Positions 1 through 41,806 of a stretch of 41,806 nt of DNA are shown here, one piece after another. This stretch comes from Candidatus Pacearchaeota archaeon (GTDB lineage: Archaea; Nanobdellota; Nanobdellia; UBA10117; JAFCGA01). The notes under the pieces are model-generated. The model was not told where the DNA came from and searched no databases. It saw nothing but the letters and a program-made list of their open reading frames with translations. Location: contig JAFCGA010000009.1 of NCBI GenBank assembly GCA_017608345.1, forward strand, positions 1 through 41,806, read 5' to 3'. Within the stretch, counting starts at the first letter, position 1. The number at the start of each line of letters is the position of its first letter. Made by a program: the position numbers and the translations under genes.

Positions 1-2
1 CG

Positions 3-137
3 CAGAGTATTAAGCAGCTTCAGAACAATGCAGGAAGGGGTAAACTCTACATCTTGGATACAAGCAATAATCCTTACGATCAGGAATACGCTAATCTATT
101 AGAGAGAATTTTAGGAGGTATGTCCAATGAAAACTGA
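3..137 (+). CDS. C-terminal end of an unidentified protein (partial)
   Basis: An open frame enters from the left edge and ends at TGA 135-137, giving about 44 residues rich in Asn, Leu and Gln. The fragment is too short to assign to a family. It overlaps the start of the next gene by 11 nt, so it is probably the upstream member of the same operon. The Shine-Dalgarno GGAGGT at 114-119 for the next gene lies inside this frame. Confidence 0.6.
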   Translation, partial: QSIKQLQNNAGRGKLYILDTSNNPYDQEYANLLERILGGMSNEN

Positions 138-1098
138 GACAGAAAACAACGCGTCTGAACTGAACAACTATTCTTTCTGCCTTTTCAGATTACCTGAAGA
201 AGGTGGGAGAGTGTTATGGGAGATAACGAACAGCTGCAATTATTCTTGCAATTACTGTATATTTAGTGCAGAAAGAGGTAGAATACCTGGAGAGCTAACA
301 ACAGAGGAAGCATTTGAAGTCCTAGAAGGTCTAAAATCGAGAGGCTTTACTCATATTAAATTCACTGGTGGAGAGCCCTTCATTCGAAGGGATATGCTAG
401 ATATTCTGCGGAGATCAAGAGACTTAGAGTTTATAGTAGATATTTCAACAAATGCATCGAGGATTACTGGAGATATGGCAAGTGAACTAAATGAAATAGG
501 ATTAAATATGGTTCATGTTAGCGTCGACGGCCATAATAGAGAACTACATGAGCGAGCAAGAGGTCAGAATACTTATCTACCGACGATCCGCGGCTTAAAA
601 TACCTTGTTGATAGCGATGCGTACGTTCGGATTGGAACTGTGATTTTCAAAGGGAATGAAAAATATCTTGAAGAAATGGTTCAGTCAGGAGCTTCGCTAG
701 GTGCTGATGAAATAATCTTCTCTTACATGGAGCCCGTAGGACGATCTAAAGATGATTACTCGCTAATCTCAAATAAGCCAATTGAAGAGGTCAAGGACGC
801 GCTTGAACAACTAGCTCAAAAGTACCAAGATAAAATAAAGGTTAACTATAGCTTCACTGAGAAACCAAAGCAGTGTGAAAGTGGAATCTGTCCAGCAGTT
901 AACAAGTTCCTTTACATTGACAATTTGGGAAGGATTTCTCCGTGTACATGGGTTGTTGAGAAATATCCGCAGTATCGTACTGAGAAGACTGTAAAGACTG
1001 CTAGCTTTGAGGAAGTGATGGATTCTGAACCGATTAAATCATATCTTTCCTATATTGAGCATAATAAGATCCGAGGATGTCCCGTATCGAGGAGGTAG
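127..1098 (+). CDS. Radical SAM protein with SPASM-like C-terminus
   Basis: 323 aa. The CX3CX2C cluster motif (Cys37, Cys41, Cys44) and a following GGEP motif (in FTGGEPF) mark a radical SAM enzyme that binds a 4Fe-4S cluster and cleaves S-adenosylmethionine. The C-terminal region has further cysteines (CESGIC, a C about 17 residues later in SPC, and a final GC), as in SPASM or twitch-type auxiliary-cluster domains of peptide- and cofactor-modifying enzymes. The start follows GGAGGT with 7-nt spacing. It is the first complete gene of a tight operon with a DUF3419-like transferase, an ATP-grasp ligase and a methyltransferase, which suggests a biosynthetic or modification pathway. The substrate cannot be told from sequence. 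Confidence 0.9.
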   Translation: MKTETENNASELNNYSFCLFRLPEEGGRVLWEITNSCNYSCNYCIFSAERGRIPGELTTEEAFEVLEGLKSRGFTHIKFTGGEPFIRRDMLDILRRSRDLEFIVDISTNASRITGDMASELNEIGLNMVHVSVDGHNRELHERARGQNTYLPTIRGLKYLVDSDAYVRIGTVIFKGNEKYLEEMVQSGASLGADEIIFSYMEPVGRSKDDYSLISNKPIEEVKDALEQLAQKYQDKIKVNYSFTEKPKQCESGICPAVNKFLYIDNLGRISPCTWVVEKYPQYRTEKTVKTASFEEVMDSEPIKSYLSYIEHNKIRGCPVSRR

Positions 1099-1104
1099 AA
1101 TATA

Positions 1105-2070
1105 ATGGAACAAGACACGTTGAAAGTACTTCAAGAGATAGAGCAATTATTTAGCGGAGACTTTATCCAGAACCTTCGGTCAGCTGAAAGGTTTAGTAAG
1201 TACTCTCAGATTTATTCCTTTGCTACTGAGAACATCGCAGGTTATTTTCCTAAGCTAGGCTTGAATGGTAAAAGGGTGCTCACAGTTAGTGGTTCTGGAG
1301 ATCACATAATCAACGCATACTTATACGGAGCTAGAAAAGTGGACTCTTTTGATATTAATATGCTATCTTCAGCAATAACTGATCTAAAAATAAAGGCGAA
1401 TAAGAAATTATCCTTGTCTGAATTTAAGGATTTTTTCTTCCGAAGGTCTAATGCATTGGATTTCTCAATATACTCTGGCTTAAGATCTCAGTTAAGCAAT
1501 AAGAATAAGTTCTTCTTTGATAAGGCATATCAATATTTTGAGAAGGATGGCTTTGCAATGAGAGAATCTGAGCTATTCAATAATCGCTATGATGAACGCC
1601 AATTAAAGATAATGAATAATCCTTATCTTCAGTCAGAAATGGCATATAAATTAGCGGCATTTCAACTGCAAGGAAAACAGTCAAAATGGATTTGCAGCTC
1701 TGTAGAAGATTTAGAATCTAGATTAAATGTTGAGCAGGAGTTTGATGTAGTATTACTATCAAATATATCAGATTATGCGAAGACAATGTTTTCTGGCCAG
1801 CAGGACTACTTGCAGATCTTTTGCGATAGAGTAATAGTTCCGTTGGAGCAGCACTTAAGCTCAGAAGGAATAATCTGCGCAGCATACATTTATGATGCAC
1901 GGAAAGAGCAGAGCTCTAATGAGCAATATCGGAGTACTATTGATGATCCTGGCCTTAGAAGAGAAATCTTTGAGAGCGCTGGAATGAAGTATAAAGAGGT
2001 GACTTTTAATAGCGTCATCCCTGAGAAAAAAGATGCAGTAGTTATACTTCAAGGTAGGAACGGAGGATAA
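1105..2070 (+). CDS. DUF3419/BtaA-like SAM-dependent aminocarboxypropyl transferase (probable)
   Basis: 321 aa. The central stretch KRVLTVSGSGDHIINAYL followed by KVDSFDIN and DLKIKA matches the SAM-binding region of DUF3419 proteins, which include BtaA, the enzyme that moves the 3-amino-3-carboxypropyl group of SAM onto diacylglycerol. Archaea lack ester diacylglycerol, so the acceptor here must differ or the chemistry may be ordinary methylation. The start is preceded by GAGGAGGT, 6 nt after the radical SAM stop. Two nt separate it from the ATP-grasp gene. Family assignment is from pattern memory, so confidence is moderate. Confidence 0.6.
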   Translation: MEQDTLKVLQEIEQLFSGDFIQNLRSAERFSKYSQIYSFATENIAGYFPKLGLNGKRVLTVSGSGDHIINAYLYGARKVDSFDINMLSSAITDLKIKANKKLSLSEFKDFFFRRSNALDFSIYSGLRSQLSNKNKFFFDKAYQYFEKDGFAMRESELFNNRYDERQLKIMNNPYLQSEMAYKLAAFQLQGKQSKWICSSVEDLESRLNVEQEFDVVLLSNISDYAKTMFSGQQDYLQIFCDRVIVPLEQHLSSEGIICAAYIYDARKEQSSNEQYRSTIDDPGLRREIFESAGMKYKEVTFNSVIPEKKDAVVILQGRNGG

Positions 2071-2071
2071 A

Positions 2072-3082
2072 ATGCTAGAAGGACGAGAACTAGAGGGGTT
2101 GCATACTAATCAAAGGCTGCTAGTAATGGAGCTTCAGCGCAGAGGTATTTATGTTCGGCTACTTAATAAGAATATGGCGCTTCTTGAGGCTTCGTACAAT
2201 GGACATAAAGAGTTTATTTTAGATCGTGATTCATCTATTTGCCCTTATCCAGCTACAGTAATTAGCGGCAAGAAACACCTTGCTAAGGCGCTGATGAGAC
2301 AATCGAGAATTAGCGTTCCAGCTGGTGAGATATTCAGCGCAAATAGTATAGATGATGCTTTGCTTTACGCACAAGAGATTGGCTTTCCTGTTGTAGCTAA
2401 GCCGAATTTCGGATCTCATGGCGATGGAGTACATATGGACCTTGAGAATCTGTGTCAAGTTAAGATCGCTATTGATGATATTATTCAACTAGGGAGTTCA
2501 AAGTACTTCTTAATTGAAGAGCAATTTGAGGGTAAAGAATATCGCGTATTTATTACAAAGAATAATGATTATGCAGTACTTCACAGAGATCCGGCACACG
2601 TGATCGGAGATGGTAAGAGCACAATTGAGCAGCTAGCTAATATTGAGAGTTATCGGCGAATGAATCCAAGAACGACTTGCCTTTGCCCAGTAAGATTGGA
2701 TGATGTCGTAGATAGATACTTAAGAAGAAGTGAAAAAGACATCAGCTATATTCCTGAGAAAGACGAGGAAGTTTATCTCAGGCATAATTCAAATGTTGCT
2801 GCAGGGGGAATGTGTGAGGATTATACTGATAAAGTGCATCCATCTGTGATTGAAATCTCTAAGAAAGCGTTAGCAGTATTTCATGGATTACCTTATGCGG
2901 GTATGGATTTTCTAAGCAAGGATATAACTGCCGAACAGACTGCGGAGATGTATCGAATATTAGAGGTAAATTCGATCCCAGGGATACATATGCACATGCG
3001 CCCTGGAAGAGGCAAGCCAAGAAATGTGGATAAATATATGGTTGATATGATCTTTCCAGAGACGAGGAGGAATAATGGCTAA
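2072..3082 (+). CDS. ATP-grasp ligase, cyanophycin synthetase/glutathione synthase-like
   Basis: 336 aa. The ATP-grasp fold is shown by FPVVAKPNFGSHGDGV (nucleotide-binding lysine and glycine-rich loop), by EGKEYRVFI with PAHVIGDGKSTI, a signature shared with cyanophycin synthetase and GshF-type ligases, and by EVNSIPG with the Mg-binding Glu and Asn. Such enzymes activate a carboxylate as acyl phosphate and join it to an amine. Cyanophycin synthetase itself is more than 850 aa, so this is a stand-alone ATP-grasp domain. It has a GGAGG site before the ATG and overlaps the methyltransferase by 8 nt. Its operon partners suggest it makes an amide or peptide bond in a small-molecule or peptide product. 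Confidence 0.85.
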   Translation: MLEGRELEGLHTNQRLLVMELQRRGIYVRLLNKNMALLEASYNGHKEFILDRDSSICPYPATVISGKKHLAKALMRQSRISVPAGEIFSANSIDDALLYAQEIGFPVVAKPNFGSHGDGVHMDLENLCQVKIAIDDIIQLGSSKYFLIEEQFEGKEYRVFITKNNDYAVLHRDPAHVIGDGKSTIEQLANIESYRRMNPRTTCLCPVRLDDVVDRYLRRSEKDISYIPEKDEEVYLRHNSNVAAGGMCEDYTDKVHPSVIEISKKALAVFHGLPYAGMDFLSKDITAEQTAEMYRILEVNSIPGIHMHMRPGRGKPRNVDKYMVDMIFPETRRNNG

Positions 3083-3767
3083 ACAAAATCTATCTGAAGG
3101 CTCAAAGAGCTATCATTCAGAGGCGCGTATTTATGAGCGTTTTAGTCAAGTAGAAGATATTCCAAGCAGGGTTTTGGAGTTTCTAGAATCAGTGATTAAA
3201 GGAAATGTTTTGGATCTGGGCTGCGGTACAGGGAAATATTTAGTTCTATTAGCACCCTTATCAAAAGTCTATTATGGATTAGATATTTCTGTAGATCAAT
3301 TGGAGATAGCAAAAAAGAAGGCTAAAGGGCTAAGCAATGTCAAGTTTGTCTGCTCTTCTGCTGAAGATACTGGCTTGCCTTCTGAGAGTATAGATAATAT
3401 TATTTCTACATGGGTTATAGGAACAGTATATTCTGAAGCTAGACGCCAGAAAATACTGGACGAAGCAGACAGAATTCTTAAGCACAAGGGAAGCATGTAT
3501 CTTGTTGAGAATGATATTGGCGGGGACTTTGAGTATATTCGCAATAGGTTTCCAGATATTTCTCGCACAAGGGCGTATAATGATTGGTTAGAAAGTAATG
3601 GTTTCGTACCTGCAGCTCGATTTAGTACTTACTTTAAGTTTGATTCGCTCGAAGAAGCTAAATTAATTTTTTGCTCGATCTGGGGTCAAGACGCTGCTAA
3701 GCGTGTGAATGGTAAGAAGATAGAACATAAGATTGTTATTTACCAGCGAGCAAAGATTAAGACTTAA
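3075..3767 (+). CDS. Class I SAM-dependent methyltransferase
   Basis: 230 aa. Motif I VLDLGCGTGKYL (near residue 45), an acidic residue ending the second strand (YYGLDIS) and SAEDTGLP with the following hydrophobic strand mark a class I (UbiE/BioC type) methyltransferase. It starts inside the end of the ATP-grasp gene behind GAGGAGG, so it is translationally coupled. DUF3419 (BtaA) and a methyltransferase of this class (BtaB) together make betaine head groups in bacteria. That parallel is only an inference here. The 3' end overlaps the convergent regulator gene by 11 nt. Confidence 0.85.
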   Translation: MAKQNLSEGSKSYHSEARIYERFSQVEDIPSRVLEFLESVIKGNVLDLGCGTGKYLVLLAPLSKVYYGLDISVDQLEIAKKKAKGLSNVKFVCSSAEDTGLPSESIDNIISTWVIGTVYSEARRQKILDEADRILKHKGSMYLVENDIGGDFEYIRNRFPDISRTRAYNDWLESNGFVPAARFSTYFKFDSLEEAKLIFCSIWGQDAAKRVNGKKIEHKIVIYQRAKIKT

Positions 3768-4614
3768 GCTTACGCATGCTCTTAATATTCTCAACTCGCA
3801 AGTTTGACTGAACTGAGTTCTGAAATTTCTTCCAGAATAGCTTCTGAAGCCATTCTATCCAGCTTAAATCTCTTATTTCATAATATATTGCGATTATGTC
3901 TTGAATTTGACCTTTTTTTCGGAAGCCAGCAAGCACTTCTCCTAGCTTGATAATTGTATCATCAAAAATATATGCTCTCAGCGGTGTGATTCCGTGCCGT
4001 ATTTCAATTAGTGGTTCTTTTAGACCTGCGTTTAATGCAATGACGGATTCAACATTTTCGAGATCCACTATATTAATATTTGTGATAATCTTAATTATTA
4101 TGCCTCTATCAACGCATGCCTTCATGTATTTTAAGATCGGCTTGTTCTTGTATTTCAGATGAACAAAAGCAAGATTGCCAGAAAATATGCAAATTTCTCT
4201 TTCTGAGCTTTTAAAATAAGGTATGAGCGTTTCGATATTATAATTATATTCTTCTTCTCCAGTTATCAAATCATAATAAGAATGCCGCTTTTCAGCATCT
4301 ACATATTGATATATTTCAAATGGGGAAAAATCAGTTTTTTCAATGCCCAGCTCAATCTGCTTGAATAGCTTTTCCTGCACATCTGTAGCATATATTTTTT
4401 CAGTATTGTTCCAGTAGACTACTTTTAATGCGCCGCGAGTGCCACCTCTGAAAGTTCTTGTTTTGATTGTACCGGTTCTAAGCATGATTTCTTCAACGTA
4501 TCTATTCGCAGTCCGCCAGTTCTTGCTCAAAGCAGTTGCAATATCATTTATGCTTCTCGGCTTTTGGTAGACTAAAGATTTAATTTTCTCAACAGTTTTA
4601 TTGTCAAGCACCAT
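3757..4614 (-). CDS. Winged-helix transcriptional regulator with TrmB/PLD-like sensor domain
   Basis: 285 aa. Residues 5-75 look like a winged helix-turn-helix (RSINDIATALSKNWRTANRYVEEI). From about residue 120 the pattern ICIFSGNLAFVHL, then MKACVDRGIIIKIIT, resembles the phospholipase-D-like effector domain of TrmB family regulators, without an obvious HKD catalytic pair. The minus-strand box CTATTTAAAT at 4635-4644 lies about 26 nt before the ATG, suggesting a leaderless transcript. It sits tail to tail with the radical SAM operon and head to head with the gene at 4764, either of which could be its target. Confidence 0.75.
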   Translation of the reverse strand: MVLDNKTVEKIKSLVYQKPRSINDIATALSKNWRTANRYVEEIMLRTGTIKTRTFRGGTRGALKVVYWNNTEKIYATDVQEKLFKQIELGIEKTDFSPFEIYQYVDAEKRHSYYDLITGEEEYNYNIETLIPYFKSSEREICIFSGNLAFVHLKYKNKPILKYMKACVDRGIIIKIITNINIVDLENVESVIALNAGLKEPLIEIRHGITPLRAYIFDDTIIKLGEVLAGFRKKGQIQDIIAIYYEIRDLSWIEWLQKLFWKKFQNSVQSNLRVENIKSMRKLKS

Positions 4615-4720
4615 GATTTTAGTTGATATTCTCGATTTAAATAGCTTTCTAAAAAATACAACTAGGTTGACTAAATTCTGTTAGAAATTATTATACAAAA
4701 TACAACTCTTCTTAATATTA

Positions 4721-4763
4721 AGGAGGTCGCAGCTAGTGACGGGATCGCTGCGTTAACAAGACA
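4721..4763 (+). promoter_or_regulatory. Shine-Dalgarno, hairpin and 6-codon leader before the 4764 gene
   Basis: AGGAGGT at 4721-4727 is 36 nt from the ATG at 4764, too far for direct use. Between them CGCAGC (4728-4733) pairs perfectly with GCTGCG (4747-4752). Folding would leave 11 nt between the stem and the ATG. Alternatively the site serves a GTG-started six-codon leader at 4736-4756. Confidence 0.55.
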
Positions 4764-5210
4764 ATGGTAATGAAACGACTTAAAGAATTAAAAGGGATTT
4801 ATGGACACAAAGACATTGGTAAGCTTGTCGAATTTACACAGAAAGCGCCAATAAAACTACCAGCTGATGAACATTACTACTTCGAAAAGAATGGTAATGT
4901 AATTGACATCTATGGCACTGAAGAAGGTATTGAGAGATATAGTATCTCCGGACTGGCGGCCGGCATGTCTCTTAGTGGAATAGTGACAACTGACGAAGGT
5001 ATAGAAATCAATTTATCAATCGGTGGAATTGAGAAGATTGTTCTACACTCTGAGCCAAATGATGACTTGGAAGATATAGTCAGTCAGAATAGAAGTTCTG
5101 GATATTCTGGAGGCGGATCTAGTAGCTACTGTGGAGAATCAAGAAATAGTGAGAGCAGAAGTTATAGTTGCTCTTCTGGCGAATCAAGGGGTGGTGGAGA
5201 ATCTAGATAG
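4764..5210 (+). CDS. Uncharacterised protein with Ser/Gly/Arg-rich repetitive tail
   Basis: 148 aa, family not recognised. Residues 1-100 look like a small folded beta-rich domain. From about residue 108 the chain becomes low-complexity Ser, Gly and Arg with two cysteines and three GESR repeats. Such tails occur in disordered nucleic-acid-binding proteins and also in peptide precursors that are modified after translation. The nearby radical SAM, ATP-grasp and methyltransferase genes make the second idea worth testing, although a divergent regulator lies between. A second in-frame ATG at 4770 is also possible. Confidence 0.6.
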   Translation: MVMKRLKELKGIYGHKDIGKLVEFTQKAPIKLPADEHYYFEKNGNVIDIYGTEEGIERYSISGLAAGMSLSGIVTTDEGIEINLSIGGIEKIVLHSEPNDDLEDIVSQNRSSGYSGGGSSSYCGESRNSESRSYSCSSGESRGGGESR

Positions 5211-5235
5211 TGATTAATTAATGCGATCTAGAGTA

Positions 5236-5805
5236 TTACCTTTCTCCAAAGAGATCGATCATAGCTGAAATTATTTTCTGAGTCCGCTCAGCCAAGTAAG
5301 CTCTTGCAGCAATCGTTCCGTTGTTAATCTCAGGAATACATTTGTCATGGACTTGTAGATGATACGGCGGAGCTCCTGATTTCTTAAAAATCTCTTCATG
5401 TCCGCGATACGCGATGTCTATAGATATATTGCTCCTGAGCTCTTCTTCCAATGGAACTGCCCATGCCTCAAATACTCCTTCAGCGATTAGTTCAATTCCC
5501 GGACGATCTGAAGTGAAATTAATTATTGGCGTAGGGTACCCGTTTTCTTTAGTTAGATATATATCGATTCCTGGAATAATCATCTTTTCAGTAATAGCAT
5601 CTCTAGGACGTAATCTGTCTGAAATAAAAGAGTTGTATCGATTTAGTAATATCTGCCAGAAATTAACAAGCGAATCTATTTCCGGATCTGTGAATCGGAT
5701 AGCTTTCTCAAAATTCCAAGTAAGATCTGGAAACTCCCGAATAGCATCTATTGCTTGCCCTGCTTGCTGAGGTGTTAGGAACTTATCATAATATGAAGCT
5801 ATCAT
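5236..5805 (-). CDS. Uncharacterised protein
   Basis: 189 aa, not recognised. It is a soluble, mixed-charge protein with no signal peptide or membrane segment. The N-terminal half is helical (FLTPQQAGQAIDAIREF). The middle has a strand-rich part (IIPGIDIYLTKENGYPTPIINF) and AYRGHEEIF follows. It converges on the 4764 gene with 25 nt between stops and is head to head with the HD-domain gene. Codon use resembles the neighbours. Confidence 0.6.
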   Translation of the reverse strand: MIASYYDKFLTPQQAGQAIDAIREFPDLTWNFEKAIRFTDPEIDSLVNFWQILLNRYNSFISDRLRPRDAITEKMIIPGIDIYLTKENGYPTPIINFTSDRPGIELIAEGVFEAWAVPLEEELRSNISIDIAYRGHEEIFKKSGAPPYHLQVHDKCIPEINNGTIAARAYLAERTQKIISAMIDLFGER

Positions 5806-5864
5806 AATTATCCATAAGTAACAACATTAGTAAGTTTTTTATGTATTCCGTTAGTATGCGAAAT

Positions 5865-6491
5865 ATGGAACTAACGCTTGAGCAAGAGCTTCAGAATGCT
5901 TTTGATGAGATAGAAATAGCTCCGGATCAGCGACATTCTCTTACGACTATTCTGAATATGGTTAAGTTAGCAGACGTTCCAACATATGAACATATGATAA
6001 GATGTGGGTTGCTTGGAATTAAAGTGGCTAAGTTTACGCATATCGTAGACCCAAAAGCGCTTTTTTACGCAGATCTCTTACATGATGCTGGAAAATTGCT
6101 ATCTGATCCAGCTTCGCTTAAAAAAACAGAAGGCTTTGGTGCGGAAGATATGCAAGAAATGAAGAAACATCCAGTAGATGGCTATAGATTACTACGCGGG
6201 ATTCATGATTTCTCTGCAAGAATATTATTATATCATCATAAATATGTTGGGGAAGGATATCCTGAACAAATCCCCCAATCATGTATTGATTTTTCTGAAG
6301 GTTCAGCAGTTAATATAAGGTTTTATGCACGGATTGTTGGATTGATCGATTTTAATGACGCTATGATGCATCGAGAGAATGAAAAGTTCGGCGGAGTTCC
6401 CACAAGAGAGCAGGGAAGAGAGATTATGCTTAAACATAATCCTGATCAAAGCTATTTTATCAATCAATTATATGATAACAATATTTTCTAA
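5865..6491 (+). CDS. HD-domain phosphohydrolase (HD-GYP-like pattern)
   Basis: About 208 aa from ATG 5865. The metal-binding pattern YADLLHDAGKLL, then KHPVDGYRLL and LLYHHKYVGEGYP, is that of HD hydrolases with an HD-GYP-like arrangement of histidines. Members cleave phosphate esters of nucleotides or act as phosphodiesterases, and the substrate here is unknown. An upstream in-frame ATG at 5841 exists, but GTTTTTTATG at 5834-5843 is placed like a TATA box 26 nt before 5865, so I prefer the later, leaderless start. Confidence 0.75.
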   Translation: MELTLEQELQNAFDEIEIAPDQRHSLTTILNMVKLADVPTYEHMIRCGLLGIKVAKFTHIVDPKALFYADLLHDAGKLLSDPASLKKTEGFGAEDMQEMKKHPVDGYRLLRGIHDFSARILLYHHKYVGEGYPEQIPQSCIDFSEGSAVNIRFYARIVGLIDFNDAMMHRENEKFGGVPTREQGREIMLKHNPDQSYFINQLYDNNIF

Positions 6492-6544
6492 ATCGGCTTA
6501 CCTCGCTACGTAATCTTTTTAAACCTCTGGAATGCGAGAATTAT

Positions 6545-7675
6545 ATGAGTAAGAAGTTACTATCGAAGCGAATAGCTGAGAAGCCGATCAAAGTACCTGG
6601 AAATCCGTTCTGGAATGTTTTCAAGAGATTCGGCAGGGACGAAGCCATAGCTATGGTGATTAATGTTCTTGGAACTGCTATCATCGCTCTATTCGCGACT
6701 AATCCTCTTCTGCTGTCAGTTGCTGGTCCGGTAATCGAGAAAATCGGCTTCTTTCCAGCACATATTAAGGAAGCTTTGGGAGTTTACAAGACAACTCCTA
6801 AGAAGTCAAGAAAGAGCAGATCGTATTATCTAAAGCGGGCTTTCAAAGGAGGACTTACTAGTCTTGTAGAAGACTTGCTTGTCCACGATCCAATATATAT
6901 TGGATTAATGTTTGTTGGGCTCACGTTTTATTCTGGGATTCCGGTATGGCTATTATCTGCAGTAAGTTTCGTAATCGCAGTTCTGATCGTATCTGTGCTA
7001 GAAGTTGGAGTTACAGAAGCTAGATACTTACTTTTTAAGAAACGCTTGAAGCGAGCAGGATTTGGAATAACGACGTATTATGAGTCAAGATTTTTCATTA
7101 GTACTCATAAGAATCCGAATAAAATATTAGCTCAAGTTGCAAAAGAGTTCAATTTATCTCATCTTAAGCCAATAGAGTATCATGATAAATATTTTGGTAA
7201 TAAACTTCCAGTTTTTTCCGGTCGAGTTCCTAAGATTCGTTTAAGATTAAGAAAGAATCAGGATGGTACAGGATTAAATAAGACTGCTCAGATTATATAC
7301 ACTCGAGCATATGAGCAATCAAAGCGGACACTCGAACAATATCGCTACTTTCCTATCAAGAAGGACAAGATTTATTTCCGCTTGAAGCAGAGAATGCCTC
7401 AGACTTTAGAACGGATAAAAAATGTTCGTTGTCGCAGGATTTTAAAGCGACGTCAGGAGGAAGAGTCAGTTCTACGTGTCGATTTTACGCGGATAGCTGC
7501 TCATGATGATGAATTGCTCGTTTCGATTGATAAGCTACCGGCGCATAGTTCAGAATATATTTTAGAGATTAAAGTTTACAAAAATATCAAACGTCTTATT
7601 GAAGCAATGCGTTTTGTAATGCGAGAATTTCCAGTAGTACAGACAACTAAAGGGAAGCCAGAATTAGAGCATTAA
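6545..7675 (+). CDS. Membrane protein with basic cytoplasmic C-terminal domain
   Basis: 376 aa. Hydrophobic segments near residues 35-60 and two more near 117-155 anchor the N-terminal half. The rest is a soluble, very basic domain. Its end (YILEIKVYKNIKRLIEAMRF, later VVQTTKGKPEL) faintly recalls the EIK and lysine patterns of CYTH/VTC-type triphosphate-tunnel domains, but that is weak. TCTTTTTAAA at 6514-6523 lies 26 nt before the ATG, so the transcript is probably leaderless. Function unknown. Confidence 0.65.
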   Translation: MSKKLLSKRIAEKPIKVPGNPFWNVFKRFGRDEAIAMVINVLGTAIIALFATNPLLLSVAGPVIEKIGFFPAHIKEALGVYKTTPKKSRKSRSYYLKRAFKGGLTSLVEDLLVHDPIYIGLMFVGLTFYSGIPVWLLSAVSFVIAVLIVSVLEVGVTEARYLLFKKRLKRAGFGITTYYESRFFISTHKNPNKILAQVAKEFNLSHLKPIEYHDKYFGNKLPVFSGRVPKIRLRLRKNQDGTGLNKTAQIIYTRAYEQSKRTLEQYRYFPIKKDKIYFRLKQRMPQTLERIKNVRCRRILKRRQEEESVLRVDFTRIAAHDDELLVSIDKLPAHSSEYILEIKVYKNIKRLIEAMRFVMREFPVVQTTKGKPELEH

Positions 7676-7753
7676 TTCGATGAAGATATGCTTGCTGAGC
7701 TTAAGATATTTTAGAATTATAAAAAATAAAAGAAATAGAGCTTTAAAGTATTT

Positions 7754-8329
7754 CTACTTGTAAAGCTGCCGAGCTTCAAACGCATCTTCTGTGTCATCAT
7801 AGCTAACCCAGAGCTTTTTTGCCTCAGCAAAATCTATGAATTCTCCCTCTAATCCAGTTTCTTGTAAGAATTGTTCGTAGTTGTTATTTAGCCAGATCCT
7901 ATCCTCATAAATTATTGCCATTACGTCGTCTGGAAGTAAGAGTACCTCGTTAAGAACTGCTTTTCCGCAAAGTACATCAATGCTTGTTTGTGGTATCTTA
8001 CTAAAATCTGCGTCCCATACTCTCACCACATCGCATTCCATCTCAGAAGTCTTTTCTTTTCCTGGAATATAACCAACAACTTCGTTCTCTACGAGTTTAT
8101 GATAATGCGTCCAAAAGCTAGATCCTGGATTCTCATCACCCGCAATAGAATCATTTAAACTATGCGAAATTTGAGCAACATGATAAGCAATCTCTTGTGC
8201 TTGTGTGCGTTGTATATTGTATTCAAGGGTTACGGTCAGTTTTTCATGGTCCTCTTCAGCTAATGCGGCGTCACATTTGTCAATTAAATTAGCTAAGTCA
8301 CCATTTTGGAATATTTCTTTCTTTATCAT
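7754..8329 (-). CDS. Uncharacterised acidic protein
   Basis: 191 aa, acidic, no membrane segments, family not recognised. The central segment DVVRVWDADFSKIP followed by GKAVLNEVLLLPDDVMAIIYEDRIWLNN looks like a compact alpha/beta domain. The N-terminus is helical. It is a single gene with its own A/T-rich promoter region (TACTATATAG near 8346-8355) and converges with the membrane-protein gene across 78 nt of A/T-rich spacer. Confidence 0.6.
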   Translation of the reverse strand: MIKKEIFQNGDLANLIDKCDAALAEEDHEKLTVTLEYNIQRTQAQEIAYHVAQISHSLNDSIAGDENPGSSFWTHYHKLVENEVVGYIPGKEKTSEMECDVVRVWDADFSKIPQTSIDVLCGKAVLNEVLLLPDDVMAIIYEDRIWLNNNYEQFLQETGLEGEFIDFAEAKKLWVSYDDTEDAFEARQLYK

Positions 8330-8386
8330 TTTAATTACCTATTATTACTATATAGGGATATTATTTCGGTAACTTTAAAAGAATTA

Positions 8387-9097
8387 CTATTTAATTCTAA
8401 AAACCTTCTTGCTATTACTCCAGATCTTCTTCTCAGCTTCAGCAACAGAAATCCCCTTAATCTTAGCTAGCTTCTTAAGAACATCCTTCAACTCAGAGAT
8501 CTTATCTGTAACATACGGAGCATCGGTCTCCAGCAACATCCGATCAATAGGAACTAACTCCGCCATCCCCCGCATTTGATCTAGAGTTAATACGCGCGGG
8601 TTAAATGTAAAATAATGCCCTTTCTCAACGCCCAATCTAATTAGCTTCTTCGAGCCCATGAAATAATGTAGAACAACTGTTCCCTTGAATCCCTCAAGCG
8701 CTTCAAAAACTTGCTTAGAAGCTGCCCGAGCGTGAACAATTACTGGTTTTTTGATTTTCTCAGCTAGCTTAAGGAACTTCCGAAAGCCAGCTTCTATTTT
8801 CTCAATCTCGTCAAGATCCAGCGGAGAGCTGTAATCTAGCCCAACTTCACCTAAAGCCACACACTTAGAAGAATTCTTCTCGATAAACTTCAGTGTTTCA
8901 GAGAAATCCTTGTTAGGCAAGTTAGCTAACTCTAGTGGAAAAATCCCGAAAGCGGCGAATATTGATTTATTATCTGCTAGCTCAATAACTTCTTTTATCG
9001 TCTCGGGCGTTGTAGAATTAACAATAACTTTTATTCCTGCTTTTTCATATTTAAGCAAGAGCTTCTTGTCCGCATGAGAATGAACATCAATTAACAT
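8387..9097 (-). CDS. TatD-family metal-dependent hydrolase
   Basis: 236 aa. It starts MLIDVHSH, giving the two metal-ligand histidines (His6, His8) of the amidohydrolase barrel. GEVGLDY (metal-bridging Glu), PVIVHAR and LETDAPYV (catalytic Asp) complete the TatD pattern. TatD proteins are DNases/exonucleases acting on DNA ends, and some remove D-aminoacyl groups. The length is slightly below the usual 255-265 aa. It lies at the end of the minus-strand block that includes sepF. Confidence 0.9.
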   Translation of the reverse strand: MLIDVHSHADKKLLLKYEKAGIKVIVNSTTPETIKEVIELADNKSIFAAFGIFPLELANLPNKDFSETLKFIEKNSSKCVALGEVGLDYSSPLDLDEIEKIEAGFRKFLKLAEKIKKPVIVHARAASKQVFEALEGFKGTVVLHYFMGSKKLIRLGVEKGHYFTFNPRVLTLDQMRGMAELVPIDRMLLETDAPYVTDKISELKDVLKKLAKIKGISVAEAEKKIWSNSKKVFRIK

Positions 9098-9136
9098 AAA
9101 ATATAAAGAATTAGAAGAACAATAAAACTATTTCCT

Positions 9137-9346
9137 TTATTTCTTTTTGCGAGCAGCCAGTTTATCTATTGCAGCCAGTTCTCTTCGCTCTTCTTCTTCG
9201 ATTCGATCTACAATTTTTATGACCTTCTTATCCATAGCTTCTATTTTTCTATCAATTATAGCTATGTATTTCAAGCTCCAGACAATACCGATAAGTAGAC
9301 CTAGAATTGCAGCGTCAATTATTATTATTCCTGCATCAATAACCAT
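9137..9346 (-). CDS. Small membrane protein with coiled-coil tail
   Basis: 69 aa. One hydrophobic segment (residues 5-30) is followed by a charged helix rich in Lys and Glu (EAMDKKVIKIVDRIEEEERRELA) that should form a coiled coil. The start is preceded by AGGTGA at a good distance, 15 nt downstream of sepF, so the two are cotranscribed. The topology resembles membrane anchors of division or envelope complexes. A division role is inferred from position only. Confidence 0.6.
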   Translation of the reverse strand: MVIDAGIIIIDAAILGLLIGIVWSLKYIAIIDRKIEAMDKKVIKIVDRIEEEERRELAAIDKLAARKKK

Positions 9347-9361
9347 ATTATCACCTAATTA

Positions 9362-9763
9362 TTAGAATGGTTCAATCTTTTTAACTGCTTCGGTTATCTG
9401 TTCTTCATCGCCCCGGAATACGGTCGCGAATGAAGGAGTTGCTATAAGCCAGTTTTCTCCGAATCCAGCAATATCCCCATCGTTTGCTTCTAGAGTCTTC
9501 TTTAATTTATCAACAGCTCTCTTTAATCCAATCCTATCCTTGTCTTTCAATGGTCCAAGATTTACTAATGCGATTGTAGACCCTTCTCTAATCGAATCAA
9601 CTACTGGCTTGATATCTTCGAAGTTCTCAAGCGTGAACGGTCTTATTATTATTTTTGCCTTCTTGCTCTTAACATCTGCTTCTAATTCAACATATTCATC
9701 AGTTAGTTCGATATCAGGATTACTGTCTTTGAACCAACCACCCATTTTCTTGAAAATACTCAT
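9362..9763 (-). CDS. sepF: SepF-like cell division protein
   Basis: 133 aa. The archaeal SepF (DUF552) core is visible: YVELEADVKSKKAKIIIRPF, FEDIKPVVDSIREGSTIALVNLG, and a glycine-rich GDIAGFGENWLIATPSF. The N-terminal MSIFKKMGGWF is a short amphipathic helix of the kind that anchors SepF to the membrane. In FtsZ-containing archaea SepF tethers FtsZ at midcell, and ftsZ is also in this window at 30.2-31.3 kb. It is followed by a small membrane protein in the same operon. A GAAGGT site precedes the ATG. Confidence 0.9.
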   Translation of the reverse strand: MSIFKKMGGWFKDSNPDIELTDEYVELEADVKSKKAKIIIRPFTLENFEDIKPVVDSIREGSTIALVNLGPLKDKDRIGLKRAVDKLKKTLEANDGDIAGFGENWLIATPSFATVFRGDEEQITEAVKKIEPF

Positions 9764-9812
9764 ATTATAACCTTCTAATTAACTAGCTATTAATTAGAAT
9801 ATAAACTTTTTG

Positions 9813-10061
9813 CTACTTGGACATACTGCTCAGCAGCGAAGTAAGATTCCATATTTGTTCACGAGTATATGCAGAAATATTAAAATCAAGGGATAGACCT
9901 TCTATTTCCTGAACTGCAGCATCTACCCTCATTCCGATTTCCTTAGAATTATCTTTTAGAATGTTTCTCGCTTTTGTTAAAATCCCCCGAACATTCTTCG
10001 GAATAGAACGATCTTCATACATTTGTTCTAGAAGCTCGAGTACTTCATCAAGGTTACTCAT
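9813..10061 (-). CDS. UPF0147 family protein
   Basis: 82 aa, all-helical. The pattern LEQMYEDRSIPKNVRGILTKARNIL, then a second similar helical half ending TREQIWNLTSLL, matches the small archaeal UPF0147 family of unknown function. Such genes often sit near ribosomal or chaperone genes. Here it follows prefoldin beta. The minus-strand box GCATTTATT near 10086 lies about 26 nt upstream, so it probably has its own leaderless promoter. Confidence 0.8.
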   Translation of the reverse strand: MSNLDEVLELLEQMYEDRSIPKNVRGILTKARNILKDNSKEIGMRVDAAVQEIEGLSLDFNISAYTREQIWNLTSLLSSMSK

Positions 10062-10108
10062 TTATCTGCGCGAGTAATCAATAAATGCATGGCTCGCGTA
10101 CCATATAG

Positions 10109-10444
10109 TTATTTTAATATCTTAGCTAGCTCTTCTTGTAGCTCTTTTGCTTTGTCTGTAGTCTTCTTTTCGTGTGTTTCGAAGCTTTTGATTTTGATAT
10201 CTAGTTCTTTTTTCTTGCTTTCTAGGTCTTTCTTAATTGTAGCTTTAGGTTTCTCGATTAATATTCCGCCAATTAGTACGTAAGTTGGCGATTTTGCTTT
10301 CTTTAATTCATCCAGAGCATTTTCTATCTCTGCTAATTGAATTTGAAACTGCTGTTTTTGAGATGCAAATGCAGTAAGCCTCTGCTGTAATAGCTGCAGC
10401 TGTTCTAAATTCTCCCGAGTTTGTTTATCTAATTTATCACTCAT
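10109..10444 (-). CDS. pfdB: Prefoldin subunit beta
   Basis: 111 aa. Two long coiled-coil helices (residues 5-48 and 70-111) flank a short beta hairpin around SPTYVLIGGILIEKP, the classic prefoldin beta layout. The alpha2beta4 prefoldin captures unfolded proteins and passes them to the thermosome in the cytoplasm. The order L37Ae, RpoP, Pcc1, prefoldin beta is common in archaea. A perfect hairpin lies in the 35-nt gap after pcc1. Confidence 0.95.
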   Translation of the reverse strand: MSDKLDKQTRENLEQLQLLQQRLTAFASQKQQFQIQLAEIENALDELKKAKSPTYVLIGGILIEKPKATIKKDLESKKKELDIKIKSFETHEKKTTDKAKELQEELAKILK

Positions 10445-10451
10445 AGTAAAT

Positions 10452-10468
10452 CGTTGGTCTGACCAACG
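10452..10468 (-). other. Intercistronic hairpin pcc1-pfdB
   Basis: CGTTGGTC (10452-10459) and GACCAACG (10461-10468) form a perfect inverted repeat. It fills the gap between the pcc1 stop and the pfdB start, and no Shine-Dalgarno site is seen there. It could be a processing site or a translational control element. Confidence 0.6.
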
Positions 10469-10479
10469 GTGGGTTTTGA

Positions 10480-10719
10480 TTATTTTTTCTCTGCGCTCCA
10501 GGTTTTGTGCACGATCGCTAATAATCCGGTTATCGTATTAATTATCGCTCGGAATATTGTAACGTCCCCAGCTTTTATTTTAATTTCTAGCTTTTTGCTT
10601 AGTTTATTGAGTGAGTAACTACCTCTGCTCGTTTTGAAATTTTGTTCTGGCTCGAGAGCAGCTGCATAAGCTTTTAGAAGGTCGCTAGATCCATCTAAAC
10701 TTATCTGAGCTTCGATCAT
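10480..10719 (-). CDS. pcc1: KEOPS complex subunit Pcc1
   Basis: 79 aa, the usual size for Pcc1. The C-terminal pattern ITIFRAIINTITGLLAIVHKTW (here with VTIFRA), following an amphipathic LEIKIKAGD strand, matches the Pcc1 dimerisation domain. KEOPS makes the threonylcarbamoyl group of t6A37 on ANN-decoding tRNAs, and Pcc1 dimerises the Kae1 module. It is cotranscribed with ribosomal genes. It is preceded by about 100 nt holding three hairpins. Confidence 0.88.
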   Translation of the reverse strand: MIEAQISLDGSSDLLKAYAAALEPEQNFKTSRGSYSLNKLSKKLEIKIKAGDVTIFRAIINTITGLLAIVHKTWSAEKK

Positions 10720-10753
10720 CTTAATTCCGAGTTGGTGAGGGATTAAAGACCCT

Positions 10754-10821
10754 AGAGAAATCTCCTATTTCTCTTGGCCAAGCGGAATTTCATTCCGCTC
10801 CGGAAGCGAAAAAATTCGCTT
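10754..10821 (-). other. Three consecutive perfect hairpins between rpoP and pcc1
   Basis: AGAGAAAT (10754-10761) pairs with ATTTCTCT (10767-10774). AGCGGAAT (10781-10788) pairs with ATTCCGCT (10792-10799). AAGCGAA (10804-10810) pairs with TTCGCTT (10815-10821), which overlaps the rpoP stop codon. The rest of the spacer to pcc1 shows no other signal. Confidence 0.75.
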
Positions 10822-10957
10822 ATCTCGCTTTTACTTTTTTGAGCGTTGGCTTTCTGGCTTTTATGACTATTCTATATCCACAATAAGGGCAAATTAATCG
10901 CCGCTCGATATGTTTAGGTTCTATTTCTCTTCCGCAATTAAAACAATTATATGTCAT
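10820..10957 (-). CDS. rpoP: DNA-directed RNA polymerase subunit P (Rpo12)
   Basis: 45 aa from ATG 10957. The zinc-ribbon half CFNCG and CPYCGYRI, followed by a basic tail, is the RpoP signature. The subunit sits in the archaeal polymerase assembly platform with D, L and N. A longer frame starting at 11011 would add 18 residues that overlap the L37Ae coding region, and family length argues for MTYNCF as the start, one base past the L37Ae stop. Confidence 0.93.
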   Translation of the reverse strand: MTYNCFNCGREIEPKHIERRLICPYCGYRIVIKARKPTLKKVKAR

Positions 10958-10958
10958 T

Positions 10959-11186
10959 TTATTTATCCTTAGCTTTAGGTGAATATGCTCCGCCAGCAAA
11001 TTTTGTATCACATTTATTGCAAATCCAAATTCCTGTAGCTAGCCGCTTCACGCTCCCGAGTTTTGAGCAATAAGGACACCTATGCTTTCCCTTCTGCACT
11101 CTCTCTACAGCTAGCGCTCGGTGCTTTAGTTTTCTTCCATATCTGGGTCCGTATCGACCCATTGAGCCTAGTTTTTTTAGAGCCAT
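10959..11186 (-). CDS. rpl37ae: 50S ribosomal protein L37Ae (eL43)
   Basis: 75 aa from ATG 11186. GSMGRYGPRYGRKLKHRA, then CPYCSK and CNKCDTKFAGGAY, is the typical eL43 zinc-ribbon protein of the large subunit. A GTG at 11225 in the same frame would add 13 residues not found in the family, so the ATG is preferred. It heads the operon with rpoP, pcc1 and pfdB. The leader carries a hairpin (11228-11245). Confidence 0.93.
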   Translation of the reverse strand: MALKKLGSMGRYGPRYGRKLKHRALAVERVQKGKHRCPYCSKLGSVKRLATGIWICNKCDTKFAGGAYSPKAKDK

Positions 11187-11227
11187 GTTTGCTGCTTTCC
11201 TCACTGCAATTAGCAGCGAACACACAA

Positions 11228-11245
11228 GGAAAATCTTGATTTTCC
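11228..11245 (-). promoter_or_regulatory. Leader hairpin of the L37Ae operon
   Basis: GGAAAATC (11228-11235) and GATTTTCC (11238-11245) form a perfect 8-bp stem with 2 nt between, flanked by ACAC/GTGT that can extend it. With a minus-strand TATA-like box at 11278-11287 the predicted leader is about 70 nt, and this stem lies in its middle. Confidence 0.55.
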
Positions 11246-11277
11246 GACGTGTCTGTTAGTAATAGAGTAATCACTGG

Positions 11278-11297
11278 ATTTATAAAACTTTTTAAAG
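11278..11297. promoter_or_regulatory. Adjacent divergent TATA boxes: L37Ae operon and tRNA-Ser
   Basis: The minus-strand box TTTTATAAAT (11278-11287) suits the L37Ae operon. The plus-strand box CTTTTTAAAG (11288-11297) is 28 nt before the tRNA-Ser 5' end. The two promoters abut, so they may compete for TBP/TFB. Confidence 0.6.
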
Positions 11298-11320
11298 CGG
11301 TCCTTAATCTAAGTAATCAC

Positions 11321-11572
11321 GCCGGGATCGCTTAATCTGGTACAGCCTTTCTTTCTTCCGAAGAAAGAAACGCTGGCGAAAGAAAGAAATTATTGCTCGC
11401 TAGCGCTCGAAAATATAAAGAACTGGCTGCAGAAAATAGCACAAGCCTGGAAAGCTTGACTCGTAAGGGTATCTGGGTTCAAAGAGCCTTTTTCTCTTTC
11501 TAGAAAGAGAAAAACCCTCGGGAAAAAGAGAAAGTGAACTCCTGAGAGGCTTAGAAAATCCCAGTCCCGGCG
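11321..11572 (+). tRNA. tRNA-Ser(GGA) with two non-canonical introns
   Basis: Exons 11321-11341, 11436-11483 and 11559-11572 splice to an 83-nt type II tRNA. Its acceptor is GCCGGGA/TCCCGGC with discriminator G73. The D-loop has GG and A14/A21, and the anticodon arm is CAAGC CTGGAAA GCTTG (anticodon GGA). The variable arm is ACTC GTAA GGGT and the T-arm is CTGGG TTCAAAT CCCAG. Intron 1 (94 nt) sits between positions 20 and 21. It has a bulge-helix-bulge: TCTG/CAGA central helix, GTA and AAA bulges, inner helix CAGCC/GGCTG, with the D-stem as outer helix. Intron 2 (75 nt) interrupts the T-loop near 59/60 with a relaxed motif, and its exact ends are ambiguous by up to 3 nt without changing the product. 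CCA is not encoded. Confidence 0.92.
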
Positions 11573-11715
11573 CTTTCCGCAATATTGCAGAATTGTTCGG
11601 TATAGTGATTTCTAACTCCCCTTTTATTTTTATGAGTTCATAGCATAACTAATATATCAAAAAGCGGAGGCGGAAAAACTGAAAGGTTTTTAATACTACT
11701 TGTTAATAGAGCGGT

Positions 11716-12093
11716 ATGACAGAGATAGTATCAATTAGAGGATTTTGGTTCGAAGAAGTTAAACCAATCGCAGCTAAATGCGCAAAAGGATATGATAGAC
11801 TTCTCCAAGCAGAAAATTCTGGTGATGAAGCTACAATGCAAACATTAGTGGATGAGCTAGCAAAAGAAGGCGAATCAAGGGACATGGTTTCTGTTTGGTA
11901 TATTGGTCAAATGATTTCTCAAGTTGAATATGCATTACTTCATGATAGGAATCCCATGTTAGGGCTGCTTCAAGCTCACGGAACATTAAATTCTGAGGAG
12001 TTTTATCAAAATGTTTTCGATGGAGAAGAGAGCGAGGAAACGAGAAATTATCGTACTCTTGGTCAGAAGCTAACTGAAATGATGAGCATGTAG
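11716..12093 (+). CDS. Uncharacterised small protein
   Basis: 125 aa, acidic, mostly helical, not recognised. It has no signal peptide or membrane segment. The ATG is 26 nt after GTTTTTAATA (11686-11695), a clear leaderless-type promoter. The 143 nt between tRNA-Ser and this gene hold nothing else that I can identify. Confidence 0.6.
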   Translation: MTEIVSIRGFWFEEVKPIAAKCAKGYDRLLQAENSGDEATMQTLVDELAKEGESRDMVSVWYIGQMISQVEYALLHDRNPMLGLLQAHGTLNSEEFYQNVFDGEESEETRNYRTLGQKLTEMMSM

Positions 12094-12166
12094 AATCATC
12101 TCTTTTAATGTAGTATAGCAATTTCTAAAAGAAGGGTTTTTAAGTTTTTTTAGTAATGTGAACAGT

Positions 12167-12604
12167 ATGGGATATGATGTCGCTAGCCTGTTAGTATTGG
12201 GAGTTACAGTAGAACTCGAAGAGGATGAAGATGGCGTTAAAGTACTACCTGACGGGACATATCATTATGACCTACTGAATCTGGATGAGCTTGGGTATCA
12301 TTCTGATGACGGAGAAACAATAAATTCTGAACTTAAGCGTAGATTGGGATGCACAGGAAAGATTCCGGTTAATCACATGCAGGGATACAAAGATTTTTTT
12401 GTTCTTGGTTATGGCTTATGTTATCGAGAAACGGGTGGGGATCAACGAATGCCTTCTGCTATCAATATGTCTCAGTTAGCTGAAGATGTAAGTACGCTGT
12501 CAGATGTTGTATTGGAAGATATTAACTCTCATGGATACAGTTTTACACGAGAAGATATTAAACCCTATCATGTTGTTGTAGATGGGCGTTGGCATCTTGA
12601 TTAA
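12167..12604 (+). CDS. Uncharacterised protein
   Basis: About 145 aa from ATG 12167, not recognised. It begins MGYDVASLLVLGVTVEL. An acidic centre is followed by GRWHLD at the C-terminus. A GTG at 12158 is in frame, but the TATA-like GTTTTTAAG at 12136-12144 is 26-27 nt from the ATG, which favours the ATG. Its separate promoter and small size resemble the neighbouring unknown genes, so this is a patch of single-gene units. Confidence 0.6.
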   Translation: MGYDVASLLVLGVTVELEEDEDGVKVLPDGTYHYDLLNLDELGYHSDDGETINSELKRRLGCTGKIPVNHMQGYKDFFVLGYGLCYRETGGDQRMPSAINMSQLAEDVSTLSDVVLEDINSHGYSFTREDIKPYHVVVDGRWHLD

Positions 12605-12657
12605 TTACTAGCGCTAAACAAGATTTATATATCTGAACTTCTTTGTTTTAAGTAGAA

Positions 12658-12921
12658 ATGGCTAAAATAACTGCTATAGAAGAAAAACGAAAGCAAATGA
12701 GAAAGAGCTCTGCTCAGTTCTATGCAGCTCCAAGAAGTCCGCCAAGCGATAGCTTATTACCAATATTTGATAAAAGTCATACGCGGAATGCGATGGCAAG
12801 ATTTAACCAAGCTGATTTCAAAGATGTGGCTGAGAAGAAGAAAGCATATAATAAGATATTAAAAGCTGCTAGGGAATTTAAAATAGAGATTGAGGACTTC
12901 AAGGATCTGAAGCCAAAGTAG
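12658..12921 (+). CDS. Uncharacterised small basic protein
   Basis: 87 aa, basic, not firmly recognised. The second half (HTRNAMARFNQADF, then KKKAYNKILKAAREFKIEI) is helical and has the look of small phage- or archaea-borne proteins in which a His-Arg-Asn-Ala motif precedes two helices. GATTTATATA near 12625 lies about 26-30 nt upstream, giving a leaderless transcript. The role is unknown. Confidence 0.55.
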   Translation: MAKITAIEEKRKQMRKSSAQFYAAPRSPPSDSLLPIFDKSHTRNAMARFNQADFKDVAEKKKAYNKILKAAREFKIEIEDFKDLKPK

Positions 12922-12950
12922 TATTATTCTCAAGCCCGAAAACTAAGTAT

Positions 12951-13244
12951 TTACTTTATATTATCTAATATTTTTTGTAATCTAGAATAAGGTATTAATG
13001 GGAGCAATAGCGATTCTGCAAGGTGTTCGTATTTCTCATTTGCATTGTGATAATTGGCAACTCTTGTTCCGTCCCAGCGCCAAGAAACCATCTTCGCACC
13101 TTGTCTAAGTGCTTGCTTTGCTTCTGGAGGAATAGCACTGTCTTCATCTATAGCATCAAATACTTTGCCCGTATATTTTCTAGCTATCTTACTACATAGA
13201 TCTCTCTTTTCTCCAAGTCTTAGCACAGTTCTTAGATTAAACAT
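12951..13244 (-). CDS. Uncharacterised small protein
   Basis: 97 aa, not recognised. Charged and helical at both ends, with a central KMVSWRWDGTRVANYHNANEKYEHLAESLLLPLIPYSRL. It converges with the 12658 gene and is divergent from the S13 operon, whose promoter region lies between 13245 and 13300. No membrane segment or signal peptide is seen. Confidence 0.55.
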   Translation of the reverse strand: MFNLRTVLRLGEKRDLCSKIARKYTGKVFDAIDEDSAIPPEAKQALRQGAKMVSWRWDGTRVANYHNANEKYEHLAESLLLPLIPYSRLQKILDNIK

Positions 13245-13300
13245 ATTGAATAATAAATAACAAGCTTTATAAAATAACCTTCTAATCTTAAAGTGAGCTT

Positions 13301-13353
13301 ACAAAACTAGACTTCCCGAAAGGGTTGAGCTCAGAAAGAGTTTCTAGTTTTGT
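13301..13353 (+). promoter_or_regulatory. Structured leader of the S13 operon
   Basis: ACAAAACTAGA (13301-13311) pairs perfectly with TCTAGTTTTGT (13343-13353). Inside lie CCC-GAAA-GGG (a GNRA-type loop) and a possible CTC-AGAAA-GAG hairpin. The TATA-like GCTTTATAAAAT (13264-13275) predicts transcription from about 13296, so nearly the whole leader is this branched structure, ending 11 nt before the S13 ATG. Confidence 0.75.
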
Positions 13354-13364
13354 TTAAAATATAA

Positions 13365-13826
13365 ATGGCACACGAATTTAGAGCAATATTAAGAATAGCA
13401 AACGCAGAAATTAAGGGAGAAGTACCGATAGCGCAGGCTCTGACTAAGGTTAAGGGCTGCAAATTCATGTTTGCTAATGCTATTTGTCAAGTTCTAGATT
13501 TAGATCGGAAGCGAAGAGCCGGAGACTTTTCAGAGCAAGAGATAGAAAAAATCGAGGATTGCTTAGGTAATCCAGTTAAATATAATATACCAAAATGGCT
13601 TTTCAACCGAAGAAAAGATCTAGATACTGGTGTCGATAAGCATATTGTTTCTATTGATCTCGATCTTAGAAGGGAATTCGACGTGCGTAGATTAAAGAAA
13701 ATAAGATCCTATCGCGGATGGCGGCATGCTAAGAAGCTTCCAGTACGCGGTCAGAGAACTCGCTCTTCATTCAGAGGTGGCGCAGCTCTCGGAGTATCCA
13801 GAAAGAAGAAATCAGGTAAGAAGTAA
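13365..13826 (+). CDS. rps13: 30S ribosomal protein S13 (uS13)
   Basis: 153 aa, normal for archaeal S13. KVKGCKFMFANAICQVLDLD (helix-hairpin-like N-domain), GVDKHIVSIDLDLRREFDVRRLKKIRSYRGWRH and the basic end VRGQRTRSSFRGGAALGVSRKKK are diagnostic. It binds the head of the small subunit near the P-site tRNA. First gene of the S13-S4-S11-RpoD operon. No Shine-Dalgarno site is seen next to the ATG, and the structured leader may control expression. Confidence 0.97.
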   Translation: MAHEFRAILRIANAEIKGEVPIAQALTKVKGCKFMFANAICQVLDLDRKRRAGDFSEQEIEKIEDCLGNPVKYNIPKWLFNRRKDLDTGVDKHIVSIDLDLRREFDVRRLKKIRSYRGWRHAKKLPVRGQRTRSSFRGGAALGVSRKKKSGKK

Positions 13827-13854
13827 TTAAGATGATATTTAATATAAATCGGTT

Positions 13855-13899
13855 AGGAGGAATAAAAAAGGTTTTAGCGATTTTTCGCCAACCTTTTTT
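13855..13899 (+). promoter_or_regulatory. Shine-Dalgarno site followed by a long hairpin before rps4
   Basis: AGGAGG (13855-13860) is followed by AAAAAAGGTT (13864-13873) pairing perfectly with AACCTTTTTT (13890-13899). Inside the loop GCGA (13877-13880) pairs with TCGC (13885-13888). The S4 GTG is at 13911, 50 nt from the Shine-Dalgarno site, but only about 14 nt when the hairpin is folded. Confidence 0.75.
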
Positions 13900-13910
13900 C
13901 TAAAAAGGCT

Positions 13911-14396
13911 GTGGGAGACCCAAAAAAATTAGCTAGAAAATTCGATACGCCTAGGCATCCGTGGCAAGCAGATCGAATTAAGGAAGAAATAACACTTGTT
14001 CGCGAATTCGGGCTTTCAAATAAGAAAGAAGTTTGGAGGACTAGCTCATTAGTTAAAAACTGGAGAGAGCGGGCTAAGAAGATTCTGCGTCTTACTGATG
14101 AACGGAGAAAACAAGCAGAGGACGAGCTATTCGGCATGCTTCTTAAGCTTAATATCTTGCAGAAAGGAGCTAAATTAGATGATGTATTAGCTATTACTAC
14201 TCCCGAAGTTCTCGAGCGGAGACTGCAAACTCAAATTTATAAACAAAGTATTGCAAATACTGTTAAGCAAGCAAGACAGTACATTGTTCACAATAAGATA
14301 TTTGTAAACGGCAAATTGATTAATTCGCCATCATATTTAGTTAAGAAGGAGGATAAACTCAGTATTTCAGCTAAGTTGAAACCTGTAGCAAAGTAA
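13911..14396 (+). CDS. rps4: 30S ribosomal protein S4 (uS4)
   Basis: 161 aa. It starts with GTG and the typical archaeal [23 protein letters not shown]. The S4 RNA-binding domain near residue 100 onward ([35 protein letters not shown]) confirms it. It binds 16S rRNA early in 30S assembly. The length is slightly under the usual 175-180 aa. The 84-nt gap after S13 holds a Shine-Dalgarno site and a strong hairpin, a possible feedback-control site. Confidence 0.97.
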
Positions 14397-14400
14397 TACA

Positions 14401-14796
14401 ATGGCTAAGAGTGATAATGTTGGAGTAGCGCATATCTATGCTAGCTATAATAATATTATAATCCATGTTACAGATATTACTGGCGCGGAAACGCTAGCAT
14501 TATCCTCTGGCGGACAAGTTGTAAGGGCAGATAGATTAGAGCCTAGCCCAACCGCGGCAATGATTGCTGCTAAGCAAGTAGCTCTGAAATTAAGGGACAA
14601 AGGCGTTAATCAGCTTCACGTTAAAATCCGTGCGCCAGGAGGTCATAATGGACCTTGGCATCCCGGTCCGGGTGCTCAGCCAGCCATAAAAGCTTTAACT
14701 CGCGGAAGAATAAGAATATTATCTGTTGAGGATGTGACTCCAATAGCTCATGGCGGTTGCAGAAAAAAAGGAGGTAGGCGAGGACGAAGACCTTAA
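14401..14796 (+). CDS. rps11: 30S ribosomal protein S11 (uS11)
   Basis: 131 aa. [34 protein letters not shown] and the C-terminal [14 protein letters not shown] are characteristic of archaeal S11, which lines the mRNA exit region of the small subunit. Four nt separate it from S4. A weak stem AGACC/GGTCT spans its stop codon before rpoD. Confidence 0.97.
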
Positions 14797-14834
14797 GCGA
14801 GGTCTGTAAATGAATTCCCGCGTTTAGTTGAAGT

Positions 14835-15599
14835 ATGAAAATAAAAGTGCTTGATACCAAAGAAAATACCCACAAATTTGTCCTAGAGGATACTACAGCA
14901 TCATTTGTCAATGCATTACGAAGGGCAGTAATGCACGAGCTACCGATTTTAGCCATAGAAGACGTTTTCGTTTCTAAGAATTCTTCTGCATTATATGATG
15001 AGATAATCGCGCATCGGCTTGGATTGGTACCGATAAAAGCAGACTTGAATAAACTAGTTTCATTAGAAGAGTGTAAATGTAAAGGCGAAGGCTGCGATAA
15101 ATGCCAAGTTAGATTCGCTCTGAAAATAGCAGGTCCGTGTATGGTATATGCAAAGGATTTGAAGATAAAGAATAAATCCGTTCAAGTTCTCTATCCAGAG
15201 ACACCGATTGTATTGCTGCGAGAAAAACAAGAATTAGACCTGCAAGCAGTAGCTATTCTCGGCAATGGCAAGGAACACATGAAATGGAGCACAGGATTAG
15301 CATTTTATCAGCGTTATCCTAAGATAACTGTTAATACTAAGAAGGCTGCTGACGTAAAAGAAGGTGTTGATCATTGTCCGAAGAGCGTTTTTGATAATAA
15401 GGGGAAAGTAATCAATCTACTTAGTTGTGATCTTTGCAAGTCTTGCCAAGATAGAGCTAATGGAGCAATTGAAATCGACGGCGAAGAAGGTAAGTTTATA
15501 TTCACGCTAGAAAGCTGGGGTCAGCTAGAACCAAAAGATGCACTTAAGCGTGCTTGTGACATACTCAAAGATAAACTCAAGGAGGTAAAGCTCAAATAG
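14835..15599 (+). CDS. rpoD: DNA-directed RNA polymerase subunit D (Rpo3)
   Basis: 254 aa. The alpha-like dimerisation part (FVNALRRAVMHELPILAIEDVFV, IIAHRLGLVPI) and the inserted domain 3 are present. Cysteines in EECKCKGEGCDKC and in HCPKSVF with SCDLCKSCQDRA suggest the ferredoxin-like Fe-S-binding form of subunit D. It nucleates polymerase assembly with L, N and P. Placement after S11 is the standard archaeal order. Confidence 0.95.
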   Translation: MKIKVLDTKENTHKFVLEDTTASFVNALRRAVMHELPILAIEDVFVSKNSSALYDEIIAHRLGLVPIKADLNKLVSLEECKCKGEGCDKCQVRFALKIAGPCMVYAKDLKIKNKSVQVLYPETPIVLLREKQELDLQAVAILGNGKEHMKWSTGLAFYQRYPKITVNTKKAADVKEGVDHCPKSVFDNKGKVINLLSCDLCKSCQDRANGAIEIDGEEGKFIFTLESWGQLEPKDALKRACDILKDKLKEVKLK

Positions 15600-15604
15600 G
15601 CCTA

Positions 15605-15663
15605 CTGTTTTTTGGGGAGCTCCGAAGGAGCGGAGGAGGTTCCTAAAGGGGTATGGCCCTTAG
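15605..15663 (+). other. Spacer hairpin between rpoD and tRNA-Leu
   Basis: GCTCC-GAA-GGAGC at about 15620-15632 is a perfect hairpin. Its 14-nt core, AGCTCCGAAGGAGC, recurs as the reverse complement in the gatE leader at 39850-39864. The tRNA that follows may be cut out of the ribosomal transcript. Confidence 0.5.
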
Positions 15664-15760
15664 GCAGGGGTGCCCGAGCGGTCAAAGGGGCTGGGCTAAG
15701 GATTTTGATTGGAAACCCAGCGGCTTAGTGCCTACGCAGGTTCGAACCCTGTCCCCTGCA
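15664..15760 (+). tRNA. tRNA-Leu, spliced anticodon AAG, 13-nt intron
   Basis: Type II tRNA. Acceptor GCAGGGG/CCCCTGC, discriminator A73, D-stem CCC/GGG, anticodon stem CTGGG/CCCAG, variable arm GGC TTAGT GCC, and T-arm GCAGG TTCGAAC CCTGT. The 20-nt anticodon loop contains an intron at 15702-15714 in the canonical 37/38 place. CTAA (15696-15699) pairs with TTGG (15709-15712) as central helix, leaving GG^A and AA^A as cut sites. The spliced loop CTAAGGA gives anticodon AAG. A73, the D-arm and the long variable arm support Leu. A34 is very unusual for an archaeon. The gene sits inside the ribosomal cluster on the same strand. Confidence 0.88.
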
Positions 15761-15772
15761 CTTAAAGTTGAA

Positions 15773-16210
15773 ATGGAACAAGAAGATAACATTGAGTCAT
15801 TAGTGAAGAAGTACCTGCAGATTGCAGAAGTCTCGGATATAGGTACGGCTGAGGTGCGCAACCCAATAGTTGGAAGCGGACCTGTCAGATCGTTCATACA
15901 TACAGAGAGTGGAGTACCCGTCTATATATTAGAGCGTCATCTAACTGGAGCTGTCTCTCCAAAGGAGAGGGGATATACTCGAAGTTTGAATATAATGATT
16001 CTAAGTCGATCTAAGGAAGACATAGTTGTTGATTTATTAATACAGGATTCCGGGACAGAAGGGCCGATTAAGCCAAGAGTCGTTGAAGACTCTACAGATA
16101 TGAAGATACCTGAGGAATATAGGACTAAGTGTCGTGCTGTTGCAAACGAAATTATCGTAGCTATCTATAATGCCTTCCCAATGAATACTGCGGAGGTATC
16201 AGTAGCGTAG
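15773..16210 (+). CDS. Uncharacterised protein in the ribosomal cluster
   Basis: 145 aa from ATG 15773, not recognised. It reads as a soluble alpha/beta protein (VPVYILERHLTG, SLNIMILSRSKEDIVVDLLIQD). An in-frame upstream extension to 15653 would translate the tRNA-Leu and is rejected. It is 12 nt after the tRNA and 5 nt before L18e, so it is cotranscribed with ribosomal genes. No typical archaeal ribosomal cluster gene matches it. Confidence 0.6.
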   Translation: MEQEDNIESLVKKYLQIAEVSDIGTAEVRNPIVGSGPVRSFIHTESGVPVYILERHLTGAVSPKERGYTRSLNIMILSRSKEDIVVDLLIQDSGTEGPIKPRVVEDSTDMKIPEEYRTKCRAVANEIIVAIYNAFPMNTAEVSVA

Positions 16211-16215
16211 AGATA

Positions 16216-16566
16216 ATGGTAACAACCAGATCAACAAACATTCACTTAAGAAAACTAATCGCAGATCTAAGTAAGCAAAAAGTCCCAATCTGGAAAGCTG
16301 TAGCTAAGGAGCTTGCTAGACCCATAAGAAATCGAAGACAGGTAAATCTCATGAGGATAAATAAGAATACAAAAGACAAGGATTTAGTCGTAGTCCCAGG
16401 GAAAGTGCTTGGAAATGGCGTTTTAGATCATAAAGTCACAGTCGCTGCGTGGCGATTCTCAGATGTAGCTTATGAAAAGGTTAAAAAAGCTGGTTCAGAA
16501 GCAATTTCAATAATGGATTTAGTTAAAAAGAGCCCTCAGGGTAAGGGAGTCAAAATCATAGGATGA
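16216..16566 (+). CDS. rpl18e: 50S ribosomal protein L18e (eL18)
   Basis: 116 aa. TNIHLRKLIADLSKQ, VPGKVLGNGVLDHKVTVAAWRFSDVAYEKV and the final GVKIIG are typical of archaeal L18e, homologous to bacterial L15. It heads the L18e-L13-S9-RpoN run. Its end overlaps the L13 start as ATGA, implying translational coupling. Confidence 0.96.
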   Translation: MVTTRSTNIHLRKLIADLSKQKVPIWKAVAKELARPIRNRRQVNLMRINKNTKDKDLVVVPGKVLGNGVLDHKVTVAAWRFSDVAYEKVKKAGSEAISIMDLVKKSPQGKGVKIIG

Positions 16567-16982
16567 AAGTAATAGACGCAACAGATCTCATCATGGGAAG
16601 ATTTGCTAATCAGGTTGCTAAGCTAGCCTTGTCTGGCGAGAAAGTAGCAGTAGTTAACTGTGAGAAAGCAATTATAACTGGCAGCAAGAAAACTATATTT
16701 GCTAAATATGAGCACCTTCGAGCGATGGGTGGTCCGTTTCACGGTCCGTTTTTCCCGAGGATGGCAGATCGATTTATCCGGAGAATCGTAAGAGGCATGC
16801 TTCCATGGAAGACAAACCGTGGAAGAGAAGCATTTAAGAGAGTAATGTGCTATATCGGATTGCCAGATAAGCTTGCTAATGAGAATATCGAAACAATACC
16901 TGCTGCAAACTATTCGAAACTTAAAACTTCAAAATATATTCGAATTAAGGAATTATCCGTGCGGCTTGGAGCTAAAACATGA
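16563..16982 (+). CDS. rpl13: 50S ribosomal protein L13 (uL13)
   Basis: 139 aa. IDATDLIMGRFANQVAKLAL at the start and MLPWKTNRGREAFKRVMCYIGLPD later are diagnostic of archaeal L13, an early-assembly large-subunit protein. It overlaps L18e and S9 by 4 nt on each side. Confidence 0.96.
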   Translation: MKVIDATDLIMGRFANQVAKLALSGEKVAVVNCEKAIITGSKKTIFAKYEHLRAMGGPFHGPFFPRMADRFIRRIVRGMLPWKTNRGREAFKRVMCYIGLPDKLANENIETIPAANYSKLKTSKYIRIKELSVRLGAKT

Positions 16983-17416
16983 TAAAGAAAGAGCAGAAAA
17001 AACAGGATCCTAAGAAGAAATCTGTAATCATGAGCGGCAAAAGGAAAGCTGCGATAGCTAGAGCTCGGATCAAGGTCGGTAAAGGAATAATTAGAATTAA
17101 TGAGCGCGCATTAGATGCGTACACTCCAGAAATAGCTCGTATGCGAATTCAGGAGCCAATAATATTGGCCGGCGATAGAGTAAATAAACTCGATATTAGA
17201 GTTAATGTTCGTGGTGGCGGATGGTCTTCTCAGGCAGAAGCTACTCGTCTATCTATTGGAAAAGCGCTAGTTGCGTATACCGAAAGTGAAGAATTAAAAC
17301 AAAAATTCTTAAACTACGATCGTCAGCTATTAGTTGCAGATACGCGGAGGAAAGAATCTCGAAAGCCAGGCACGCACTCCCGTGCTAGAGCTAAACGGCA
17401 GAAGAGTTACAGGTAA
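16979..17416 (+). CDS. rps9: 30S ribosomal protein S9 (uS9)
   Basis: 145 aa. SGKRKAAIARARIKVGKGIIRIN, DIRVNVRGGGWSSQAEATRLSIGKALVAY and the C-terminal RKPGTHSRARAKRQKSYR, whose basic end reaches the P-site tRNA, are diagnostic. A 15-residue Lys-rich N-terminal extension precedes the conserved part. Confidence 0.96.
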   Translation: MIKKEQKKQDPKKKSVIMSGKRKAAIARARIKVGKGIIRINERALDAYTPEIARMRIQEPIILAGDRVNKLDIRVNVRGGGWSSQAEATRLSIGKALVAYTESEELKQKFLNYDRQLLVADTRRKESRKPGTHSRARAKRQKSYR

Positions 17417-17419
17417 AAA

Positions 17420-17614
17420 ATGATTATTCCAGTAAGATGTTTCAGTTGCGGAAAACCCGTGGCACATTTATGGAAGGAATTCAAAGCTAGCCTGGCTGCT
17501 GGCGAAGATATGCGATTAGTTCTCGATAAGCTTAAGCTTAAGAGATATTGTTGCAGGGCGCTGTTTATGGGTCACATAGACCTCATAGAGCAGACATCTA
17601 AATTCCAGCGCTGA
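17420..17614 (+). CDS. rpoN: DNA-directed RNA polymerase subunit N (Rpo10)
   Basis: 64 aa, the family size. MIIPVRCFSCGKPVAHLW and the CC pair in KRYCCRALFMGHIDLIE form the atypical zinc-binding fold of RpoN. It closes the L18e-L13-S9 operon as in most archaea. RpoK and enolase, often next, are absent, and a site-2 protease follows. Confidence 0.97.
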   Translation: MIIPVRCFSCGKPVAHLWKEFKASLAAGEDMRLVLDKLKLKRYCCRALFMGHIDLIEQTSKFQR

Positions 17615-17672
17615 TTCTTCGAGTTAGATATTCGGCAAGTTTTTTATACTACATCTGTAATTGAAATATATA

Positions 17673-18872
17673 ATGGTGGATATAAATCTTATTTCGATAA
17701 TCGCTTTTTATGCAATAATCGCGCTGTTGATATTAAAACATCGAAAGAAGCTAATCGTTCAGCACAAAATCTTTTTGCTATTTAAGACTAAATTCGGAAT
17801 TAAATTAATCGACAAAATCGCTAGATTCAAGAAGTTCTGGAAGTACTGGGGATATGCAGCCATACCTGTCGGATTTGTTGGAATGATCGCAGTTGTTGTA
17901 TTATTAGTAACTTCGCTAGTAAAACTTGTAAGGGAACCTAGTTCTGCTGCAGGAGTTAGTTTAGTCCTTCCCGGCGTACGTGTTCCTGGCTCGTCGATAT
18001 TTCTACCGTTTTGGTATGGGATTATATCTATCGTGGTTCTCATACTCATCCATGAAGGTGCTCACGGAGTTATAGCTAGAGCACATAATATTAAAGTTAA
18101 GTCAACTGGCGTAGGATTGTTAGTAGCTCTGCCGCTTGCTTTTGTAGAACCCGATGAAAAACAGTTAGCTAGGAAACCATTAGCTACTAAATTATCTGTA
18201 TTTGCTGCAGGACCGTTTGCTAATTTATGTTTGGGATTTATTATGATCTTAGTGTTAGGGTTTATGGTTACTCCGGCGCTAGCTTCTATAACAGAAGTTA
18301 ATGGTATAGCTATTACTGATGTATTAGAACGCGGGGCGATTTGCGAGAAGTACAATGTTTTCTGTCCAGACATTGAGAGATTTCCAGCTAACGAGGCTGG
18401 TCTTGAGAGCGGAGATACAGTTCTCGCAGTAAATGATCAGCAAACAACAACAACTGAAGAATTCGTTTCTGCGATGGCAACTGTCAAGCCTGGAGATTCA
18501 GTTATTCTTTCGACTGATCGCGGCGAATTTAATGTAATTACTGGCGAGAGTGCAGAAGACTCATCTAGAGCGTACTTGGGAGTTAGTTTTAAGCAAAATA
18601 TGGCGCTAAAAGAACACATACAGTCTAGGTTCGGCAACTTTCCGTGGATACTTTCTTATCTTAGTCAATTACTTTATTGGATAGTTATATTAAATATCGG
18701 TGTGGGTCTTATCAATTTGCTACCTCTCGGTCCAGTAGATGGTGGGCAAATGATACGCGCGACAATATTACATAAATTTAAGAACAAAAGAGCAGCTATG
18801 CGGCTTGTATCTTTTATCTCGATGTTTGCATTGCTTCTATTATTGCTAAATATAATAGGACCTATATTCTGA
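17673..18872 (+). CDS. Site-2 protease-family intramembrane metalloprotease with PDZ domain
   Basis: About 399 aa from ATG 17673. The zinc-binding HEGAH (about residues 127-131) lies in a membrane helix, and the second active-site part NLLPLGPVDGGQM near residue 345 supplies the Asp. A PDZ-like domain (NEAGLESGDTVLAVN) sits between. These proteases cut membrane-bound substrates inside the bilayer, often to release regulators. GTTTTTTATA about 28 nt upstream favours this start over a TTG at 17661. Confidence 0.9.
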   Translation: MVDINLISIIAFYAIIALLILKHRKKLIVQHKIFLLFKTKFGIKLIDKIARFKKFWKYWGYAAIPVGFVGMIAVVVLLVTSLVKLVREPSSAAGVSLVLPGVRVPGSSIFLPFWYGIISIVVLILIHEGAHGVIARAHNIKVKSTGVGLLVALPLAFVEPDEKQLARKPLATKLSVFAAGPFANLCLGFIMILVLGFMVTPALASITEVNGIAITDVLERGAICEKYNVFCPDIERFPANEAGLESGDTVLAVNDQQTTTTEEFVSAMATVKPGDSVILSTDRGEFNVITGESAEDSSRAYLGVSFKQNMALKEHIQSRFGNFPWILSYLSQLLYWIVILNIGVGLINLLPLGPVDGGQMIRATILHKFKNKRAAMRLVSFISMFALLLLLLNIIGPIF

Positions 18873-18940
18873 GGATGCAAAACCTTTATCTATAAGCGCG
18901 GTCTATAACTTAATCTGAGGTTAATTAATCAGATAGCAGT

Positions 18941-19555
18941 ATGAGTAAGTTGAAAGATATATTGCATATTATTGAAGAATTAGGAGTAGTGCCAGCTGAA
19001 AATACTGAGAAATTGCTTGAATTACTTCTCTCTGGAGAGTCTCTAAACGAGACAGATTTAGCTGAGAAATTAGAGATTAGAATAAACGATGTACGCAAGA
19101 TTCTCTACGCCTTGGCGAGATTGGATATTGTTTATTACACTAAAGATAAGCATCCTGAAAAGAAATGGTGGTATGTATATTCCTGGACATTAGACGTCGA
19201 TAAGGTATATGTTAAGTATATTGATTTTCTAAACAAGGAATTACAAGATCGCGAAAATCGACTAGCAGATAATACAACTTACTTTATTTGCAAGAAATGC
19301 GATCGTAAAGTTGAATATTCTGATGCGCTAGTAACTAATTTTAAATGCTCTCGCTGCGGTAAAATGCTTAAAGAGTCTAAGAGAAAGGATGCTAGACTTG
19401 AGCGAGCGATCAAGAAGCTAAAGAAAGAGCTTCAGAAGTATTCTATATTTGCTAGTAAACCCGCGGCTCCTGTGTCGGAAGAAGGTGAGACTAAGAAAGA
19501 AAAGAAAGCACCTGCTAAGAAAGCTAAAACAAAATCTGAGAGTAAAAAGAAGTAG
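18941..19555 (+). CDS. tfe: Transcription factor E, alpha subunit
   Basis: 204 aa. An N-terminal winged helix (residues 10-75, LSGESLNETDLAEKLEIRIN) is followed by a WWYVYSW strand and a zinc ribbon (CKKC, CSRC) near residues 116-140. The last 35 residues are a Lys/Ala/Glu-rich tail. TFE helps promoter opening with TBP and TFB. A 6-bp inverted repeat ATCTGA/TCAGAT (18913-18934) precedes the start. Its stop codon (19553-19555) overlaps the 3' end of the opposite-strand tRNA-Gln. Confidence 0.92.
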   Translation: MSKLKDILHIIEELGVVPAENTEKLLELLLSGESLNETDLAEKLEIRINDVRKILYALARLDIVYYTKDKHPEKKWWYVYSWTLDVDKVYVKYIDFLNKELQDRENRLADNTTYFICKKCDRKVEYSDALVTNFKCSRCGKMLKESKRKDARLERAIKKLKKELQKYSIFASKPAAPVSEEGETKKEKKAPAKKAKTKSESKKK

Positions 19556-19625
19556 CCCCAGACGGATTCGAACCGTCGTCTCCGGCTCCAAAGGCCGGAA
19601 TGCTTGGCCACTACACTATGGGGCT
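19553..19625 (-). tRNA. tRNA-Gln(TTG)
   Basis: 73 nt, no intron. Acceptor AGCCCCA/TGGGGCT with discriminator A73, anticodon arm CCGGC CTTTGGA GCCGG (anticodon TTG), and a T-arm with TTCGAAT. CCA is not encoded. A TATA-like box (TTTATAAA on either strand) is at 19650-19658, about 29 nt upstream. Its substrate form, Glu-tRNA(Gln), would be amidated by GatD/GatE encoded in this window. The last three bases overlap the tfe stop codon on the other strand. Confidence 0.96.
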
Positions 19626-19676
19626 GTATAAGTTTAGATAGGATTTTTGTTTATAAATGTTTTCGAAGAAGAGATT

Positions 19677-19808
19677 TATACGCAAACTCGAAGAGTTTGA
19701 GATATAAAACTTACGTAAGTTTTGCTCTCAAAATCCTTGATTCTGATTTATAATGCCTTTGGAGAAAGTGTTATATGCAAATTTAGAGAGTTTGAGGTAA
19801 AAAACTTG
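19677..19808. repeat. Two diverged 37-bp hairpin repeats and an 18-bp palindrome
   Basis: 19677-19713 and 19772-19808 align without gaps (about 29 of 37 identical). Copy 1 holds CAAACTC-GAA-GAGTTTG. In copy 2 the stem is CAAATTT/GAGTTTG, kept by G-U pairs. AAAACTTACGTAAGTTTT (19706-19723) is a perfect palindrome. No gene is seen in 19661-19860. Confidence 0.65.
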
Positions 19809-19860
19809 ATTTACAAATATTAAATATTAATAAGATAAAAAAGAAAGTCGCATAATCAAA

Positions 19861-20337
19861 TTATGCGTTTAGTTCTGCTAGTTTAGCTTCAAGTTTTGCT
19901 CGTTCTGTCTCTGGAGTGCATAACTCGAAATTTAGACCGTGTCTCTGAGCTATTGCTTCGTGTTCGGGATTTCCAGAAATTATTGTGCTTTCAAGGAAAT
20001 CTACCCAACCATCGTATGGTGCCATATAATTGTTTACTGCTTGGTATAGTGGTGCATAAATTGGCTGACCTGCTAGCTCAGGTTTTTGCGGAATCTCTGT
20101 GACAATTCTACTAGCATTTCTTAATCGAAGAGCTACTCCTGTAGGAAAACGAGATCCGTGAGTTTCTAAGTTAGTTGGATCTAATGGCGTTCCTGTTGCT
20201 TTAGCAATTTCTGCTTTATTTATTGATGCTCCGATAGTTAATCCGAACCATTGGTAGATAGGTACTCTATCTCCAAACACTTCTTTTATTATTTGTTCTT
20301 TCTCTTCTGCTGTGAATTTGTTGTACGCGTTTATCAT
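19861..20337 (-). CDS. Uncharacterised protein
   Basis: 158 aa, not recognised. The N-terminus (FTAEEKEQIIKEVFGDRVPIY) is helical, the middle has GVALRLRNASRIV, and the C-terminus is an Ala/Glu/Leu helix that may dimerise. No membrane segment. The minus-strand box CTTTTAAAAC (20361-20371) lies about 26 nt upstream, so it is leaderless. Confidence 0.6.
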   Translation of the reverse strand: MINAYNKFTAEEKEQIIKEVFGDRVPIYQWFGLTIGASINKAEIAKATGTPLDPTNLETHGSRFPTGVALRLRNASRIVTEIPQKPELAGQPIYAPLYQAVNNYMAPYDGWVDFLESTIISGNPEHEAIAQRHGLNFELCTPETERAKLEAKLAELNA

Positions 20338-20452
20338 ATATTTACTACTGGTAGGTGTTTTAAAAGCTTTTTGATTACTAGCTTAACCTATTTAGAATAT
20401 TAGACTATTAGCTAAACGTTAACTTTTTAATATATTTTAATTATGTTCTCTG

Positions 20453-20734
20453 ATGATCGGCCAAACCTTCGCAGTCATAGATCTCCTCGCAGGAATTGTC
20501 CTAGCTGGCCAGTTCTACTGGGGCTGGGAAGCAGTCAAATGGGTCGGCTTCCTGATGATTGGTAAGGCAATCTACTCTCTAGCAACTTCCGCAGCAGCTC
20601 AGTTCTATTTTGATGTTATTGGCTGGATCGATCTAGCAGTCGGAATTATAATATTATTAAACTGGCATATTCCTTGGTTCTTTTTGGTTCCGATTGCTAA
20701 AGGGATTTATAGCTTGATAATGATTCGGATGTAA
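20453..20734 (+). CDS. Small polytopic membrane protein
   Basis: 93 aa, almost entirely hydrophobic. Three or four membrane helices (residues about 5-20, 27-45, 52-75, 76-92) with the repeated motif GKAIYSL / KGIYSLI suggest an internal duplication. The function is unknown, and small archaeal proteins of this look are common. TTTTTAATATA (about 20422-20432) is about 26 nt before the ATG. The 60 nt that follow, up to the convergent elp3 stop, show no gene. Confidence 0.65.
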   Translation: MIGQTFAVIDLLAGIVLAGQFYWGWEAVKWVGFLMIGKAIYSLATSAAAQFYFDVIGWIDLAVGIIILLNWHIPWFFLVPIAKGIYSLIMIRM

Positions 20735-20796
20735 CTCCCTTTTTGTTTCACGAATTGGTTGCATAACGAGTTCATCAAAAAAGCGAGACCAAAAAA

Positions 20797-22284
20797 CTAT
20801 AACTTCTTTTCCATATAATAATCTTTCAGCTCGTAGCCTCTTTTTCGATAATACTCCCTTACACCAACACCAGAAATAATCTTTAAGCTCTTAGCTTTTT
20901 TCTTAGCTAGAACTTCTGCGGTGGCTAGCAGTTTCTTGCCCCAGCCAGCGTGCTGAAGCTTACCTTTTCGTCCGAGAGGCAGAGATTCGCCATAGATATG
21001 TAGCTCTCTTACGAAAGCCTTAGCTCTAATAATTCGCAGTCGGCAGAACCCGAGGAGAATATCTCTTTCAACATCTTCTGCTGAGATGAAATACTCCTCG
21101 CCGCCGGAAGCTTTGTATTTCTTAATCAGGATTTCAACATTGTCTGGCAGCACCTTTCTGCGCTGATAAACCTGTCCAGCTTCTCTAAATCGGATTTCAT
21201 CAGAGTAATGAGTCTTTCTGAGCACAATTTCTCTTAGATTGCTCTTTATTGGCCCGGCTTCGATGAATCCAGCAGGGATATCTCGCTGCACGCGCATGAT
21301 TCTTACCCATTTAGGACACATTTTGTATATTTCTTCGAGCAAATTAGTCATATATTCTTCATCAACTGCTTTGTATTCTCCTTTTTTCCATTGATTATAC
21401 AGCTCGGTGCCTTTGATAACTAAGCAAGGATAGACTTTCAGCATATCTGGCTTGAATAGCTCATCCGTAAATAATGTCTTGAACATCGTTACATCAGATT
21501 CAAAGCTGGATCCAGGCAAGCCAGGCATAATATGATAAAGAATCTTGAAAGCATGGTCTTTGAGCTTCTTAGTCGCGCTGACAGTTGTTTTTACTGAATG
21601 TCCTCTTCCTACGTTCTTAAGAATCTCGAGATAAATTGATTGTACTCCAAGCTCTACTCTTGTGCAACCGAGTTCGAGAAATCGTTCGGGGTTGATATAA
21701 TCTGGGCGGGTTTCAATAGTAATTCCAATAACTCGCTTCTCAGCAGTTTCGTTTATTTTCTGAGCTTCCCCGAGAGTTTTTGCTCTTGAGCTATTAAAAC
21801 CATTGAACGCAGCAGTTACAAAGCTCTTTTGATAGCTCCAAGTCTGAGCTGGAAAAGTCCCACCCATAATTATCAATTCATTCTTCTGAACTGAATGACC
21901 TACGGCAGCTAGCTGATCCAAGCGATTGACGACTTGAGCATATGCATCATATTTGTTAGCCCTCGCTCTTAGAGCAGCGGGTTCATAGCCAGTGTAAGAC
22001 TGCGGAGCTTCAGGTCCTTTTGGGCAATATACACAAGTTCCAGGACACTTAGCTGGCTTAGCCATTATAGCAACCACAGAAACGCCAGAAAGAGTTCGAG
22101 TTGGTTTTGTTACTAGGACTCGCCTTAATCTTTCTTTTTCAGAATTAGAGCAAGCAGCTAAAATCTCAGAATTTAGCGGGAGGAGATCTCGTTTGTGCTT
22201 TTTAGCCCATTGTTTCTTGATGTGCTCGACTTTCTTTTTAGTCAGATCTTGCGTTTTGACTAGCTGACGGATTAGTTCCTTCAT
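20797..22284 (-). CDS. elp3: Elp3 tRNA carboxymethyluridine synthase (radical SAM/acetyltransferase)
   Basis: 495 aa from ATG 22284. The radical SAM cluster CPGTCVYCPKG (cysteines at about 80, 84 and 87) lies in the N-terminal half. The C-terminal GNAT domain (LHIYGESLPLGRKGKLQHAGWGKKLL, ending YYRKRGYELKDYYMEK) binds acetyl-CoA. Elp3 makes cm5U34 on tRNA, and archaea have it without the rest of Elongator. Upstream in-frame starts at 22305 and 22323 exist. A TATA-like TATAAATATA on the minus strand about 25 nt before 22284 favours the shortest. Confidence 0.93.
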   Translation of the reverse strand: MKELIRQLVKTQDLTKKKVEHIKKQWAKKHKRDLLPLNSEILAACSNSEKERLRRVLVTKPTRTLSGVSVVAIMAKPAKCPGTCVYCPKGPEAPQSYTGYEPAALRARANKYDAYAQVVNRLDQLAAVGHSVQKNELIIMGGTFPAQTWSYQKSFVTAAFNGFNSSRAKTLGEAQKINETAEKRVIGITIETRPDYINPERFLELGCTRVELGVQSIYLEILKNVGRGHSVKTTVSATKKLKDHAFKILYHIMPGLPGSSFESDVTMFKTLFTDELFKPDMLKVYPCLVIKGTELYNQWKKGEYKAVDEEYMTNLLEEIYKMCPKWVRIMRVQRDIPAGFIEAGPIKSNLREIVLRKTHYSDEIRFREAGQVYQRRKVLPDNVEILIKKYKASGGEEYFISAEDVERDILLGFCRLRIIRAKAFVRELHIYGESLPLGRKGKLQHAGWGKKLLATAEVLAKKKAKSLKIISGVGVREYYRKRGYELKDYYMEKKL

Positions 22285-22318
22285 AAGCTTTATATTCTCC
22301 AACATATATTTATATCTA
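22284..22318. promoter_or_regulatory. Interlocked divergent promoters of elp3 and sppA
   Basis: The start codons are only 33 nt apart. The sppA box GCTTTATATT (22287-22296) lies just inside the gap next to the elp3 ATG. The elp3 box (about 22303-22315, minus strand) lies next to the sppA ATG. Both are about 26 nt from their starts. Confidence 0.6.
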
Positions 22319-23250
22319 TGCAAAAAAGACCTTCTTTATTTTCAAGAAAAAAGAAGCGGCCGTATTGGTTCTATGGGCTAATAATTGGCGGGGTTATTCT
22401 TGTTGCTGTTCTGGCGTTTATAGACTTAGGAGCACCCGCGATCGGATCAAAGGTGGTTGTGATACCTGTGTTAGGGGAAATCTCTGCGTATGGTCACTCC
22501 TCAGCACTGCTTTCTGGAGAGGCAGCTAGCTCAGAACGGATTGTGGCTCAAATAGAGCAAGCGAATAATGATCCTGCGGTTAAGGCAATAATCTTCGAGA
22601 TCAATTCTCCGGGCGGAACAGTCGTAGCTAGCAAGGAGATATCGATAGCAGTTGATCGCTCGAAAAAGCCAACTGTAGCTTGGCTAAGAGAGGTAGCAGC
22701 TTCCGGAGGGTATTGGATTGCAGCTTCGACTGATAAAATCATAGCAGATCCCGCAACAATTACTGGAAGTATTGGTGTAATTGGTTCATTCTTAGAATAT
22801 TCTGGACTAATGGAGAAATATGGTGTTAAATATGAGCAATTGACATCTGGACCGTATAAAGATACTGGTACGCCATTTAGAGAGATGAATGAGGGAGAAC
22901 GAAGAGTTCTGCAAAATAAGATAAATTCACTTAATGATCTTTTTATTGCGCACGTCAGCTCGCATCGAGATCTTAGTGATATAGAAGTACGCAGATTAGC
23001 TACTGGAGAAATCTACATTGGACTGGAAGCGTATGAAAATGGATTAGTAGATGTGCTAGGTGGCTTGCCTGAAGCGAAAGGAGTAGCTGAAGAGCTTGCT
23101 GGTGAGAAGTTAACAATCATTAAGTACAGTAAAAAGAAGAGCTTTATAGAGAAATTAACTCAGACGATGAGCTCATCATATTATTGGATGGGCAAAGGAT
23201 TTGGAGAGAGCTTTTTCTCTAAGAATGAATTAGCAGTTCTAGCTAGATAG
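22318..23250 (+). CDS. sppA: Signal peptide peptidase SppA (S49 serine protease)
   Basis: 310 aa. A short basic N-terminus and a membrane helix (residues 17-36) anchor it. The S49 core INSPGGTVVASKEI, the nucleophile Ser129 in AASGGYW and the general base Lys181 in GPYKDTG are all present. SppA degrades signal peptides left in the membrane. The short, single-domain form is usual for archaea. Its stop overlaps the end of the convergent gene at 23243. Confidence 0.93.
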   Translation: MQKRPSLFSRKKKRPYWFYGLIIGGVILVAVLAFIDLGAPAIGSKVVVIPVLGEISAYGHSSALLSGEAASSERIVAQIEQANNDPAVKAIIFEINSPGGTVVASKEISIAVDRSKKPTVAWLREVAASGGYWIAASTDKIIADPATITGSIGVIGSFLEYSGLMEKYGVKYEQLTSGPYKDTGTPFREMNEGERRVLQNKINSLNDLFIAHVSSHRDLSDIEVRRLATGEIYIGLEAYENGLVDVLGGLPEAKGVAEELAGEKLTIIKYSKKKSFIEKLTQTMSSSYYWMGKGFGESFFSKNELAVLAR

Positions 23251-24115
23251 AAGGCACCGCTGCTTTTATTACGGCGATATAATCTTGTACGCCTTTATCT
23301 GTTGCAGGAGCGATTTCTTTAACGTGTTCATCTTGTAAATATCTATTTCTGATACTACCGATTTGCTCTATTCCCTTATGTTCCCATAATCTATACCAGG
23401 CTCCAGTATAGCCATTACCGATAGCTAGTCTCTCGTATTCATTTATTACTTCATTTGGAGCTTCTCCCCAATTATAAGATATTCTGTAAGCGAATAACTT
23501 GCCATTGCTTGCTCTGCGCCATGCGGAATATGGTGATACGCCATTTAAATCCAAAGCTACAACTTCACAGTTTATTGCAATGTCTTTAATTACCTCCAGC
23601 ATCTGCGCTCTCTCCGCGGCGATATAATCTTGAGATCTTTTAAGTAATTCTACTTGCTTAAATTCTGTTGTATTTATAAGATCGCTAGCTACATATCTTT
23701 CCATCAAAAAGTCAAAATCTACGGTGAGGTGCACTTTTTTATTGTATATTCCGCTTGGGACTTCAGTAAGATTCGTGTAAACAACAGACACTAATCCCTC
23801 AGCAAGAGTGTGATAGATATGCGAATCGCATCGTAATATTTCGTCAGTAGAATCATCATGCGCATCAAATAATACTTTTACGAGATTACTTGGATCAAAT
23901 TGCCCACGAATCTTTTCCGAAAGCTTATGTGATAAAACATGCTCACGACCGCTGCCAGTTATTAGAATCGGCAGGTCATTTTTATTATATTTATATTCCT
24001 GAATTAAAACAACGTGTCCTAAATCCATAAATTGCCGCATTCTGGGTACGATTACATTCGCTTCTTCTGACCCAGAAGTTAGAAATACGATGTCTCTAGC
24101 GTCATCTTTTTTCAT
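23243..24115 (-). CDS. Uncharacterised protein with ureohydrolase-like motifs
   Basis: 290 aa, not assigned. VLFDAHDD (about residue 84), HLTVDFDF (about 131) and VVALDLNGVSPY (about 190) recall the metal-binding DAHxD and DxD motifs and the last strand of arginase-like folds. The N-terminal ITGSGREHVLS could take the place of GGDHS. The motif spacing fits loosely, and no family is claimed. A short gap separates it from the TrmB gene upstream, so the two may form an operon. Confidence 0.55.
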   Translation of the reverse strand: MKKDDARDIVFLTSGSEEANVIVPRMRQFMDLGHVVLIQEYKYNKNDLPILITGSGREHVLSHKLSEKIRGQFDPSNLVKVLFDAHDDSTDEILRCDSHIYHTLAEGLVSVVYTNLTEVPSGIYNKKVHLTVDFDFLMERYVASDLINTTEFKQVELLKRSQDYIAAERAQMLEVIKDIAINCEVVALDLNGVSPYSAWRRASNGKLFAYRISYNWGEAPNEVINEYERLAIGNGYTGAWYRLWEHKGIEQIGSIRNRYLQDEHVKEIAPATDKGVQDYIAVIKAAVPSI

Positions 24116-24154
24116 TGAAATCAGTGTAATCTGTAGTTGGGATTAAGTAAGTAA

Positions 24155-24970
24155 TTATTGCATAGGCTCAACTGGTGTCGAATTTTCCCAAGCTTGATCT
24201 GCCATTTGTTGTATTGCTTTGCCTAAGAAGGGTGTATTTATCCACATCCCGAGGTCGTACGTAGGATGGACATCTTTGTCATCTAGCATCATAAATAATA
24301 GCTGATGCTCATCTACAATACAGAATCTTGCCCGTATATCTTTTGCTTTTCGCACGGTAACTATCCCTTTTAGTTCCGCAAGAATGTCTCTTGTTTTGTC
24401 TGTTTCGGGAGCTACGATTGTTATTTTTACGCCGCGCTCTTTAGTTTTCTCAAGTAGAGATCTCAATGCCCTGGATTTCAGGATTATTCCGTCTTCAGTT
24501 GTAACTATAAATACTGACTCCTGAGCTTCTTTTATTAGCAAAGATAAATGGTCATATAGATTATGTCTGCCTTTTAGTGCTCCTGAGAAGTCAGTTGCGT
24601 GCATTGGCTCTATGCCTTGTTTGAATAGCGCATTTAGTTCAGCTAGGACTTCTGAATCTTGGAGTTGAACTAATCTATTGGCTTTTTCTTCAGCCTTCTC
24701 AGCCATTCTTTTCTGTACTCTTGATAGAACTTCCTCTGGAGAAATAGCCATGTATTTTATTGGTTTTTCTGGCTTGACAATTACGAAACCTTTTCGCTCT
24801 AATGATTCTAGAACATCATAAGTTCTTGAACGCGGAACATCAGCTATGTCGGATAATTCTCCGGCGGTTGAAATGCCTCTTGATAAGAGTGCAGTCCATA
24901 GTTTTACTTCATATAAATTGAGACTAAATGCTCTTCGTAAGTTGCTTAGGAATTCTTCATTTACTATCAT
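24155..24970 (-). CDS. TrmB-family transcriptional regulator
   Basis: 271 aa. The N-terminal winged helix (LNLYEVKLWTALLSRGISTAGELSDIADVPRSRTYDVLESLERKGFV, split here only by domain logic) is followed by a coiled-coil linker. A PLD-like effector domain (SVFIVTTEDGIILKSRALRSLLEKTKERGVKITIVAPE) ends the chain. TrmB proteins control sugar uptake and central metabolism, but no sugar transporter is nearby. CGAGGT precedes the ATG. An inverted repeat at 25014-25048 may be its own operator. Confidence 0.88.
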   Translation of the reverse strand: MIVNEEFLSNLRRAFSLNLYEVKLWTALLSRGISTAGELSDIADVPRSRTYDVLESLERKGFVIVKPEKPIKYMAISPEEVLSRVQKRMAEKAEEKANRLVQLQDSEVLAELNALFKQGIEPMHATDFSGALKGRHNLYDHLSLLIKEAQESVFIVTTEDGIILKSRALRSLLEKTKERGVKITIVAPETDKTRDILAELKGIVTVRKAKDIRARFCIVDEHQLLFMMLDDKDVHPTYDLGMWINTPFLGKAIQQMADQAWENSTPVEPMQ

Positions 24971-25013
24971 TTTTCTACCTCGTGAAGGTTGTTATCTTGG
25001 GGACGGAATTACA

Positions 25014-25048
25014 GCAATATATTCCTTATACTGAGTGAATATATATTG
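25014..25048. promoter_or_regulatory. Inverted repeat upstream of the TrmB gene
   Basis: GCAATATATTC (25014-25024) faces GAATATATATTGC (25037-25049 region) across 12 nt, matching except for two extra bases in the right arm. It overlaps the likely promoter of the minus-strand TrmB gene, so autoregulation is plausible. Confidence 0.45.
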
Positions 25049-25141
25049 CTTTTAGTAAGTAAATACTACTTTGAGTATTTAACTCTTTCTCTACTATAGT
25101 TACAGAACAACCCTTTTAAACCTGTCGTCTCCATGAAGTAA

Positions 25142-25666
25142 TTAATGGATATTAATCGCTTTCCCTGCGCTGATGAGCCCCATTTCTTGCATTTTTGAGA
25201 ACTGATCAGAGGAGACAGCTAGTAACTCTAGCTTAGTTCCTGTCTTTTCATGTATCTTGCTTGAGAGCTGTGCAGTGATTATTGCTGGCACATCGCCGAT
25301 AATGAATACTTTATTTCCGTCGTTTAATATATATAGCAATATCGGCTGCTTAGGTAGGGTTTCCTTTAGCGTTTTCTGGAGGTATTCAATCGGATCTACC
25401 TCTTGACCGACAATTATGTTGTAGATCTCAGTGAAAACTAAGGAATTTCTCTTAAGTTTGTATATTGTGAACTTTCCGTGCTGTGTTTTTTCAGCTAGCC
25501 CCATTGTTAATAGCTTCTGGACGATTCTATAAGTTGTTGCTAGACTAACTCCGGACTCCTTGGATAGCTCTCTGAGGTAGAAGATATCCTTCTTTAGGAG
25601 TAGCTTTTCTAATATTTTGACTGTCTTTTCATCGAAAAGGTTAGCTAGCACGCTAGATCTATCCAT
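25142..25666 (-). CDS. Winged-helix (ArsR/IclR-like) transcriptional regulator
   Basis: 174 aa. The N-terminal DNA-binding domain (residues 8-75, FYLRELSKESGVSLATTYRIVQKLLTMGLAEK, then a wing) is clear. The C-terminal part (QPILLYILNDGNKVFIIGDVP) is a small ligand- or dimerisation domain I do not recognise. The minus-strand TATA box ATTTAAATAAAA lies near 25693, about 26 nt upstream. Two palindromic sites sit directly beyond it, which suggests autorepression or autoactivation. Confidence 0.82.
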   Translation of the reverse strand: MDRSSVLANLFDEKTVKILEKLLLKKDIFYLRELSKESGVSLATTYRIVQKLLTMGLAEKTQHGKFTIYKLKRNSLVFTEIYNIIVGQEVDPIEYLQKTLKETLPKQPILLYILNDGNKVFIIGDVPAIITAQLSSKIHEKTGTKLELLAVSSDQFSKMQEMGLISAGKAINIH

Positions 25667-25702
25667 AATATTAGAATTAGAAACAGTGTTTTATTTAAAT
25701 GT

Positions 25703-25734
25703 TTCTAATATAGAACGATGTTCTAGTTATAGAA
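25703..25734. promoter_or_regulatory. Tandem palindromic operator candidates
   Basis: TTCTA-ATA-TAGAA (25703-25715) and TTCTA-GTTA-TAGAA (25721-25734) are spaced 18 bp start to start, with GAAC-GAT-GTTC overlapping between them. They lie just upstream of the TATA box of the minus-strand regulator at 25666 and may be its binding sites. Confidence 0.6.
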
Positions 25735-25808
25735 AGATAATATGGAACGGAGTTTCATATAGAAAACTAAATTATAAACTGGACCCATGTCCTTCGGTTT
25801 TTAATCGT

Positions 25809-25852
25809 AATCTTTTTAAACTAACTTAGAAACTCCTAAATATGGAAATAAA
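25809..25852 (+). repeat. 44-bp exact direct repeat, copy 1 (promoter plus first codons)
   Basis: Identical to 26547-26590. It includes the TATA-like TCTTTTTAAA, the leader and the first codons (MEIK less the last base) of the C39-like gene. It is the left boundary of a 738-bp unit. Confidence 0.95.
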
Positions 25853-26381
25853 AATCTTTGAACAAAGAACATGTGAAAGTTGTCTTGCTGTTTGTATGAT
25901 GAGTTTGTTAAAATCGCAAAAGGAAATAAATTTATCTAAAAAAGAAGAATATAATATTTTGTTTGAAGGATTAAAATTCACAAAGTTGGATTTTTCTACG
26001 GGACACCTTGCTTATTTAGCAAAAAAAATACCCGATGTTATTTTTGAACAGCATATAGATTTTCCAGTTTTTTATGATGTTCTGAAAAAATTAAAACTAC
26101 CTGAGAATTTGAAATTACATTCAACAAGAATAAATCTCAAATTATTAAAAGAATTAATAAAGATTAACCCAGTAATAATATATATTGATCAATATACACT
26201 TGATGGAATTTACCATTATTCTCATTTCGTTATTTTATCTTGCATAAATAATGATGTTGCATTAATCCATGATCCCTGGACCGGAGAAGAAATTAAACTG
26301 AAAACTAAGAATTTAATGAGATCTATAAGTTATGTAAGAAATAGACTTAAAATTAGTCCAAAATTAATAAGAATTTTATGA
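25842..26381 (+). CDS. C39-like papain-fold peptidase domain protein
   Basis: 179 aa. The N-terminal CESCLAVCMMSLL resembles the Cys-containing helix of C39 peptidases, and the later HYSHFVILSCINNDVALIHDPWTGEEI supplies the His and Asp of the triad (HYxH, HDP). C39 enzymes cut leader peptides at double-glycine sites or act as stand-alone cysteine proteases. No transporter domain is attached. Codon use is distinctly more A/T-rich (many TTA, AAA, ATA, few GCT/CTA) than the neighbours. The gene is bounded by exact promoter repeats, so it looks acquired recently. Confidence 0.75.
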   Translation: MEIKIFEQRTCESCLAVCMMSLLKSQKEINLSKKEEYNILFEGLKFTKLDFSTGHLAYLAKKIPDVIFEQHIDFPVFYDVLKKLKLPENLKLHSTRINLKLLKELIKINPVIIYIDQYTLDGIYHYSHFVILSCINNDVALIHDPWTGEEIKLKTKNLMRSISYVRNRLKISPKLIRIL

Positions 26382-26389
26382 TTTCCCAC

Positions 26390-26406
26390 TTCTTTTAGGA
26401 AAAGAA
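26390..26406. other. Hairpin after the C39-like gene
   Basis: TTCTTTT (26390-26396), AGG, AAAAGAA (26400-26406) is a perfect stem-loop 9 nt after the stop codon. It may end or protect the transcript. No T-run follows. Confidence 0.5.
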
Positions 26407-26472
26407 ATAAAAGCGAGTCTCTTCTCCGTAAGATTATTTCTATTCTCTTTTTTAAACAGCGATTCAGATAGA

Positions 26473-26523
26473 CTACGCACGACTACGCTGCTGCCCATAT
26501 AATTCTTCAACGTTAATTAGATT
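26473..26523 (-). pseudogene. Remnant of a DNA ligase 3' end
   Basis: Read on the minus strand the segment encodes NLINVEELYGQQRSRA and a stop. The intact ligase nearby ends VKRVEALYGQQRGRA. Twelve C-terminal codons are clearly homologous, but the nucleotide match is imperfect, so this is a diverged copy from a relative rather than a fresh duplication. Nothing of the ligase remains upstream of it. Confidence 0.85.
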
Positions 26524-26546
26524 AACGCATAACGATTTTCAATAAG

Positions 26547-26590
26547 AATCTTTTTAAACTAACTTAGAAACTCCTAAATATGGAAATAAA
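26547..26590 (+). repeat. 44-bp exact direct repeat, copy 2
   Basis: Identical to 25809-25852. It supplies the promoter, leader and first codons of the ParB-like gene at 26580. TCTTTTTAAA is 26 nt before the ATG. Confidence 0.95.
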
Positions 26591-27170
26591 GAAGCTGTCT
26601 CCTAATCAGATCTTGACAACCATGGACTTTCCAGTTCATAATAAAAAGATCTTGGAGAAGTACTTTGATCAGTGTAAGAATGGCGATCTAGAGGGCGTGC
26701 TACCTGTTCCAGTTGTTCCAATATCGATTGGGCTACCTCTGCTAGATGATACTAGCGAGAGCGCTAGAAAATACAATGCTTCTATTACAAACTATTTCAA
26801 AGAGCATCCGGAAGTAGAATATATATTATGTGATGGTAGCCATAGAACGACCGCATTAATGCTCACACATAATAAAATACCTGCAGTTGTTTTCCGTAAA
26901 GATGCGGATATTGAAGAAACCAGACAATTCATTAATGAAGCTAACAAACTGCCCGGAAACGAGCATTTAAATCTAGCTACCGCAGACACTATCGAAGGTA
27001 TTTTAGCGAATAAGGCTAATCATTATTCTGGAAATGATCCTAACTGGTCAGCTAGCGATAAGTCTGAAATTATGTATGAAACGGTTAGAGATAAGACTCT
27101 TAGAATGATCAAGGAGAGAGTTATTCCTAAATATATGATTGATTTTTATAAAAGAGCGAATAAGAATTAA
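26580..27170 (+). CDS. ParB/Srx-like domain protein
   Basis: 196 aa. YILCDGSHRTTALMLTHNKIPAVVF matches the DGxHR core of the ParB/sulfiredoxin-like fold, which binds nucleotides and sometimes has nuclease, CTPase or phosphotransferase activity. The start MEIKKLSPNQIL resembles the first strand of ParB domains. No helix-turn-helix follows, so it is not a partition ParB. Its stop overlaps the ligase stop by 4 nt on the opposite strand. Its promoter and first codons are duplicated 738 bp upstream. Confidence 0.75.
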   Translation: MEIKKLSPNQILTTMDFPVHNKKILEKYFDQCKNGDLEGVLPVPVVPISIGLPLLDDTSESARKYNASITNYFKEHPEVEYILCDGSHRTTALMLTHNKIPAVVFRKDADIEETRQFINEANKLPGNEHLNLATADTIEGILANKANHYSGNDPNWSASDKSEIMYETVRDKTLRMIKERVIPKYMIDFYKRANKN

Positions 27171-28858
27171 GCTCGTCCGCGCTGCTGTCCATACAAAGCC
27201 TCAACTCGCTTGACAGTATCAACTTCAGAAGGTCTTCTATCCTCTCGTAGTCTAATCAAGCGAGGAAATCTAAGAGCATATCCCGATCTATACGTCGGAG
27301 ACTTCTGAATCTCTTCATAGCCAACCTCGACAACAATTTTGGGCTTCACCGAAACTTCCTTTCCTTTTTCACCGATAATCAACGGCTTCAGCATCTTAGT
27401 CAGAGCTCCGAAGCTAACTCCCATTTCAGCTTTCTCCTTAATCCCTGTGCCCATCTTGCCAATGTTCAAGAACTCGCCAGTTGAGGGGTCTTTGCAAGCT
27501 AATATAAACGAGCTTAGCCAGCCACTTCTTTTTCCAGTTCCCCAAGTAGCGCCAGTTATTACTAAATCGAGTGATTCAGCAACTGGCTTGACTTTAACGC
27601 CATAACCTACTCTGGACCCAGGTATATATGCTGCGTCTAGCTTCTTCATCATTATGCCCTCGTTTCCTAGCGCTAATGAGTGCTTCATGAACTTTTCAGC
27701 TGTTTTTTGATCGCTAGTAGTGATTTGTTCGACAACTGCGAGCTTCTCTTTAACTGGCTTAATAACCTTCTCGAGTAATTTTCTTCGTTCTTGGAAGGGT
27801 GTGCTAATCAGATCTTTATTATCTAGATAAATAACATCAAATGCCACGACTTGTACTGGAATTTTCTTGACTATTTCTTGGATATTATACTTGCGTCTTA
27901 TCCTCTGAGATATATTCTGAAAGGGTAGCCACTGCTTGGTTTTTGGGTCGATTCCTACGACTTCGCTATCTACTACAAAGCTAGAACCCTTAATATTTTT
28001 AGAAACAATCTCAATTATATCTGGGAATTGCTTGGTCACATTCTCTAGCCGCCGAGTGAACAGCCAAATATCCCTTCCTTGTTTGTGTATTTGAAGCCTA
28101 AATCCATCTATCTTTAGCTCGCAAGCAGCTGGCGTTCCAACCGCCTTGAATGCATCTTCAAAATTCTTGGCTTTCGGATAGAGCATGACTCTAATCGGCT
28201 TTCCAACCATTATGCTGCTTTTCTCTAAGCTCTTCAGATTTTTTTCCTTGGCTAGCTTAGCTACTTCCCCGAAATCGCTCCGGAGATCATAAGCTCGCTG
28301 TACAAGTGTTTTATCTACGTCAAAAGCTTTAGAAATTGCGTCCCGAATAATTCCCGCTCCAACGCCTACCCTTAGATCTTCAAGGCAAGTTCTGATTATA
28401 TACTTCGCTGACTTTGGCTCGGCAGACGTTAGTAATTCCTTAAGTAAATTTATCTTGTGACTAACTGTTCCTTTTCCTTCTAATTTAGCTAGCTTTTGCA
28501 GGTTCTGAATGACTTTTGAAGTTGTGACTTTTTGGCTGAATAACGTAGCTTGCTTTTTACTCTGCAATACTTTCTCAGCAACTTCCCCCAAGTCCCCGAT
28601 CTTCTTCCATAGCTGTTCGACTTTATCTGCAGAAGTTCCGGCAGCAGAAGCAATTGCTTTTATTGCTAGCCTCGCACCAAGTCCAATAACTCTCGGATCC
28701 CATTCCTGGAATACTTTTCCCTGTAGAAGTCCGAGAACTTCGTCTAGCTCTTTTGTGGATACTTTCTTGAGAAAATTAGCTAGAATCTCGGTCTTTTCGA
28801 GAGTTTTGCTAGTTGCGTAGAGCTCTTCGTATAGTTCTGCTAGCTGCAAGTATCTCAT
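27167..28858 (-). CDS. lig: ATP-dependent DNA ligase
   Basis: 563 aa, the normal archaeal size. The N-terminal DNA-binding domain (residues 1-215) is followed by the adenylation motif ELKIDGFR, with Lys249 as the AMP acceptor, then SFVVDSEVVG, EGIMMKKLDAAY and VKVKPVAESLDLVI (motifs III-V). The OB-fold domain ends in YALRFPRLIRLREDRRPSEVDT. The enzyme seals nicks in replication and repair. CTTTTTATCT (minus strand, 28880-28889) is 26 nt upstream. Confidence 0.96.
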   Translation of the reverse strand: MRYLQLAELYEELYATSKTLEKTEILANFLKKVSTKELDEVLGLLQGKVFQEWDPRVIGLGARLAIKAIASAAGTSADKVEQLWKKIGDLGEVAEKVLQSKKQATLFSQKVTTSKVIQNLQKLAKLEGKGTVSHKINLLKELLTSAEPKSAKYIIRTCLEDLRVGVGAGIIRDAISKAFDVDKTLVQRAYDLRSDFGEVAKLAKEKNLKSLEKSSIMVGKPIRVMLYPKAKNFEDAFKAVGTPAACELKIDGFRLQIHKQGRDIWLFTRRLENVTKQFPDIIEIVSKNIKGSSFVVDSEVVGIDPKTKQWLPFQNISQRIRRKYNIQEIVKKIPVQVVAFDVIYLDNKDLISTPFQERRKLLEKVIKPVKEKLAVVEQITTSDQKTAEKFMKHSLALGNEGIMMKKLDAAYIPGSRVGYGVKVKPVAESLDLVITGATWGTGKRSGWLSSFILACKDPSTGEFLNIGKMGTGIKEKAEMGVSFGALTKMLKPLIIGEKGKEVSVKPKIVVEVGYEEIQKSPTYRSGYALRFPRLIRLREDRRPSEVDTVKRVEALYGQQRGRA

Positions 28859-28936
28859 AATAAATTAGTATTGCGGAGAGATAAAAAGCTTTGCATGAAG
28901 GATAATGCTTATAAGTTTATCTTCTAAGGAGTCTAT

Positions 28937-29251
28937 ATGAGTGAGACGTTAGAGAAGGTAGTAATAGCTCTTGATCCGGATAAAATATTAGATCTTGACG
29001 AAGAGTTAAGTGGATGCTCTGAGATAATCGCAGAGTTGTATCACTATCACAGTTTGAATATTCATGATGTAGTGTTTAGAATAAGAGGGACACGTAGCGT
29101 ATCACGCACTTTTTATACAGGGATAGATATCGATAAGGCTAAAGGAGTATATGCTGAAAAGAAGCGGCTTTTCGAAGAGGGAAGGTATGTCTATATCGAT
29201 ATCTCTGCGCCATTTCTTGGAATCAAATTTAATGAGTCCGTTCCGAAATAA
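28937..29251 (+). CDS. Uncharacterised small protein
   Basis: 104 aa, not recognised. A beta strand opens the chain (LEKVVIALDPDKIL), a helix follows, and FRIRGTRSVSRTFYTGIDIDKAK and YVYIDISAPFLGIKF look like a small alpha/beta fold. CTTATAAGTT (about 28908-28917) lies 26 nt upstream and AAGGAGT also precedes the ATG. It is 28 nt before the nitroreductase gene. Confidence 0.6.
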   Translation: MSETLEKVVIALDPDKILDLDEELSGCSEIIAELYHYHSLNIHDVVFRIRGTRSVSRTFYTGIDIDKAKGVYAEKKRLFEEGRYVYIDISAPFLGIKFNESVPK

Positions 29252-29279
29252 TTAATAACTCCCATCTTCTTCTTTATTT

Positions 29280-29894
29280 ATGGAAACTCTCAGAGCTATT
29301 TCACTAAGGCGAACTGTGCGGAGATTCAAACCTCGAAGAATATTTGAAAAAACTCTTCTTAAGATATTAGAAGCAGGTAATCAAGCTCCAAATGCCGGCA
29401 ATATACAAACTACTCGGTTTATCTTAGTTACTGATCCCGACCTCAAGAAGGAAGTTGCTAAATGTGCAGCTGATCAGAGCTGGCTGACTAAGGCATATGT
29501 TTTGATTGTGCTCTGTTCAATTACCGATAAAGTAGAAAGAAACTATGGCTCGCGAGGAAAGAAACTATATGCAATTCAAAATACTTCACTGGCGGCTCAA
29601 AATATTCTAGTTGCTGCTACTGCAGCGAATATTGGCAGCGCTTTTGTCAGTGCGATAGCAGATAAGACTATCCGACGAGTATTATCTATACCCGATAATA
29701 TTGATATTCATTCAATAATTGCTCTCGGTTATCCTGAAAGAGTGCCTAAATGCCCCGCAAAGGCAGCGCTAGCAGATATAACCTATTATTCTAAATGGGG
29801 AAATAAGACTAGCGAGGGATTTAGTATTTTTCCTCTAGAATCTGCTGCTAAATCTATAAAATCAACTATTTCTAAGAAATTAAAACGAAAATAG
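29280..29894 (+). CDS. Nitroreductase-family FMN protein
   Basis: 204 aa. The FMN-binding start RRTVRRFKPRRI, AGNQAPNAGNIQTTRFILV, and the later NTSLAAQNILVAATAANIGSAFV and IIALGYPERVPK are typical of NfsA/NfnB-like reductases. They reduce nitro groups, quinones or flavins with NAD(P)H. The native substrate is unknown. A basic C-terminal tail of about 40 residues is added. AATTAATAAC about 26 nt upstream overlaps the previous stop codon. Confidence 0.88.
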   Translation: METLRAISLRRTVRRFKPRRIFEKTLLKILEAGNQAPNAGNIQTTRFILVTDPDLKKEVAKCAADQSWLTKAYVLIVLCSITDKVERNYGSRGKKLYAIQNTSLAAQNILVAATAANIGSAFVSAIADKTIRRVLSIPDNIDIHSIIALGYPERVPKCPAKAALADITYYSKWGNKTSEGFSIFPLESAAKSIKSTISKKLKRK

Positions 29895-30209
29895 TTCTGA
29901 TTGATTCTAATTATACTTAATTAAAGATCAGAAGTATGGGTACGCCGAAGCGTACCCCGTCCACAAAGACGCAACTTCGGAGGTGCATTGTGGATCATAA
30001 GTTGTTGATATCCTCTCTGTTTTTGACCTTCTTCGACCTTTCGAAGATATAAGGACATTAGTCCGAAATACGCTTTTTCTTAAAAAGCGAGCGGCGAGGT
30101 GCATTGTGGATTATGATATCTTTTTCTAGCAATCTTCGTTTTTCCGCCGTTTAAGAAAAAACGAGCGTTGGATTGAATATTAATTAAATAAATAAAATAA
30201 AGTATGATC
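29895..30209. other. Structured non-coding spacer with 16-bp direct repeats
   Basis: GAGGTGCATTGTGGAT occurs at 29980-29995 and 30096-30111. GGGTACGC-CGAA-GCGTACCC (29938-29957) and CGCTTTTT-CTT-AAAAAGCG (30071-30089) are perfect hairpins. TCCACAA (29960-29966 region) can pair with TTGTGGA inside repeat 1. The region lies between two convergent 3' ends, so it is not needed as a promoter for either gene. A TATA-like stretch near 29911-29926 could start an RNA at the first hairpin. Confidence 0.6.
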
Positions 30210-31286
30210 CTACCGGATCATAGATATGCCTAGCTCTCTGTTGACGTGCATTGCTTGTGAAGAAGGGTTTCTAGAATCCATCTTACCGAGTACATATGGG
30301 GATTTTACTCCCGTAATAATTGTCATTACTCGTATCTTTCCTCGGAGTTCTTCATCTACTCGCGCTCCCCACATTATGTTTGCGTCGGGGTCTAAGCTAG
30401 CAGTAATTAGCGAACCAATTTCGTTTGCTTCGTCTAGAGTCATATCTGGTCCACCAGCTATGTGTATTAGCGCTCCATTAGCACCAGTATATTCTACATC
30501 TAGGAGTGGATTAGATAGAGCTTGTTTTACTGCTTCCTTTGTTCGGTTAGCTGTGTCTGATTGACCTACGCCAATTACTGAAACATCTCCGTGGGACATT
30601 ATATTTCTTACATCTGCATAGTCCATGTTTATTAGTGAAGGAACAGCAATTATCTCTACAATGCTCTTGATCATAGTGGATATAAGCTCGTTTGCAACTG
30701 CGAAAGCCTGCTGAATTGGTAAATTACCCGCAAGGTCTACTAGTCGGTTATTATCAATTACAATTACTGTGTCGCAGACTTGTCTTAGCTGTTTAAGTCC
30801 CCATTCAGCTTTATCAATTCGAGCTTTCTCGATGTTGAAAGGCATAGTTACTACTCCGATAACAATCGCACCCTGTTCTTTTGCTAGCTGAGCAACTACT
30901 GGCGCGCAACCAGTTCCGGTTCCTCCGCCCATGCCTGCGCAAACAAAGACCATATCTGCGTTTCGAAGATTTTCTTTTATCTCATGGATATTCTCTTTAG
31001 CAGCTTCCATACCTCTTTCCGGGATTCCGCCGCATCCGAGTCCGCGAGTTAGTTCTCGCCCAATAAGAATCTTCTTATCTGCCTCGATTATATCTAGATG
31101 TTGTTTATCTGTATTTAGAGCAAGTATTTCAGCACCTTTGACACTCTTCTTGAACAGCCAGTCAATTGAATTGCAACCGCCTCCGCCGTTGCCTACTACT
31201 TTTATGTTTGCGTATCCGACCATGTCTGCTTCGCCCTGCTTAAAGTTATCTGTATTTCGTAAAGCGTTTTTTACAATAAATTCCAT
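30210..31286 (-). CDS. ftsZ: Cell division protein FtsZ
   Basis: 358 aa. The tubulin signature GMGGGTGTG (about residues 119-126), the N-terminal VVGNGGGGCNSID, the T6 loop region FNIEKARIDKAEWGL and the synergy loop NMDYADVRNIM are all present. It polymerises into the division ring with GTP. A strong GAGGAGGTGC site (31291-31300) supports the start at 31286, although MVGYANIKV at residue 22 is closer to the usual family start. SepF in the window is its likely membrane tether. Confidence 0.96.
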   Translation of the reverse strand: MEFIVKNALRNTDNFKQGEADMVGYANIKVVGNGGGGCNSIDWLFKKSVKGAEILALNTDKQHLDIIEADKKILIGRELTRGLGCGGIPERGMEAAKENIHEIKENLRNADMVFVCAGMGGGTGTGCAPVVAQLAKEQGAIVIGVVTMPFNIEKARIDKAEWGLKQLRQVCDTVIVIDNNRLVDLAGNLPIQQAFAVANELISTMIKSIVEIIAVPSLINMDYADVRNIMSHGDVSVIGVGQSDTANRTKEAVKQALSNPLLDVEYTGANGALIHIAGGPDMTLDEANEIGSLITASLDPDANIMWGARVDEELRGKIRVMTIITGVKSPYVLGKMDSRNPSSQAMHVNRELGISMIR

Positions 31287-31390
31287 TTTTGCACCTCCTC
31301 AACCTATGAAATTGAGTATTTTAGATATGAAACATTGTTTTAAAAATCATTTCTATACTCTAGTAAACAAGTCAGATTTTCAGACCAGCG

Positions 31391-31401
31391 GTATAGCGAT
31401 T
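31391..31401 (-). promoter_or_regulatory. Recurrent 11-nt motif upstream of ftsZ
   Basis: On the minus strand AATCGCTATAC lies about 105 nt before the ftsZ start. The same 11 nt occur at 32148-32158 and 32523-32533, each 70-85 nt before a plus-strand gene, always in the gene's own orientation. Confidence 0.4.
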
Positions 31402-31427
31402 CGTTTCAGGTCTATTGTTTTTATTGG

Positions 31428-31543
31428 CCAGTGCTAGAGTTAATAAAGGTTATTGTCTGCTTTAGCAGACAATTCTCGGAATTCATTCTGAGTTATTGTT
31501 CGGATTTATTCGAATAATTATCGAATTGGTTCGGTTTATTGTC
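31428..31543 (+). repeat. Hairpin repeat element, copy A
   Basis: It begins CCAGTGCTAGA and ends GTTCGGTTTATTGTC, as copy B does at 31987-32075. Inside, TTGTCTGCT (31453-31461) pairs with AGCAGACAA (31464-31472), and CTCGGAAT/ATTCTGAG forms a second stem. It lies just beyond the Nudix gene's 3' end. Confidence 0.7.
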
Positions 31544-31552
31544 CAAATCTGT

Positions 31553-31945
31553 CTAAAAGTTAAAGAAAACTCTCAGTTCTGTCTTTAGTGGTGTCGCATG
31601 ATCTGATTCTAGAAGCTCTTTTATATCCATCCATTTGAATTCCGAGTGCTCCGCATCTAATTTAATATTGTTATGATCTATCTTGCAGAGAAATGAGTGA
31701 ACTAGCCACTGCAAGCCAGCTTCGCTATATATGTAAGGTTCTTTTATCTCCGTTAGTATGAATTCTGTAATTCCAGTTTCTTCATATAATTCTCTCTTGA
31801 AACATTCTTCAGGAGTTTCATTTTCTTCGAATTTCCCTGAAATGATATCCCATTTAGCCGGGTACCATTTCTTGAGAGCAGATCTTTTTAGTGCAAGAAT
31901 TTTCCCTTCATTGTTGATTATAACTATCGAAACCGTCTTGATCAT
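31553..31945 (-). CDS. Nudix hydrolase
   Basis: 130 aa. The Nudix box GX5EX7REXXEEXG is complete (GKFEENE, then CFKRELYEETGI), with the Glu residues that bind Mg. Upstream ILALKRSALKKWYPAKWDIISG fits MutT-like hydrolases that cleave nucleoside diphosphate derivatives. The substrate is unknown. The gene is bracketed by two copies of a hairpin repeat in direct orientation, so the unit may have moved together. Confidence 0.92.
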   Translation of the reverse strand: MIKTVSIVIINNEGKILALKRSALKKWYPAKWDIISGKFEENETPEECFKRELYEETGITEFILTEIKEPYIYSEAGLQWLVHSFLCKIDHNNIKLDAEHSEFKWMDIKELLESDHATPLKTELRVFFNF

Positions 31946-31986
31946 ATCGTTCTAATTGAGTCAAGTTTCTAAAACCTTTTTATAAT

Positions 31987-32080
31987 CCAGTGCTAGATTT
32001 AATAAATATTATTGTCTAAAACTGCACCTTGAGTTTGTTTTAGACAATTACCGAACATAAGTTCGGTTTATTGTCTAAAA
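31987..32080 (+). repeat. Hairpin repeat element, copy B, with alternative pairings
   Basis: GTTTTAGACAA (32037-32047) can pair with TTGTCTAAAAC upstream (32012-32022). It can also pair with TTGTCTAAAA downstream (32071-32080), enclosing ACCGAAC-ATAA-GTTCGGT (32050-32067). The two folds exclude each other. Copy A keeps a shorter version of this choice. Confidence 0.65.
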
Positions 32081-32086
32081 AGCTTT

Positions 32087-32135
32087 GCACAAAAACCCCT
32101 TTCTGCACAAAAAGGGGAGAGAATCTGCGCAAAAA
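32087..32135. repeat. Three short GC(A/G)CAAAAA repeats
   Basis: GCACAAAAA at 32087 and 32105 and GCGCAAAAA at 32127. CCCCTTT (32096-32102) pairs with AAAGGGG (32111-32117), putting the second copy in the loop. They lie in the spacer before the 32232 gene, which has no coding sequence between 31946 and 32231. Confidence 0.55.
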
Positions 32136-32231
32136 CTACTTTTTATAAATCGCTATACTAAATTCTTAACTACAATAAATAGGTTTTAAAGTTTTCCTGT
32201 TTTCTTTAACTATAGCTAAATATAAGATAAA

Positions 32232-32495
32232 ATGCCTGAACTACCAAATACAATCTTAATAGAAGAAATACTAGATGGAGTGAGAGAAGGTACAATATTG
32301 ATCGAACCTTCTTTGAGCGATTTTGAAGAGCTTACTGGTCTAGAGAAATTATTCGCCTGTGGAGCAGATAAAGTCTATCCACATAATGATGCGCAAGGTG
32401 ATAGAGTTTATTTTCGTGAAAAAAGTAGTGCAAGCAAGTCTAGGGGCGAGCTAGTTAAAAAATCACGGTATTCGCTGCAGAGAACAGACTACTGA
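32232..32495 (+). CDS. Uncharacterised small protein
   Basis: 87 aa, not recognised. The acidic first half (ILIEEILDGVREGTILIEPSLSDFEEL) and basic C-terminal tail suggest a soluble protein that may bind a partner or nucleic acid. An A/T-rich box near 32202-32211 is about 26 nt upstream. A copy of the AATCGCTATAC motif lies 74-84 nt upstream. Coding status is less certain than for its neighbours. Confidence 0.45.
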   Translation: MPELPNTILIEEILDGVREGTILIEPSLSDFEELTGLEKLFACGADKVYPHNDAQGDRVYFREKSSASKSRGELVKKSRYSLQRTDY

Positions 32496-32604
32496 AAATA
32501 ATTTATCTATCTTTCTTTTAGAAATCGCTATACTTAACGGTTCATGCAAAGCTTGTTCAACTTTCACCTAAAACCTTTTTATATTAGTACTCAGTTATCT
32601 TGCT

Positions 32605-33873
32605 ATGCAAGCTAGCGACCGAGTCGAAGCAACCCACAAAGGCAATAAATACACTGGAATTCTAATGCCGTCTATAGAAAAAGGACTAATAATTCTAAAG
32701 CTAGATAATGGCTATAACATCGGACTAAAAGGAGCTAAATTAAAGAAGCTAGGAACTGCAAAAAAGATAAAATCTCCGACTTACAAAGCTAAATTAAAGA
32801 AGTCTCTTCCGACTGTTTCATTAATTACAACTGGTGGAACAATCACGTCAAGAGTTGATTATCAAACTGGTGCTGTCAAGTCATTAACAAAGCCAGATGA
32901 GCTATTAGCTCAGATTCCTGAGCTAGCCAAAATTGCTAATCTAAATATTATAACTCCCTTCAATGTGATGAGCGAAGATATGACTTCAAAAGAATGGAAG
33001 ATATTAGCGCAAGTAGTTGTTAAGGAGCTAAATAAGAAGAAAGTCAAAGGTGTAATCATAACTCATGGAACAGATACTCTGCATTTTACAGCATCAGCTT
33101 TATCTTTTATGATAGGACTACCAAATAAACCAATTGCTTTAGTAGGTGGGCAGAGATCATCAGATCGAGGCTCATTTGACGGAGCTCAGAATTTAATCTG
33201 TGCAGTACATTATTGTTTATCTAATATTGCTGCGGTGGCTATTGTAATGCACGAATCTACAGAAGATAAGACTTGCTTAGCTATTCGCGGAGTTAAATGC
33301 AGAAAAATGCACACAACCCGAAGAGATGCTTTTAGACCGATTAATGAACTACCGCTCGCTAGAATTTGGCCGAATGGAAAGATTCAAGTTCTTATGAGAA
33401 AAGATTGGTATGTTCGAAGAGATGATAAGCATCATATGTTTTCCACGAAGCTAGACCCGCGGGTTGTTTTAATTAAGTTTGCTCCGGGCATGGATTCTGG
33501 AATTATAGATTATTATGTTAAGAAAGGCTATAAGGGAATGATTTTAGAAGGAACTGGCTTAGGGCACGTAGCTGTACAAGGAGAAAATTCCTGGCTTAAA
33601 TCAATTAAAGCTGCAGTTAAAAAAGGCGTATTTATTGGTATGACTTCTCAATGCCCCTATGGGCGAGTAGACCCAAATGTTTATACTAACATGCGCATAT
33701 TACAGGATGCGGGTGTGGTCTACTTAGAAGATATGCTACCTGAAACAGCGTATATAAAATTAATGTGGGTTTTAACAAAAGAGAAAAGCAAGACCGCGTT
33801 GAAAAGATTAATGCTAATAAATAAAGCTACAGAGATGAATCCTCGGATTGATGAAGCGAGTTATTTGTATTAA
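32605..33873 (+). CDS. gatD: Glutamyl-tRNA(Gln) amidotransferase subunit D
   Basis: 422 aa, full length. After an SH3-like N-terminal domain the asparaginase core shows TTGGT (75-79), HGTDT (154-158) and GGQRSSDRGSFDG. GatD releases ammonia from asparagine or glutamine and channels it to GatE, which converts Glu-tRNA(Gln) to Gln-tRNA(Gln). The TATA-like CTTTTTATAT is 26 nt before the ATG. gatE is 6 kb downstream rather than adjacent, which is less usual. Confidence 0.96.
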   Translation: MQASDRVEATHKGNKYTGILMPSIEKGLIILKLDNGYNIGLKGAKLKKLGTAKKIKSPTYKAKLKKSLPTVSLITTGGTITSRVDYQTGAVKSLTKPDELLAQIPELAKIANLNIITPFNVMSEDMTSKEWKILAQVVVKELNKKKVKGVIITHGTDTLHFTASALSFMIGLPNKPIALVGGQRSSDRGSFDGAQNLICAVHYCLSNIAAVAIVMHESTEDKTCLAIRGVKCRKMHTTRRDAFRPINELPLARIWPNGKIQVLMRKDWYVRRDDKHHMFSTKLDPRVVLIKFAPGMDSGIIDYYVKKGYKGMILEGTGLGHVAVQGENSWLKSIKAAVKKGVFIGMTSQCPYGRVDPNVYTNMRILQDAGVVYLEDMLPETAYIKLMWVLTKEKSKTALKRLMLINKATEMNPRIDEASYLY

Positions 33874-33942
33874 TCCATAGCTGCATCACTAAACAAAAAG
33901 TTTATAAACTGAGTTTCTACTGAATAGTAATCAGAAGCTAAA

Positions 33943-34668
33943 ATGTCCCTAGCACAAGTAATTCATCAGAAAAGTGATATACCTATCCTTGAAAAGCTCG
34001 CCGATGAATTTGTTTTTAGAGTACAAGATATAAATAATTCGCAGGTCAATGGCTGGGTTAATGAGTATTCTCCGAATATAACTTTCGTAAAGAAACTATA
34101 TCTTAGTCCTGTCTTTTGTAGTAATAATACTGCTCTATTCTATAGTGCATTTATTGAGAATTACGGGCGTAATAATGAGCGGGTGATTAAGGAAGATAAA
34201 TTAGAAAATCTATATCTTACTAAATTGAGAGATAGACCAAATACACGGATTCAGGAAAATATTTATGCGGGTGAGCGGGACGTCCTAGATTTCTTTGACG
34301 TTTTTTTATCATATATTCTCTATTATTCTTATTCAGAATGCTCTCAAAAGCGGAGACTCATGCTATTTAACAAAAGCGAGTTAGAAGCTATTGGCTTTAG
34401 TATCGAGCTGCCTCATCCTTGCGAGTTAATTAATTTCCCCGAAGAAAGGAAGGTCATGTCTGCAGGCAGACTCACTAACTTACCTTTGGACGGAGCGATT
34501 ACTTTCCACTTACCGGGTGGCTTTGAAGGTGCAATTACTGCAGAGGAGCGGGAAATTATTTCGGATGACTCGTTGTATTTTGGGACACGAGGGAACTCAA
34601 TCGTAGGTCTAAGAAGTTATAGCGAGACATATAGACAATTAATTGAATTTGGAACTAGTTTGACTTAG
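33943..34668 (+). CDS. Uncharacterised protein
   Basis: 241 aa, not recognised. The chain is soluble and aromatic-rich (SPNITFVKKLYLSPVFCSN, FLSYILYYSYSECS), with a C-terminal beta-rich section (GAITFHLPGGFEGAIT). It may be a secretion-independent metabolic or regulatory protein, but there is no clear motif. GTTTATAAAC near 33904 predicts a leader of about 13 nt. Confidence 0.55.
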   Translation: MSLAQVIHQKSDIPILEKLADEFVFRVQDINNSQVNGWVNEYSPNITFVKKLYLSPVFCSNNTALFYSAFIENYGRNNERVIKEDKLENLYLTKLRDRPNTRIQENIYAGERDVLDFFDVFLSYILYYSYSECSQKRRLMLFNKSELEAIGFSIELPHPCELINFPEERKVMSAGRLTNLPLDGAITFHLPGGFEGAITAEEREIISDDSLYFGTRGNSIVGLRSYSETYRQLIEFGTSLT

Positions 34669-34725
34669 TAAGTCACCAACCAATACTAACTAAATTATTA
34701 TTAACTCCGATGCTCTCTTTTATGT

Positions 34726-36024
34726 ATGGTTAAGTTAAAGCGCTCTCTAGGACTTGTTGAAGCAACCTTCGCAGGAGTAGGAATTATCCTTGGCGCAGGT
34801 ATTTATGCTCTACTCGGAAAGGCAGCGGGGATTGCAGGTAATTCAGTCTGGCTCTCTTTTGCAATAGCTGCGCTAGTAGCAGCATTTACCGGCCTTTCCT
34901 ATGCAGAGCTTTCTTCAATGTTCCCGAGCGATTCTGGGGAGTATATTTATACAAAGAAAGCTTTTGGAAATAGGTTAGCTTTCTTAGCTGGCTATCTAAT
35001 TATAGCTCAAGGTATTATCTCTGTTGCAGCAGTAGCTTTAGGATTTGGCGGTTATCTAAGCGCGCTATTAAAAATTAATTTTATAATTCCTCTAGCAATA
35101 GGTTGTATTATTCTCTTCACAATTGTTAATTTCTGGGGAATTAAAGAAACTGCTTGGCTTAATATTGTTTTTACAATTCTCGAAGTTGGAGGTCTCATAT
35201 TAATCATTGTGTTAGCATTTAGGCATATCGGCAGCGTTAATTATATGGAAATGCCGAATGGATACTTTGGGGTATTTTCAGCAGCTTCTCTGATCTTTTT
35301 TGCATTCATCGGGTTTGAAAGCATCGTCAAACTTTCTGAAGAAACTAAAGAGCCTAGAAAGACAATTCCAAGAGCATTGATTCTTTCAATTATAATCACC
35401 ACGATTTTATACATTGTAGTAGCTATAGCGTCGGTTTCTATTCTCGGTTGGGAAGCTTTAGGCGCCTCAAGTGCACCGCTAGCAGATGTAGCAGCTGCGG
35501 CGATGGGAAGTAGCGCATTTGTTATACTAGCAATTATAGCTCTTTTCTCAACAGCAAATACCGTCTTAATAATTCTTGTTACGACCTCAAGAATAATGTA
35601 TGGAATGAGCAAGGAGAAGTCACTTCCATCATCATTAGCTAAGGTTCATCCTGACCGAAAAACTCCATGGGTAGCAGTCTTAGCTGCTGGTCTTTTAGCA
35701 ATAGCGTTTGCTTTGATTGGAGATATTGAATTTGTTGCTGGAGCTACGAATTTCGCTGTGTTTATAACTTTCGCAATAATCAATGCAGCAGTTATTGGAT
35801 TAAGATATACCGATGGCAAACAGAAACGAGTATTTAGAATGCCTTTGAATGTAGGAAAAGTTCCTGTGCTAGCGGTTTTAGGTGTGATAACTTCGATATT
35901 TATGATCTTCAACTTAGAGGTTATTGTTATAATTAGCGGAATTGTTTTAACTCTAATCGGCGTAGGAATCTATGAAGGATATAGCCGAGCAAGGATGGCT
36001 AAATTTGCACTGAAGATAAAATGA
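34726..36024 (+). CDS. APC-family amino acid permease
   Basis: 432 aa with about 12 membrane helices. The start LGLVEATFAGVGIILGAGIYALLGKAAGIAG is the APC substrate-binding first helix, and FFAFIGFESIVKLSEETKEPRKTIPRAL is the family hallmark after helix 6. It imports amino acids using a cation gradient. The neighbouring Cys-rich lipoprotein-like gene overlaps it by 4 nt (ATGA), suggesting they act at the same membrane. Confidence 0.93.
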   Translation: MVKLKRSLGLVEATFAGVGIILGAGIYALLGKAAGIAGNSVWLSFAIAALVAAFTGLSYAELSSMFPSDSGEYIYTKKAFGNRLAFLAGYLIIAQGIISVAAVALGFGGYLSALLKINFIIPLAIGCIILFTIVNFWGIKETAWLNIVFTILEVGGLILIIVLAFRHIGSVNYMEMPNGYFGVFSAASLIFFAFIGFESIVKLSEETKEPRKTIPRALILSIIITTILYIVVAIASVSILGWEALGASSAPLADVAAAAMGSSAFVILAIIALFSTANTVLIILVTTSRIMYGMSKEKSLPSSLAKVHPDRKTPWVAVLAAGLLAIAFALIGDIEFVAGATNFAVFITFAIINAAVIGLRYTDGKQKRVFRMPLNVGKVPVLAVLGVITSIFMIFNLEVIVIISGIVLTLIGVGIYEGYSRARMAKFALKIK

Positions 36025-36269
36025 AGCCAGTAATTCTAATTATGTTTGCGCTTATATCGGTTCTATTTATTAGCGGCTGCGTAGACCAAGAACCTCTTAA
36101 TGTTTCTTCAGCAGCAGAATGTTCTACTCCAGTAGATTGCGAAGGCAGATTACATATAATGTGCTTAGGAAATTGGAAATGTATTGAAGGTAAATGTGTT
36201 TGGCAATGCTCAGGCGAGCATCTAGAAACACCAAAGAACTGGACTGGCGAGGAAGAGACTGCAGGTTAG
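36021..36269 (+). CDS. Small Cys-rich lipoprotein-like exported protein
   Basis: 82 aa. A signal peptide (residues 1-18, hydrophobic) ends in the lipobox-like FISGC. The mature part has six more cysteines in ECSTPVDC, MC, KC, KC and QC spacing, reminiscent of archaeal cysteine-cluster proteins that hold metal or disulphides outside the cell. It is translationally coupled to the permease gene (ATGA overlap). Confidence 0.75.
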   Translation: MKPVILIMFALISVLFISGCVDQEPLNVSSAAECSTPVDCEGRLHIMCLGNWKCIEGKCVWQCSGEHLETPKNWTGEEETAG

Positions 36270-36300
36270 ATATCTTTTTAATTCTTTGTTCATAGTTTAG

Positions 36301-37038
36301 ATGATGAAAGCAGTAATCATGGCAGCCGGAAAAGGGGTCCGAATGGAAGGCTTGACTAAGAAGACCCAGAAGGTCTTGATTAAAATTAATGGCCGGCCGT
36401 TTTTATATTATCTCTTGACGAATTTACAGAAGGCAGGCTACAATGATTTTGGAATCATAACCGGTTATAAGAAAGAACAGTTCGCGCCTTTCCTAAAAAA
36501 ATATGGTTTCAAAGCTACGCTAATCGAACAGAAGGAGCAGTTAGGAACAGGTCATGCAGCCTTGCAAGCAGAAGAATTCGTTGGCGGAGAGAACTTTATT
36601 TGTATGGGTGGAGACAACTTATGGTCTGTTGAGGATTTAAAAGCTGTAGGAACTGACGATGATTTGAATTACATTATGGGCATGAAAATAGAGCGATTGA
36701 TAAGATATGGTCTCTTGCTGTTCGATCAAGATTTGCTAAATAGCATGCCTGAAAAGCCAGACACAATAAATAGTGGTCTCTATAAATTTACTCCAGAGAT
36801 ATTCTCCGCGCTGAAGAATATAGAGAAATCACCCCGTGGAGAGTATGAAATCAACGATGCAATCATGCAGCTAGCTCAGAAGAGAAAAGTAAAAGTCCTG
36901 AAAGTAAATGATTATTGGCTGGATTTAGGCTGCCCAGAAGATGTTCCGAGAATATCAGCTTTTCTTAAATCATTTGACAGCGACCGCTTCCACAAAGTTG
37001 GAAGAGCAATCTGGATTGCAGCTTCTCAGAAGAGTTAA
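36301..37038 (+). CDS. Sugar-1-phosphate nucleotidylyltransferase (GlmU N-domain-like)
   Basis: 245 aa. MKAVIMAAGKGVRMEGLTKKTQKVLIKINGRP contains the nucleotide-binding GxGxR motif and lysine (listed here as two adjacent parts, AAGKGVRM and KTQKVL). GGDN is the metal-binding Asp motif. It corresponds to the N-terminal half of archaeal GlmU/RmlA-like enzymes that make NDP-sugars. The acetyltransferase half is a separate gene downstream. CTTTTTAATT 26 nt upstream indicates a leaderless transcript. Confidence 0.88.
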   Translation: MMKAVIMAAGKGVRMEGLTKKTQKVLIKINGRPFLYYLLTNLQKAGYNDFGIITGYKKEQFAPFLKKYGFKATLIEQKEQLGTGHAALQAEEFVGGENFICMGGDNLWSVEDLKAVGTDDDLNYIMGMKIERLIRYGLLLFDQDLLNSMPEKPDTINSGLYKFTPEIFSALKNIEKSPRGEYEINDAIMQLAQKRKVKVLKVNDYWLDLGCPEDVPRISAFLKSFDSDRFHKVGRAIWIAASQKS

Positions 37039-37107
37039 TTATTTATTATAGTTATTCTATTTTGTAGTCATAGTAAGTTATTTAATGGTTATCTCTTAAC
37101 AGTATTT

Positions 37108-37836
37108 ATGAGTCTAGAGGATAAAATGAAAGAATTAGAAACTGAATATTATTTTAATTTAAGCAGATTTAAGCATAAAGCCTTATTCGAAGATGCAGTT
37201 TATGTATGGGATGCTTTGAAGAAACTTCCGAATTATGTAGCTACGAATCTTAGGCCAGAGATCAAAGGGCAAGTGGATGATAAAGCAGTAGTTGGAAAGG
37301 ATGTTTATATTGGGAGGGGAACGATTGTTGAACCTTATGCTATAATTAAAGGCCCTGCAATTATCGGGGATAATTGTGTAATCCAATCTAAAGCATATAT
37401 TCGAGAGAATGTGGTGATTGGTGACTACACTCGCGTTGGAGATACAGAAATCAAACATTCAATTTTATTGGGCGGAGACGGACCTAAAAAGAAGGAACTA
37501 TCTCATCTCGCACATAGGAATTATATTGGTAATAGTATAATTGGTAATAAAGTGATATTAGGTGCTGCAGTCACTACTGCAGCTCTACGCGGAGATTGGA
37601 AAGAGGTTCCAGTGTATATTGAGGGTAAGAAATATGAAACAGGATTAGCGCAGCTTGGAGCAATAATTGGAGATAATACGCTCATCGGCTGTGGCATAAC
37701 TTTAAATCCCGGGACGCTGATCGGACAGAATTCACGTATGTATGATATTCATCATTGGCGGGGTTTTTTACCTTCGGATAAAATAGTAAAACCCATAAAT
37801 TATGAACTGCAGTATGAGATTATAGCTAGACGTTAA
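37108..37836 (+). CDS. Left-handed beta-helix acetyltransferase-like protein (GlmU C-domain-like)
   Basis: 242 aa. From residue 70 onward isoleucine-rich hexapeptide repeats (VYIGRGTIVEPYAIIKG, AIIGDNCVIQSKAYI, VVIGDYTRVGD) build a left-handed helix. HRNYIGNSIIGNKVILGAAVTTAALRGD matches the catalytic and acetyl-CoA region of GlmU-type C-domains. It probably acetylates glucosamine-1-phosphate or stabilises the enzyme next door. GTTATTTAATGG lies 26 nt before the ATG, so it has its own promoter. Confidence 0.82.
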   Translation: MSLEDKMKELETEYYFNLSRFKHKALFEDAVYVWDALKKLPNYVATNLRPEIKGQVDDKAVVGKDVYIGRGTIVEPYAIIKGPAIIGDNCVIQSKAYIRENVVIGDYTRVGDTEIKHSILLGGDGPKKKELSHLAHRNYIGNSIIGNKVILGAAVTTAALRGDWKEVPVYIEGKKYETGLAQLGAIIGDNTLIGCGITLNPGTLIGQNSRMYDIHHWRGFLPSDKIVKPINYELQYEIIARR

Positions 37837-37850
37837 TCCTTCGGATTTTT
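37835..37850 (+). terminator. Stem-loop with T-run after the beta-helix gene
   Basis: AATCC (37835-37839), TTC, GGATT (37843-37847), then more T. It begins in the stop codon and looks like an intrinsic terminator for the plus strand before the convergent glmS. Confidence 0.5.
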
Positions 37851-37913
37851 AATTCAAACAGCGGGAAAAAATTCAGAGGAGTGATGCATTTTTCTGTAGT
37901 ATTTATTGTTTAT

Positions 37914-39668
37914 TTATTTCACAGTAACCGATTTAGCTAGATTTCTTGGCATATCTGGATCGCATCCGCGGAGGAGTGCGAGTTGATAAGCTAAGATTTG
38001 AATAGGGATTATTTGAATTAGTGGATTAAATTCTCCAGCGTCACGTACTTTTATATAGAAATCAAAAACCATATTGTTCTTTGGGCCGATTCCGATAATG
38101 TATGCGCCCCGAGATTTTAGCTCGACAGCATTGTTAATTATATCCTTCTCTGTTTCAGAGGAAGTAAAGACTATGCAAGGAGTTCCGTGTTCTATTAGTG
38201 CTATTGAGCCGTGCTTGAGTTCTCCGCCAGCATATGCCTCGGCGTGGATGTATGAAACTTCTTTTATCTTAAGTGCGGCTTCTAGCGCAGTTGGATACTG
38301 CAAACCCCGACCGATTAAATATATGCTCGGGGCGTATCGGAGTTTTTCTGCAAGTCGGCGTACAAATCGACGCGTGTTTTCAGAAGTAAGATAATAAATA
38401 TGTCTCATTAGCTCTTTAATCATGGCTTTTCCGTCTTCGAATTTATTTGCTAGGGCATATGCTAGTAAGGTGAGAATTGCTAGCTGGGAAGTATATGCTT
38501 TCGTTGAAAGGACGCAGATTTCTGGGCCAGCCCCCTGCAAGATAGATCTATCTGACTCTCGGACGAGTGTAGAACCCATTACATTGACAATAGAAATTAC
38601 TTTTGCACCGTGTTCCTTGGCTGCTCGGATTGCTGCGAGAGTATCAGCAGTCTCACCGCTTTGAGAGATAGCAATAACTAAGCTTTCTGGGACGATGAAA
38701 TGTTGAAAATAAGGGAATTCAGATGCTATACAGAAATTTACATGCACTTTCGCGATCTTTGAAAAGAGATATAGTCCGTGCATACAAGCATGCGCCGCGC
38801 TCCCGCAAGCTACAAAATATATTCCTTTTGCTTCTTTTATTTCTTTGACTATATTTTCAATCTGTTTAGTATCAATCGCTGTGGCGCGGGAAACAACCTC
38901 TGCTTGCTCGCTAATCTCTTTTAGAAAAAAATGATCGAATTTTCCTTTCTGAGCTTGCTCAGGGCTCCATTCAATCGTGCTAATCTCTCGTTTTACTGGT
39001 ATATCTTTAGCGAGATTGAATATCTTTAGGTCTGAATTAATGATTGCTAGATCCTGATCTTCTAGGAAAATTACCCGGCGAGTATATTTTAGAAAAGCTG
39101 GAATGTCTGAAGCTACAAAGAATTCTTTGTCGCCAATACCGAGGACTAATGGTGCTTCTCTTCGAATGGCAATTAGTGAATCTTCGTCTGCGTGGAAGGC
39201 GACTATTGCATACTGGCCTTCTAAGTGTTTTAGTGATCGTTTGGCAGCTTCTATGAAATTATAGCCTTTTTGCATATGATATTCTATTGTTATTGGAATA
39301 ACTTCTGTGTCTGTATCTGATTTGAACGTGAATCCTTGCTTTGTCAAAAATTCTCTCTGGGCTTGATAGTTTTCAATAATTCCGTTGTGGGCAACAGCTA
39401 TATTTCCGTCATTTGAGAGATGCGGATGAGCATTCTTCGCTACGGCCTCGCCATGTGTGGCCCAACGCGTGTGTCCCATCGCAAAGTTCGAATCAAGGTC
39501 GAGAGTTGCGTTTCCAAGCTTTCCTTCCTTTTTTTCTACGATAATCTTTGAATTACTCTTTGCAGCAATACCCCAAGAATCATAGCCACGGTATTCTAAG
39601 CTTTTTAATCCTTCAAGAACGATATTTACCGCGTTTTTTGGCCCCTTGTAGCCGATTATTCCACACAT
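37914..39668 (-). CDS. glmS: Glucosamine--fructose-6-phosphate aminotransferase (isomerising)
   Basis: 584 aa. Cys2 (MCGIIGYKG) is the N-terminal nucleophile of the glutaminase domain, with GHTRWATHG and NGIIENY. Two SIS isomerase domains follow (YFVACGSAAHACMHG, ISQSGETADTLAAI, then YLIGRGLQYPTALEAALKIKEVSYIHAEAYAGGELKHG). The end PRNLAKSVTVK is the standard active-site tail. It makes glucosamine-6-phosphate from fructose-6-phosphate and glutamine. With the two GlmU-like genes it forms most of a UDP-GlcNAc route. GlmM is not in the window. Confidence 0.97.
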   Translation of the reverse strand: MCGIIGYKGPKNAVNIVLEGLKSLEYRGYDSWGIAAKSNSKIIVEKKEGKLGNATLDLDSNFAMGHTRWATHGEAVAKNAHPHLSNDGNIAVAHNGIIENYQAQREFLTKQGFTFKSDTDTEVIPITIEYHMQKGYNFIEAAKRSLKHLEGQYAIVAFHADEDSLIAIRREAPLVLGIGDKEFFVASDIPAFLKYTRRVIFLEDQDLAIINSDLKIFNLAKDIPVKREISTIEWSPEQAQKGKFDHFFLKEISEQAEVVSRATAIDTKQIENIVKEIKEAKGIYFVACGSAAHACMHGLYLFSKIAKVHVNFCIASEFPYFQHFIVPESLVIAISQSGETADTLAAIRAAKEHGAKVISIVNVMGSTLVRESDRSILQGAGPEICVLSTKAYTSQLAILTLLAYALANKFEDGKAMIKELMRHIYYLTSENTRRFVRRLAEKLRYAPSIYLIGRGLQYPTALEAALKIKEVSYIHAEAYAGGELKHGSIALIEHGTPCIVFTSSETEKDIINNAVELKSRGAYIIGIGPKNNMVFDFYIKVRDAGEFNPLIQIIPIQILAYQLALLRGCDPDMPRNLAKSVTVK

Positions 39669-39759
39669 TGTAATGGTTCTTTGTTTATTTGAGTTATAAT
39701 ATTTATGAAACTCAAATATAGATCGAAGATATTTTATAGCTAAGGAGCTAGAATTAAAG

Positions 39760-39906
39760 ATGGACTACAAAAAGCTAGGCTTCAAATGCCATTTCTTTCT
39801 CTTGCGAAGAGAAAGAACTAGGCGTCCAAGAAAGAGAAGCATCTTGCTCAGCTCCTTCGGAGCTTCGAAACAAACGCTCACTAATCAGCTCGCTATAGAA
39901 ATATGA
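39760..39906 (+). CDS. Leader ORF copying the GatE N-terminus
   Basis: 48 codons. It begins MDYKKLGFKC, which is the usual archaeal GatE start (the intact gene starts MNYSKIGFKS), then diverges into a basic, hairpin-encoded sequence. Its TGA overlaps the gatE ATG as ATGA. ATATTTTATAG (39729-39739) lies 26 nt before this ATG and no TATA box precedes the gatE ATG, so transcription likely begins here. Two perfect hairpins lie inside: TTCTTTCTCTT/AAGAGAAAGAA (39793-39817) and AGCTCC/GGAGCT (39850-39864). It is either a remnant of an older start or a coupling peptide. Confidence 0.6.
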   Translation: MDYKKLGFKCHFFLLRRERTRRPRKRSILLSSFGASKQTLTNQLAIEI

Positions 39907-41333
39907 ACTATTCAAAAATTGGCTTCAAATCCGGATTAGAAATTCATGCTCAGCTAAATGTAGGCAAGCTATTCTGCTCGTGTCCATCAATCTTAAGGCA
40001 AGATAAGCCACACTTCACCATTAAGCGAGAGCTAAGACCTCTCGCAGGAGAGACTGGCGAAGTTGATGTAGCAGCAGCTTATGAAAAGAAAAAACAATTG
40101 TATTATATTTATGAAGGCTATGAAGATTCAACTTGCTTAGTTGAGCTAGATGAAGAACCACCGCATGAAGTTAATCTTGAAGCTCTGAACGTTGCGTTGA
40201 CTGTTGCTAAAGCACTGCACTGCGAGTTCCCGGACGATGTCCAAGTTATGCGGAAGACTGTTGTCGACGGTTCCAATACTTCTGGCTTTCAAAGGACAGC
40301 GTTAATTGGAATGAATGGTTGGATTAAGACTAGCTTTGGCAAAGTTGGGATTAATTATTTGATTTTAGAAGAAGATGCAGCTAGAAGGACAGCTGAGAAG
40401 AGTAAAGTCTCAGTTACTTATCGGTTAGATCGGCTAGGGATTCCTCTGCTAGAAATTGTCACAGCCCCAGACATGAAAACGCCTGAGCAAGTCGCAGAAG
40501 TTGCTAAACTACTCGGCGGATTAGTTAAATCAACGGGTAAAGCTATGCGCGGAATCGGAACAATTCGTCAAGATGTTAATATCTCAATCAAAGGACACTG
40601 CCGCGTTGAGCTAAAGGGTGTGCAGGATCTGCGGATGATGAATAAGTATGTTGATCGCGAGATTGAACGACAAAAAACTAGCAAAAAAGATAAACAGCAT
40701 GTAAGAAATGTCAAGCAGGACTTCTCTTCAAAATATCTCCGACCGCTACCGACCGCGGCGAGGATGTATCCCGAGACAGATCTTCAGCTAATCAAAATAA
40801 CTAAGCAGATGATTGATTCTGTTAAAATTCCTGAATCTCGCGAGAGCAAGATGAAGCGATATCTCGGAATGGGTCTAAGCGATGATCTGGCTAAAGAAAT
40901 TGTTCGATCAGATAAATCAGACTTATTCGAAGAGTTCGTTGAGAACTATAAGAAGAAAGTTGCTCCGAAACTAATTGCTTCGATTATGACTTCGACAGCT
41001 AAAGAAGTCAAGCGAAAGCTGGGATTAGCTAGCTTTGAGCCAGATTCTCAGTTATTAGATAGGATTTTCTTAGGTCTAGCGGGCGGGGACAAGACAACTC
41101 CTCGATTAGTTAAAGAATCTGTTTTAGATATTCTACTAGCAGTTGCCAAAGGAAATGATCTCTACGAAGTTTTGAATAAATATAAGCTTCTTTCAGATAC
41201 TGGGCTGAAAAAAGAGGTTAATAAATTGAAGAAGCAGTTCTCAAAGGTTCCCTCGAATAAACTAACTGGAATTATAATTGGTAAGTTGAGAGGTCGAGCA
41301 GATCCTAGGAAGATTATTCAGTTATTGAATTAA
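39903..41333 (+). CDS. gatE: Glutamyl-tRNA(Gln) amidotransferase subunit E, short form
   Basis: 476 aa. SGLEIHAQLNVGKLFCSCPS, ELDEEPPHEVN, VDGSNTSGFQRTALIG, RLGIPLLEIVTAPDM and VELKGVQDL are the GatE/GatB cradle motifs, and the C-terminal helical tail region is present. Archaeal GatE is usually about 600-640 aa. Here the AspRS-like GAD insertion after the VELKGVQDL region is missing, and DREIERQ leads within about 25 residues to YLRPLPTAARMYPETD. It recognises and amidates Glu-tRNA(Gln) with GatD. It overlaps the leader ORF by 4 nt. Confidence 0.93.
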   Translation: MNYSKIGFKSGLEIHAQLNVGKLFCSCPSILRQDKPHFTIKRELRPLAGETGEVDVAAAYEKKKQLYYIYEGYEDSTCLVELDEEPPHEVNLEALNVALTVAKALHCEFPDDVQVMRKTVVDGSNTSGFQRTALIGMNGWIKTSFGKVGINYLILEEDAARRTAEKSKVSVTYRLDRLGIPLLEIVTAPDMKTPEQVAEVAKLLGGLVKSTGKAMRGIGTIRQDVNISIKGHCRVELKGVQDLRMMNKYVDREIERQKTSKKDKQHVRNVKQDFSSKYLRPLPTAARMYPETDLQLIKITKQMIDSVKIPESRESKMKRYLGMGLSDDLAKEIVRSDKSDLFEEFVENYKKKVAPKLIASIMTSTAKEVKRKLGLASFEPDSQLLDRIFLGLAGGDKTTPRLVKESVLDILLAVAKGNDLYEVLNKYKLLSDTGLKKEVNKLKKQFSKVPSNKLTGIIIGKLRGRADPRKIIQLLN

Positions 41334-41806
41334 CAATGCCCTGCTACAGCCATCCATCCACCAAAAATGTATGCGAATAATGCTCCAAACCCAGTAACGA
41401 GCCCAGGCATATGCATCCAATCTACTGATTGTTCTATATTACTCTCGTTTCTTCGTATGGCATCTTGTAGTGGATCATAAGCTTGAGAGAATTTTTCGGT
41501 ACCTGGTTTTAGATCGGGATTCGCGATTATTGCATCCAACCCTTCTATCTGATTATTTATTGATGATTTAATTGTATCAAAGTTAGATTCAGGATTCTGG
41601 TTAAACCAGGAGGGATCTCCATGATAATTTTTAAGCCTGCTTTTTGCTATAACTAGTTGTTCTCTAGCTTCTGCTGGATCATAAGCTACGCCCGCTGTTT
41701 TAACATGACCTTGAGCTTGTTCTACAGGAATAACATTAATAAAATAATTACCTGCGCAGTGGATAGTCATACAGACTGCACCCGCAAGCAATCCGAGACC
41801 AATTCC
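41330..41806 (-). CDS. Membrane protein with periplasmic-type helical domain (partial)
   Basis: The frame stays open to the right edge, so the N-terminus is missing; at least 158 residues are seen. A hydrophobic segment at the visible start (GIGLGLLAGAVCMTIHCAGNY region, listed only in part) is followed by about 90 soluble helical residues (DPAEAREQLVIAKSRLKNYH). A final membrane segment (LVTGFGALFAYIFGGWMAVA) ends the chain. It converges with gatE, overlapping by 4 nt. Function unknown. Confidence 0.6.
   Translation of the reverse strand, partial: GIGLGLLAGAVCMTIHCAGNYFINVIPVEQAQGHVKTAGVAYDPAEAREQLVIAKSRLKNYHGDPSWFNQNPESNFDTIKSSINNQIEGLDAIIANPDLKPGTEKFSQAYDPLQDAIRRNESNIEQSVDWMHMPGLVTGFGALFAYIFGGWMAVAGHC

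Follow-up and report, generated by a model that had tools for sequence, protein, structure and literature searches.

The tRNA-Ser(GGA) gene described here lies in a window of 41,806 nucleotides, by which we mean the whole stretch of DNA analysed (contig C12 of a 1.05-Mb DPANN draft genome with 15 contigs and 88% completeness). It is interrupted by two bulge-helix-bulge (BHB) introns, and these are probably copies of a dispersed repeat family with a class II triplex core that has spread within the genome, the core folding as single-stranded DNA and the introns being spliced out by EndA and RtcB. The core of the copies consists of a pyrimidine tract (Y), its purine complement (R1), a turn of 6-15 nt, and R2, another purine tract, which mirrors R1. 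The features in the window are collected in Table 1.

Table 1. Exons, introns, core tracts and flanking repeats in the window.
Feature	Position	Strand	Description	Basis
Exon 1	11321-11341	+	tRNA-Ser(GGA), tRNA positions 1-20	ARAGORN, BHB/cloverleaf search
Intron 1	11342-11435	+	94 nt, D-loop site 20/21, canonical BHB core	Junction reading; BHB/cloverleaf search
Intron 1, Y	11348-11358	+	TTTCTTTCTTC	
Intron 1, R1	11360-11370	+	GAAGAAAGAAA, exact reverse complement of Y	
Intron 1, turn	11371-11378	+	CGCTGGCG, 2-bp mini-stem possible	
Intron 1, R2	11379-11389	+	AAAGAAAGAAA, 10/11 mirror match to R1	
Exon 2	11436-11483	+	Anticodon arm (GGA), variable arm, T stem 5' side, part of T loop	ARAGORN
Intron 2	11484-11558	+	75 nt, T-loop site 59/60, relaxed BHB	Junction reading; BHB/cloverleaf search
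Intron 2, Y	11489-11500	+	TTTTTCTCTTTC	
Intron 2, R1	11503-11514	+	GAAAGAGAAAAA, exact reverse complement of Y	
Intron 2, turn	11515-11522	+	CCCTCGGG	
Intron 2, R2	11523-11534	+	AAAAAGAGAAAG, 12/12 mirror of R1; best direct match lower	
Exon 3	11559-11573	+	T loop end, T stem 3' side, acceptor 3' side, discriminator G73 (11573)	ARAGORN
Left direct repeat	39756-39787	+	32 nt, gene-start sequence, flanks third copy; 75% identity to right repeat	
Third copy	39788-39840	+	Between glmS-like and GatB/GatE-like genes	Composite intron query
Third copy, Y	39793-39803	+		
Third copy, R1	39807-39817	+		
Third copy, turn	39818-39827	+	CTAGGCGTCC	
Third copy, R2	39828-39838	+	11/11 mirror	
Right direct repeat	39899-39930	+	32 nt, start of the GatB/GatE-like ORF	Sequence comparison

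The serine tRNA gene

When the three exons are joined, G73 included, they give a tRNA-Ser(GGA) with a 7-bp acceptor stem, a 3-bp D stem, G18G19, a type II arm (ACTC/GGGT), a 5-bp T stem and TTCAAAT, and no mismatch is found in the acceptor, anticodon and T stems. ARAGORN calls this tRNA only with both introns out, that is, removal of the introns restores a normal tRNA. From the unspliced locus, or with a single intron removed, it gives no tRNA-Ser, and its sole output with one intron retained (own intron option on) is a spurious Gly call. Applied to the raw window, Rfam and default ARAGORN likewise missed the gene. When both BHB-like junctions and a full cloverleaf were required, a search returned exactly the two introns of Table 1 as its top answer, while none of 120 dinucleotide-shuffled regions yielded any spliced tRNA with up to two introns allowed. 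These results confirm thus the identity of the tRNA and the two intron sites proposed in a preliminary description made from the sequence alone.

The junction helices also agree with the grades given there, canonical for intron 1 and relaxed for intron 2. In intron 1, the 4-bp central helix is formed by TCTG (11336-11339) and CAGA (11430-11433), and the bulges GT/A (11340-11342) and AA/A (11434-11436), the slash marking the intron boundary, make up a canonical core; the outer helix is weak, with one A-T pair followed by the 3-bp D stem. The central helix of intron 2 has only 3 bp, TTC (11478-11480) with GAA (11554-11556), and the bulges are a 5' one of about 4 nt, AAAG, and a 3' one, AA/T. This junction can slide by up to 3 nt along the A run with an unchanged product. 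Most other T-loop introns of the genome repeat the 3-bp arrangement, with GAAAA or GAGAA preceding the T of position 60, and T54 pairs with A or, as a wobble, with G.

A second tRNA-Ser(GGA), for which the preliminary description had suggested a search, was not found in the 88%-complete assembly, where BLAST with the locus detected exon 2 nowhere else. Three further serine genes were found, one each with TGA, CGA and GCT. Ser(TGA) on contig C10 has a D-loop intron at the same site and an exon 1 identical to that of Ser(GGA), Ser(GCT) on contig C1 has three introns, and Ser(CGA) on contig C7 is intron-free. In the same order, three loci have D-loop introns at the Ser(GGA) site (L099, a tRNA-Ser read as GGA; L115, Ser(GCT); and L104), and in a class relative (L107) the intron of tRNA-Ser(GGA) is in the anticodon stem, not in the D loop. 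Among relatives the tRNA-Ser exons are thus conserved while the introns vary, which is the pattern of a functional gene. The original observation is confirmed, and the locus is predicted to be a working single-copy tRNA-Ser(GGA) gene with two protein-spliced BHB introns.

Intron-bearing tRNA genes and splicing enzymes

By the BHB search and ARAGORN on spliced sequences, at least 21 tRNA genes of the genome were found to bear introns, about 35 in all, with two or three introns in 11 of the genes. The set comprises Ser(GGA, TGA, GCT), Lys(CTT, TTT), Ala(GGC, TGC), Val(GAC, TAC, CAC), Gly(TCC), Phe, both Met, Trp, Asp, Asn, Leu, Thr(CGT) and two further genes. This catalogue, in which some boundaries are uncertain, is a lower bound, since it was built from searches and chosen stretches of the genome. 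Clean reconstruction of a tRNA failed for the candidate loci C14:53.6k, C1:13.1k, C1:240.2k, C2:69.9k and C1:65.0k, and also for Ala(CGC). The window itself contains a tRNA-Leu (15664-15760, + strand) with a 13-nt canonical intron; its spliced anticodon is AAG, and its body and A73 look like leucine. A34 is unusual in archaeal tRNA-Leu. The closest uS11 matches of the genome are from Woesearchaeota and other DPANN, at no more than 67%.

Relaxed BHBs are usually linked with an alpha-beta or three-unit EndA, and the preliminary description had stated that a broad-specificity endonuclease is needed. This is not borne out by the gene content, which gives no sign of such an enzyme. The EndA (PF01974) of the source genome is encoded by one gene on contig C6, with 245 aa and one catalytic unit, and is classified as alpha-type; the genome assembly, at 88% completeness, yielded no second EndA subunit and no fused second or third unit. 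Among solved structures, the chains closest to this EndA are those of the N. equitans catalytic subunit and the M. jannaschii enzyme. The N-domain loop of the EndA, GELHGVKKC, exceeds that of 1a79 by about 3 residues and falls short of that of 3p1z by about 7, which places its length between the euryarchaeal and crenarchaeal ones. EndA was found in 53 of the 56 genomes searched (the source genome and its order and class relatives), nearly always as a single gene, and most of the relatives likewise have an alpha-type EndA with no sign of a second subunit. A full-length gene for the RtcB ligase is present on contig C10.

A dispersed repeat family

The purine/pyrimidine hairpins that the preliminary description had pointed out in both introns are indeed present, but they turn out to mark more than hairpins, namely a repeat family that is dispersed in the genome and has an additional, third strand, a purine tract in mirror image. 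BLAST with the locus gave a dozen other places in the genome that match intron 1, intron 2 or, in the case of Ser(GCT), exon 1 and the start of intron 1, and a composite intron query gave 60 matches. Stretches of the Ser introns are found again, with 80-91% identity, in other tRNA genes, where they are part of introns at different positions, and also in the 16S rRNA gene and in intergenic DNA; related copies thus occur at non-homologous sites, as is typical of mobile elements. Intron 2, for example, is 91% identical over 57 bases to an intron of Ala(GGC) (C1:91199), and its type is also present in the D arm of Lys(CTT), which means that one unit occupies different positions in different tRNAs. 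The 16S rRNA gene (G000:C2:86360-87400) has at least one insertion of the family, at the ...GGATTAGATA... site, and probably a second one upstream of it.

Some further observations concern the surroundings of the family. On the minus strand at a contig end (G000:C8:39-99), a HemK-like frame contains an interrupting copy, which introduces a TAA stop without shifting the frame; this copy is either spliced from the mRNA, or marks a broken gene, or is a contig-end artefact. Nested in hairpin loops of this family is a second type of repeat, CCA-hairpin-TGG-CCA-hairpin-TGG, whose stems vary freely (L122, L128, L139, L145, L147, L177), and a third one has the form CACGT-hairpin-TCGTG (L128, L156, L160, L164). 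Elements with Y, R1, turn and mirror were also seen in contigs of named Woesearchaeota, Nanoarchaeia and other DPANN (L017, L021, L048, L079), some of them with a different turn, TCGTGTCC.

At the three loci examined, the elements are flanked by direct repeats of gene starts of 32-61 nt; such flanking duplications were seen at gene starts only, and not at tRNA sites. One of these loci is the third copy in the window (Table 1), and at two loci of another genome (G009; L110 and L098) tandem 61-nt duplications of gene starts around the copies are 97-100% identical. The latter look recent, and L110 has the appearance of two successive events at one site. The diverged 32-nt repeat in the window (39756-39930) includes the start codon and GGCTTCAAAT, which is T-loop-like. 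A Y1 (IS200/IS605) transposase was considered as the mobiliser and rejected, as none was found in the assembly.

The three-strand core

In intron 1, the direct match of R2 to R1 equals the mirror match, and this copy is therefore uninformative on its own. The mirror score exceeds the direct score in 28 copies and the reverse holds in 3 in the source genome, the corresponding numbers being 25 and 6 in a class relative (G045). In 1.08 Mb of loci gathered for uS11, 7 mirror elements were found and 1 direct one. The summed mirror score of the source genome is 358, compared to 230 (sd 7.6) for permuted R2. A perfect mirror R2 is found in 73 of 96 copies, whereas 500 trials in which the R2s were swapped between copies gave 25.4 on average and never more than 41. 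It is important to point out that A-rich, low-complexity tracts raise the matches in all orientations, and direct or swapped matches are thus not rare; a perfect direct match, for instance, is found in 36 of the 96. The collapse in the swap test means that each R2 tracks its own R1, and it does so across 39 different asymmetric tracts.

Sixty distinct elements are exact in all three strands. Their turns are short and often self-complementary; half of the elements have an 8-nt turn, and many of the 8-nt turns are closed by short varying stems. Only the class II order, Y-R1-R2, was found; the class I order, R2-R1-Y, has zero occurrences everywhere it was scored.

Other relations between the tracts were considered and rejected. 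The mirror fits better than R2 as a direct repeat of R1 and better than R2 as a second Watson-Crick partner of Y, and homopurine G.A pairing between R1 and R2 fails because the mirror register opposes A to A and G to G. A broad purine/pyrimidine pattern applied across relatives was too loose: most relatives gave no clear excess, and the excess over the backward control in the own genome consisted largely of overlapping rows. It was replaced by the mirror-versus-direct, permutation and swap tests.

To our knowledge, copying processes yield direct or inverted repeats and not mirrors. The mirror pattern differs in this from the products of copying, and therefore points to selection for a fold. 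Judged from the sequences, the fact that the three strands covary speaks, on evolutionary grounds, for a three-stranded fold in natural DNA.

Proposed mechanism and alternatives

In the explanation that we favor, Y would pair with R1, and R2 would serve as the third strand of an intrastrand triplex of the purine-motif type (class II), placed alongside R1; since R2 mirrors R1 and covaries with it, it would be antiparallel and in register. As purine-motif triplexes are reported to be absent in RNA (PMC4666352), the fold is placed in DNA, most likely in the single-stranded form of the sense strand, with the opposite strand corresponding to a class IV pyrimidine-motif triplex. Within the genome the family would have spread to further tRNA genes, where it takes up different positions, as well as into the 16S rRNA gene and into intergenic DNA close to gene starts. 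We infer from the sequences both the formation of the triplex and its role in mobility: the fold may aid multiplication through fork stalling, template switching or recognition of the folded strand, and through the BHB ends, copies that have inserted into tRNA or rRNA genes could be cut out of the transcript. The element would thus replicate and duplicate its target, and with its BHB ends it could live in essential RNA genes. For the splicing itself, one alpha-type EndA would cut both introns, the canonical (20/21) and the relaxed (59/60), and the exons would be joined by RtcB, a pathway that is expected from known archaeal biology. A-rich purine triplexes are weaker than G-rich ones.

As an alternative, the three-strand pattern may exist as described but work at the level of RNA or as a structure bound by proteins, with the excised intron and untranslated regions as examples of where this might happen; it would then not be a DNA triplex and would play no part in mobility. 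All the intronic copies displayed are in the sense orientation, which would fit this scenario, but the BHB ends alone would already enforce that orientation. The resemblance of the turns to capped mini-hairpins, including a TTCG loop, also speaks for it. However, the mirror is kept in the intergenic copies as well, and the purine motif is the one reported not to form in RNA (PMC4666352), such that we regard this scenario as rather unlikely.

We have also considered that these are ordinary BHB introns, transposed by reverse splicing or recombination in the manner of the Thermoproteales, where transposition of introns between tRNA genes is known (PMC4090602, PMC4390854). The tracts would then be hitchhiking low complexity and the mirror a by-product of composition, and indeed the tracts are simple A/G runs for which perfect direct matches are frequent too. 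This is unlikely in view of the tests above, as R2 matches its own R1 far above the R2s of other copies, the signal is lost on permuting R2 and no element with the class I order was found; moreover, the intergenic copies would be left unexplained by reverse splicing into tRNA. Finally, although repeats can cause misassembly in a draft genome such as this one, it is very unlikely that we are dealing with a pseudogene or with a locus created by faulty assembly or binning, considering the mature cloverleaf without mismatches in the acceptor, anticodon and T stems, the lack of another Ser(GGA) gene among those found, the relatives in other assemblies with D-loop introns at the same Ser site, and the same style of intron in more than 20 genes.

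Comparison with known systems

In the Thermoproteales (Pyrobaculum and relatives), introns have been described at the sites 20/21 and 59/60, with as many as three in one tRNA, and similar introns in different tRNAs have been read as intron transposition (PMC4090602, PMC8450103, PMC4390854). All these traits, namely the two sites, several introns per tRNA and similar introns across tRNAs, are shared by the present genome. It differs in being from a DPANN lineage with one alpha-type EndA gene, in the covarying Y-R1-mirror R2 core of the introns, and in having relatives of the introns in intergenic DNA and at gene starts. According to the preliminary description, several introns outside 37/38 in one tRNA are known mainly from Thermoproteales and a few tiny-genome archaea. 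This is outdated, because in three wetland Asgard genomes introns are reported in 92-95% of the tRNA genes, with several introns in more than half of the genes (PMC11291895). The Asgard Atabeyarchaeia and Freyarchaeia have in common with the present genome that most tRNA genes bear introns, many of these at non-canonical sites and with several per gene, but they belong to a different phylum, and the parts of that report consulted here mention neither a repeat family nor a triplex-type core (PMC11291895). With the sites, multiplicity and copying known from Thermoproteales and the heavy loads from wetland Asgard archaea, the Ser gene itself is thus of a known kind.

As to the core, the best-known class II motif is the E. 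coli Box C, or TM-ECO, for which triplex formation in vitro and a role as a marker of unstable loci are reported (PMC4666352). The class II motifs (PIT elements, Box C/TM-ECO) are dispersed short repeats with Y, a complementary R and a second R as third strand in one DNA strand (PMC4666352), and the present copies likewise have Y, complementary R and mirror R on one strand. The tracts of TM-ECO are rich in G and its second loop has 3 nt, and the published finder allowed 1-6 nt (PMC4666352), whereas the tracts here are A-rich, vary freely and covary, the turns are mostly 8 nt (range 6-15) and in this respect depart from the finder, and there are copies inside introns predicted to splice. The text of that paper makes no mention of introns or tRNA (PMC4666352).

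The copies resemble MITE- or REP-like repeats in being short, non-coding, hairpin-forming, dispersed and nested, and in that some are flanked by direct repeats of the target. However, a three-strand core replaces the terminal inverted repeats, the duplications of 32-61 nt span gene starts, no Y1 transposase was found in the assembly, and copies inside tRNA genes are predicted to be spliced. In the literature searched, BHB introns linked with a covarying three-strand repeat are undescribed. We put forward, as a tentative proposal with somewhat less than even chances, that the family is an undescribed kind of mobile element of DPANN archaea, a miniature repeat in which one strand folds into a triplex for copying or insertion and which has acquired BHB splice ends.

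Conclusions

The present results indicate that default tRNA and RNA-family searches overlook many tRNA genes of this genome, and that non-canonical introns can be numerous in a lineage that has only one alpha-type EndA gene. The hypothesis of a three-stranded fold is testable with short oligonucleotides. The mechanism by which archaeal tRNA introns move has been stated to be unknown (PMC4090602). Here the putative moving unit is visible, as one structured repeat that is shared by tRNA introns of several positions, 16S rRNA and gene starts, some copies being flanked by near-identical duplications. If the proposal is true, a triplex-folding element with BHB ends would supply the mechanism of archaeal tRNA-intron transposition.
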